A stretch of DNA of 64,000 nt, taken from NCBI GenBank assembly GCA_027574665.1, contig CM050648.1, positions 141,980,175 through 142,044,174 on the forward strand, written 5' to 3'. The notes below the pieces were generated by a model. The model was not told where the DNA came from. It saw only the letters and a program-made list of their open reading frames with translations, and did not search any database. This DNA comes from Rhynochetos jubatus (lineage: Eukaryota; Chordata; Aves; Eurypygiformes; Rhynochetidae). Positions 1 to 64,000 of the stretch are shown here, in pieces; the stretch's first letter is position 1; each line of letters begins with the position of its first letter. The translations under genes and the position numbers were made by a program.

Positions 1-3000
1 CATGACACCCTTGCCCTGAGGCCATCAGTCCCAGCTGCCATCCCCGGGGGCATCTCCACCTGGTTAAATATAATGAGCAAGAGGACAGAGGATGTTTTCA
101 GAAGGTGAGACATTTGGATTTTACAAAGAAAGAGCATACTCAGAACACTTCAGTATTAGCTCTATTCACAGGTTGAAAATGCTTGCAGAGAGCATCAGGA
201 AGGCTGGGAAGAGCTTAGGGAGGACAGCCTGAGCTTTGGCTCTGTGGAGATTCATCAGCAGGTCTCTCTGTGTGGTTGTGCAGCTACGAGAAACCAGCAG
301 CCCAGCTGCATGTAGCCAGCACGTGCAAACTGAAAGTGCTGGAGTCCACTAATTGCAGCTGAGTGTGTGCTGTGCCATTTCCAAGTCTTGGTCCCTTCCA
401 TCAGCATCTCAGACAACCCCACATTTCAGCAGCCATTGTGGTGACATCTGGTCCAAAGGCAAGGAGCTCCTGATTTCTTGCTATTTTCTTCATAATAGGG
501 CTGTTGCTTTCCCTTCATCCACATTCAGGAAAACTGTCTGATGGAGTGCATTCAGCGAGCAAGAGGCACAGAGCTTTCATAATGGCATCAAGAGAAAATG
601 CTTTCCAGACCCAATGATTCTTTTTATTTATGTCTCTAGTTCTTCTGAGATAAAGATGTGGAACCAAACCCTCACCCTTGCAAACAGATTGAGAATTGAT
701 CCCAGACCATCAGCATGCCAAGTGAGTGCTCCATGGACTGCAGTGTTAAGATAAAAGTGGGTACCGTCTACTTCAAAGTACAAATCACTGCAGGTGGAGA
801 AATCAGACCTGCTAACGTGGATAAAGCATGCTCCAAGGGCACCTAACAACACGCATCTGGAGATGCAGCAGAGATCCAGTGGCTCAGCAGGCTCAGGAGT
901 CCACGTGGACTGAACTCCCACATGACAGCTGTGGGCACACGAGGGAGCAGATCCAATTTCTCGGCCAACAGAAACAAGGTACCTCGCGAGTGTATTTGTG
1001 TTTAGCATTAGACAGCAGCCCAAGCAAAGAGCTGCAGTGCTTGGCAGGACAGTGCTGAATTAATTTCTGCACATGCCATGCTTCAAGCTCTGAAAACTCA
1101 TTTGAATTTAGTCCCCAATTACAGATTTCTTCTCAGTCCTGCCTTGCTGCTTCCTGTGCTAGATTGTGACACCCTGGTGCATTCCTTATCCTGAAAACTT
1201 TCTGTGTTCTGCGGGATTTCACTACCCCTTTTTTTTAGCAAAAAAAAGCTAATTAAAAAAGGCATGTTACAGGAAGTATTTTGGCTTTGTAGGTGAAAAA
1301 GCACATGGCTGAAATGAGTAAACATGGGGAATCTTCCAGCTGAGCTGTTCTCCTGTGAGTGTGTGCACGCCTGCGTTACGTGCTGCAAATGCATTTTTAC
1401 TTGAACTGTTGTCATCTTCACTAGCCATTTTACTATCTTCAAAAGCATAATTTTTAAAGGGCTGTCAACAGTAGGAGACAACACATAGGTTTGTATTCCT
1501 CTCCTGCACTAAGAATAATTCACTTGTCAGATGCCACACTGCTCTCCAGATCAGCTGGTTCTGTGAATAGAAACTACATCCTATGAGCACAGAGAATCCC
1601 TGAGTCACCTCTCTGTCTTCTGATTCATCTTCTCCATATTCGAGCAGCGACAAGCCAGAGGCCTTGGATTGGCTCTGCTGTTCAAGGATTTACGCCATCA
1701 GGTGTTGGTAGCACAATATAAAGCTTAGGAATATAAAAATCTAGCAAAATGTTTATCAACTGCCACTACCCCTCCTACCCAAGTGGTGCCTCAATAGACA
1801 GTGCTGAGATGGTGAATATCCTCTTTTCAAGCCCTGTTGAGGTCCAGGTGGGTGTAAGGGACTCTCACATGCAGGGCAATGTACCTGACACTGCCATCCA
1901 CACTACAGTGAAGGCTGTGTCTGTCACAGGTGCTGGCCCAGCACTGTGGCAGTTGGTTAATATGGGGTGGTGTATTTAACACAAACTTTGGTCTCTGAAT
2001 TCTCTGCAGTGGCTCACCTCATCAGAGGCATCCACAGTCCCACAGACACCTGCGGTGGGAGTACTCTCACCTAACTGTAGGTAACCAAAGTGTAGGTCAC
2101 TACACCTATGCTTGATATCTGGGCTCCCAAGGCAGTTCAGGGGGTCAAGGGTCTGCAGTCATGGAGTCACAACTGTAGGTTGCATGGTCCACAGAGACAG
2201 GGAAGTCAAGAGCACAGTCTCTTAACAGCCACATATGGTTGGATGACTGTAGTCCTTTGACTACAATGGGACACAGAGTTCCGTAGACATCCGAAGCCAT
2301 GGGGGTTGAACCCTGCTCTCGGAAGTCCACACACCCTACTTCTGCTGAGAGTCGGCTCTCCTATGCTCTTTGAGGCACCAAACCCCCCAGTCCTGTCTGG
2401 GCCCAGCTAACTGGTACCATGGTGGTTATGTTCACTGAGATGAAGTAAGGCTAGGCATGATCTAAGCTGGGTGCCAGAAGCAGTATGGCCACACGTGTTC
2501 CCTTCCTTGACTTAAAAGCCAAGGAAGCCAGCTCTAGCATGAATCCTTGAAGTCCTTTCCTACCCTGTGCCCCTTAGCGATACCACTGCAATACTCACAA
2601 TCGGAAAACAGGGGTGACAGTATGGGAAGATTCCCTGACTTTACCAGCACTAGCCTCCTGGCCCACACTGCTTGGTCTCATTTTTGCCTTGGCTCCCACT
2701 TGGATCAGGGAAACTTGTGCCATTGATCTCAGTGGGCACTGCATCGGACCTAATGCGTGTTCTTGTACAACAGCTGGTTTTGACCCCAGGCTGGTTGCAT
2801 GTGGAACAGGCAGCACAATTTCCATGTTTTATAAAAATTACTAATTCAAAGCATGGAAGGGCTTTGGGATTTCTTTGTCTGATGTGCACTGCATGAATGT
2901 CTGAGCATTATCATAAGTACAGCACTGAAGATCTACGGATAATTTATATCTTGTGCTTTTTCATGCTTGATGGTGGCCACAAATTGAAGTTTATTCTCAG

Positions 3001-3572
3001 GATGTGTCTCAAGCCTCTTGCTTTGTTGGATGATCATGGTTTAAGTATGTGATTTTTAAGCATTGACAGGTGAGTGTGTTCCCCTCTGCTGACTTCAGAG
3101 GGGTTGGATCAGGCCCTGCCTCACAGGGAAGGGAAAATCCTGGGACCTTCTTGCACACCTCCCTGTGTTCTCCAGGGAAGCACGCAGAAACCTGCCTTGC
3201 CATTTCCCGGTCCCTTTCCCCTGGGGCTCTCCTGGCTCTCTCCATCACTGGGAGGCTGCTGTGCTCTCCGTGTCAGCTTGCCCTCTCCACTGGAGCTCAG
3301 GGAGTGCAGCAGCCAATCGGGCAGCCAGGCAGCCTGGGTATCCTTCATCAATCTCCCTAAGTGTCTTTGGGCTCTGCGAGGAACATCCACACCACTCCTT
3401 TTCTCTCTCTGCAATGACCTGAAGCTCCAGCTCTGCAAGCAGTGATCAGTCAGGCATAATGCAATGCAGGGCAGCCCAGAATAATCTGGTTGGCATCCAA
3501 GGATGTATATTCACTGATAGGCTAAGGAGTGTGTCAGCATTTAGTTTCAGTCTAGCTGCACTTTTCCTGCAG
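1..3572. other. Upstream flank, no gene identified
   Basis: This stretch lies 5' of the first AHNAK2 coding exon. All open frames are short (about 130 codons or fewer), overlap each other on both strands and resemble no protein I recognise. It may hold the AHNAK2 promoter or untranslated first exon, but I see no convincing TATA box, CpG island or initiator that would fix a transcription start. Confidence 0.6.
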
Positions 3573-3690
3573 CACAGAATCACAAAGTCTCCATCTTCTC
3601 CTCTGGATTGGGACTGATTCTGCATTGGGATCCTCTGAAAAGAGAAAGTTTTCCTCTGTGGTTATTGCTGTACCACCATAATCTACCAAG
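3573..3690 (+). other. Possible 5' UTR part of exon 1
   Basis: A good splice acceptor (pyrimidine run, then CTGCAG) ends at 3572. No better acceptor lies between it and the ATG at 3691. If used, exon 1 as seen here is the second transcribed exon, with about 118 bp of leader. The alternative is transcription starting inside this stretch. The in-frame TAA at 3679 shows the leader does not extend the protein. Confidence 0.35.
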
Positions 3691-3745
3691 ATGTGTGACT
3701 GCTTTCATCTAGTTCTTCCTAACTGGCCAGGATCTCCAGCCAGTG
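3691..3745 (+). CDS. AHNAK2: AHNAK2 coding exon 1 (residues 1-18 plus one base)
   Basis: This short exon encodes [18 protein letters not shown] and the first base of a glycine codon. It matches the AHNAK2 N-terminus, which I recall starting MCDCFH with an LP-W-G motif. The LPNW spelling also resembles the start of AHNAK itself. The ATG is the first after an in-frame TAA at 3679-3681 and has A at -3. The donor is GTGGGC at 3746. A competing GT three bases earlier would remove one codon in the same phase, but it has a poorer context and breaks the length match with human AHNAK2. The two cysteines could be lipidation sites; that is speculation. The exon lies 48.4 kb from exon 2 and is too small to stand out in an ORF scan. 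Confidence 0.85.
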
Positions 3746-6700
3746 GTGGGCTTACATTTTCTATACTTTTCTGTATTCTGCTTCTGCTTTTCTGTGCTCT
3801 GCTAGCTGCGAATCAACCTCCGAAGCAAACCCTGCAGCTTCTAGGGTGTGGCTTTCTCTGATGCTGCATGAATCAGATAAGGAAAAATAGAGTTAAGAAA
3901 AGCCTTTCCTTACCTCCTCTAAACTTCCCTCGGTGCCTGCGTTATGTTGAAGCTAAGCTTAAGGAAGCCTTTGACTTTGTATACAAATTAAATCCAGTTG
4001 TGTTTAAATTAACTGTTTCAGGTTGCATGCCTTAATTTACATGCTTGCCCTTCATTTCTCATAGTGATTAGGGAGTGACTAGCAGGATACAGTGCATGAT
4101 ACCATCTACCTGGCATTTACAATAGCTAAAAACTGTGCTGTGTAGTGTATGTTTGCAAATTGGACATATCCTATGCTCTGTATTCAATCTGTTGGCTAAA
4201 CAATACAGCGCTCTGGAAGAAGGGCTTTTTTTTTTTTTCCCCCTGTGTTTCCCTGCAAAGCAGAAGAAAATTAGCAATTTAACCTCTTTTTTAAAGGGGA
4301 AAATATAGACATTTTAATATAAAATATTGCTGAAGCAGAGCAATGATGCTTGGAGGCATGAGACAAAAGAGTAATGAAAACCAGTTCTTAGCTGGCAGAA
4401 GCGTATCAATAAATTACCAATCTGCTCTTTAGTTTATGCACAGATTAGTCTGCTTTAAAATAAACAACTAGTAGTCTTAAGGTTGTGTCTACAAAAATGC
4501 CAAGAATCTGTAATTTCTACAGTATCTTTTTCTCACTAAAATATACAAAATCTATGTTTATCTACATTTTGCAATAAATTTCCTCACTATTTATTCTGGT
4601 AGAAGAAGTTATAATCTACAAAACACAGACTGTAAACATTTTGATAGCCTAAAAGTGGAGAGCTTTTTAAAAATATGCCTGATTATTTCTGCTTTTCTTT
4701 TGTAAATAGTTTAGGAATGTATTTTCCACAACAATGGAAAGTCAGAAATTGCCTGTCAGGCTCCCGGTCATACAAAGTAGCATCTTATTGCCTAAGTTGC
4801 CTTGTTGAAATCAAGGAGACAGCTCAAGGAATAAGTAATTTCTTTCCACCCAACGAACAGATACAGTCCAACACTCTGCTCGTTACCTGGTGTTTAGATT
4901 AAGTAATTGAATGATACAAGGTTATGGCAAGTATTTTAGGACCACACCCAGACAGTAATTTAATATGATTTACTCAAAATATACTTGATACAAGTTTTGG
5001 AGGAAATAATTTCTTTTACAAATGTGACTTTTTCAGTAGTGTTATATTATGTCAGTTTGCCTGCAGAGGTTTATTTATTTAGCAAACAAACTAGTTTGTC
5101 GGTTTTATTATTTACCACCTTAGAGACATTGTTGGGACTTCTAGGTGCTACTTAGTAGAAGCAAAAACATAACACTAACGGAGTGCTCCACCCTCCAGGC
5201 TTTCCCCACTGATTGGCAAAAAGATGTTGTTTTCTTTATTTTGCTAAGCAAACAAAATTTTCCCATGTCACAAACATGGGTTATCTCTCCAGTACCAGTT
5301 TTCTGGTGGTGTGAAAAGCTAGTGCTGTGGGTCATGCTCAAGGGGGAGCATCTCCCATACCGGGTCATGCCACAGCACCAACCAGACCCCGGTGCCTGGC
5401 CCCGGAGGTGCAGAGAAGGAGTGGGGCCATGGCGCAGACAACAAGAACCGTGCTGGGAAAGGACGTGGCAGGGAAAGCCGGTTGCATGTGAAATTGCCAG
5501 GCATCTGTTTTCCAAAGTTACTGCTGATGGTTCTTGACAACGGGTTATCATCCTCAGAGGTCAGGGCGCGGCCGGGAAAAGCAGGTCTGTTTTTCTGACA
5601 GGTAGGCTGGCTGCCTGCCTGGGGCGTGTGATATGTATTTGGGAAAGCCTGCCAAGCACAAGAGAAAGAGAAGGATTATCGGCATGGTGATGAGGCAGGC
5701 TCATCTGAACAAGGGTGTGGAAACCACACGGTGAAGCCCACATGAAGAAGAGCGTATTAAATCCCTTGTTTCCTCCACAGCATGGAGGGCAGGCTTGTTA
5801 AAAATAGGCTCATTTCGTAAGCTGCTGCCTCTGCTGGCTATATCCATCTGCCCTTGCTTCAGCTGACTGTTATGATGACACAGGTGAGAAACAGATAAAC
5901 AGAAATTTGCCAGTTTTCCTTATTAGTCAGACAAGCACAAGCACGCACTCAGATCTGACATCTGGAGGATGCCAGGAGCATGTTGCTGTTGTTGATAAAG
6001 ACTGAGACAATGTGCTTCATGGATAATTTTTGAGTCAGGACAACAAATAAGTAGGAGAAGAAAACATCTGCATCAGCCAACTGTGGCAATTGGCCAGATC
6101 TCAAAATATAAAGGTCTTTCTGGCGCAAATGTTTTCTAAACCTATTTTTTACCTTGTTTGGAACGTGATCTAAATCCCCAGAAATTAATGGCAGTCTTTA
6201 AAAGACCCAGTTCAGTAAGGCACTTGAGCAAGTGTGCGTGGCCTCCTGATTGCCACAGGACTGGAGCACAGGGTCAAAGTAAAACGTATTTTAGGACTTT
6301 GCTGGACGGGCACTTGAACTGCAACGTTGCTGCTTCCCAGGTGCCAGGTTTATCTCTGCACTGTGTGGGAATAACATGCAAGTGGGTTTCTGAGATCAGC
6401 CAGAGCTGTGCAAGCTGCAACATCCTAAAAATGCTAAAAGCACGGTGACATCCTTTCCTCTCTGTTCTTATCTGCGATGCCAAAGGCTTGGCGAGGGCTG
6501 AGTGTCTGTTGTGTCTTATGAGCTGCCCACAAATGGCCCACAGATTTTGAGGATCTAAACCAAAATGCCAGCTGAGCCGCATTTTTTCTTAGAAATATTT
6601 TTTCAAGATGTTTGTCTACCAGCTGCAACAGTGTCTATTCCAGACCCATTACGAGACAGAGATAAACAAAACTTGTAGGAGCCAGACTCCCAGCTTGGGT

Positions 6701-9700
6701 GAGGAACACCCTCTGTGACACTCCAGAGACGCTCTGACCTGACATGCCAGCGTATTTAATTTTCCCTCCTTTTACCTCTTTCAGTGAGTATAACATTAAA
6801 ATGACACAAGCTGTTGCAGTTCCAACAGACACGTCAGGGTGTCAAGCTTGCTGTCCAGTAATGTTTCCCAAATATGTGCTCCTTTTACCCATGGTGACAC
6901 CAAACTAACTCCGGTGCCAGCACAGACTGAAAGGGAATCTGATTCATCTGGCCCTGGCAGAGAGCTCCCTGCCAGCGCTGTGAATCAGGCTCAGTGAATG
7001 GCATCCCTCTGGCTTCTCACTGTTCTCCCACCCTCCAGAGTCATACCCCTCCCTCCAGAGTTTTTATTTTCGGTTATTAGTTTCACACTTCTATTTCCAA
7101 TGGGTACGCACGAGCCCTTTGGTGACTTATGAGCATCAAGTGGAAAAGAAACATCAGCGTGACAGAGTCCCACAGGCAACAAGGCTTTCTTTGTCCTTCC
7201 GCTGTGCAATAACATGTACTGCTGTTCTCCATCGAACTGCAAGAAATGAGGATGGTATGTGCCCGTTAGAGCCACAGCACATTGTTTGCCACAGTTTCTG
7301 ATTCATGAGAGGAATGGACATGCCCTAGGAGAAAACCAAAACCAGCTGAAAAATGTTGATTTTTCTTTACTGCTGCATTTCAAAACTTTAAGGAGGAGGA
7401 AGAATTAATAGAGATTTCAAGTCAGCATTGTTGGGCACTCCTCCCTGAGAAATTTGGAGTCGTGATGCATTTGCCCACTGGTTTGTGTGCCGCCTGTTTC
7501 TGTCCAAGGCACTCTGGCTGTAGCAACCTCTTTTTCAGGGCCTGCGTTACTGGGCGAGAGGTGGAGGAATGCAAAGCAAAGGCCAGGGAGAGCCCCCGCC
7601 AGCGAAGGCCTCCAGGGCTGCTGCTATTGCTATTTGCTCTGGTGAGAGCGGCTGCTGCTGGAGATAAATGACACCCTCGGTTCGATGTGGGGACTCGCTG
7701 CCAAAACAAGCAGTCAGACAAACAGCCAGGTTGGGCTTGTCCATACAGAAGTGCGGCTTCAAAATGAGCCTGGATTCAAGCTTGCAGCACACATATTCAC
7801 CCAGGGCTGGTGTCCCGTGCAGAGGGACCTTGCCTTTCCTAGGAGCGCTGTGCACCCCCATCGCAGTCACAACCCCATCCCCAGAGTGTCTTTCCCATAG
7901 CACTGGCCAGCACAGCAGCCATGGGTATCCTGAATCTGTGGGATGCTCAGGGCTGCGTTATTTAGCAGTAGGATGTCCTCATGGGTTTTTGGTTGGCAGT
8001 AAGTTTGCAGGAGGGCTATTTTCACCCTGGTCTGACTGACAGTGCACCTTTGGGGACGATACAGCAGTGGGAGGGTGCAGGAGAGGGGATAATGAATTGC
8101 TCCTAAGGCCAGTGTTGATGCCAAAGAAAAGCCACATGAGCTGGTCTTCTGCACAAGGGAGCTTCCTTCACCCTGGCTGGCCCACGGCAGAGCCTGTTCA
8201 TCCTAGGAAATGAAGGCCACCAATCTACTGAACACCAAAGGAACAGCCATCACTCAAGGATACATCCCTGCCTTTATGTCAACACACATAATTACACAAT
8301 TTTATTCAATTATGAGACACAGATGAGTTTTAAAATTCCTACAAAATCCTTAATCATATGTGCTACTACTAAACAATAGTATGTATGTACCAAAACTTAC
8401 TGATGTAACATCTTCATTTTGTGTTAAAGTATCTTTGGGGCCGCAAGGGTTGCACAAGTGTAACCTTCCATACCTGTTTCTCCATTAGTTTGTTCCTCTA
8501 CTAAGCCTGCTAGGCCATGTGCCTGCACAGAGCCTCACCGTGCAGATAGCAGCCAGGTCTGAGGTTAGAGTAATTAGCACTGGCTGGGATTGCAGGGTTT
8601 TCTTTAATGCAATTGCACCATTAGATTCATATCAGTGTGAGTTCCTCTGTCAGAACAGGCTGGGAAAAATGTGTCCAGCTAGTAAAATTACTGTGGGAGA
8701 CATATTAGTAAATTTATGCTGGTAAATTAATTGTAAATTATAGCACGCACACTTTTACCTGCATTTCATGCTGCATTCATAGAATACATAAGAAGAAAGA
8801 AACAAAACTGCTTCATCTGTCCTTCACTGCCACAGGGCTTTCCATCCCACCACCACACAAACTTTTTCTAATGAAGACACAGCTGGGACGGACCGGCAGA
8901 TTAGCCCAGTATGTGAGCATGATGCACACCTATGCACCAAGAAAAGAAGAGGAAACAGTCCTACCACCTTCACTGTTTTCTTAGGGCAGAGAAGGCAGAT
9001 ACACTGCATAATCTGGGAAGCTTTCCAGAATCACTCTCTATTTTCTTTTTAAATTTCATGACACACTGTATGAAGCAGAATGCTTTAAGCTACTGTGGCA
9101 TCACACGTTGTTCAGGAGAGGTGCTGTGAATAATGATGAATACAGAACAGATCAGCTTCCCCACACTTTTGTTTTTGAGGTCTGACAGTACCAAAGCAGT
9201 GTTCAGCTTAGACTGAAGCCAATGCTACATGGGGTGGTTTGTCCCAGACATTCATATTCGAGTTCCCATTCTGTAAAGGTCTCTGCCATGATTTGACATA
9301 ACAAGAAGAAAGGATTCTTTCACTGACCCCAGATTCAATACTGTTGTGCCATGGAAAAAAACTCAGCACTTCTGTGGCACCCATTTTCCCAGTGGGATCA
9401 ATGTTTTGGTAGGTCAGGGACAAGGGATGGGGACTCTTCTGTCGGCTCCTATCACTGACTGGGAGCTAATAAAATCAATGGGGCATTTCAGCACAAAGCC
9501 AGGTTGGACCCTTGGTACGTGCCTTGGAGAAAATTGCTGCCTTCTTAGTGCCTCACCCTGAAAATGAATACCCTTGTCTTTATTTGGCTCCTATATTTAA
9601 TTAATGGCTGTAAAGCATCTGGAGAAGGTTGAAGAGGCGAATTATGCAATTTAACTCCAAGTCTGATGATTAGTATCATCATTCCCAGACTAGTCTCTCT

Positions 9701-12700
9701 TTGATATTTGGAAGAACAGCAAGAAAGATGCTGACAATGGTGACATTGGTTTTGGCTCTAGCTGATGGAACGTGCTGTCATCTCATATCTTATAATCCCA
9801 GTTACACAGGCAGATTTACTCTAGATTCACACTAGTGTAACTGGAAGAGGTAGTTGGACCACAAAAGCTTTAGTAAATGGCGATTAATGCAATGATTAGG
9901 AAAACAACAAGGATGAAAACAGAAAGTATGGGATCTCTAGAGGTCCCTTCCAACCCCTACCACTCTGTGAATTTGAATCTGTGAATTACTCTGAGCAGCA
10001 AGGCGTGAAGGAGCTGGATCTCAGGCTGCAGTGGAGGATAGAGCAATTGGTGATCTGGCCCAACAGTCAAAGTTTCTGAGCCTTGGACAAGCTGTTCTCT
10101 GTACTACAGAGAACAGCCAACAACTTGATGAGAACAGAGAAGCAGGGTTGAGCTCCAGTTCCTGCACAGATGAGGAGGACCAGGAGAAAATATGAGACTT
10201 GGAGAGCCACATAGATCCTGCATCACCAGAAAGGCAGCAGTAGCATTCAAGGGAGGAGGATGAAAACATCCTAGGAAAGCTGATCCTGAAGTTATATGAC
10301 AAGCAACCTATAAACAGTCTCAGGGAGAAGCTAAATAACAAGACTTTTCTTGTCTCCCTTCCTCCCCCTTTTTGTCCTCTCTTAATCCAGAGTGACCTTA
10401 GCAAAACAGCACAAGAATAGTTGGGCTCCACCTAAGAGAGTCCAGGGATAACTTACCTCCACCCTACACTGGTTCCATTTCTTTGCTTGACTTCTGCTCT
10501 GCTTGTGTCTTACACTCTGATCTCTGCCCTGTCCCACAACAGGAGTGAGCAGGGAAAGGAAAAATGTTAACCTTTTCCTCAATAAGCAGAACACGACTGG
10601 TATGAGAGGGAGTACAGTGCCATTGCTTGGCTACTGAATTAGGCAAGCAGAGGAAAAGCTGCCATTTGCATGTCACTATCCTGATTTCCAAAGGTGGGGG
10701 GGGGGGGGGGAAACCATAAAGGAGAATCTGCTCCTCACCACCATCAATCCTGCAATTTAACTGAACTTTAGCAAAATATTTGCTCGGTTATGTAATAGAG
10801 ATGGATTACAACATTCTGCCACATGGCTGAAAAGTGCAGTTTTAACCCTTTGACGGTCTGCCTTGTGACAGGTAAACAACTTCATGGGGTTGCGAGAATA
10901 GTCCAGCTCAGACAAATCTCTCAAACACAGTTTGAGGGTCCATCTGGTAGAACTTCTCCAAGAATCTGAAGCCACTTTTCTTCCTGATCTTCTTGGCTAT
11001 GCACAGCCTTTCTGCTTTTCTCTTCACCTCTTCTCCTAAGCAGTCTTAGAAGGGTTCCTCCCATTCCCAAGGTGCCTCTTTTTCATGCTTCCCACCCCTC
11101 CTGGCTGCCAAGCACCACTTGGAGTTTTTCAGTGTCATCCTCTCGTTATGTCCCAGCCACCACTCCTGCAACTGCAAGTGTTGTTAATTACCTTAGTATT
11201 ACCTTAACTCAGTGAACTAGTGCCAGGACTAGGAGCAGAGATGTAGTTTGGGCTGCAGGGCACTGCAGAAATCAAGGTACAAAACCTAATGTGGTCATAA
11301 ACCTCAAGCCACCATGTCTTCTCTGATGTTATGTGAATCAGCTGGAGGAATCTGCCATGCTCACTTTGGGATAGGCAGAGTGGAACCTTCATTTTTCAGC
11401 ATAGCTACAGCTGAGGCTTTAAACGATCTACATCTGATCTGCCGTTATTTAGGCAGCACTTAAAAACTGAAGAAACTGAGTATTGTAGCTAATTAACTGA
11501 GCCAGAAGGACACAAAGAATGTTTGAAACAGAAAACAACCAAAGTCCTGGCAAGCGTTCAAAGGCAAGGCAGACTGGCTGCGATTTGCCGCTCAACACGC
11601 AGAGAGGCTCATGAAGGCTTACAGAAACATGGGCGAAGGGAGTTGGCTTTGGGAAGACCCAGCCGTGGAGGGCTCACATGATGTGAGGGCGGGGTTGGAA
11701 GCCGAAGCCGCCCCATCCACCCCACCCTGGGACCTGGGCCCAGGAACGACCCAAAGCACCTCATTCATCACGGTGGGGACAGCTGTCAGATGGGAGACGA
11801 GACCAAGACCTGCCCACGGTTTCCAGGTAGGAGTTCACTTCTTGCAGCGTATCTGCATTGCCTTGCGTGCAGGAGGAGAGGTGCCTGGTGCCTTCAAGAT
11901 GTAGTTTCTTGCTTCTCTGAGCACATACCACATCAAGAGCTTCTACCTGTGTGTTAGGTCTTCTCTTTCTTTTTGCTGGGGTTTGAAAATCTTGCTGGAT
12001 GTGTGCTAAGGGGATAAACTGGTTTTATTTCCCTTCTCCTGGTATTGCTGTCATGACGAACACAGGAAAGTAGGCTCCCCCCATCCTGCCAGAGCAACCT
12101 ACATGCTGCTGTGGCATGTACTTTTGCGTTTCTTTGTTTTTTGTTTCTTTTTTTACAACAAATGCCTGCAAAATAGAGAGTGGCAAGGAGCTTCTTGAAA
12201 TGGTTATGAATCATTGAACTTAACTGGCACACACCCAGGCCCCCAGATGGGAGAAGAGGAGCTTTTTCTAAGCCCTTCCCACATTCTTGTGCAAATAGAA
12301 GGGATGAATGATCACCATTCCCAATGCCAGACAGTTTTCTAGGCCAAATTCACACACAAGTCTAAGAAAGCCAAGGGGAACCGAAACTGGTGTAGCTCTC
12401 CCTTCCTTCCGCTTCTTGCAATGACTATATTTCATATGTTCAAATCCTTCTGGGATTGCTTAGACTGACTTTGCATAATTATTTTCATCCTTGGATTGAG
12501 CAGGCCAAATATGTAATCTGGATCTCAGTTTGCTGAGTTCTTATTTTACAACATATTTTGTCCCTCTGTCTTATACATTGCACAGCAGCAGATTGGATTG
12601 AAGTAGTTTTTCAGTACAAAAGTCTGTCTTTGCTTGAGGGTGTAAATTTTCTAGTAATTCTTGCTGCTGTCTTGCATGGATACTTCAAAGGACCATGAAA

Positions 12701-15700
12701 GAGTCCTAAACCAGGCATCTAACCATGCTGGCTGCCGGTGAATAGTCTGACACCCCTCCAGGCTTAGAGCATGCACAGATTTCTCAGCCTAGAGGTTAGA
12801 GGGAAGGTGTGACTTGGTGCAAAAGCTTGTAACTACAACCTCGTTTCTGCCAACTGTTTTTGTCCTTCGTTGCTTGTGATCACTGAAGAGGTGAGCAGAT
12901 TCATGGATGTGCCTAAACCTGGAGGACATCCCTATTCTCAAATTAAATAGACAACGGTGCAGATTGAAATTTAAAACCAAAATGGTATAAAGGCTTTGAG
13001 ACCCACTGGAAGGAGCAGTGAGTTTGAAATCAGCTTTTAGTTGCCTTGTTAGATGTGTAGGGCTGGTAGGTATAGGAGAAAGAATGGATTCGCAGTGTAT
13101 CATGCTATGAGAAGTTCTGAGTCTGTCCTGCGTGGAGTGGCGCAGTATTTATGCATTATGAAATATTGACTAAGTTGCACCTGCCACCAGGCCAGGGTCA
13201 ACAGCTGCTGTCAAAATTAACAATACTTTGATGTGCACCACCTTTCTGCTGGCAAAGTGCCACCTAAAAGCTTAAATCTTTCATGATTTAAAATTATTTG
13301 CTCAACATCTTCTATGAGCAGTCAGAGATTTCCAAGCTTTCCAGGGAAATAACAATAGTTTTTAAATTTCCAGCTGTGACTCCTCAGTATATTCATCTTT
13401 CTTAACTTTTGCTGTGAGCATTCGTCACCTAAAAGCAGAATTCTGTTGTTTGGCCATCACTGGAGACACCTTGGCTAGAGAAATCTTAACATCTAGTCTC
13501 TACCTCTACTATTACATGTTCAGAATCTTCCTCTAGGCTCTTCCCTATGAACCTATGTGCTAGAGCATTTGGGAAATGCAGTTGTGATGGGTAGAACACA
13601 CACAAGGGGCAATACACTTTAGCTATACACCCAAGAGTGCTGTTTCCCACCAGGACCCATCACTCCAAGACTCCCTTCATCCTTATTCCACACAATAAAT
13701 TCCATCTTCTTCTGCACTGCTGGCAGCTGTCTCCAAGGCCTCAGGAGGTTTCCACCATGCTCCCCTTTCATTTCAGGTGAAGATGTGCTCTCCTTGGCCA
13801 AGCCTTGACTAGGTCCAACCTGCACCTGAGCCTAATCCCTCCAGCAGGTGTGGCAGTAATGCCTGACACAGTTTTTGTCTGCTGTCTCCTTTCTCCATCT
13901 CATCAATCTGCAGGATTATTCCAAGCATGGGCTGACCTGCTGCCAATCCCTCCTGCTCGAGGAGATTGGTGTTCCCTGTAGGGACACATTCTGTCCAGAA
14001 ACAGAAGTTTTAAGGGGTAAAAAACCAAGACCACTGACCTAAGTAATGTAGCTGAGAAAATCTTGCCATAGTTGGGAAGGAGGAGCTGCTTCAGGCTCCT
14101 GCCTGTCTCATGTTGGCTTTGTCAGAAGTCCATACCCAATGGTCTCACCATCCTGGCTCGGGCACTGTTCTCCTGCTCTGCCTACTGTCTGGTCAGTCTG
14201 GTCTTCATAAAGTGGTGATTTCTTAAAATTCATGGGCTGTCTTGCTGGTAAAGCTCTAGGTAACTTCTGACAGGAAGACTTTTTCCTTATAACAGATCAC
14301 TGGATGATGACTGTGGGCCTGGCGCTGCTGATTCCCAAGCCTGTTCTGGTTTGTAGACACCCCGAGGGCTCTTCTGCAGTGCTGCTCTGTTGTAACTTGT
14401 TCCCTTCTTGGAAGTCAAAAGCTGTCCCAGATGAAAAAAGTATAAATAAGAAATTGAAAGGTTAATGCCATACCTGAAACTAATCTCTCTTCCAAGCTTT
14501 CTTTTAAGGTCTCACTAAGGCTTCTCTTCCATGCAGTTACCCAGGACCAGTTCATCTATACCCTTGCTCCTCTGTCTCACAACCCTTAGTCCTCCTCTGT
14601 CCAAGTTTACTGGAAAATTTGGGGGGTGCTACAGAGTGCAAATACATCTTCAAAGCTGTTGCTGGTATTTGCGCTCTCCTTCCTTCCTCCAAATCCAAGC
14701 AGGGACTTAGATTTTCAGCTTGGTTGAGATTTAGGCGTTTGAGAGGCTGTAAATAAAATATTGTTCAAACTTGTCTGCAATATCCACTGTTGTCTGGATT
14801 TGCTGATTTTGCGCTAGGTTCAGACCCCTGTTTAAAAGTGAATTGACTGCTGTGTCTCATCTATTCCTGGACAGCATTACTCTCATTAGAAACGTTTTCA
14901 TGGGTTTCTAATAACTTTATTATGGAGGGTGCACATACAACATCTTTTTGACAGTCTCAGGGTTTGTGAGATGTGGCTAGAGTTTCACAGCGACCACACA
15001 CGATATGACAATAAAACTGACTAATTGGGCTTTTGGGATGTCTCACTCCTTCATTCTGTTGCCAGTTTTAAAGTTTCAGGTTGTTGCTTGGGGACTTCCC
15101 ATTGCCTCCTAGGGCTTCTGGTTTTCGGTGGTGCGTGATCAGTTTGGAAATGGTGATGGTTAATGGGTCCTTCATTTCTTGCTAAAGGATCTTTAATGAA
15201 GGAATAAAATTCAAAATCCAGGAGAGGAAATTCATTATTTTCCCCAGAGAAAAGATCCATTACTCACTGAGTGAGAATTTTATATCTGAATATAAACCGC
15301 GTTTCATTTGCTTTTCCTTGTTGAAATTTGGCTGCTCAGCAGAGGGATGAGAGAGACTTTTCAGCAAGGAGTGAGAGGATATCCAGGAAAGACAATCTGT
15401 AGACTTTCTGCTGTGATTCCTTGGCAAAACGGGCTATAGAAATAGTCTAAACCAGAGAAAAAGTAGTTCTAGGCCACAGCGCTATGGATGTGTTTCCAGA
15501 ATTAGTCTTGGAGCTGAAAATGCTGAAAGCAAGGTGAGCAGAAAGCTGTTTCTGTGGGGGGTCATGCTGGAAGTGCTAGGCATCTGATGCGAGGTGCTCG
15601 GTCCCTTCAGCTCCCTCCTGCGGCTCAGCAGGAGGCAAGGTAGTGATATTTGTGTTTCTTACCAAACCCCTTAAATGAGGAGAGCTCAGAAAAGAGAGTG

Positions 15701-18700
15701 AATGAGAAACCCTCTGAACCCAGCTGAAGATGAGACTTGGAGAGAACACAAGAGGTCAGATCCAATCTGGTTAATTGGTGTTAGGTTGTTGGTTATGCAT
15801 GCTAGGCAAAATCTGCCCTGCCACCTTATCCCCATGTTCCCTGGGGTAGAACATCATTGCACCTCCCTCTGTCACCAGGGAGAGCTGAAAGGCACCCGGG
15901 GAAAGAGATCTGGGGAACAAAGTCTCACCCACAGTGCATGTGCCATTTTTACCCGTGCATTTTTCAGCACTGAAAGATAAATATTGTTGTTAATGAGCTA
16001 AATTATTAGCCCCTGGAGTTGTACTTAATTCTACAGAACTACAGACCTACATCCAGTGAGGCCCATTTTCCACCCAGCGTGAATCACTTTCTCGTTTTTT
16101 GTGCTCACTAGTTTCACATTTTAATTTTCCATTCCTCTGGCTTTCCTCATGTGGATGAATAATAGACCATTTACAATACATCAACAATATCAGAGCGTAC
16201 AATTATGGCTTGAGTCCGTGTAATCCCCTCAGACAGTTCGCAGAGCACGAACGCACGTTCTTTGTTCCACAGATGAAACGCTTGTCGTGCGAAGCCACAT
16301 CCTAATTCCACAAAGAAAACAGAAGGGGATGCCAGCCTGGCAGCTTCTCCCCTCTGCCACTCAAAATAGCTCTCAGGAGCTGAGTCATGAAGTGGAGCCC
16401 AGAATAACAGGCGATTCCTTTAACCCAGGGACAATAATCAGCTGTGTTAACAATTACAGATGGAAACAGGCTTCAGGCAGTTTATCATAAGACACGCTGA
16501 GCCTTTCTATTGCTGTAAATAAATGCCTGGGTACACTTTCTTGGAATCCAACTAAATAAGGCTGTGTAATCGACCTTTATTCTGTTGCATTAGGGGCTGA
16601 GCTGCACGTAGCTGTGGTGACTCCAGTGGGTCTTTGTGCTGAGGCAGAGGCAGCCCTGAGCCCACGCTGCTTGTCCACCCGTGCTGGATACGGGCACATT
16701 CAGCATCCCTACCTTTCATGGACACTGCTTTAAGGATGCCATGCTTCTCTTCAGGCATCTGAAGATGTTCAGTAAGGATGAACAGATCAGACTTAAGCAT
16801 GTGATAGATACTAATTGTCATTCTGCTCTTCTATTTCCTTATTACATGTTTTTCTCTGTTGTGTATTGGTTAAATATTTGGAAAAGGAATGGTTCCCTGA
16901 AACTCGAACTTGGAGTTTGGAAATTTGTAGGGTCAGTGCTGCTTAACTGAATCACTCCATACAGTCAGAAGAAGAAAAGGATGAATCATGTGTCTATTCA
17001 GTGTGAAATGGGAAGCTTTCACAGAGCTTCTTGTGAGCTGTCACATGTGTTTGTTGCCTGAGTCACTTACATTACTCAGAAGCAAAGGTTGGGATGCGCC
17101 ACGTGGGTCTGCCCGGGCAGCAGCCTGGTTCATGCAGGATCCTGCAACTGCCAGTGGGGCTTGGAGGGAGCTCAGGATCATGTGAGCTGGAAGGATCACG
17201 TAAGCGATGCCATAAGGAGCACTACAGGCATCCATTCTTTGAGCAAGAACTTAGTGACAGCTAAAAAAATCCATTCAAAAAATTCCCCAATAACTTCTGT
17301 CTCACCCATTTATCCATAGGAATAATCATTTTAAATAAGGAACTTTTAAGGAGACTTTTTTGCATTTTTCAAAAAGAGAGGCGTTTAAACCAAGCTAATG
17401 TATAATTAAGCTGACCAAGCAGGAGGTAGAAAACAGCAAAGCTACATCCCCCTCTCCCTTCTTTTTTTGCTGTTGTACTTTTTCACTGGTCAGTCTAGAT
17501 ACTTTTGGGGATTCTTTTAATAACGTAATTTAAAATAACTTCTTATTTGAAAAAAAAAAAAAAAAAAGGTTAAATAAAAAGCTAAACTATCAGTACTTCT
17601 TTATTTGTCTTTCCAAATACTTTAATGAACGTTGTGGAAAAAATCTTTAAATTATGTTCTCCTAAATGCTTCCAAACCCTCCTGTTTTAGGAAAAGTAAA
17701 TTTATTTATTATTTTTTAACAAGCAAAGAAAGACTGAAAACACAAGCACTCGTGGGAGATAACAGATTATGGAGGAATAAGACTCACTGCTTGACAGTGC
17801 TCAGTTTGCTGTGCTCCCAGAGAAAGTTTGCTCTGCTCCCGACCCCCTGGCTGTTTTGGGCTCTGCAGTCTTCCTTCTCAGCCTACAATCATGGAGTTTG
17901 CATCAGAAACTGAGAGCACTTCTGCTGTCAAAACTTCATCATATATAGAATGTCTTTTCTTAAAAATGTGTTATTTGCTGTCATTTCACTGATTCCTATC
18001 TATGGGCAAATGCATCCGGAACCAACATTGCACTGTGTGTTGTGCAAGCCTAAACAGCAACTTTGTTTACCATTAGCATCATTATCAAATTAGGAGGAAT
18101 TAATTATTACACATTGGGTTTGTTCGTTTGGCCAAGTGGTTGGCAGCTGAACTCAAAGTTGTTGGTGCAGTGGTGGGGAAAGTTGTTTCCCGTGTGTCAC
18201 TGGGACCAGGGCTCCATCCTTCTCTCCACTTGGCACACAAATGCTACCTTGCTCCTGAGTGCTTAACCAGAACCTGAAGAAATCCTAGTCACGCTGATCA
18301 AGCTGACGTTCTCTGCCAGCAGCATCAAACACAGTTTAGACTCGGTTTCTGGGTGTGTACCGGGGAGCCGGGCAGGTCAGTGCTAACCATCAGTAATCCT
18401 CCACTCTTCTCTGGCACCAGCCTGCCGAAAGGCATCGTGAAGTGTTTCTCAGCCCTCACTGAGGTCTGTTCCTGTTGCTCCCCGTCCTGTTCAGAGGGAG
18501 AACGTTGGGAACGAAGCATTAAATGTCCCCATTAAAGTTGAAGACAAAACTTCAGCTGATTTCAGGGACAGCAAATGGGGTGAAAAGGCCTAAATCTACA
18601 AAGCACTGAGATGCTGAGGTGCACATGCCAAGACCCTTAAAGCCTAAAGATTTGATTACAACTTTGAGGATGCTGAGAACTGCACAGGGTGGAGCCAACA

Positions 18701-21700
18701 CTGCACCACAAATGGTTGTGGAAGGAGCAGTCTTTCTTTTGCTCCCTCTTGGCTGCTGTTTCCCACAGTTTTCCTTTCTGGGGCACCAGTGAGCCAGTTC
18801 AGCTGAGTAAACTGAGGTGCAGAAGCCAGGTAACTGTGCAGATCATCAGATTTTATTTACCCTGTACTCCTGGCTTTTGTTTTCCAGGGCAAGTCTTACA
18901 CATAATGGGATGTAGGGCTTTGAGGTGAATTTTGTGTCATTGGAAAATCAGTCTCAGCTCTGTGAGGAAGCAGGAGACCTTGCAGCACCAGATGGAATCA
19001 ACCCAATGTATTTCCATCTCTTGCAGATGTTGTTTACCCAGCACAAGCCAGTCCAGAGCTGTGAATGGTATATTTAAAACAAGGTCTTCTAACATTTGGA
19101 TCCACCCCATCAGATACTTGATAGTGATCAAGTGACTCACTTCATTAAGAATTAAACCCTGCTGCGTTGCCGATGTCCGACGGCAAACAGTGAGCCCCAT
19201 TGTCATCTGCTGAGTCTGTCCTCTGTCCCAGCCCACACGCCCTGAAGATGCACACCGCATCGGGGCCACAGCACCAGCACTGACCCTGTTTTTCCACGGT
19301 GGTGTGTGCCAACCACAGGCACACAGCAAACTTCTGTGTGCGTGAAATGCTCTCATTTAATCCCTGGGCTCCCTGCGCGCCCCTGCAGTGGAGGGGCAAA
19401 GCGGGGTGATCATTCATGATCCGGAGGTAGACAGTTTATTTTATTAGGAGAATGGGAGCTGGTGCTTGGTTGTTCCCAGTTTGAGGGAGCTCCTCCTGTT
19501 TTTCCCATCCACGTGGGCTTCTTGTTTGTGCCCAACGGCAGCGTTTGCCAGCTCATATCCACAGAGCAGTGCTGAATATCAGCCACAAGTAATCCCAGAA
19601 CAGGTGGGACTCAAGATGCATGCGAGGGCCTAGGTTAAAACAGTTTCAGAAAGAGGTAACTGCAAGAAATGTATGCCTGTGCCCAGAGCCACTGCTGGCA
19701 ATCAGCCCTTTCCTGAGCAAGACTGTGTGGGTACAGCCGGGTCCCCATGTGAATATTCACACCTCTTCCACTGCCAAGGGCATGTTTCACTGGGACCCCA
19801 GTGCCAGAGGAAAGGGATTATTTCAGTGCAGTTTCCAGTTATCTGCTCCACCTCAACAGATGTACTAGTCACTGGTGGTTCACTACACGCCATGGAAAGC
19901 CCAGGGCACACGGTGAGATCATCTGTCAGTGCTTTTTTATTTTAAGATTCTTTTCCTTAAGACCATTTTTAAGGCTTTGAGAGAAAAAACAAACAAAAAC
20001 CAACAAATCAACAAGAGCAGGTTCACTCAGAATCACTTCTGCAGCTGGGAATAGGCTTTGTCATAAGCCCTGACCATACAAGCCCCCATAAAAACAAGAG
20101 TTTATACCGCTTCATAAGGTGACTGGTAAAAAGGAAAAGAGCCAAAAAAAATCATAATTAAGCAGCCAAAATGTATTTTGTTGTAACAACTGAAAACTTT
20201 TTGCTTTTTCCAATGGCAGCTGAGCTGCCCCATGAAATGTTTATACTGGCCTTTTATCAGTGTCTGCTTGTTAGATGAGATCTAGAAACATCAGTGTCAA
20301 CATCCTTTAACTTTCAATTTGATGGAAAAAAGGTGTCTCAGTCAAAAAAAAATGTCCAGCAAAGATTTTTAAAAGTCCTGTTCTTTCCAGAAATGCCCGA
20401 CTCGGTACACAGTCCCTGAAAAATACAGAGCTTGTGGACATTGTATTCAGTTTGGCAGGTTTTAGGGCTTTTTTATGGATTTCCAAACTGAAGAAAAATG
20501 ACTTAGTGATAACTAGAAGTAAAACTGTGGCAAGAAAAGGGCTTATGGCAGCATAATGACATTGCAGAAAAAGAAATAGTGTGGTTCAAATTATTAATTT
20601 TTCAATGAATTAGTAACACCTAGTACAATCAGGTTATTTGTGGGTAATTAACACCTATCTTTCCACCTTGAAAAGATGCTTTTGTTCTCATGGTGCCAGT
20701 TACTTGTCACTAATATGCACTTTTCAGGGAGGAGCCTGGTTCTGCCTTCTGTCCAATATCGTAGCTTTTGAAATAGTAATAGAGGTCCAGGGTCAGTCAG
20801 CTCTGAACTCTGCTTGAGCGGGGAATTAAAAACAGCAGAGAGAAGGGAATGAGATGGTTGGAAGGAACATGGAGTAAATATTAACTTTTAATTAAAGCCC
20901 TCCACAGCACACAGCCTGGAGACAGATCTCTGCTGGCAGAGGAGGAGGTTGATGGTGAGGTGACCCATGGGGCCAGGGTGTGCGAGGAGTTCAGCAGGCG
21001 ATGGCTCTGCTCTGATCTGCTCCGAGTGAGCTAATATGCAGCTGATGGGGCAGGAAGGCAGCAAGTCCGTGAGGACTCTGGTTTTCTTCAATTCCTGTAC
21101 AGGTCTTGCTAATTACAACCGTTTTCCCCTGGGTCCATGGCTGTGGCTGCACTGCCCCTTGATCTGGCTGGCTCCTTTGTTCTGGTTCATTCTGTCCAGG
21201 CTATTTTGGCTGCAGAAGGTCAATGCCAGCACTGTCAGGGCCAGTGGAAACGCGTCTCGGGGACAAAGGGAGATGGAGCATATGCCCCAGGACAAAGTAA
21301 AAGAAACTGTCCAGAGTGAATTTCCTTTTTCTTCTCCTGTTAGTGAAAGGATTGGCCTTGGAAATGTCTCATATTCTTTAATTTCTAAAGAATGCTTTCT
21401 CTGTTGTTTGTGGGGTTTTTATTTATGCTGGTTCCAGATCAGCATTTTTAGCTTCCTTTTTTAATTTTCATCAGCAAAATTATTAACCACTAAAGTGAAA
21501 AAAAAAAAAAAAAAAAAAAGAAAAGATTTAGGAATCCTGGAAGAGAACATTTGATTTTCTGAGAACACACAACTCTTCCCTGGGTTTGAGTTATTTTCAC
21601 TTGAATTTGGCTTTTACTACTCCATCCCTGGATACTGTGGAGTTGACATTTGTTTATCTTCACAAAGGAGAAAACTAGTACTAAATGAGATACTAGCAGT

Positions 21701-24700
21701 TGCAGCTTGCTGTCAGCACAGCATGCAGTGTTGGTAGAGCCTACCGAGAGCAGGTAGACACTGGAGCCTCTTTTGACTAAATTCTCAGATGACAAGGTCA
21801 TAAAGAACACAAGAGTAATCTATTTCGAGGACAGATTCCAGTTAGGTTACAAGGTACGTGAATGACACCTATTGACCTTTTTTTTTTTTTTCTTTTGGAA
21901 TTCATCTGAATAGACTAACTTCAGAATGAGGTCTTTGAGTCCAACACCAAGGCTTCTTAAAAGGGGCAGTGATGAAACCTCATTTCCATACCTGGCTCAC
22001 TCTCTGTTTATGAGGTTACATGCCTACCTGCAGCTGGATGAGTTTTATGCAAAAAAATGTTGAAGCAAATCAATCAAATTAATGGCTGATGTATTGCAAA
22101 AGAGTAGAAATTCAGAAGTTTGTGTGGCTGGCTGATACACCTTTTTAGTTCAAACCAAATGATTGTAAAATATATAAAGATATGTATTTCTGCATCTTAA
22201 CAAAACGTGGAGTCATGGGAGACAAAGCATTGGAGTTGTCTGTCAATTGGTGATTAATGTTATATTTATCATCCTCTGGGCTTGATCTGAGAGTTGGTGG
22301 CCACATCCCTCCACAGCCACCTATTCGTTCCTCTTATTGCTATCTGACATTCAATTCCATCTTTTCGTCTACATCTTCTGTTCACACTGATCTTGGCTTT
22401 CCCTTCCTTTTTCTTTCTTCTGTCATTCCTTCTGTTGTCATCCCATTTCTCTGCAAGCTGGAGGTCCTCAAATTTTAACTCCTTTCTGAACTGTGCTAAA
22501 AAGTTTCCTTCCTGTGACTGCTGCCCACTCTTGTCTACATTGGAAGGTTATGGCCTCGTATTTTCCCCCAAATGTCTAAAGAGTCATAATTGTTAAAAAG
22601 GAAAAAGAAAGGATAACTGCCCTTGCATCCTCAACAATAAACTACGGGAATTTCTGTTTCAGAGCATGCTTTACTATAATCTCAGTGAACATTTTGTCTC
22701 CTTCCCTTTGGACCAAAGAAAACACAGGAAAATTCCCATTGTTTCTCATACCACTTCTCAATTATTAGTAAAGCAGCACACCCTTATGTACAGTCCTAAC
22801 ATCAGTCTATGCACAGGTCAGGGTGTGAATAACACTAATAAAAGAAAGCTTGTGTCATTGTATTGTGTGTTCTCAGCCTTACCTGTGAACTGAGCAAAGA
22901 AAAAAAAGTTGTAACATAGGAAGCTGAGAAATGGGGCTAGAGGTTGGATAGAAAATGTTAGTGAGACACAATGGTCCTCCCTGGCAAGGCAGTAGGGATG
23001 AGAGGAACTTCCAATATTGCCTCAGCAGAATTCAAAGAGTTTCTCTTTTAATATTTGGATGTCTATCAAGAAGAGAACGAGAAGGGCTATTCAGAGTATG
23101 CTCCCTGAATAAGTCACCTCTGTTGTGCTGGAATCATTTGGATAATTTCCAATTATCAGCTTGGTAGCATTTTTTTAAAAGCTCAGTAAACAAGCAGTTG
23201 ATTTGACAAACATTTAATAATAAACCAAGAGTGCATTATATATTCATGTCGGTCAAATAATGTTAAAATAATTTGATAGTCACAGAATCCCAACCTATTG
23301 GCTGAGAAGAGGGAAGATTTTAGTCTTGAAGTTACGTGGGGATAAACCTCCAATATAGGAGTTGCGTTCTCTGGAGTTACAGCAGCAGGGCACTGCTCAG
23401 ACATTAGGGCTTACACATTCAGTTCTGAGATGTCACTGGCTTTTTTCCAGTTTTGATGAACGTAGATTTCCCAATACCTTGAAAAAGAACATAGTCATTT
23501 CTTCCAGGTTTATGGAAAAGCAGTTGGCTTCTCCCCACTTATTCAGGGTTTTGCCTCATGTGGGCTTTAAAAATTCTTAAAAGATCGAAACGACGCCCAT
23601 CAATGTATTCAGCAAAGACAGTTGAGATAAAGCATCGAATGGGGATGGAGCCCGCTGCTGCTGTCTCAGCCTACCTGTGCCCTGCTGAAGGGCTGCTGCT
23701 TGCACGGCTGGCTCGGAAGGTAGGAGCCAGGTTTGTGCACCCAAATGAGCTGTCTCTGCATCAAACCACGGTGTCAGATCAGGCTTGTCGTTTTGCATGT
23801 CTGCTTCTAAAAATATATGTTGTTTGTCATGTTGAAAGACTGTTCAGAAAGGTTGGACCTCGGTATAGTCCCAAGGACTGAGCACAGAAACGGGATCGGC
23901 AGCAGACCAAGCCAAAAACTAGATAACTATTGCAGAGGTCTGGCTTCATTCCTCAGTCATCAGAGTTTACTGCCCTTCCTGCTGCTGACCACACCTCAGG
24001 AGGCTTTTATTGCTTCTGGTTGCCTCCATCCTCCAGGCAGGTCTTGCTTGAAACGTCACCTTGTAGAGTCTCGCATCCCCTGTGCTGGTGCAGTCCCATC
24101 ACCTTGTCTCCCTCCTTCACTGCCGTACCTCCCTCCATCGGCTACGGCCAACATACTTTTTCTTTCTTGATGTGGATGCCACACTCACAAGAAGGCAGAG
24201 GTTGTGTGTGAACTGCATAGTGCCACACATATCCTTTATATTAATTATATATGATTATATGTATAGTATATAATTATACTTATATATACACAATATAATC
24301 ATATAATAAAAATACCCATTTTATGAGCCACTATCCAGTTCATTTGCAGACAAACTGTAGCATTAATTAGATAAGATTACATATACTATTTCTAAATTAT
24401 GCTATATAGGTGATCTCATACAATTAATATACAGTCTATAATTACATACAGTAGTATGCATTGATACACAAAAGTCATTACAGAATTGGGTTTAGTATAA
24501 ATACTGAGTTCTGTTAAGACCCAGTTTTCACAAATGCCTGTGTTACGTAACCACAGAGGATGGAAACAGTGCTATACGCTCAGTTTTCACTGTCACATTT
24601 CCACGTGCCCTTTGTAGAAATGGTGTGTGCCCATTCCAAAGTTGGGTCCAGAAACCCAGTATCTACAGAGTTTCAGGTACTCAAACATATTCAGAGCAAA

Positions 24701-27700
24701 CAGCGTAAAAGTCCCCAGCACAGCATCTGCCCTAACACAAAATGAGGCTGTTCTGTAAACGGGGTTTTCCTTCGGCTGGTGTGATTTTACCTGTTCACGT
24801 TCCGCTCTGGCGTGTTGACAAAGCAGTCAGAGCGATTGCAGGACAGTCCCAGGGCTGCTTATGTGGTGTTGGCGTTTTGCCCCTCTCTCACCTTGCGCCT
24901 ATTTGACAGCATGCAAACGAGCAACCAAATACTTCTGTGAAACAAGGAAGCCCGACTGAGACCTGTTGCTGTGATTTTTTTGAAGCTTCAGGGAAGAGGC
25001 ATCAGAGGACCAGTAGAATTCCTCAGAGAGGGAGGAATCTGCAGTATTATGAATTTATTTCTTTTGCAGGGGGTGGAGAAATGGAAACAGGTGAGAGAAG
25101 AGGCTGGGAATTTTAATAAATCCATTTCTGCTGACACTGAGCAGCTTTCTTCATGCGTTAGTCTCGGGACACGCTGCAAAGGCAGCAGTAAGCCCACCAG
25201 CACTCCCACGCTGCAAGACATGATAATGCTTCACATGGTGTAAGGTCTGTCAGCTCAGTGTTTGGGGTTTTGGGTTTTTTTAAGAATTAAACAGTTGAAA
25301 ATGACAAGGGAAAATGAATTTACAGGGGACGCTGGAACAGCCTTGAAATGTGTTTGAACGACGCTGTTGTGACAGGCTGCATCCTGTGTGTGTACATGCT
25401 TGCATGAGAATTTACTAATACATATAAAGTTAATTACCCACTTATGTCCTGAAGCAAGGCTGGGAATGAATTTCAGGAAAAGAGATGTTTGTTTTGCTCG
25501 GGAGCCCACATCCCATATACTTTCAGTCCCGAGGAAATTGCCCTGTATCTCCACCCTGTGTACGCCTGTGCCTGTAGGTGTAGGCAGTAAGCTGGGAGAA
25601 AACACAGAGCTTACGGAAACCCGTGTACCCCTGTTCTTCCACATCCCCCAGCATGGAAAACCTGACCAGCAAGAAGCCCAGGGTCTGTCCGCTGCTCCTG
25701 CTGAAGCCGGACAGCTGTTGCCTTAGTAGAGAAAAGGATTGGATTTCACAGGCTGTGTAATCTACCGCAGCGCTCGTTGGCTTGGGGATAGCAACAAGCC
25801 TCACCCAGGCTCAGCCATCCCCTTTCTGCCCGTAGAGGAACGCCCCGGTCGACATAGAAGGAAAATTGTTTGCTGAATTTCTGCACAGCCCTCCTTCCAA
25901 TTGCTGGAGAGAGGGAGAGGGAGTGAGAGAGAGTTTAAGGCAGGCTCTGCACTGGTGTTCTGGGCTATTTCAACTTCAGGGCAACTTTAGAGAACTTCAG
26001 TTATTTTTGGTAAGTTTGTTTTTTGGTTTTTTTTAACAAAACTCTCTCCCTCTCCTCCCCTCTCTTTTTCTTTCTTTTTAGTCTCTGTTGCAGATTGCAT
26101 AAGTTTGCAGTAGTTGATGGGCTTTTAAAATTGCAGAGAGATGTGGGTGTGTGTAGTTCGCGTCCTTTGATACAGAAACTGGACGTTCTGAGTGTAAAGA
26201 CATATTGTTCCCAGCTGCTGTACTTGATAAGCAAAATCCAAAGACGCTGTCGGTTAAGCGATACCGGAGAGGAAAAGTGTGGCCAGAACTTCAGCCAAGT
26301 TGCATCCCACCTGGTGCGAAGCTTTGTCTCTTTCTTGTGTGTGGGAAGAAGTGCAACGGGGATGAACAAATGTGTTCAACCTGCTGAAACGTTTCTGATC
26401 TACGTTTTCAGTGCACAGGTTTCAAGCTTGTGCGCTAAGCCTCCCCAGGCTTTCAGAGGGATGTTGGTTCTCAGTCCTGTACACACCCCTCCATTCAGTA
26501 ATCTCTATTCCAGATCACGCACGTTGTTTTCCTTACTTCCTCCGTCTGTATACTTAACCCATCGTACAGTCTCAAAGATAGTGAAACTCTCTTCCCTAGT
26601 ACAGTCAGTCCCAGCTGTTGCAATGTATTGCAAGGTGCAAATTGCAATTTACCTACAGTGAAGTTAGTTTCTGATGAATAGGAGTTTTCTGTTATTTGTT
26701 TTCTGCATAAGATATGTTCGGATTTTTATAGCATCTGTGCTTCTACAAGAGGAATTCTATTTGTGTGGATATTATATCTCAATAGATACCATTTGCAATA
26801 TATATATATATATATATATCATAATATACCAAGTTGATGCTAGGATCTCTGTGCGTAAGTGGTATTTGAGACCGAGATTAACCTTGACGCATTCAAGAAA
26901 CAGATCCCTAACCTTTTCAGTAGAAGTGGGACCCTGTATTTGTTCACTGCCAGGCTGCTGAAGCTAGTTCACAAGGTCCTAGGAAATATGGTGTGTAAAA
27001 TTATTCTCTCCACCTGTCTAGGTTCTTTGCCCCATCCATGTACCTTAATGTGTTTCTGAACACATGAATACAGATGGTCAGAAGCAGGATTTGTGTGTGT
27101 AGCCACTTGCAGGGAGAATCAAAAGTACATGTTCTTAAAGCTTTGATAGAAAACAAAAAATGCTACTCAGATGAGAGAAAAGTCTAAAATTCTAACCCTC
27201 TGTGACAAAAATAACCATTCTTCTTTATAATTTATGAAAGAAGAAACACAGAAAATTGGAAGGTGATTCTCAGTAGATACAGTATTTAGCTTATGATCAC
27301 CTGTTGCATGCACGAGGGAAAACTTCTGTTGCCTTGCTGTGTCTCTTACTATAATTAAAAAAACCCAAGAATTTTTCCAGATCCAAGCAAATTAAAAGCA
27401 AAGAATCTTAGGACAGCCAATTTACTTCCAAAATCTATCCTAACATAGGTCGAAAATCCAGCATGAAAAGATTTCAGATGTTTAACAGCACAGGAAAACA
27501 TATAAGGTCTCAGAATTTATTGGGTTTTATTAGCTATATTTAAAAATTCTAAGTGTGACTGGAACTTATAATTGCAGTAACTCTATAACAATGGAGTTAA
27601 CAATGTCTTCAGCAATAAACTGAAAACTATAAATCTGCGCCAGGCGCTCTGCGGTGCTGACATGTTCCATGATGGCTGTAGCTTTTCTGTAGAAGCATGT

Positions 27701-30700
27701 AGATTTGCTAGCTAAAATTGCATTTTACTATCTTTGGTGTGGCACTCTCGTAAAGTAAACTCTACTATTAGATTACGAGGCTTGTGTAAATCTCTGACTG
27801 AAGTTGGTTTGACTCTAGTCAGTGCTCGTAAGCAATCCATCAAGGATGGCTGCCTTCCAACCTCCTCTGCAGCGGTTGTTAACGTCTTTTCAGTCGGACG
27901 GGGCAGCGGTAACTTCTAGCACTGATTCTCCAGGGATCTGGAGATGGCACGTATTTTCTGCTTTTAATTGTCTTGGACACTCAATCTGTATTCACAACTA
28001 TGAGGTCAACGTGCCTCTATTCGCTTTTGGCTGTACTTGAAGCTCATCACTGAAACAAAATCCAACAGCCTGTAATACACGGTCAGGGGAATAGCTACAA
28101 TCTGAGTTAACCTCCTGTTGACTTCAGAGGGTTCAGTGCTCCGTGCTCGGAGGCACCTTTCTCTGGGAAGCCACACCAGGAGCTTCACAGGCACTTAACG
28201 TGTTCACTGGGAGTAGAGGGAGTAGGATGTACAGCATCAGGATCTTAGTGAAGTGTCATGTCTTGTATGAAGCCACAGGAACATATTTTCCCTTATTTTG
28301 AACCTCTGAAAATGCACAGAGCTTTGGGTTGTTTTTTTAACTTGGGTTTTCTACTAGCTCAAAGAAGTCAGTTCATCCTGTAGAAGTATAAAACACAGAG
28401 GGATTTAAGTTGAGATTTTTTCCAGGATTCCTCACACCAGAATACGTAAATAATCAGAATATAAGGCCATGTATTTGAAAGGTGTGAAAGTTACTTGCTT
28501 ATATTCTGTGTAAATATTTTAGTAAATAGATTCTATCTATTTTTTACATCTAGCTATTTTGCATTCCTTAATGTCCCTCACATCGGGGAAGCAAAATATG
28601 CATGGGAAAAATCAGGGTTTTCACCTCTGGAAAAACATCTCATTGTGTTTCTGGGCTCCATGTTGCAGGTTCAATCCAAAGCGGGTTGCAAAAGGCTTCA
28701 ATGTTAGCCCTTCTCTGAGTGAGAAGGGGACCTGGCTCTCTGCACAGGCAGACCGAGCAAGGGCAAGCTTTCGCTTTCGGGCAGTTTGCCACGTCCCTGA
28801 GCCCTAGCTCGCTGAAAAACTTTTTTTTCCCTGACAGCATCATCAAGTACTGCCTTTCCTGCTTCCCTGAGCTGTAACTTCCAATCCACCTAGCAAGATT
28901 TTCCCTCCAAAGGCAAGTGGTGGAGCAGTGCTGAGCGATGTATGGGCTGCAGCTCATAACAGAGCTAAGATTAAATCCTACCAAGACTAGGTTGCCGTCT
29001 CTCCACGTGTAACACAGATCAAGGCAACACTCTTGTGGCAAGAAGGTTCCTTTGGATGGCCGGCAGCTGTGCCTAGCCCCGCTGTGGGAGGACTACATCT
29101 GCCCCTGGGGAAACCTGCTAAATCCACGTGTTTGCTCATCTCACTTAGTATTTTAAAGTCAAGACTGGAATTCATTATTTTATATTGGAAAACAAAACTT
29201 CAGGATAGGAGAGGACCTTTCACTTACTACATACTTCCTACCAACATATTTACTTCCTGAAAGGAGGCTATAGGTGGCCAAATATCTGGAAGTGCTTGCT
29301 GACTTATTGCAGAGAATGGGTCTACAGTTTTCTATCAGAGAAGGGGAACCCATGAGTTCACCATCCAAATCTGAACAAGTGTGTAGTCCAGAGTGGCTGG
29401 AACAAGCCAAAATATGTTAAGGTTATTATGGCATGTAAGTAATAAGCCAAGGTAACTGATAGGGGACCCATCTGCTCCTGTGGCATAGGGACGGCAGCTC
29501 TGCAGACAGTGAGTCCCAGGCCACCATAACAGCCCAAATCCCAGCAGAATTCCATGGAGCAGGAATGTGAGTGCCTGAAGAAGAGCAGGCACAGACCCCA
29601 CTTCATCTGCCCAATAAAGATAGGAGTGTCTTCAGAGGGCAAAGTTATCTGTTTTTCAAAACACAAACAAGGAGATAAGGTTTAGATGATTTCTAAGCCT
29701 GCTGATAAATGCTTGAGACTCCAAAGGCATAGTAACTATTCTTCACTGTTGGGCAAATGTTATTTCTTCTCTGTAGTTAAGAGAACAAACACCACTTGAT
29801 TTTGATAGCAGTGAAAAGCAGTATGTTTGCAGCCTCAGTCAACCAGCAGTGGAAAGCAAAGGTTTCAAGCTGCATATGTTTCTTCCCATTTCTACAAGTC
29901 CTAGCTAAATAGTTTAATAAACTACTACAGATATAAAATCTTACAGCTTGCTGTGAGTCCTGAAAATTCAGATTTTATTAGTCCAACCATCCCTGTTTTT
30001 CCTAAGTATCCCATACTCTGTACTATCCTAGGAAGCTTATGCCATTCCCCTTTCTACAGGTCACCTCTTCACTTACTTGCTGTGTGGTTTGTCCCAACAC
30101 CCAGCCCTTTGATGTTAGCCAGGCACAATGCTCCCCTTAGTCCTCAAAGCAAGTACATGCAGGGACTTTTCTTTTCCTTGCCTCATGTAATTCTCATTTT
30201 AATCCAAAGATCCAGCCTTAGCAGAATTACTTGGAGGAGTGAATTCCAAAAAAAACCCCAAACCATCGAACTCAAAGAACGTGCATGCAGGAGCAAAAAT
30301 TTGAGTTTGGTAGCGAATGGGATAATGAATTTTCTGCACAACAAGAACTGCTTTAACTGATGTTTGCATTATATTCTGAAGGGGAAAAATGTCTAAGTGG
30401 GATTAGGCATCAATGTTTTGAAAAGCAGTTAGAAACCAGCTTTTGGTGAACGTCAAAGAGGTTGGCAACTCTCCCTCAAATCAGATAAGGATCCAAATGG
30501 TTGGGGTGGGTTTTTTTTTGTTTGAAATGTATAGAGGTTTATTGGAAGCTATATGAGCCAAAGATCTGTGAAACTATCAGGAGAAAGCTAGTCGTTTCAA
30601 TTGGTGATGTTTCCTGGTGTGAGATGAGCTTTACCTATTCCTGCTTCTAGTATCAGCTGAAAGCAAATAATTTACATGAACATAAAAATGTCGTTAAGCA

Positions 30701-33700
30701 TTCCCCAAATATTTTTATATATGTCAGAGTTGATGTGATTGATGTTTTAGTGAAAGGTTGCATTGATTTTTATATGAACTGTGTCTTTAAGGTTGACTTC
30801 TTCACGTAATGGCTTGATTATGAGAAAAAAAATAATTTGTGCAACAAATAGCTCGGACAACTGGGTTCCTAATTGAAGGAAGCAGCTAGTCAGAGCCCAT
30901 GTTGGAGGCAACCCGGTCGTTTTCGCATGAGAGTGACTACGTGCAGCATTGGTACTCATGGTGATGGATGGCTATAACGGCACGTGATGTGTGCAGTTGT
31001 GATGCTAACTTACTAATCAGATTTCCCATGAACAGACAGTGCTGGAGTGGTGGTGAAGGGTGACAGGTTCTTAGGCTCTGCTATCACTCTCTGCTTTTGG
31101 GTCATGTTTTAGACTAGAAAATTATTGACTGTGTAAGTGGTGTAAAACAGACTTCTGAAAGGTATTTCATACACAGGTATTTATAGGGGCACATTTCAGT
31201 GATTTATGGAGCTGGATGGCAGCAGCACCCCCCCAGAACTGTTAAGAATTATATGGTTCATATGTGCACAGTGGATTTAACAACTGCTTCAGTCTAAGAG
31301 GAATCTGTGAATGGAGTGGTTTGAATAGAGATAGCAGGAGAACCAATATCTTCTTTAAATTATCCTTCCTCAGAGATTAAAGAGAAGCTTTTGGATAAGT
31401 GTACTGGGTTATGACAGGAAAGCTCATCACAGAGGTTAGGGCATTAATTACATTATTATAATGTATACATTGCATCCTTCACCAACCAAATATATAAACC
31501 TTATGTATTCTAAACAAAAAGCCCTTAGAATAAGCCTAGCACTTACAGATAAGCTCAGAAATTAATGTAATCTCTGCTAAATATACCAGCTTGTTTCTTA
31601 GAAAGAAAACAGGGTGCTTGGTACATGTGACAACATATCACCCATGGTGAGCAGGTCACAGCAACCATCAGGAGTCTCCAAGGAGCCCAAGTGAACTGTC
31701 CACAGCACATTTTACTAGGAACCCTGCCCTGCGCTTCCCTCTCCTTCTCTCTCTTTCTCTCTATTTCTGCCTTGCCACCATGAAGACACAGTCCCAGTCC
31801 TACAGGACCATTCACATCTGACCACGTGACCAGTCCCAGTCCATGGGACTCGTCCCGGGGACCTGGAACATCATTCCTCTTCTGCTGCTGCTGAGCAGAG
31901 CAGGGCTAGGGGCATGGGGTGCGTCTGTTCAGAGCCCAGGCTGCTCAGAGAGCATTGGAACATACAACGTCCCAGAGTGGCAGGATCGCAGTGGCTGTAG
32001 GAAGGGGGAATCTGGTAACACAAGCATTGTTACCCATAGCTACGTGTGTCGGCAGCATTTACTGTACATCCAGCCAGTGCCTGGCAAGATGACATCCCAG
32101 TCAACCTATGGGCTCTGGAGCACGTTGCCATACAAGTGCAGAAATGTCTCTCTCTCACTTTAAAAAATGATGCCATCCCTCTCTTTCAGCACTGGACCAT
32201 GGCTTGCCCAGGAGACAACTGCCCGGCGCAGCAGTGGGGAGGGCTGCAGTGGGCAGATGGCAGAGCAGACAGGTTGATGGTTGAGCAGGTGGGGTGTTTG
32301 CAGGCAGTGAAACGGCACCAGCCTGGCAGCACGATGCTGGCAGGGGTGTTCAGGGCATTCATCTCTGTGGAGGTGCAAGGTGCTCTGAAACAGAGGGGTT
32401 GAAGTAGCTGAATCAGATTAACTTATTGAATGTGGATCATAGCTGATGGCCAAGCTTGAGTGGGAAAACCTGTGGAAACAAAAAAATGATTTACTCTTTT
32501 CAGTTTCTAGTAAAGTTTGAATTCATACAGAACTTGTAAAGGAGGCTTGTGACAGGCTCACTGTGAATTCCTCTGCAGGCTGGAATCTCTGGGGTCAGTC
32601 TGCCCCATAAAGGCAGGGTTGAGAGGAGATACCCTGGCAAAAAGGCAGGTTTGGGAGCACAGGAGCCCACAGCACACCCCACTGCCAGTGCCACAGTGAG
32701 ACAGCCCAACGGTGCCTGCAAACCCAAACCTTCATGACGCAGTGATGGAGTCAAAGACAGTCCTGGAGCAGGGAGCACAGCAGTCCTGGCAGTGGGAAGG
32801 GCATTTGGGGTGTTTCTGCTGACTGCTGCCCCCGCCATTCTCAGCTGTGTTTTATTAATCTATTTGTGCTCCTTTGTGTTTGGGGCTCATTGCTGGCTCA
32901 GGATCAGTCTTTGCCCTGCTTTGAAACAGGAGGTTTGGAGTCAGCAGACCTCCACCCTGCCATGTGATAGTGAAGCAGTGTTTTTGCAATGCTCTCCCAA
33001 GTTGTGACATGCATCAAAAACTGGTCTTCTGACAGCAGTCCTCTGTGTGGGGAACTGCAGGTAAAGTCAGGTGCTGCATGAATGCCTCTCCACTACCACA
33101 CTGATATTTCATGGCCTGGGCTGACAGAAGTCAGGCCACGGGGCAGCACACAGATCCAGCCCATGAGCCTGGAGCTTTCACTTGCGCCAGAGCAAAGGGA
33201 GGGGAAATGAGGTATAAAAAGACATGAAAATGGGTGTTTTCTCCTTCCCACAAATCCTCCCCTTTTAAATGCCCAATAAGGGACAGAGAGGGAGGGAAAG
33301 CCATCGTCCAGTAATCCAAAACAGGAGCTAGCTGTCAGACCAGCACAAACAGAACACACTAACTCCTCCACTGACTCTGCTCTTGTGAGGAGGCAGAGAT
33401 GGACTGCGATAAGGTTTTGGCTCTCGGACACACTTGGAACTGCGCACAAGGCCAGCCAGAGCCTGCACACTCAGGGAAAGGGAGCTGGGGCTTGCCAGAT
33501 TGGCACTGACAAATCTCAGCAAGGAGCTGTGTCCTTAACCTGGCTGCAAGAGCTTTGAGGAGAAGGCGTGAGGGTTCCCTGCTTTTGCAGAGACTTTGCA
33601 GAAGGCCGTATCTCTGGGCTGAAGGCAGACACAGATCTGTCAAACTTACTGTTGTTGCACAAAAATGGCACAACCCAGCCGTGTTTGTCAAGACTTACTG

Positions 33701-36700
33701 TTGTCATTTATTGCTCCTGCAGTCTGATGGAAGGTTAAGGTCCCCACCGTGTTAAGTGATATGTAGCCACCTACCTGGATGTGCCTCAGAGGACTTGGTG
33801 CTGAGCAAAACAGGGGAGGCAGTAACGAGGAAATAGCGAAAACAGTTTTACAGAGAAAGAAGGAAGGCGTTTTGGAGGGCTGTGTTTTGGTTTGTTTCAT
33901 TGTATAGAAGATGTCTGAAATTCTCAGTCACAATAAATCCCTTCTGGCAGGAGCAAAGCTGTGAATGCAGTTATCCAGCATGCAGGTTCATGGAAAGTGC
34001 TCGTGGTGGAGGCACATAGCACAGCTGAGCATGACCACTGTGGGATCTTCTGCTGCTGTCCTGCGAAGGGGCAGAAACAGCTACTTGGAGACCTGAATGC
34101 AAAGTCTTGTGTACATTTGATTTCTAGTTAAAAAGAAAAAAGAGGGAGTTCTGCAAAAAGAGTTAAGTATCTTAGGCAACCCACAGTTGTTTTTGTTCCA
34201 ACTCTCATGCCCCTCAGGTGTTCAGGGCAGGGAAGGATGCAATGTGCAATGCTGTATCTCTCTCAACTTCTGTCCAGCTCCTCTGAAGTGCCCTTCAGTA
34301 GCCAGAGCAACACATTGACTGTGGAGTTTCAGTAGCAGCAGCACGCCACCTACAACTCCAGATAGACTTATATGATGACAGGCAGGAAAAATGGTGTGGT
34401 ATTTGCCTCAAGGGTGAAAAAAAATGCAAGTAAGAGTGTGTTCAACCACTCAGAGACTTGGGCTCACCTTGGGCTGACAGCAGTAAGGATATTTTCCTTA
34501 CAGGACATGTCTTATTCCCATGGAAGTAAGATATACATTGCTTTTGGAAAATACATGGAAGTGTCCCTCGTCACAGACACCATATATAGCTTAATAAGCA
34601 GATCTTAAATAGCTGGATATTTTGTTCACACAATAAATTAATGGAAAATTAATGCTAATTTTCTGTAAGCAAACTTGAGTAGATTACATGCAAGAACCAT
34701 CCTGAAAAACCTTCCTACTTTTCAACACAGTAAAAAGGTGTAGAGGCTTGTTTTAAATCTATGCTTATGAAAATAATGATGCAGTATTATAATTTTTTTA
34801 ATAGTAGTAGGTTGGTCTATTCGCTGTCTGAGTTGCAACCATAGTATTTTTGCAGTTAGTGTTTCTTTGCAAAGCCATGATATATATATGCATATCTATA
34901 TGAAAGTATTATGTGCTTAGATGTTTTGCACTGATAGCCTAGTTGGCATAGAAATCACTTTTAGTTGTCCATTAGGGCTGGATTCAATAGAAATGTTGGC
35001 TGACTTCACTGCAGGCCTTGGAAACCATCGGAGTATTCAAGGCTCAGGCAGTCAGATGCCTGCTTCAATTTCTATTGACAAAGGAAAAGGAGGGATGAGT
35101 AAATGTAAAATATTTCCTTCCAGTGTTGAGCTAAGAGAGGCAGCATGGTGCAGGGAGGAGGTGGAATCCAGGACATCTGGGCTGTATTTATTGCTGGGTC
35201 TGCTACCAACTTGCTTTGTGACTTTGAAAAGTTGGTTTTGTGCTTCGCTACCTTACTTTCTGTGAGGCAGGGAGAGCCACCTGCTTGCACATGGTGCTCT
35301 GGGCAGGTGCAGGGACTTTCTTGGTGACCATGGCCAAATGCTGCAGCTGCCAAGCTGGTGTATTCATATGCGCCAGGCAGTGCTGTCTGGGTGATCGATA
35401 CCCTAGAGGGTACAGGAGGGATAGCTACGCCCTTTGAGGGCCCAGAGAGAAAGATGCTCATTAAGTAGCACTGCACCTGCATGAATACATACCCACAAAT
35501 ACTAGTAACCAGTGCCTTCTGTACTGCTGATCAGAAGGTTATTCAGTGTAGGAGCTGGGTTGGCAACCTCTTTCACCTATACTTATGATCTCTTATCTCA
35601 TTTTCTGCACGTACTCTCAGGGAAGAGCAGTTGCTTTTGGGGTAAGTCAGAGGGAATGAGGTAGCTGTTTTGAAATGGTCTCCATATGGTGCTTCCAGTA
35701 CCCAAAGCAGTTTTCAGGTTTGCAGTGTTGAGGAAAGATGCTCGGCATCTTTTTTTTTTATTATTATTTTATTTTCAGTAAGATGCATTTTCTGCCAAAT
35801 ATGAACTGAAAAAACACATGAAATCAAAGAAGGAGGCATATATGGTCTTCTGCATGCCACCAGCAATTGCTCTGTAGTCCAGAAGTGATATTCAGTCCAT
35901 AGGTGGAAAACTTACGCTTCTATCTTACTTGCCTTTGGTTTAGACTTTATACAACACTGATGTCTTCATGCTACTAGCTGTAGACATCCATTGAGTTCAT
36001 GGCTAATTATCACAATGCTTGCATCTTAAAGTATTTACTCTTACGAGGATGCAGGCATGGTTACTGTGTGCAGTGCTGTGTGCTCTGCTGGATTTTACAA
36101 GATGGAATCAAAGCTGATCTCAGCCCGTATCAGTCTGAATTACAAGACGAATGTAATGTAGCTTGTCGTATATCAGTTTCATTGAGGCCCATGGTTTTCT
36201 TGGGTGAGTAGGCACAGAATCAAACCTCAGTACTTCAACATTTGATCCTGTGGCACTAAATAACCAGCAGGTATCACCTGAGTCCTACGGACATTTGTGT
36301 ACTTCCATTTATGACACTGTCCTGTTCATCCTACTGATGACTTTCATGAACACCCCCTTGGAGATACCTGGAACACTACAGCTTGGTCAGACCTCCGTCT
36401 CCCCAAAGCTGTATACGATCTCAAAACCCTCTGCTGAGTACTGGGAGAGGTGATGGAAGAACTTGCTATCAATTGTGATAAGCATATGTCTTGATGCCCA
36501 GTAAAAATCTGTAAATAAAGACGCAATATGCTGTCTAGAGCACAGTAATTGATATCGATAGAAAATATAGGTCTTTTATGTGTCTATACACTATATAGTA
36601 ATAATCCCCTTTATTGTTTCTCACACATGAAGGAAAGATGTTATTAAGAATAACAGGGCAACACTAACATAAATTTGGCCTGATATAATGTAAGCTACTC

Positions 36701-39700
36701 TAGTTTGGGAATCACTTTCACTGTATAGATTTTCCTGCCTCTGAAGGGTACATAGTGTATTCTTCTTCCCACAGTGGCATATTTGGCAACCTGAATCAGA
36801 CTAGTGAACCGGGGTGCAAGACACCTGGATTCAACTTTGGTGATAGAGTCACATCATGTCTCTGTCTCCCACTCTCCCTCTGACCCTCCTCCTCTCCATT
36901 TGGCTCTCCCCATTAGGCTGACAGAAAGCTCTTTGGGGCCGACATCGTTCTTCACTGTGTATATGTACGGCATAATGAGGTGTCAGTCTTGGGACAGGCT
37001 CTTGGAAACTACCAAAGTATAAATTGTAATAGAAATTAATTAAGTGAATACCAGTGTCCTGGGTGTCACGGCAGAGTGTAAAAATGACCTTGAGTAAAGT
37101 GGTCTGAATGTTTTAAAATGTGATCCAAAGTTTCTCCAGAGTTCAGAGGCTTAAATCTGTCCCTTAACAGGCAGTCAGGACTTCCTGCAATGTAGTGTAG
37201 TCCTGCAGAGACAGCTTTCTGACGCGTAATAAAAACTGTAGTTGAATCACTGTGGGTTAAAGCTGGTTATTCCCACAGTTCCCATTTCCTAATGTTTTCC
37301 ACTCACGATGTTCTTCACTTTTAATGTTAATAGCAACTCATGCCAAAAAAGGTGTTTCCTATCATGTTCTCCTCACATTGTGTATTGTGGTTGTTTGGGG
37401 TGGTTTTTTTTTTTTATTCCATATTTTCAATCCCCAGAGAGCTAAGGTTAGTCATAAAACATGCTTTTGGCTATCAGATTCATGTGTGGTTTGCTATAGC
37501 AACAAACAAAAGCATTAGTCAGAAACTGGCATGAAGCTATAAACACATCTTTTTTTGTGATATTGCCCAGAGTTAGCTTAATTTATGTGGTACACTGTTG
37601 CGACACAACTGCATCCTAGTTAGGCTGTTATGCTGGTTGAATAGGAACTTCATAGAAAACCCAAAGAGTATATCGCAGAGAAATAAGCAAGTCTTTTAAC
37701 TGATGTAGTCATCAGAAGATCACAAGCCAACTTCTGCTATTGCACGGGTACTAATCCAGGTGAACTCCAGAATACACATTTAGATCAGAGGAGAAAATCT
37801 GAATCTCTATCTGTTGAATAAGAGGAAAATTATCATCGAGCAAATAAAAACTCGCTTTGCTTGTGCTGTTTTCACCTCCATAATTTTACTGCAGCAAAAT
37901 GATTAGAGGTAAGCGTTATCAGATTGCGGTAGATGGTTCAGGTTCACTGCCAACACGCTTGGCAAACATTATGTGCAGCATGGCAGGGGGAGAGAGGCTT
38001 AGTTAGACAGTCTCTCTCCAGATGTGCTTATGCAGCACTGGGAAGGTGCAGTTTGTGCAGAGCCAGTGTCTATCCAGCCAGTCCTGGGACAGGGAGGAAT
38101 GACTTGTGCAGCAAGTACTGACAGCCCTGGGGAGTTGGCTGGGGTTGTACAGCATTCACTGAAATCCCACAGCTAGACAGCTACTAGTCCCTAAGCCAGC
38201 TAGTTTAAAGGTTGCCCTAAAAGCTCTACAGAAGCAGTGATTTTTGCCTAGGCAGGGTAGGCACATTTCCTCTTAATGCTTTATTCCAACCATTTGTCTT
38301 CTCTTCACTGCACCTTTTCAGGAACATGAGCCCTCCTCTTTTTTGACAGCTGCATTTAATCAAAAACGCGTGCATGAAAAATGTATTTTTCAGTATCCCT
38401 GAGCTGGCACTGGTCAGCAAGGAGAGCTTAAACTTCCCTAGAAATTGTTCAGATACATTTTCAGACCCCTCTCTTCAGACATATAGCTGTGAAGTGTTTG
38501 TGACCTTCCCTGCTGCAGATGTGTGCAGAGTAACCTGTAATATCCACATGTGTCTGAGTGATAAGAGTAACAAAACCCTCAGAGCCTTCTTGTACCTACC
38601 AGTCCAGAAGTTTATAACTGGGCCAGTGGTTGCAGCTGCAGAGGATAGTCCCACAGCAACATGTAGTTTACACATGTACGTAGAGACCCTCTGAGAATGG
38701 GCCTTCAAAGTCCGGGGATCAAGAACAATATTTAGCACCAATGTTGGCCAAGCCATGTTCCACAATCAAAGAGCTCTTTTCCCTAGCCGAATCCATAAGC
38801 AGAAGAACATGACCCAGGAGATCCCACATTCTACCCCTAGCCCTGTTCACTGAGTTTTGCTTAGCATTGTTGGTTTTGGGACCTACGCACTTGGTGTCCC
38901 TACCTGGCCCTGGTGTCTTTCCAAAACCTTTCGACATAATCTTACCATGGTTGATTTTACCTGGTGTAGAAGTGTAAAAGGATCGTTTTTCAGTTAGGAG
39001 CTCCTGAAATAGGACTTACTGTGGGCTATGCGTGGGTTGTCTTTGCCCTTTTCCCATCTGTGCCCAATTGCATCAAGCTCTGCATTGAAAGATGTCAAAC
39101 ACTTGATTTCCTCTGAAAACAGGAGAGCTCTGGCTCTTTGTCTTCTTCAAAGATCACTTTCCTATTTCCTTTACTTCCTTTTGGTCAAATGGGGACAGAC
39201 CTTTCCCATAAGAGTTTCCAAAGCATGACAAGGTAGTGTTCAAACTATTTGCAATGAAGAAACTGCAAGTTCCGCTCTCAGTGTAGTTGCAGAACGCTGT
39301 CAAAACTGACCCCAATGGCATTGTATAAAGCAAATATTTTGGTCATTGCTACAACATGATTGACAGTTCATGGAGGACTTTGGGACTGCAGTATCTAAAA
39401 ATGTCACAGTAAGATGGTGGTGGAGTTTTTTGTTTGTTGTCAGTAAAATGAAAATTATTCCACCTTGTAAACAGTAGAGAGGATGATTTCACAGCAGCAA
39501 TTGTTCTTCTTTTCTAGCTTCACTGACTGTAAACTGCGTATGGTGGTGGGGTAAGGAATGCAAATGCACCTTCCTTAGAAAGGAGCAATAGCCTGTCTGC
39601 TGCACTGAACCGCAGCTCACAGACAGAAAGCAGAGTCCGCACTGGGGCTGTTGGATGAGGCAGGGTGCCAGAGAGCATAAGCAGTAAAACACCATTGGTT

Positions 39701-42700
39701 TTATAATACTCTTTGCAAAGATAAGCAGAAAAACCTACAGATGGACTGAAGGATATCTCCAGGGGTCTCCCATTCCATCCTCTTGCATTCAAACTCCACA
39801 GCTCTGCAAATCAAAGTGGTCATTGCCATTCTGCAAAGTGGGGACAAGCAACTGGATTGTCCTTCTGCTGCACAGGTGTAAATGACTCTGTAGAAGCCAC
39901 CTGAGAGAAGGATCAGATCCATCTACTCGCAGTAGATCCCAGAGACTGTGACTGAAACCCTTGGGTCTTCGTTTTCCTTATACTAGCTTTGCATTGGTAC
40001 AAGGCTGTTGAGTTTAGTAGTGTTCTGGATGTAGCTAAAGGGCAAAATGTAATTCACTCTCCTTTATACATTAGTCTGAATCTAGCACAGCTGTTCATGG
40101 AGAAAAACATTACCATGTGCCTTCAAAAAGAATGGATCCTGCTTTAACTGTGTTAAAAAATATTTAACCTGTGAGTGAATAGACCATTATGATAAAGAAA
40201 CAGTTACTCACTTCCAGAAGATATCATTATTTCCTTATTACAGAGAGGCTCTGAATGTTTGGAATTGTTATGAATCAGCCTTAGGGTTGATAAACAAATC
40301 CAAGAAATAGTCCTCTCGGTGCTTTCAAACAACTCCACCCATCTCACTTCATTCACCAGTTACTACATGGATGAACTGCAGTGTAGTTACTTTCTTGCTC
40401 TTTAATCAAAGAGAAATCCACAACTGCAGTAATAAGTCTTTTTAAAAATGGTTTCTCCCTCTCGTTTATACAAGCCCCTGTGAACCATAAAGCGGAACTC
40501 TATTTCCTTAACTAAACTGTGTTTTCCTCTAATCTATTAGGTAACCATGCTGGTTTGTTATTTTTGGGTGCCTCAGTACTGGCTACATGGCACGGAGCAG
40601 GAAAATGAGCACTGAATCATATAAAAACCACACACAAAGATTCAAATAATAATTTTTTTTAATATATAATGCAAAGAAAGTTCGTCACCTTCAGTTTTTC
40701 TTTTCATACTTTAACATGCAGCTAAAGTTCCAATGTTTTTCAGTCTCACATATGCGATATTTTCTAATTAGAAACAATAAACATTAAGTTCACAAATTTA
40801 ATTTGTAAAAAAAGACAGTTATCAAACAGCAAGTTTAGAAAAAACTGGGGCAAGGTGTACATGTGCTGGGAAAAGACTTTCAAAAAAAAGAAGTGAAAAC
40901 CAACAAACGGAAATAAGGAGACAATATTTTTGAAAATTATTTCGTATGTCATCTGTTGAATTCTTTTAAAATCTGACATTTTCTGGTCTGACAACCAAGT
41001 TTATAGTCCATTTATTCAGCTTTTAAATGCATTGATGTGAACAGAATTATACTAATTAATTTATTAATTTGACTCAATGGATTAATTTATCTGTAAATGA
41101 GCTCTTATGCTTTTACAAGCCCGTAGTCTGCATCCAGAAATCCTCTCTGTTTTTTTTTTCCTACGCCACATAAAACCAAGAGAAAGTGAGCTGTGCCAAT
41201 ACTATTTTACTACCATCACTGTTTATTGACAGAAAAGATTTTTATCTTAACAAAGTGAGGGAACTGCTAACTTTATCAGTGATGTGAAATATTTTCCCAT
41301 AATAATTTTCTGTCACCTTTATCCCGTATCTCTTACATTACATATACATTAAGGAATTTAAAAGCTTAAAAGATATTTTCTTCTATCATGGTTTAAATCC
41401 AGAAAAGTTGCCCAGCGAATTTTCTCTCAAACTGAAAACCTGTTTCCAAGGGCAGATATTTATGTAAAAGCCCCCATAAAAGGTTGTGGAAAAGCTACAA
41501 GGTTTTTGCCGCATTCCTGTTTTGAGAGGGGGCTATACCCAGCATACCAGAGAGACATGGAAAGCAGCACCACTCCATTAATATTGCTACATCTGGGCAC
41601 TTAATTCTGCACTGAATTTTATCTGTGGGGTAAAGAGCAATGAAAACTATTCCTAGACCATAAGGATCTTTAATGTGAAAAAAATTGTCTATATATGTAT
41701 GTGTATATACGTTTATAGTTATATAAAAAACCCAAACTTTTTTAGCGTGCATTGTTTCTGATAAGGATGTTTTTTAAGCAGTGGTTTGGAAGTTTGGGCT
41801 GAAAAATCTGTTTCTAATTTGGAGTGGTAAATTCCATTTATATAAAGCTCGATTGGGGCTTTTTGCACAATGTTAGTAGATCTTCTATTCTTTCTTATCT
41901 TAAGACCTATTCTTGGGGGACAAACGTGCTCTCTACCAAAAGCAGCAAGGATTAGCATCCTCCTTTGATGTGTCAGAGAACAAAGAGGAGTCAGCTTACT
42001 CTGCTACCTCTCAGGGCCAGTACTGAGCTACCTTAAGAAACAGCTTGGTGTTACAGCCACTACTTCTCCAGCAGTGCTTACTCTGTGGCCAGAGACATTG
42101 AGTCTCCAGGGCGGCCAATCAAGCCTACACGGACAGAATGGTCATTTTTAATAAATGTACTAATTTGATTAATTTTTAAATCTGAGCAGGGCTGTGCTTT
42201 GGCAGTGGAACAGGCAATCTGCTCTGGGAGAAGCCTGCATTCTTGGGGAGGGGTGGTGGTGGTGGTGAATCAGCGAGGAGGAGGAGGAATGTGGGAAAGT
42301 TAATTTTCACGGGCCTTATGGGCCTTATCTGCAATAGGCACCCACCTGCCTCCGCTTCTAGGCAACTCATGATAAGAGGTGAGTTTACGGCTATCTAATG
42401 GGGAGGAGAGTAGGAATCAGCTGTCCCTCTCTCTGAGAAGAAGGCAGCTTTGCATTCACCTGCAAAGACTGCTTTGTTACATAGGCGGAGAAGTTTCTCT
42501 CAAGTGAAGAAAGCTGCAACATGCCTAATCAATATATTGCATAACCAATTAACTGCAGAGTAATTCCTACCAGGGCTTCTGAAGCTGGTACTCAAGTGAG
42601 AGCACTTCACTTGCAACCTGCCCCTGAAGACCTTCTTAAAATCCAGACCATCCATCCAGACAGTGACACCTTAGGAGGTTTTAGCTGGGTATCCATGCAG

Positions 42701-45700
42701 CTGTTTACAGCACTGGTAGAGGCTCAATTGCAAGTAAAAGCAGTATACCCCAAGAGATGAAATCTTTGAGAGTCCCAGGGGATCAAACTGTGGAGGATCA
42801 CAGTGGATTAGACCTGTCTTTATTGCATTATTTGGCTATGAATCTCTAATCCACTTTTGTCCTGTCCAAAAGGGTGGTAAGCAATTTTGCTTCAGTCCAG
42901 GAGCTAGGACATACATAATAACAAGTGCTAAACAGTGATTCCCTCCTCTTACTGGCTTTATGAGAACAGAGGGCCTGCAGTCCTGGAAAAAAGATCATAA
43001 CTGATTATTATCAGAGAGGGTCCTAATGTCACATCATCATCACAATAATTATACACCAGAACACCGTGGGAATTCATGCAGAAAGTAAAACACACATTGG
43101 AAACCCGTTCTGTCACGTAAAACCTGAGAGAAAGCAAAATTCCTGCCTAAGACAAAGCAAACACACAGACACAGGAGAGAACATTACACTTAGCCTTCAG
43201 GCAATCATTAGACTAAACCTACAGAGGGTGCAGAACTTGTGCTTCTGAGACAGAGCCATTGGATAGGGGAAAATGGCACTGAACTGCTGGTGGGTGCCAT
43301 GAGCATTTCTCCAGCTGTCTTTTTCACCCTGCCACTTGCAGCTGTATTTTAGCTAGCAAGAAGAGGGATGGACCAGGAGACACAAATTCAGGTATCAGCC
43401 ACTGCCACCTGCTTTTACTGTCTCTTTTGGACATTATTCTAGTCCTGTTCTCACAAGGAACTTTGGTTGAGAGCTTATTTTCAAACACTCCTATGAAACT
43501 ATATTCTTATTTCAGCAACAGGTGAAATATCAGAAATATTTTAGTAAATATTTTATTCTTGTGCCAGAAGAGTTACGAGTTGTGTGGATCTGGCCAAATT
43601 ACATTTCCTTTATAGCCAAGTAACCAAAAAATACTGGTAGCTGGCTGAAACTCATTAACCTAGGATCTGGGAAATTGCAATTTGACAACTTAAAAAAAAA
43701 AAAGTCTCCTGTGCTGAGGAAGTCTGTGCAGAGCCCCACCAGAATGATTTATTCTCATGCTCTGAAATGTCCTATGGATTCTATTAAGTTTATCTTTACC
43801 ATCAGAGGAATGATGGACCACTGTAAAAATAAAGAGCTCCTTTCTGTTCGGTCTCATTAAATTTTTGCTCCTTCTGTGAAGTGTGAGCAGGCATGCTTTT
43901 AATAGTTTTAAATCTGTGGGCAGAGCTTATCGATAAACACGCACTCATGGGAAAGCCATTCACTCTCCTTTTCATCTGGGGGCTGTTAGTTTCTCTTTTT
44001 ATGGTAGTGTTTATATCTGTTCCTCGTTGCCAGTGCTCTTCCACATCTTCCCTGATATTAGTCAACGTGTAGAAACTGCTCTATAAAATCCTACAGAGCT
44101 CAGTATGGTCTGTAAGAAGCCCTAATGCCCTAGGTATTTCTGTACTTGGATGTACGTTGCAGAGCAGAGTACCGTTCCTTCTGATACAAGTAGGAGCTCA
44201 CTTTGTGAACAGGTCTCCGGCTGGGCGAAGAGACTGATAATTGTAACTTATGTCTATTTTCTGTTTTCTGTTTTGGGCTGAGATGATTTGAAGGCTTTTA
44301 ATGAAGCACTCTAACTGCTGACAAGGGCAGCTTAGCATACCAAGGCATCGAATCAAAACATCTAGTTCATGCCTTGAATGGAAGGAAACTATTCACACGT
44401 TGGTTATTTGGGAGTAGCTGCTCCTTTAGCTCGGCTGAGCTACAAGCCCCTGCTTTTGGCTCCAAACTCTGAGCTACATTCATCACAGTGCAAGTATGCA
44501 GCTCTGCGACAGAGTGCAGCCGGGGGCATTACCAAACCAAATGCGAAACAGAGGTGGGAGTATAGCTTGAACACAGGCCTAGCTGGTTCTGTTAGCATCC
44601 TGCAGAAAATAGGGCCTGTTAAACCCCTTTAGCAGCAAAATCTTTATCTTCATTCCACAGAGTAGTCCTTTGTCTTCAACCCACAGAAATAGGGAGACCA
44701 GAATTTCAGGGTTGGGTGGGGAGGGTCTCACTCCCAGCACAGGGCAGAGGGGAAACAGTAAAGGGGAGGTGCTATTCCTCACTTTATCACTTTTTCTGAG
44801 GCAGCACGGCTGCTTTTTCCACTGTGGCTATGGTTCATTTCAGAGCTGACAAGCTGGTTTGTCTAGGTGGGGCTACTGGGTGCCCCCGCTGTCTTGCTGG
44901 CAGTGGTTCAAGTGAAGTAACGTTACATTCCTGGGATGGAGGGCTGGGAGAGGCAGCCTCCTCCGTGACATTGCGCCCGCATCTCCCCATTGCCATGTAT
45001 CCTGCACAGATAGAGTGACAGCCGCGGCATTCCAGCTGCGGTCCTGCCATGCCCCAGAGCCCTGCCCTGCAGTTGTCGTAACTCAGTCTGTGGGATCTTG
45101 CAGGACAATGGAATGAATCCAGGTCTCTGGAATGTGCTAGGAAATCTCTGTAGAAGATGAACCTGTTGATTTGTAGTTGATGGCTTTCTCCAGCATAGTT
45201 GGAGCTGCTTACTGGGAATGCCAGAGGCTTGCTGGAACTCATGGCCAAGCCTACACAGACTGTGCAGGTGCCTGTGCCATGAGCTGTGCTTTAAACCTTG
45301 TTACAACTTCCTCAAGGAACAGAATGCCTGCATGAAAGAGTTTATTTGCAGACACTCTCAGATTCTCATCTTTGCCAACTGATGCTTGCAGGACCATTTT
45401 CCTCCAGCACTGCTTCCTTGGAAGGACGACTCCTCCACCAAAGTGCCCAGGAGGACTTGGTGGTGGGGATGATTGCTCTGAACTGCCACAGCCAAGCCCC
45501 TCACACAGAGCAGCTCCACTACACTCATCTGTTCCTACTGTTCTCGTTCAGCATCTTTACACTGAACCCTGGCACACATAAGGGAACTCACAGGTGAACC
45601 CGAGGAATGGTATTAGAGCAGATGCTCTTTGCCGTGTAGCCTCCAAGCAGCAGTTTGGGACAACAAATCTGCTATGGGCTGTTTCTTTTTAACAATAAAC

Positions 45701-48700
45701 CTTGGAGGATTACGGTATTGCTAGGCTTCAGTCCCCTGCAATGTAGCATTAGGTTACTACTTCCATTTGTAACTTGAGCTGAGGAAAAAAACTATGAGGA
45801 AAACAAAGAGAAATAGTGAAACCTTCCAGACCACTGCTGATACTGAGTGACTATTTTTGTGCTTGTACATATCATTCGCACAACATTTTTAGCACAAGTT
45901 CTGTTTGCTGAAGCCAATCGGTGCAGTTAGCAGAACACAAAGATCTGCCTGTGGGTTCAGAGATCTTTAGCACAGCTGATTTTGGAAAGGGGGAAAATCG
46001 TTCTTTTAAGTGCCAATAATTCATGTTTGCATCCAGAAGTGTGATGGAAAAGATGGCCCTTTCGCTGTCATTGTAACTTTGTCTGTGAGAGCTTTTAAAA
46101 GAATCTGATTTAGGCCATTTTTCAGTCATGGGAGCTTGAAGAAAACCAAACCAAGAACGCAACAGCTTATATGCATGATGACACTGCCTAGCTGCAGTGA
46201 CATTTTAATTATATGGTTGACCTACATTTATTCATCAGTGTCCAGTCTTCTGGGATATCCTGGGAAACCCAAAGAGCACAAGACAAGGTGCATTAATTTA
46301 CTAACTCATCAAAATGATAGAGAGAGCGGATTGGGATGGGTATACAAAAGAAGCAGACATGGAGACTGAAGCACTGAGGTTGCCAAAGAAAAGGTTAATT
46401 TTGCAGAATTGCTGCCTTTTTGCCCATAACCCTGAAGTGAAAATTTTCTCTTAGTAAACTGAAGTCAGGTGAACTTACCTATCCAAAAAAGTGCTCTTGG
46501 GAGGCCAAGTTGAATGCCAAGCCTGTGCATAGCGTTCCTGTTATCAAGTGCTTTCCTGAACCTGGAACTACGATTTTAAATATTCTAACCATTCTAAATA
46601 TTCCCTATTTCAAATATAAGAAGTGAATCAGAAGGGGCTGCAGAGCTTTGCAGCAGCACTGCTCAGGTGGCTGTGAGAGCTCTGAGAGAAGGTAAGGAAT
46701 CCCAGTAATTGAGATACGTGTAAGAGGGGGAGTACAAGCTGTGGAGGAAAAAATCAGGCATTTTGAAAAAGAGGTTTCATTTTAAAAATAGGAGGAATTC
46801 TGGGGCTGTTCATTAGCAGTGTCTAGCCATGCACACATGAAAAGTAACAGGCCCATGACAGAGTGCCTGAGGGCACAGGGACGGACGATGTGCAGATACA
46901 GGGATCATGGATGCAGGAAGAAGGGTCTGATACAGGAGTCATCTGAAGCTGTCCATGATGGCAGTGATGCACGATCTTATTTACACTGAGACATTAGCAC
47001 ATGAGGAAGCACTGTGAAAACTGCTGACCTACATGTATGAATTCTTTGCTGGGTCAAGCACAGTGCCAAGAATGACAATGATATTAAATTATTATTGTTG
47101 TTGCATCTCTTGCAATTATTCACTCCTCCTCCTTATTAATAATACAAATCAAGGTATGTGCCTAGAGCATGCTTCACGTTGTTGGAAAAGGCCTGAGCCA
47201 AAGATGTCCCAGCCTTGCCTACATGTCAAGGCATGAGTCTCCTGACTGTCAGTGGACTCAAAGCTATTCATTTCCACAATACTGCACAAACAGGGCTGCT
47301 TGTTTCTTACAGCTAAGAAATGGTAACTAGCACACACCAAAATCTGAGTAAAGAAAAGGCACAGGTTGTGACCTTCATATATTAACAACTAATAATTAAT
47401 GAGTGAGCAAGGCATACAAGTTTTCACCTGTGGAGAGATGTTTTCCACACGTCAGGTTTCTGTTAGGAGAAACTATTTGTTGAGGTGAAATTAGATAATT
47501 CATGCCAGTCAGCACAGGGCAAGAACGCACCTCTTCTCCTGGTGAGGATATTAGCTGAGAATGAGCAATATTTAACCTGCATATTTGTAAAGAATATGTG
47601 CATTGCAACCATTGCTACTCTGGTCAGTTTTTACTGATCTACATTAAAATCCCAGGGAAAAAACCGTAACAGTAGCATTTTAGTTTTCTCCAACAGCAAA
47701 TGGGGAAAAGATAAATAAAACAAGACCAAGTCACTTTTAACAGGAAAGATAATGCCTAGGAAGTTGATGCAAGGAAAAGTTATATGCTCAAAGATAAATT
47801 CACTGCATTCATATGCAAACATAACTTTAGTATAAAATCTTAAAAGGCAGAAAGCGCAAATCTAAGAATTGCAGAGAAAGGGATAGAATTTGTAAAAAAA
47901 GGAAGTTAGTATAATCAGCAAAGGACATTATTGTTTCTTTTTTTAACGCCACCTTCAATATTCTCATTTGCTGTTTTATTTGATTTTAAAGTATACAGAT
48001 TATGGTAATTTTATATGCCAGTTTCCCAATTCAAGCTAGGTTTCTCTTCAGTTTATACAATACATGAAAGCACAGTTGACTTGAATTCAATGACACTGTC
48101 ACACCTTAAATAGATTATAGTGTCTCAAATGTGGTTTTGGCGGCCAGTACCCACTGAATGTGAATACCAAAAAAGTAGCCTGGTTTTACATTTTTGTGGG
48201 CTTGCCCAAACCAGTCCAGCTGAGTTGTTAGATTAAAGAAAAATTGGTTTTTTGGTTTTGTTTTAAATTGCATTTAAAAAAGCAAATACAGTTTTCAGTC
48301 TTATGATAGGAGAGTTTTCCAGCCTGTATAACTCCTACTGCTTACTTTCAAAAATTCCCTTGTTCTGAAGTCAGTTCAGTGGCTATTAGAAGGAGTCACT
48401 GATGTAAATTCCATCTTGTTTATGAAAACATTTTGAACAAAACATTGATTGTCCGGAGTTTATAAAAAAAGTTAAAGCCTATAAAATGTTGGCATCAATA
48501 CTATTTTGGGCATGAGAATGACATGCATATAAATCATAGTTTATTGGCACAATCTTTTATACACAGAAAGAAGGATTTGCTGAAAACGAAATTCATCAAT
48601 GTACTGTATTTCCCCACTTTTACAGATTTGTTTTTAATATATTCTGAACTGGGAAAAAGCTGAAGCAAATTTTAGTCTACAGTGGGGATCAGGGGCACAA

Positions 48701-51700
48701 GAAACCTGCTTTAAGGCATACATTAACTATGGTAGAAGGTAGAATTAATATACGAGTAGACAGAGTTTGGGGAAGCCAGGAGGGATAGAAAGGCCTCGGT
48801 GTGAAGCTTTGGGAGAGGAGGTCATTTGTGTAGCTGGTGTCCCACCATGCAGACAGCCACATCTGTATTAGCCCTGGGGACAGTAGTCTGTTGCTCCATT
48901 TCGTAGGAAGAAGTCCTACTAGCACCATTTAGGAGACGTAGCCATTTACTAGACGCTTCCACAGGAGGACTCTTTCTCTTCCTGCCCATCCTGAGTTGGG
49001 TGAAAGACGGAACAGATTTGCTTCTTAACAGAAGGAAATTTTTTTTCTGGTGACATTTTAGCAAACCTTGATCGATAGCCCCTCTAGCAGGGACAAGGAG
49101 AACAATCACCTGCCAATACTTGGCCAAGCACGCGAAGCCACCCTTGTGCCTCATACACCACTGCTTTGCTTGACCAGCAGCTGGTGGAAAATAAGAAACT
49201 TCTGGTCGAGGCCCAGATGAGATGTCATCCAAGCCAGGTCTACCTCTCTACGTTCACGCTGAACAAGACTTGGCAGTGTCATTTGTTGTTTTAAAATGGC
49301 ATCCCACTGGGAAATAAGCGTTCAGGTCTTACTGCGGGAAGTGATCTAATTCTCTTGGATTTTTGAGTAGCCTGTTCTTAGCAACAGGAAGATTTTTGAA
49401 GGTATTGGTCACCTAATCATTCTAAGTATGCCTTGTTTAAAACACCTGATTTTAAAATATTTACCTCTGTGAGAATCTGTAGGATAGCTGCAGTACCCTA
49501 GACCCAGAGTCACCTTCTCTGGATGATGATAAATCTAGTTCAAAAACTATACAGGACCATTCAAGCCCTGAGAACAGAGCATCCCATACTTGCATTACTC
49601 CAGTTCTATGCAACTAAAATGTCACTGAAGTTAAACCAGAGTAAAATAAGAGAAACAGCAGTGAACCAGCCCAAGAATTCCCCCAGATAATTATTTCATT
49701 TTTTCTTTTGCAGTAGCAAAGATACTGGCAGCCCCCAGGGATCAATGCTGTAATTAGCCTTTAAGTTCTGCACTGAAGAGCAAACACTGTAACAATCCAA
49801 GCAATATTCTGTTAAGTCATTTTACTGGGCTGCAGGGCTTGTGGGTGGGATTCTCCCAAGTGAAAAATATGGCAATGCCACAAGACTTAAGTCCTTCCTA
49901 TTTCTTGGAATTTTAGTCACAGCCATAAAATTCACAGTTGGCACCTGAATCTTTGGAAGTGCTAAGCAGTCAGTCCTGCAGCTCTTCTCCTCATATGATA
50001 CTTATTAAAATACATGTGGTGAAGAGCTTCATGAACTGATTCCAGAATTTTCAAGCAGAAATGCCTAAAATCAGGTTTATAAATCCACATCTAAATTTTT
50101 TAACAAAGTTATGCTCATTTTCCAGTTTTCTTGAACTTCTGAAAATTGTAAATGCTAGAGCTTTGGAAAAAACATCAAGCCAATTCAGGTCTTTAACCTG
50201 AATTAGGGTTTGCATTAAGACCATTTCTAGAATTATCCATCATAGGTGTCAGGACAAGTCCTGTGGAGGCTAAAGGAGGTATGGTCTGGCAGCTCTGATG
50301 TGTTCTGAGCTGATCCTAATTCTCTGGAGCTAGAACACCACAGCACAGCTGATTAAGATGATGTATATATGACTAAAGAGGATGCCTTCTATTGTATCAA
50401 GTTTGGAAATCTGGCCCAAAGACTGACCTGGGATATTCCCACTGGTAGCACACCATTACCATGCATCTTAACAAAGTGGTCCACCACTGGTCACGTGGCA
50501 TAACCCTCTTAAAGCCCTGCCTGTATGAAATAATTTCATCTTCAAAAAAGCCAGGGAAAAAATTAATGTAAGGCAACAGAAAACTATGAAGAAAGGCTAG
50601 AAAAATCACAGCCATTTTAACAAGAGCTTGGCAACTTGCGTAAATTAGGGTGATTGCATACAGGCATAAGTCGTGCCAGCTTGTCTTGCCACACAGCATG
50701 TAATATCCACATCCAGAAATGTTGTGTTCCAGCCCAAGGATTCTTCATTTAAAGCAGACAATGAACGAGCTGCACACTTCTGCTTGTGGTTGTCTTTTCT
50801 AGTGTTCAAGCATATTTTTAAGCCAGGGGATCTGTTTAGGACAGCCAAAAGTATGTACTAATGGCAGTTGCAGAACTGGATGTGCGAGAGCTAGACAGCC
50901 TGATGGCTTCAAAAAAAATGGAGCATGGAGACAGGAAAGAGACGTAGTTATCAGGACAAGGACTTGTGCATGTAGAATAGCCTGTGCATCAGGGAATGTG
51001 TAATTCAGCCACACTGTCCTCTACTGGCTAAGCACAGATCGCTGAAAACAATGAGGTATTCATGCTATTTTCATTCTTTGTGCCCAATTTAAGGCATTTC
51101 AACAGAATCATACTTTCAAATAGTCCATCTCCTTCACCTCATGTCTCTCTGCCCTCAATGCTTTTAAAAGCCAAGAAAGCAGAGCCTTTATGACTATCAA
51201 AGCTTCATGATGTTTACTCTCTGGCTCTTGTCTTCAGACCTCTGTCAAAGGCAAGGAAGAGTTTTGAGATGGAGAAATTAAATTGATTTGATTTATTGCC
51301 AGTTAATGAACTTATAATTACTGATTCTGATATTCTAAAAGAAATAAAACCACTTTGGGAAAAATACCTCAGATCTCCTCCATCCACTTCTGTCCCCTCT
51401 TTCTGGTCCCCCATCTCCACACTGTGGGCTATACTCAGTCCCTCTGGGGAGACGAGGGGTGTTGCAGGAGGTGGGGATCAGCAGATGGTGGCTGCTTTTC
51501 TTTTCCACTCCTTGTTTCATACTCAGTTGTCCCACGGTGGGTTCCTCCACCAGCCTGTCAGAGTCCAGCCTCCTCCCCTCTGTCACTGCTGAGGCAACTT
51601 TTCTTCCTCCGGCCCCTGCTGAGATCCTATTTTGCCCCAGCATTTCTCCTGCTCTGGTGTGGTCTTCTCTTTCTCCTCCTCCTCTGGTGATGTTGTTTGG

Positions 51701-54700
51701 TTTTCTCAGCGTTTACCACCCTTTCTTAAAAGTGTTTTCGCGCAGGTGCCAGGAACTCCTCCGACTGGTTCAGTATTGCAGGTCGAGCTGGCTGCAATCG
51801 GCTGCATCCAACACAGAGTGGTCTGTGACCTCCTCCACAGAGACCACCCCATAGCCCCACCGCTGCCAAACCCTGCTGCCCAATACAGATCCCAAGCCCC
51901 TCTCAATAATAATAATAATAAAAATAATCTGGCCAACTTCTAGTTCTACATTTTCTCCAATCTGGGGATTTTTGCCTTTACAAGAGCCTTGACATTTCTG
52001 GATACGAATATTTCTGGTATCTTTGGAAGGATCAGCCTGATGAGATTGAAGATAAGGAATCTAAATGACAGCAGGCCCATGCATGTCCCCTGGACACGCT
52101 GCTCCAGAGGGCTTCAGGATGCAAGCAGACTGCTCTGTGCTCTGCGTGGCTCCCACAGACACCAACCACCTCTATGCTGCTTTCAGGTTCTGGACGACAG
52201 CTGAGACCGGCTGAGCCTCCAGGAGATGCTGATGCAGATGCGGATGCAGAGGATGAAGATTCTGTGAGTTTTTTTAGAGTTGGGGGTTTTTGGGATGAGG
52301 GTTTGGCAGTCACCTTGTTAAAATGGGATCTTAAATATTTTCTGTATAGCTAGGTCTTGCTGGTGACTATTTTTCCCCATCAAAAATGTTGATGTTCTGT
52401 TTGGGGTTCTCCTGCCAGTTCAAAAGTCAGAGTGATGCTTCATTATAAAGTGACCTGCTCTTTGCCATGGTTCACCAACGTAAGTTTAATACCAAGGCTT
52501 AGCAAACTATCGCGTGGTCAGTGCCTACAGTAACTTTTCTTTAGTGCTTTAGCCAGTTTAGGTTCCCTATCATTTGACTCCATAAGGAAGCATGCCAAGG
52601 GCTTGTCAGCAGAAATTCCTGCTGGGACTCTTCCATGGTTTGCTTGGTTATAGAGGGCAATAAAGTTTCAAGACACAGGATACAAATGTTAGGTGTGAAA
52701 ATAAAGCAGGGGAGGGAATTTTTATTGCCTTTTTCAATTATTACTGATTGACCTGTCAGTATTTTCAGTGTGTTCAGCCCATAGAGGCATACAGTTCATA
52801 AAGAAAACCAAAATCAGCATACCATTGTTTTTGTCACTCAGGAGTCTGTCCCTTGTGTTCTTGAGTACATCCTTGAACGAGAACTGTGATTTTTCTTGAC
52901 CTAAAGAAAGTGTTATTGGTTATTCTACATTCACCATTACTAGTGAAAGATTTGTACACAGGACACTATGCCTAAGTAGAAAAAACTGTCTTAAAATAAT
53001 GGATCACTGTTTAATGGTGGATGTTCCTTTCCCACCCCTCACTTCTTTTTCACAGGTTAATGAAGTGGCAGTAGAAGACATCCGTCCAAGGCCACAAGGA
53101 TCCTCTCCAGTTTATGAATATTCCATAGAAGAAGAATATTTAAAGGCAAGACACTGAGTTTTCATGCAGAAACGGCTTTTCCAAGTTCATGCAAGAGGCT
53201 TTACAAGTAGCTGAGACTTGTATGTCACGTAACAGGATGTTGTTGCAGACGTACTGTGTTCATGTCCTCACCAAAATCAGAGCCATGTTCATTGACGGCG
53301 TATATTGTACTGGACTTGTTGTTGTCCATGTTCTTGTTCCTTGGCAAAAAATGCATTTTACTTCAATCCTTGAAGGACCTGGTGCAGAGAGGGTCAAGAA
53401 ATCACAATGCTTTTCCTGTTAGAATATTTAACTGGTTTGAATCTAACCAATACATCTTGATATGCTTGGTCTCTGGTGTTCATTTTATGTAGATTTTAGT
53501 ACAATGCAAGGAGGTCTTGGCATCTAATTTGCTATTGGGGTTAGTGTAGTTAAATCATTCACATTATACATCGCACTTGTAGATCCCAGTTTTGCTCTGT
53601 TGCCAGACAGCCCCAGGTCTTAGTCTAAACCAGGCATTTTAGCTGAGGTAGGACTTCTGTTGTGCTTTACAGCAGCATGCCTTCCAAATAGTAAATAATT
53701 GCAAATTATTTTTCAGCTTCAAGAAGAAAACAAAAAATCTGCTACAGACAAATCTAAACAGAGTCATCCACAGGTCAGTCGAAAAGCACTCGGTAGTTTC
53801 AGGCATGTGGTTTGCAAAATAGTCCATTACAACACACAGATGTGGATGGGTGGACAGAGGGAACGCCAAGAGGCAGAGTCACTTTAGACTTGTTTTGACC
53901 GGGAACTTCACAGATTGCCTAGTTGTGGCACAGGCATGAACACTTGTCCTATTTGGGGTCCTTCCATAATTCTGTTTAGCAGTCTTTAACCTTCTCCAGT
54001 TTGACTACAGAACAGCATTAGCTCTTAGTCTAACTTTTCTGGCCCATTGATTCTAATTCAGGTGCTTAACTTCTTCACAGAAAATACAGACTTTCAGCTC
54101 TAAAAGTTTCCATATGTTTCATATTTTAAAATGACAAACTATTTTCCCTATGGCCCTGATCCGGCATAACCCTCACACATGTGCTTAATTTTAATTTAGC
54201 ATAGAAACTCACACTGAACAAGTACATTCTCTATTTTGGGTAATCTTTCTTGAGCTCCTGAAAATATACCTGAGGATATACACAAAATATACACAATTTT
54301 TTACCGTAGGATAAGGCAGAACACTTTGGTACCCATGAATACAAATTATAAATTCACACTTTTTTCTGTATCTAGGAGACAATGGAAGTGACCCTGAAAA
54401 CAGAAGTGGAAGCTGGTGCTAGTGGTTTTAGTGTGACGGGTGGAGGAAATGAAGGAATATTTATTAAAAAAGTACTGAAGGAATCTCCTGCTTCAAAAAT
54501 ATTTAGTCTGAGAGAAGGTACAGTCTGATTTTCTGGTTTTGTTGTTGTTGGGTGTTTTTCTTTGTGTGGGATTTTTTTGTTTGTTTTTGTTTTTTTAAAT
54601 ATAACTTAAAATAATCAAGTTTGCAGCTGTGTGTGCACCTAGATACCTACCTGATCTGTCATCTCTTTAGGTAGTAGAAATAGTAGATCCCAAACCAGCT

Positions 54701-57700
54701 AATATTATGTGTGAACTTAACCTTTCCATATTAATAATTTCAAAGATCAGTTTCTTAAACAATAATGAAATGTGATTTTTTTTTAAAAAATAATTTAAAA
54801 ATTATCTGATTTTCACTGGAGCATTGAAAAAGATACATAGAAAGTAGCACATACACAACTAAAATGAAAAAAACACCCCAGCTCACATGATTAATGAAGA
54901 AGCTGCCTTTGATCCTTTCACAAAATAGTATGCCACAAAACTACAATAAATAATTATTTAAACAAGAATAAAAGTCCAGAGACTGAATATTGAAAAATAT
55001 AAGAAAAAACTTTGTTACTGTCAGGGTCATCGGACACTGGAACAGGTTTTCCAGGGAGATTGTGGAGTCATCATCCTTGGAAATATTTGAAACCTGACTG
55101 CACATAGACATGAACAACTGGCTGTAGCTGACCCTTCCCTGAGAAGGGCAGTTGGACTAGATGACCTCCAGTAGTCCTTTCCAGCCTTAACTCTTCGGTG
55201 ATTCTATTATGTGAACATCATTTTATATTTTAAATAAATAGGATGTAATTTTTGGAGGGTTTTTTTTTGGAGCATTAATTCAACAGAATTTGGGAAACTG
55301 CAAGAAAACACAAAGTAACTAGAATAATGTCTTCTGATTCCACTTACAGGTGATCAGCTTCTAAGTGCTACAATATTTTTCGATAATATCAAATATGAAG
55401 ATGCGCTCAAGATTCTCCAGTATTCCGAGCCATACAGAATCCAGTTCAGCCTGAAAAGAAAAATTGCTGGGAAAGAAGAGCTAGAACACATTCACTCTGC
55501 AGCCCAGTACAAAAAGGAAAGATTAAGCCAGGTAGTTATTTGTTTAATTTACAAAGTTTGGATAATACTGTAGTAATGTGCTGTGGGGAAGCACAGAAGA
55601 AAATAAACAGTTGTCTACTTAAGACATTGGCGTGTGTTTAAACATATTGGCGTGAATATTCATGAGAAGAAAAACAATCCCAAATGATATTTAAAGTTTT
55701 ATAAGTATCCTAGACAAGACTATGGATTTGGGATAAAGCCACCTTCTTGCTTTAGGGTAGAAAAACATTCTTCTGTAGTGAGTCAGTACTTTTTATGTTG
55801 TTAAGTGTCCACAGATAGAACAGGTTCAGATAAGCCTTGTAATATTTATTTTCATTATTTTCCAAAATGTAAAATATCAGTAAATATTTTTCTGAAAAGC
55901 TCATCAATGACATTTACTCTATAAAATATGTATTTAATAACAGATATCTCCATAGGCATGATCTGTTCCTAGGCTTCTATCACATTCAAAGTTATTTTTC
56001 TCTTCATATACATCTATATAAATATTATATATACATTTGTACAGACGTATGTAGAGAGAGATATATAGAAACCTCTATTTATGTCAGTGTTTTGCAAAGA
56101 GCATAAACATTCAGAAATCCACACATTACAGTCATGTATTCCAATTGCTGTATGTAATTTCTCCCTGAATTATATACACCATTTTCAGGATTTTTTTATA
56201 TAACAAGTGGATACTGTGAATAAAAAGCACAATTTTCTACTTATTGTATAGTATGTATTTCATTTTGTGTTGCACTTATATTTCATGTATTTTTAATCTT
56301 CTGACTACTATTTGTTCTTTCAGGAAAAAGAACTCAGTGAGAGCATTCCTGAAGAAACACTACATGTTTCAGGAAAAGCCATTTCAGAAGAAGACAGGGA
56401 AACATTAATTGTAAGCCAAAGGGTAGGAAGAAGCAAGAGACCTAAAAAAGATAGATTGTCTTGGCCAAAATTCCAGTCAATTAAAAATAAAAAGATACTG
56501 GGGCACAGAAGATCTCATAGTACATCAGATGCATATGAGCCTGCTATACAGGATATTTCCCCTACAAGCACAGACACCGAGTCTCAGTTTCAACAAGAAG
56601 TCCATATCAAAGAAAAAAAAGGAAACCAAAAGAAACTGAAGTTCCCTAGCATTGGATTCAAAATGTACAGATCCAAAGCAGAAACACAAGACAAGCAAAA
56701 AAGAGAAATAAAAACTACACTTTTATCTGAAAGAGAAAAAATACATGAAGATATCAGCCTGGAAAATCCCGAAATACTAACTGTTGAATATACTACATCT
56801 CCTGCTTATGAAATTAAACCAGAGGAGGTACATGAAACTTTAACAGAAGACTTAAAAGATATGACAAACGGCATTCCATCTCAAGCAAAAACATGCCCTG
56901 AAGCTGAAATAAGCATTAAAAAAGAAAAAGAGAAGGAATCAATATCAAAATTTACTGTACCTGAAGTACCAGCTATGAAAACACAGATCTCAAAACCCAG
57001 TTTAGAAAAACATGATCTGAAAGAAAGCCCAACTAAACAAACACCACAGACCTCATCAAAAGCCCGAAAAAAGAAACAGAAGGGAACAGCAGATAAGTTA
57101 GAAAGTGGAATTAGCATAGACATGATGGGTCACAAAACACAAGGACCTATACAGGTAAAAGGTCTAGAAATAGGCACTGCTAAAGCAGAATTACACACAG
57201 TGTCTGACACACTGGAAACAGGAGAAAAAGAAGCAGAAGAAGAAACAAAAATACTAACAATTCAGAAAACAAGATTTGGGATTTCACTGCCCAAAAGAAA
57301 AGAGCTAGTGATGGAAAACAAGAAAGCAGAAAGTGACATTCCACATTCAGTACCAGAAATAACCGGTGATACAAGTTCAGAGGATGGCTGTAATTTGGAT
57401 GTGAAATCTCATATACCTCATGGAGATTCAGATGTCTCTAACTGGAAAATACAAACTACAACATTCAAAAGGGCCCAAATATCTAAATTTGACATAAAAA
57501 TGCATAGAGAAGAAAGCAGGGATGAATCAGTAGATTCTGTAAAAAAGGAACACGCAGAAGAAGATATCATGTGCACAAGAGATAAAGCGTTGAAGATGGA
57601 CAGTGGAGTAAAGACAGGAGAAAAAGATGTAGAGGCAAAAGAAAGCAAGTTCAGACTACCAAAGATTAAATTACCTACATTTACCTGGGCAACTACAAAG

Positions 57701-60700
57701 GATGAATCAGGGCAAAAAGTAAGTCAGGAAAGCGAAAGGGATGAAAAACGCTTATCACTACAAGAAGGTGGAAAACCAGAGAGAAGTGAATCAGCAGAAG
57801 AAGGGAAGAACATCAAGGCTGCCAAAATTGACGCAGACGTCAGCCTGCACAAGGTCGACGCCAGCATCCCAGGGGCAGACCTCAAGGCCGACGTTGGCGC
57901 CATCAGCATCGCGGCCCCCGACGTCAAAGTGCCCTCCCTCGAAGGCTCCCTCGAGCTCCAGGCGCCCGAGATAGACCTCAAAGTGCCCTCTGGCGAAGGC
58001 TCCCTTGACGCAGCCGAGCCGGAATCCGTGGGCCTGAAAGGGAAGCTGAAGATGCCCAAGTTCGACAAGCCCAAATTCGGAGTGTCGCCTCCCAAGGCGG
58101 AAGGGCTGGAAGGCGAGGTCAGCCTGCCCACCGCGGAGGTCGAGCTCCCCTCCGCCACCGTGACGGCCGCCGGGGAGGGCCCCGCGCTGGGCATCAAAGC
58201 CGACGTCCCCGGCGCCAAAACCGAAGGGGCCGGCTGGAAGGTGGAGAAGCCCTCCCTCAAAATGCCCAAAGCCGACATCAAAGCTCCCAAGGTGGACATC
58301 AGCCTCCCATCCGTCGACGTCACCCTGCCAAAGGCCGGCGTCGACCTGCCGGCGCCCGAGGCGGCCCTCAGCCTCGAAGGGGAAGCCAAAGCCCCAGAGA
58401 AGGAGGCCGCGAAGACCAAGGACGGCAAGTTCAAGATGCCCAAGTTCGGCATGCCTTCCTTTGGCTGGTCCAGCAGCAGAGAGGCCAAGGGCACCGTGGC
58501 CGCTGATGTGGACGTCAGCCTCAAGGAGCCCCAAGTGACGGTGCCCTCGGGAACCGCCGAAGTCGACGTGACCCTGCCCGCGGCCGACATCCAAGCGCCC
58601 GGCGTGGAGGTGACCGTCGAGACGGCCGCCGGAGGAGACGGCGAGAAAGGTCGATTCAAGATGCCCGACGTCAAGATGCCCAGCGTCAAGCTGCCCAAAG
58701 TCAAAGCTCCCCACGTGCAGGTCAGCCTGCCAAAGGCAGAGGTCTCGCTGCCCAAAGCCCAGGCCGAAGTCCAGGCGGGCGAAGTCGCCCTGCAGGGCCC
58801 CGACGCCGAAGGCGGCCTGGAGGTGTCTGCCGGCAAAGTTGAGGCCGGTGGCATGAAAATACACATGCCGAAAGTCAAGGTGCCCGGCGTGGTCTTCTCC
58901 AAGCCGACCGTCAAGGCTCCCAAAATTGACGCAGACGTCAGCCTCCCAGGGGCAGACCTCAAGGCCGACGTTGGCGCCATCAGCATCGCGGCCCCCGACG
59001 TCAAAGTGCCCTCCCTCGAAGGCTCCCTCGAGCTCCAGGCGCCCGAGATAGACCTCAAAGTGCCCTCTGGCGAAGGCTCCCTTGACGCAGCCGAGCCGGA
59101 ATCCGTGGGCCTGAAAGGGAAGCTGAAGATGCCCAAGTTCGACAAGCCCAAATTCGGAGTGTCGCCTCCCAAGGCGGAAGGGCTGGAAGGCGAGGTCAGC
59201 CTGCCCACCGCGGAGGTCGAGCTCCCCTCCGCCACCGTGACGGCCGCCGGGGAGGGCCCCGCGCTGGGCATCAAAGCCGACGTCCCCGGCGCCAAAACCG
59301 AAGGGGCCGGCTGGAAGGTGGAGAAGCCCTCCCTCAAAATGCCCAAAGCCGACATCAAAGCTCCCAAGGTGGACATCAGCCTCCCATCCGTCGACGTCAC
59401 CCTGCCAAAGGCCGGCGTCGACCTGCCGGCGCCCGAGGCGGCCCTCAGCCTCGAAGGGGAAGCCAAAGCCCCAGAGAAGGAGGCCGCGAAGACCAAGGAC
59501 GGCAAGTTCAAGATGCCCAAGTTCGGCATGCCTTCCTTTGGCTGGTCCAGCAGCAGAGAGGCCAAGGGCACCGTGGCCGCTGATGTGGACGTCAGCCTCA
59601 AGGAGCCCCAAGTGACGGTGCCCTCGGGAACCGCCGAAGTCGACGTGACCCTGCCCGCGGCCGACATCCAAGCGCCCGGCGTGGAGGTGACCGTCGAGAC
59701 GGCCGCCGGAGGAGACGGCGAGAAAGGTCGATTCAAGATGCCCGACGTCAAGATGCCCAGCGTCAAGCTGCCCAAAGTCAAAGCTCCCCACGTGCAGGTC
59801 AGCCTGCCAAAGGCAGAGGTCTCGCTGCCCAAAGCCCAGGCCGAAGTCCAGGCGGGCGAAGTCGCCCTGCAGGGCCCCGACGCCGAAGGCGGCCTGGAGG
59901 TGTCTGCCGGCAAAGTTGAGGCCGGTGGCATGAAAATACACATGCCGAAAGTCAAGGTGCCCGGCGTGGTCTTCTCCAAGCCGACCGTCAAGGCTCCCAA
60001 AATTGACGCAGACGTCAGCCTCCCAGGGGCAGACCTCAAGGCCGACGTTGGCGCCATCAGCATCGCGGCCCCCGACGTCAAAGTGCCCTCCCTCGAAGGC
60101 TCCCTCGAGCTCCAGGCGCCCGAGATAGACCTCAAAGTGCCCTCTGGCGAAGGCTCCCTTGACGCAGCCGAGCCGGAATCCGTGGGCCTGAAAGGGAAGC
60201 TGAAGATGCCCAAGTTCGACAAGCCCAAATTCGGAGTGTCGCCTCCCAAGGCGGAAGGGCTGGAAGGCGAGGTCAGCCTGCCCACCGCGGAGGTCGAGCT
60301 CCCCTCCGCCACCGTGACGGCCGCCGGGGAGGGCCCCGCGCTGGGCATCAAAGCCGACGTCCCCGGCGCCAAAACCGAAGGGGCCGGCTGGAAGGTGGAG
60401 AAGCCCTCCCTCAAAATGCCCAAAGCCGACATCAAAGCTCCCAAGGTGGACATCAGCCTCCCATCCGTCGACGTCACCCTGCCAAAGGCCGGCGTCGACC
60501 TGCCGGCGCCCGAGGCGGCCCTCAGCCTCGAAGGGGAAGCCAAAGCCCCAGAGAAGGAGGCCGCGAAGACCAAGGACGGCAAGTTCAAGATGCCCAAGTT
60601 CGGCATGCCTTCCTTTGGCTGGTCCAGCAGCAGAGAGGCCAAGGGCACCGTGGCCGCTGATGTGGACGTCAGCCTCAAGGAGCCCCAAGTGACGGTGCCC

Positions 60701-63700
60701 TCGGGAACCGCCGAAGTCGACGTGACCCTGCCCGCGGCCGACATCCAAGCGCCCGGCGTGGAGGTGACCGTCGAGACGGCCGCCGGAGGAGACGGCGAGA
60801 AAGGTCGATTCAAGATGCCCGACGTCAAGATGCCCAGCGTCAAGCTGCCCAAAGTCAAAGCTCCCCACGTGCAGGTCAGCCTGCCAAAGGCAGAGGTCTC
60901 GCTGCCCAAAGCCCAGGCCGAAGTCCAGGCGGGCGAAGTCGCCCTGCAGGGCCCCGACGCCGAAGGCGGCCTGGAGGTGTCTGCCGGCAAAGTTGAGGCC
61001 GGTGGCATGAAAATACACATGCCGAAAGTCAAGGTGCCCGGCGTGGTCTTCTCCAAGCCGACCGTCAAGGCTCCCAAAATTGACGCAGACGTCAGCCTCC
61101 CAGGGGCAGACCTCAAGGCCGACGTTGGCGCCATCAGCATCGCGGCCCCCGACGTCAAAGTGCCCTCCCTCGAAGGCTCCCTCGAGCTCCAGGCACCCGA
61201 GATAGACCTCAAAGTGCCCTCTGGCGAAGGCTCCCTTGACGCAGCCGAGCTGGAATCCGTGGGCCTGAAAGGGAAGCTGAAGATGCCCAAGTTCGACAAG
61301 CCCAAATTCGGAGTGTCGCCTCCCAAGGCGGAAGGGCTGGAAGGCGAGGTCAGCCTGCCCACCGCGGAGGTCGAGCTCCCCTCCGCCACCGTGACGGCCG
61401 CCGGGGAGGGCCCCGCGCTGGGCATCAAAGCCGACGTCCCCGGCGCCAAAACCGAAGGGGCCGGCTGGAAGGTGGAGAAGCCCTCCCTCAAAATGCCCAA
61501 AGCCGACATCAAAGCTCCCAAGGTGGACATCAGCCTCCCATCCGTCGACGTCACCCTGCCAAAGGCCGGCGTCGACCTGCTGGCGCCCGAGGCGGCCCTC
61601 AGCCTCGAAGGGGAAGCCAAAGCCCCAGAGAAGGAGGCCGCGAAGACCAAGGACGGCAAGTTCAAGATGCCCAAGTTCGGCATGCCTTCCTTTGGCTGGT
61701 CCAGCAGCAGAGAGGCCAAGGGCACCGTGGCCGCTGATGTGGACGTCAGCCTCAAGGAGCCCCAAGTGACGGTGCCCTCGGGAACCGCCGAAGTCGACGT
61801 GACCCTGCCCGCGGCCGACATCCAAGCGCCCGGCGTGGAGGTGACCGTCGAGACGGCCGCCGGAGGAGACGGCGAGAAAGGTCGATTCAAGATGCCCGAC
61901 GTCAAGATGCCCAGCGTCAAGCTGCCCAAAGTCAAAGCTCCCCACGTGCAGGTCAGCCTGCCAAAGGCAGAGGTCTCGCTGCCCAAAGCCCAGGCCGAAG
62001 TCCAGGCGGGCGAAGTCGCCCTGCAGGGCCCCGACGCCGAAGGCGGCCTGGAGGTGTCTGCCGGCAAAGTTGAGGCCGGTGGCATGAAAATACACATGCC
62101 GAAAGTCAAGGTGCCCGGCGTGGTCTTCTCCAAGCCGACCGTCAAGGCTCCCAAAATTGACGCAGACGTCAGCCTCCCAGGGGCAGACCTCAAGGCCGAC
62201 GTTGGCGCCATCAGCATCGCGGCCCCCGACGTCAAAGTGCCCTCCCTCGAAGGCTCCCTCGAGCTCCAGGCGCCCGAGATAGACCTCAGAGTGCCCTCTG
62301 GCGAAGGCTCCCTTGACGCAGCCGAGCCGGAATCCGTGGGCCTGAAAGGGAAGCTGAAGATGCCCAAGTTCGACAAGCCCAAATTCGGAGTGTCGCCTCC
62401 CAAGGCGGAAGGGCTGGAAGGCGAGGTCAGCCTGCCCACCGCGGAGGTCGAGCTCCCCTCCGCCACCGTGACGGCCGCCGGGGAGGGCCCCGCGCTGGGC
62501 ATCAAAGCCGACGTCCCCGGCGCCAAAACCGAAGGGGCCGGCTGGAAGGTGGAGAAGCCCTCCCTCAAAATGCCCAAAGCCGACATCAAAGCTCCCAAGG
62601 TGGACATCAGCCTCCCATCCGTCGACGTCACCCTGCCAAAGGCCGGCGTCGACCTGCCGGCGCCCGAGGCGGCCCTCAGCCTCGAAGGGGAAGCCAAAGC
62701 CCCAGAGAAGGAGGCCGCGAAGACCAAGGACGGCAAGTTCAAGATGCCCAAGTTCGGCATGCCTTCCTTTGGCTGGTCCAGCAGCAGAGAGGCCAAGGGC
62801 ACCGTGGCCGCTGATGTGGACGTCAGCCTCAAGGAGCCCCAAGTGACGGTGCCCTCGGGAACCGCCGAAGTCGACGTGACCCTGCCCGCGGCCGACATCC
62901 AAGCGCCCGGCGTGGAGGTGACCGTCGAGACGGCCGCCGGAGGAGACGGCGAGAAAGGTCGATTCAAGATGCCCGACGTCAAGATGCCCAGCGTCAAGCT
63001 GCCCAAAGTCAAAGCTCCCCACGTGCAGGTCAGCCTGCCAAAGGCAGAGGTCTCGCTGCCCAAAGCCCAGGCCGAAGTCCAGGCGGGCGAAGTCGCCCTG
63101 CAGGGCCCCGACGCCGAAGGCGGCCTGGAGGTGTCTGCCGGCAAAGTTGAGGCCGGTGGCATGAAAATACACATGCCGAAAGTCAAGGTGCCCGGCGTGG
63201 TCTTCTCCAAGCCGACCGTCAAGGCTCCCAAAATTGACGCAGACGTCAGCCTCCCAGGGGCAGACCTCAAGGCCGACGTTGGCGCCATCAGCATCGCGGC
63301 CCCCGACGTCAAAGTGCCCTCCCTCGAAGGCTCCCTCGAGCTCCAGGCACCCGAGATAGACCTCAAAGTGCCCTCTGGCGAAGGCTCCCTTGACGCAGCC
63401 GAGCCGGAATCCGTGGGCCTGAAAGGGAAGCTGAAGATGCCCAAGTTCGACAAGCCCAAATTCGGAGTGTCGCCTCCCAAGGCGGAAGGGTTGGAAGGCG
63501 AGGTCAGCCTGCCCACCGCGGAGGTCGAGCTCCCCTCCGCCACCGTGACGGCCGCTGGGGAGGGCCCCGCGCTGGGCATCAAAGCCGACGTCCCCGGCGC
63601 CAAAACCGAAGGGGCCGGCTGGAAGGTGGAGAAGCCCTCCCTCAAAATGCCCAAAGCCGACATCAAAGCTCCCAAGGTGGACATCAGCCTCCCATCCGTC

Positions 63701-64000
63701 GACGTCACCCTGCCAAAGGCCGGCGTCGACCTGCCGGCGCCCGAGGCGGCCCTCAGCCTCGAAGGGGAAGCCAAAGCCCCAGAGAAGGAGGCCGCGAAGA
63801 CCAAGGACGGCAAGTTCAAGATGCCCAAGTTCGGCATGCCTTCCTTTGGCTGGTCCAGCAGCAGAGAGGCCAAGGGCACCGTGGCCGCTGATGTGGACGT
63901 CAGCCTCAAGGAGCCCCAAGTGACGGTGCCCTCGGGAACCGCCGAAGTCGACGTGACCCTGCCCGCGGCCGACATCCAAGCGCCCGGCGTGGAGGTGACC
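3691..64000 (+). CDS. AHNAK2: AHNAK2, PDZ-containing giant scaffold protein (3' end outside window)
   Basis: Seven coding exons join in one frame: 3691-3745, 52187-52263, 53056-53145, 53717-53773, 54376-54517, 55350-55531 and 56324-64000. They give about 2,760 residues and the frame is still open at the window edge. The AHNAK family comprises very large cytoplasmic and submembrane scaffolds. They have a PDZ-like domain that can mediate dimerisation and a long repeat region; AHNAK2 has been linked to costameres and to FGF1 secretion. Assignment to AHNAK2 rather than AHNAK or periaxin rests on the MCDCFH N-terminus, the SGRQL and [14 protein letters not shown] linkers, the PDZ segment with [16 protein letters not shown], the post-PDZ motifs [10 protein letters not shown] and [10 protein letters not shown], and the KFKMPKF-type repeats. 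The start is supported by an in-frame TAA at 3679-3681 and an A at -3. The family is clear. The exact exon 1 donor and any untranslated exons are inferred. Confidence 0.93.
9929..9985 (+). mobile_element. CR1 LINE 3' end fragment
   Basis: The text reads as the standard avian CR1 3' terminus: CTCTAGAGGTCCCTTCCAAC, then CCCTACCACTCTGTGA and a second imperfect copy of the terminal TCTGTGA-type octamer. Only the last few dozen bases remain, as usual for 5'-truncated CR1 copies in birds. Confidence 0.7.
10696..10710 (+). repeat. Poly-G tract (15 G)
   Basis: An uninterrupted run of 15 G followed by AAACC. Likely length-variable; no function is evident. Confidence 0.9.
17550..17567 (+). repeat. Poly-A tract (18 A)
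   Basis: A homopolymer run in AT-rich intron sequence. I cannot attach it to a recognisable retroelement. Confidence 0.85.
21498..21519 (+). repeat. Poly-A tract (22 A)
   Basis: A long homopolymer run, followed by GAAAAGA. The sequence upstream does not look like a processed gene copy or a known SINE, so it is recorded only as a simple repeat. Confidence 0.85.
24236..24310. repeat. AT-rich low-complexity patch
   Basis: An almost pure A/T stretch with degenerate TATATAT and ATTATA words. It extends more loosely to about 24480. It resembles a decayed dinucleotide repeat. Confidence 0.7.
26798..26819. repeat. (TA)n microsatellite
   Basis: Eleven uninterrupted AT/TA dinucleotides, flanked by TTTGCA on the left and CATAATATACC on the right. 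Confidence 0.9.
31843..32163 (+). other. Unassigned 106-codon ORF with leader-like N-terminus
   Basis: The frame begins [20 protein letters not shown]. This hydrophobic stretch resembles a signal peptide, and it is followed by several cysteines and two N-x-S/T sites. The same strand stays open in another frame to about 32400. I recognise no family. There is no visible partner domain, promoter or splice context. It could be a decayed mobile-element fragment or a chance ORF in AHNAK2 intron 1; chance is more likely. Confidence 0.15.
35133..35275 (+). mobile_element. MIR/CORE-like SINE remnant
   Basis: The order of words fits an ancient amniote MIR: GCAGCATGGTGCAG, a GGACATCTGGGCT segment, a degenerate CTGCTACCAACTTGCTTTGTGAC core (broken here by mutations), then ACCTTACTTTCTGTGAG. 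It is heavily diverged. The assignment is by eye. Confidence 0.45.
36800..37030 (+). mobile_element. Amniote MIR-type SINE, near full length
   Basis: The left part has AGTGAACCGGGGTGCAAGAC, ACCTGGATTCAA and a decayed TCACATCATGTCTCTG core. The right part has the typical tail words GAAAGCTCTTTGGGG, TGTATATGTACGG and ACCAAAGTATAAATTGTAAT. This left-core-tail order is that of the amniote MIR families frequent in turtles and crocodiles and sparse in birds. Confidence 0.5.
51905..51929 (+). repeat. (AAT)n microsatellite
   Basis: About seven AAT triplets with one interruption, just after a C-rich stretch. Simple repeat; no further role is visible. Confidence 0.85.
52187..52263 (+). CDS. AHNAK2: AHNAK2 coding exon 2, acidic Asp-Ala linker
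   Basis: The acceptor is TGCTGCTTTCAG and the donor is GTGAGT at 52264. The exon is 77 bp: two bases finish the split glycine of exon 1 and 25 codons follow. The peptide is [12 protein letters not shown], then four Asp-Ala pairs, then EDEDS. The SGRQL-P-EP portion matches human AHNAK2 directly after its MCDCFH exon, which ties this exon to the one at 3691. The Asp-Ala run comes from repeated GATGCN hexamers and looks like a lineage-specific microsatellite-type expansion of a linker that is also acidic in mammals. The exon ends in phase 0. Confidence 0.88.
52264..53055 (+). other. AHNAK2: AHNAK2 intron 2 (792 bp)
   Basis: GT-AG, phase 0. The donor is GTGAGT and the acceptor is TTCTTTTTCACAG. 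Nothing else recognisable lies inside. Confidence 0.85.
53056..53145 (+). CDS. AHNAK2: AHNAK2 coding exon 3, [14 protein letters not shown] motif
   Basis: This 90-bp exon has 30 codons, in phase 0 at both ends. It encodes VNEVAVED, then [14 protein letters not shown], then SIEEEYLK. The central block is nearly identical to the human AHNAK2 segment preceding the PDZ domain, so identity and frame are secure. The 5' splice site is unusual: after AAG the intron starts GCAAGA rather than GT. Reading through meets TGA at 53155-53157, and no GT nearby gives a sensible junction, so a GC-AG intron is the best model. The peptide continues as LQEENKK in exon 4, and human AHNAK2 also has LQE at this point. 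Confidence 0.88.
53146..53716 (+). other. AHNAK2: AHNAK2 intron 3 (571 bp), probable GC-AG intron
   Basis: The intron starts GCAAGA after AAG and ends TTATTTTTCAG. GC donors are a known minor class that usually keep a strong AAG-GCAAGT-like context, as here. Phase 0. Confidence 0.75.
53717..53773 (+). CDS. AHNAK2: AHNAK2 coding exon 4, charged linker
   Basis: This 57-bp exon has 19 codons, phase 0 at both ends. The acceptor is TTATTTTTCAG and the donor is CAG-GTCAGT. It encodes [19 protein letters not shown], a hydrophilic linker between the VYEY motif and the PDZ domain. The human counterpart, as I recall it, begins LQED and is longer, with no other close similarity. Support comes from the splice sites, the phase and the position between two certain exons. 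Confidence 0.8.
53774..54375 (+). other. AHNAK2: AHNAK2 intron 4 (602 bp)
   Basis: GT-AG, phase 0. The donor is GTCAGT and the acceptor is TTTTTTCTGTATCTAG. It holds a possible old repeat fragment at 54150-54200. Confidence 0.85.
54150..54200. repeat. Possible ancient amniote repeat fragment
   Basis: The words TGGCCCTGATCCGGCATAAC and CACATGTGCTTAATTTTAA resemble the ends of an old non-autonomous element common in turtles and crocodiles. That element carries a GGCCCTGATCCTGCAAA end and a CATGTGCTTAACTTTAAGCA body. The fragment is short and the assignment rests on memory of that pattern. Confidence 0.3.
54376..54517 (+). CDS. AHNAK2: AHNAK2 coding exon 5, PDZ N-terminal half
   Basis: This 142-bp exon is in phase 0 at entry and phase 1 at exit, with donor GTACAG. 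It encodes residues 94-140 plus one base. It contains the first PDZ strand ([14 protein letters not shown]), the carboxylate-loop region around GFSVTGGG, and the next strand [15 protein letters not shown]. This matches AHNAK2 closely; the [13 protein letters not shown] block is almost identical to the human protein as I recall it. The reading frame ends LREG, with the glycine codon split across the intron, as in the family. Confidence 0.95.
54518..55349 (+). other. AHNAK2: AHNAK2 intron 5 (832 bp)
   Basis: GT-AG, phase 1. It splits the glycine codon of the PDZ LREGD motif. The donor is GTACAG and the acceptor is TTCCACTTACAG. It contains a CR1 3' fragment at 55005-55208 and T-rich tracts near 54.56-54.60 kb. 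Confidence 0.9.
55005..55208 (+). mobile_element. CR1 LINE 3' end fragment
   Basis: Characteristic CR1 words appear in order: GGACACTGGAACAGGTTTTC, CCAGGGAGATTGTGGAGTC, GGAAATATTTGAAACCTGAC, GGGCAGTTGGACTAGATGAC, CTCCAGTAGTCCTTTCCAGC and the terminal GGTGATTCTAT. It is a 5'-truncated, moderately diverged copy in the same orientation as the gene, inserted into intron 5. Confidence 0.88.
55350..55531 (+). CDS. AHNAK2: AHNAK2 coding exon 6, PDZ C-terminal half
   Basis: This 182-bp exon enters in phase 1 and leaves in phase 0, with donor CAG-GTAGTT. It encodes [38 protein letters not shown] and a charged tail ending ERLSQ. Exons 5 and 6 add up to 324 bp, exactly 108 codons. The [16 protein letters not shown] block is the most AHNAK2-specific signature in the window. 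Confidence 0.95.
55532..56323 (+). other. AHNAK2: AHNAK2 intron 6 (792 bp)
   Basis: GT-AG, phase 0. The donor is GTAGTT and the acceptor is TTTGTTCTTTCAG. AT-rich, with a TATA-like patch near 56.0-56.07 kb; no other element is recognised. Confidence 0.9.
56324..57823 (+). other. AHNAK2: Unique pre-repeat region of AHNAK2 (residues 202-701)
   Basis: This is a lysine/glutamate/serine/threonine-rich, probably disordered tail following the PDZ domain. Conserved AHNAK2 landmarks are [10 protein letters not shown] (from residue 246), [12 protein letters not shown] (263-274) and a following SPTSTDTES. Basic clusters KRPKKDR (239-245) and RKKKQKG (449-455) could act as nuclear localisation signals. 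Degenerate AHNAK-type repeat motifs occur at KFPSIGFKM (307-315), in a [12 protein letters not shown] segment and at [14 protein letters not shown] (643-656). Codons are mostly A- or T-ending, unlike the array that follows. Confidence 0.9.
56324..64000 (+). CDS. AHNAK2: AHNAK2 giant last exon (visible 2,559 codons)
   Basis: The frame starts in phase 0 after TTTGTTCTTTCAG and is open for 7,677 bp to the window edge. No stop or donor is needed. A single huge terminal exon carrying all repeats is the hallmark gene structure of AHNAK and AHNAK2. The first 500 codons (residues 202-701) are unique sequence. From residue 702 the exon is a 359-residue tandem repeat. Base composition changes sharply between these two parts. 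The C-terminal region, stop codon and 3' UTR lie outside the window, so total repeat number and protein length are unknown. Confidence 0.95.
57824..58921 (+). repeat. Array unit 1 (1,098 bp, residues 702-1067)
   Basis: This is the first unit, preceded by unique AT-rich coding sequence. It differs from all others by a 21-bp in-frame insertion at 57848-57868, encoding HKVDASI after KIDADVSL. It also has CTG instead of CTC for the leucine before the insertion. Otherwise it matches unit 2 as far as I can see. Confidence 0.95.
58922..59998 (+). repeat. Array unit 2 (1,077 bp, residues 1068-1426)
   Basis: A consensus unit. No difference from unit 3 was found by eye. Confidence 0.95.
59999..61075 (+). 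repeat. Array unit 3 (1,077 bp, residues 1427-1785)
   Basis: A consensus unit, apparently identical to unit 2. Confidence 0.95.
61076..62152 (+). repeat. Array unit 4 (1,077 bp, residues 1786-2144)
   Basis: Three changes from consensus: G to A at 61195 (silent, shared with unit 6), C to T at 61251 (Pro to Leu) and C to T at 61581 (Pro to Leu). All three are CpG transitions. Confidence 0.95.
62153..63229 (+). repeat. Array unit 5 (1,077 bp, residues 2145-2503)
   Basis: One change from consensus: A to G at 62289, turning a Lys codon into Arg in the DLKVPSG segment. Confidence 0.95.
63230..64000 (+). repeat. Array unit 6, partial (771 bp, residues 2504-2760)
   Basis: Cut by the window edge after 257 codons, at the end of a complete codon. 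Three silent changes: G to A at 63349 (as in unit 4), C to T at 63491 and C to T at 63556. Confidence 0.95.

Follow-up and report, generated by a model that had tools for sequence, protein, structure and literature searches.

The window considered here, a stretch of 64,000 nucleotides from Rhynochetos jubatus (141980175-142044174 of contig CM050648.1, in a GCA_027574665.1 assembly of 1.33 Gb and 148 contigs), ends within a giant coding exon that carries a tandem array of long, near-identical units (Table 1). Positions past the window are given as extended coordinates, in which 64001 is the first base of L001; the analysis extended to the next 40 kb of the contig. The frame of the giant exon comprises 7,263 codons and runs to a stop at extended coordinate 78113-78115 (in L002), with the array taking up 5,268 of these codons, or about 73% of the exon. 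Upstream of it are a short coding exon, whose translation we take to resemble the N-terminus of AHNAK2, and two exons that together encode a PDZ domain. By eye, the short exon seems to have a GC donor (AAAG/GCAAGA at 53146) and not GT. Pfam returned no families for the N-terminal piece and none for the second PDZ exon alone. When the two PDZ exons are joined, the nearest solved relative is AHNAK2 (4cn0; E 1.2e-41, 143 bits), with periaxin second (4cmz; E 1.3e-29, 105 bits). An intertwined PDZ dimer has been reported for periaxin, with AHNAK2 given as the only similar case (PMC7072810).

The locus thus combines an AHNAK2-type PDZ domain, a very large repeat-bearing exon and a PLD4 neighbor, the evidence for the neighborhood consisting of one PLD4-like exon on the opposite strand. 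In human, PLD4 presumably adjoins AHNAK2 as well. Accordingly, membership in the AHNAK family, as proposed in a sequence-only reading of the window, is borne out, and the array most probably represents the central repeats of AHNAK2, a giant scaffold protein headed by a PDZ domain, as judged from sequence. The K-x-x-M-P-x-F type modules of the array are, we assume, akin to the repeats of mammalian AHNAK2. The unit of about 165 residues known from mammalian AHNAK2 is absent, the unit here being 359 residues; that shorter unit describes the mammalian protein and is taken as non-defining for the orthologue. A PDZ search of the bird's own genome scored 13 candidates, namely the two exons of AHNAK2 and 11 matches that were no better than E 0.07, so that among the candidates scored the assembly offers no sign of another PDZ of AHNAK2 or periaxin type. 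Periaxin may be missing from the assembly, or may be too diverged or too split for a PDZ search.

Table 1. Features of the AHNAK2 locus (window positions unless marked as extended or given on another segment)
Feature	Position	Strand	Basis or remark
Upstream AHNAK2 coding exon (...EEEYLK)	53056..53145	+	Translation, splice signals by eye; acceptor CAG
PDZ exon, first part	54376..54516 (approximate ends)	+	Match to AHNAK2 PDZ (PDB 4cn0)
PDZ exon, second part (...RLSQ)	55350..55531	+	Match to AHNAK2 PDZ (PDB 4cn0)
Giant coding exon, in-window part	56324..64000	+	Acceptor ttctttcag/GAAAAAG; open frame
N-terminal flank of giant exon, AT-rich	56324..57814	+	GC4 0.19 (measured over 56312-57820)
Partial, diverged copy (relic) of the 359-residue unit	57248..57721	+	42.7 bits; GC4 0.22
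Array 5′ edge	57815..57866	+	Similarity begins ~57815; by eye and lag mismatches
Unit 1-specific insertion (21 bp)	about 57846-57866	+	By eye
Unit 1	57867..58943	+	Identical to consensus
Unit 2	58944..60020	+	Identical to consensus
Unit 3	60021..61097	+	Identical to consensus
Unit 4	61098..62174	+	3 variants: 61195 G>A silent; 61251 C>T P>L; 61581 C>T P>L
Unit 5	62175..63251	+	1 variant: 62289 A>G K>R
Unit 6	63252..64000	+	749 of 1,077 bp within window; variants 63349, 63491, 63556, all silent
In-phase relics after core	73672 to about 76222 (extended)	+	Unit search and in-phase alignment
PLD4-like exon, 3′ of AHNAK2	L003:8144-8500	-	PLD4 E 5.5e-19 vs PLD3 4.7e-06

Anatomy and near-identity of the array

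All array data derive from one assembly of one species, in which the whole array is composed of 14 complete units of 1,077 bp (57867-72944 extended) and 728 bp of a fifteenth. It ends at extended coordinate 73672, and so extends over 14.68 units and 15.8 kb of one exon, with a period of 359 codons and a frame that remains open across every unit. The sequence-only reading had described five complete units and most of a sixth, all inside one exon, and this holds for the window (57867-63251, then 749 of 1,077 bp). The array is nevertheless larger than the stretch to 64000 noted there, as units 7-14 and the 728 bp of unit 15 lie beyond the window end in L001. The exact period that had been claimed stands from about 57867 onward; it fails before that point, where similarity already begins (~57815) and unit 1 carries its private insertion of 21 bp. 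The "about seven" differences estimated for the window are exactly seven variant bases (three in unit 4, one in unit 5 and three in unit 6), and at a lag of 1,077 there are 11 mismatching pairs from 57867 to the window end. A chance repeat is ruled out, as four other lags over the same stretch give only 25-32% identity, and so is simple slippage, the unit being 1,077 bp of complex sequence. The longest period handled by Tandem Repeats Finder is 500, and hence the array lies outside its reach.

Each unit comprises four related modules, which start at residues 0, 131, 206 and 274 of the rotated unit, and in each of the six module pairs the score is 7 to 11 standard deviations higher than for shuffled sequence. 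The repeat unit obtained two Pfam matches, both below the cut-off (E 0.0033 and 0.21), and the window obtained no Rfam match at the gathering score. Two units folded as a single sequence gave a mean pLDDT of 33.6, and no structural reading is drawn from it. On the minus strand, two antisense frames (window 57724-63975) are open for ~2,060-2,090 codons across the array; their length follows from the repetition of a unit with no stop codon in either frame, and signs of a gene are absent.

The 14 complete units differ by 11 variant bases at eight sites. Eight units are identical to the consensus (1, 2, 3, 8, 9, 10, 12 and 13), and the 728 bp of unit 15 are likewise free of variants. The mean pairwise difference among the complete units is 1.48 bases (pi 0.0014), and 29 of the 91 pairs are identical. 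The mutation rate of birds is ~2e-9 per site and year, at which this pi corresponds to roughly 0.3 million years between units. The variants are all transitions, G/C>A/T relative to the consensus at seven of the eight sites, and six of the eight occupy CpG positions, which make up 196 of the 1,077 positions of the unit (18%; P 0.0007). It looks as if CpGs mutate in the core but their losses fail to accumulate. Half of the eight sites (four) are silent and the other four change a residue, compared with transition opportunities at 360 silent and 717 replacement positions (~1:2 expected). Six of the variable sites are private to one unit, and the other two are common to non-adjacent units, namely site 98 (units 4, 6 and 11) and site 115 (units 5 and 14).

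Among units 1-14, all eight variable sites fall within a 386-bp arc (unit positions 98-484; P 0.006 after the fact, and 0.005 with CpG positions weighted), while the remaining 690 bp of the unit hold no variant across the 14 complete units. This clustering is outside what the copying model described below explains.

Decayed copies and base composition at the edges

A search of the flanks of the exon with a doubled unit as query identified diverged copies on both sides. The C-terminal flank holds two nearly full-length copies (92.5 and 91.0 bits) and four further stretches (15.3, 12.0, 2.9 and 1.6 bits), the last two of which are no evidence by themselves. The N-terminal flank holds one partial copy (42.7 bits), plus two stretches below 1 bit. 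Among 200 shuffled flanks used as a control, 177 gave some score, with a maximum of 3.2 bits. Alignment of the C-terminal flank to the unit, in register with the point where the array ends, covers 849 residues at 32.8% identity with a score of 785, and 200 shuffles reach at most 120. Eighteen rotations at 20-residue steps score 681-771, with the best (771) at 180, beside the true phase of 187. Because the flank contains more than two units, these scores differ little, and the argument for phase thus rests mainly on the collinear alignment that starts at the edge. The 3′ edge of the core falls within a unit, whose first 728 bases belong to the core and whose remainder is the old, diverged continuation.

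These in-phase diverged copies show that the 359-residue unit is old and that several copies existed long ago. It is therefore not a newly made higher-order unit. Transfer of the unit from a paralogue is not supported, since copies of the unit in phase with the array persist as relics within the exon itself.

The edges of the repeat coincide with a switch in composition. GC4 rises from 0.19 in the N-terminal flank to 0.88 in the core and falls to 0.22 in the C-terminal flank, and the ratio of observed to expected CpG in these three parts is 0.18, 0.84 and 0.21, respectively. Six relic stretches have GC4 values of 0.15, 0.24, 0.20, 0.26 and 0.18 on the C side and 0.22 on the N side; three of the six are weak as relics (15.3, 12.0 and 1.6 bits), and the two strong C-side relics stand at 0.24 and 0.20. 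A search over codons 400-699 and 5,600-5,999 of the frame placed the two best-fit change points in GC3 at 57803 and 73679, no more than ~65 bp from where the repeats begin and end. All 15 of the 1-kb windows in the array exceed 60% GC, compared with none of 118 in the surroundings (73 kb upstream and 45.9 kb downstream). If the flank composition is the bias-free balance, the scaled bias is ~3.3, a rough figure that assumes balance and no codon selection. GC3 and GC4 are thus raised in the homogenized stretch relative to the diverging copies beside it, as expected under GC-biased gene conversion, and raised GC3 in converting compared with diverging regions is a published sign of conversion (PMC2720389).

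Probable exchange between units and its alternatives

Taken together, the data are best explained by a continuing, probably GC-biased, exchange between units that maintains a core whose edges escape, a reading to which we assign a probability of roughly 0.7. The ancestral gene would have carried many copies of a 359-residue unit built from four related modules. In the core, ~14.7 copies would be kept near identical by repeated meiotic exchange, through gene conversion and unequal crossing-over, while copies past the edge of the core would have left this exchange, drifted to 33% protein identity and come to share the AT-rich codon composition of their surroundings. Within the core, G/C is most likely favored by mismatch repair as conversion proceeds, and such repair would account for fourfold sites that are 88% GC and for the retention of CpG amid AT-rich, CpG-poor surroundings. 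Within the genome the units are near-identical at silent sites, as expected under concerted evolution. A bias toward G/C is the most parsimonious account of the composition; as polarizing the substitutions would require an outgroup, the case for this bias is made from composition. The G/C>A/T changes at seven of the eight sites fit mutation, and by themselves are no sign of conversion bias.

The shared variants also bear on exchange. In simulations of independent mutation at equal rates, a site hit three times together with a non-CpG site hit twice occurred in none of 20,000 trials, and under extreme rate variation the same double sharing arose in 0.6%. Copying models were simulated with one run per setting, against observed targets of 1.48 for the mean difference, eight variable sites and 29 identical pairs. 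With random donors, nine copy events per mutation gave a mean difference of 1.7, 5.3 variable sites and 35 identical pairs, and a ratio of 6 gave 2.6, 7.7 and 25, respectively. Donors restricted to neighbors fit no better, with 1.5, 3.7 and 42 at a ratio of 40, and 3.4, 8.5 and 29 at a ratio of 20. These simulations bracket the data, and no single ratio among them matched all three measures.

A single recent amplification, in which an already GC-rich unit was multiplied about fifteen-fold within the last few hundred thousand years and only mutation has acted since, is unlikely, although it is the strongest of the alternatives. It would explain the very low pi, the identity of 8 of the 14 units, the privacy of 6 of the 8 variable sites, and the presence of more rare variants than steady copying yields in the model. 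The founder would, however, need a GC4 near 0.88 when its in-phase neighbors in the same exon had about 0.2; the variants common to units 4, 6 and 11 and to units 5 and 14 demand later transfer or recurrent mutation; and the in-phase relics attest to several copies long ago. As a one-off event accounts for the identity but not for the GC contrast, that contrast with the in-phase relics and the variants common to non-adjacent units favor continuing exchange. Thus, where the sequence-only reading had left the choice between amplification and continuing exchange, the latter is preferred, and the excess of rare variants leaves room for a possible recent pulse on top of it.

An assembly artefact, by which near-identical units were multiplied or collapsed and their number, order and identity are partly wrong, is improbable. 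The unit variants are distinct, all transitions and mostly at CpG, and typical long-read errors are unlike CpG-biased transitions. The frame is also intact over 7,263 codons, and the GC contrast and the relics are independent of copy number. Weighing on the other side, misassembly is common in such coding arrays, and the mouse reference is reported to give Ahnak2 the wrong number of copies (PMC12903361).

It is most improbable that the likeness of the units is due to selection, whether for uniformity of the repeated protein sequence or for particular codons. A scaffold might benefit from a uniform repeat of 359 residues, and the core makes up about 73% of the exon's codons. Silent sites, however, vary no more than replacement sites do (four of the eight replace a residue, numbers too small to exclude weak constraint), such that protein selection alone is insufficient for the identity of the units, and without exchange selection cannot synchronize the silent sites of 14 units. 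The earlier claim of recent homogenization, and not just selection on the protein, is therefore upheld.

Continuing exchange, if GC-biased, raises a further and more tentative reading, which we consider rather unlikely as it stands: that most of the protein sequence is dictated less by selection than by a bias in meiotic repair, with exchange in the core of ~14.7 units pushing all positions, including replacement positions, toward G/C. If so, the same unit would be an Ala/Lys/Val/Pro/Gly-rich polymer in the core and a Ser/Lys/Glu/Thr-rich one just outside, with the border between the two polymer types falling inside a single unit. 

Within the preferred account, we infer that exchange is ongoing and GC-biased and that copy number varies among individuals. 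The array is likely a copy-number polymorphism, at 359 residues per step, in a scaffold protein. It may also defeat short-read and reference assemblies. Furthermore, the homogenized core and the decayed copies of one unit share one exon, one region and one promoter, which removes the usual confounders of regional composition, expression and gene age. The array is thus suited to asking whether exchange between copies raises GC, and whether the bias reaches the protein sequence.

Comparison with known systems

The locus resembles mammalian AHNAK2 in a PDZ head closest to that protein, a giant exon and a PLD4-like exon on its 3′ side, and differs in the unit, which is of ~165 residues in mammals and here of 359 residues in four modules. 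Human AHNAK2 has about 24 repeats of ~165 residues, which a review terms "highly conserved" (PMC8833689); for this reason, it is doubtful that mammalian AHNAK2 units diverge more from one another than do the units here, as the sequence-only reading had held. An analysis with GENECONV reported conversion between human haplotypes in 1 of 42 genes, which was not AHNAK2, although haplotypes were compared there and not repeat units (PMC4969671). We found no literature linking AHNAK2 to concerted evolution, and keyword searches found no report on an avian AHNAK2 array.

Homogenized, GC-rich coding arrays are already a known kind. The coding VNTRs surveyed in mouse are likewise near-identical tandem units that are richer in GC than the average of their open reading frames (PMC12903361). 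The longest unit of that survey, in Eppk1, is 984-990 bp, which the present unit exceeds, and Ubc, whose 228-bp unit is called highly conserved, has a quoted pi of 0.009, about six-fold above the 0.0014 within this array (PMC12903361). The filaggrin repeats of primates are also long coding units in one exon, with a copy number that changes by lineage; there, however, the nucleotide diversity is high, and the authors consider gene conversion unlikely and argue for a birth-and-death process (PMC5225520). The ensemble repeats of Argiope spidroins share the extreme homogenization within a gene, to the point of perfect protein identity among the units of one gene, but several of those genes have repetitive introns, whereas the array here is intron-free (PMC9779670).

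With respect to composition, there is a likeness to the mammalian pairs BMP8A/B, DDX19A/B and TUBG1/2, in which gene conversion is long-lasting and third-position GC is raised in the homogenized stretch, significantly so in DDX19A/B and TUBG1/2 and not in BMP8A/B (PMC2720389). Those are pairs of genes, whereas here the homogenized stretch is a tandem array in one exon, and the contrast in GC4 (0.88 vs about 0.2) lies between copies of one unit within it. What is new here is the 359-residue unit together with decayed copies in the same exon that serve as an internal control. Different, too, are a divergence below the figure for Ubc and the presence of decayed, in-phase copies of opposite composition.
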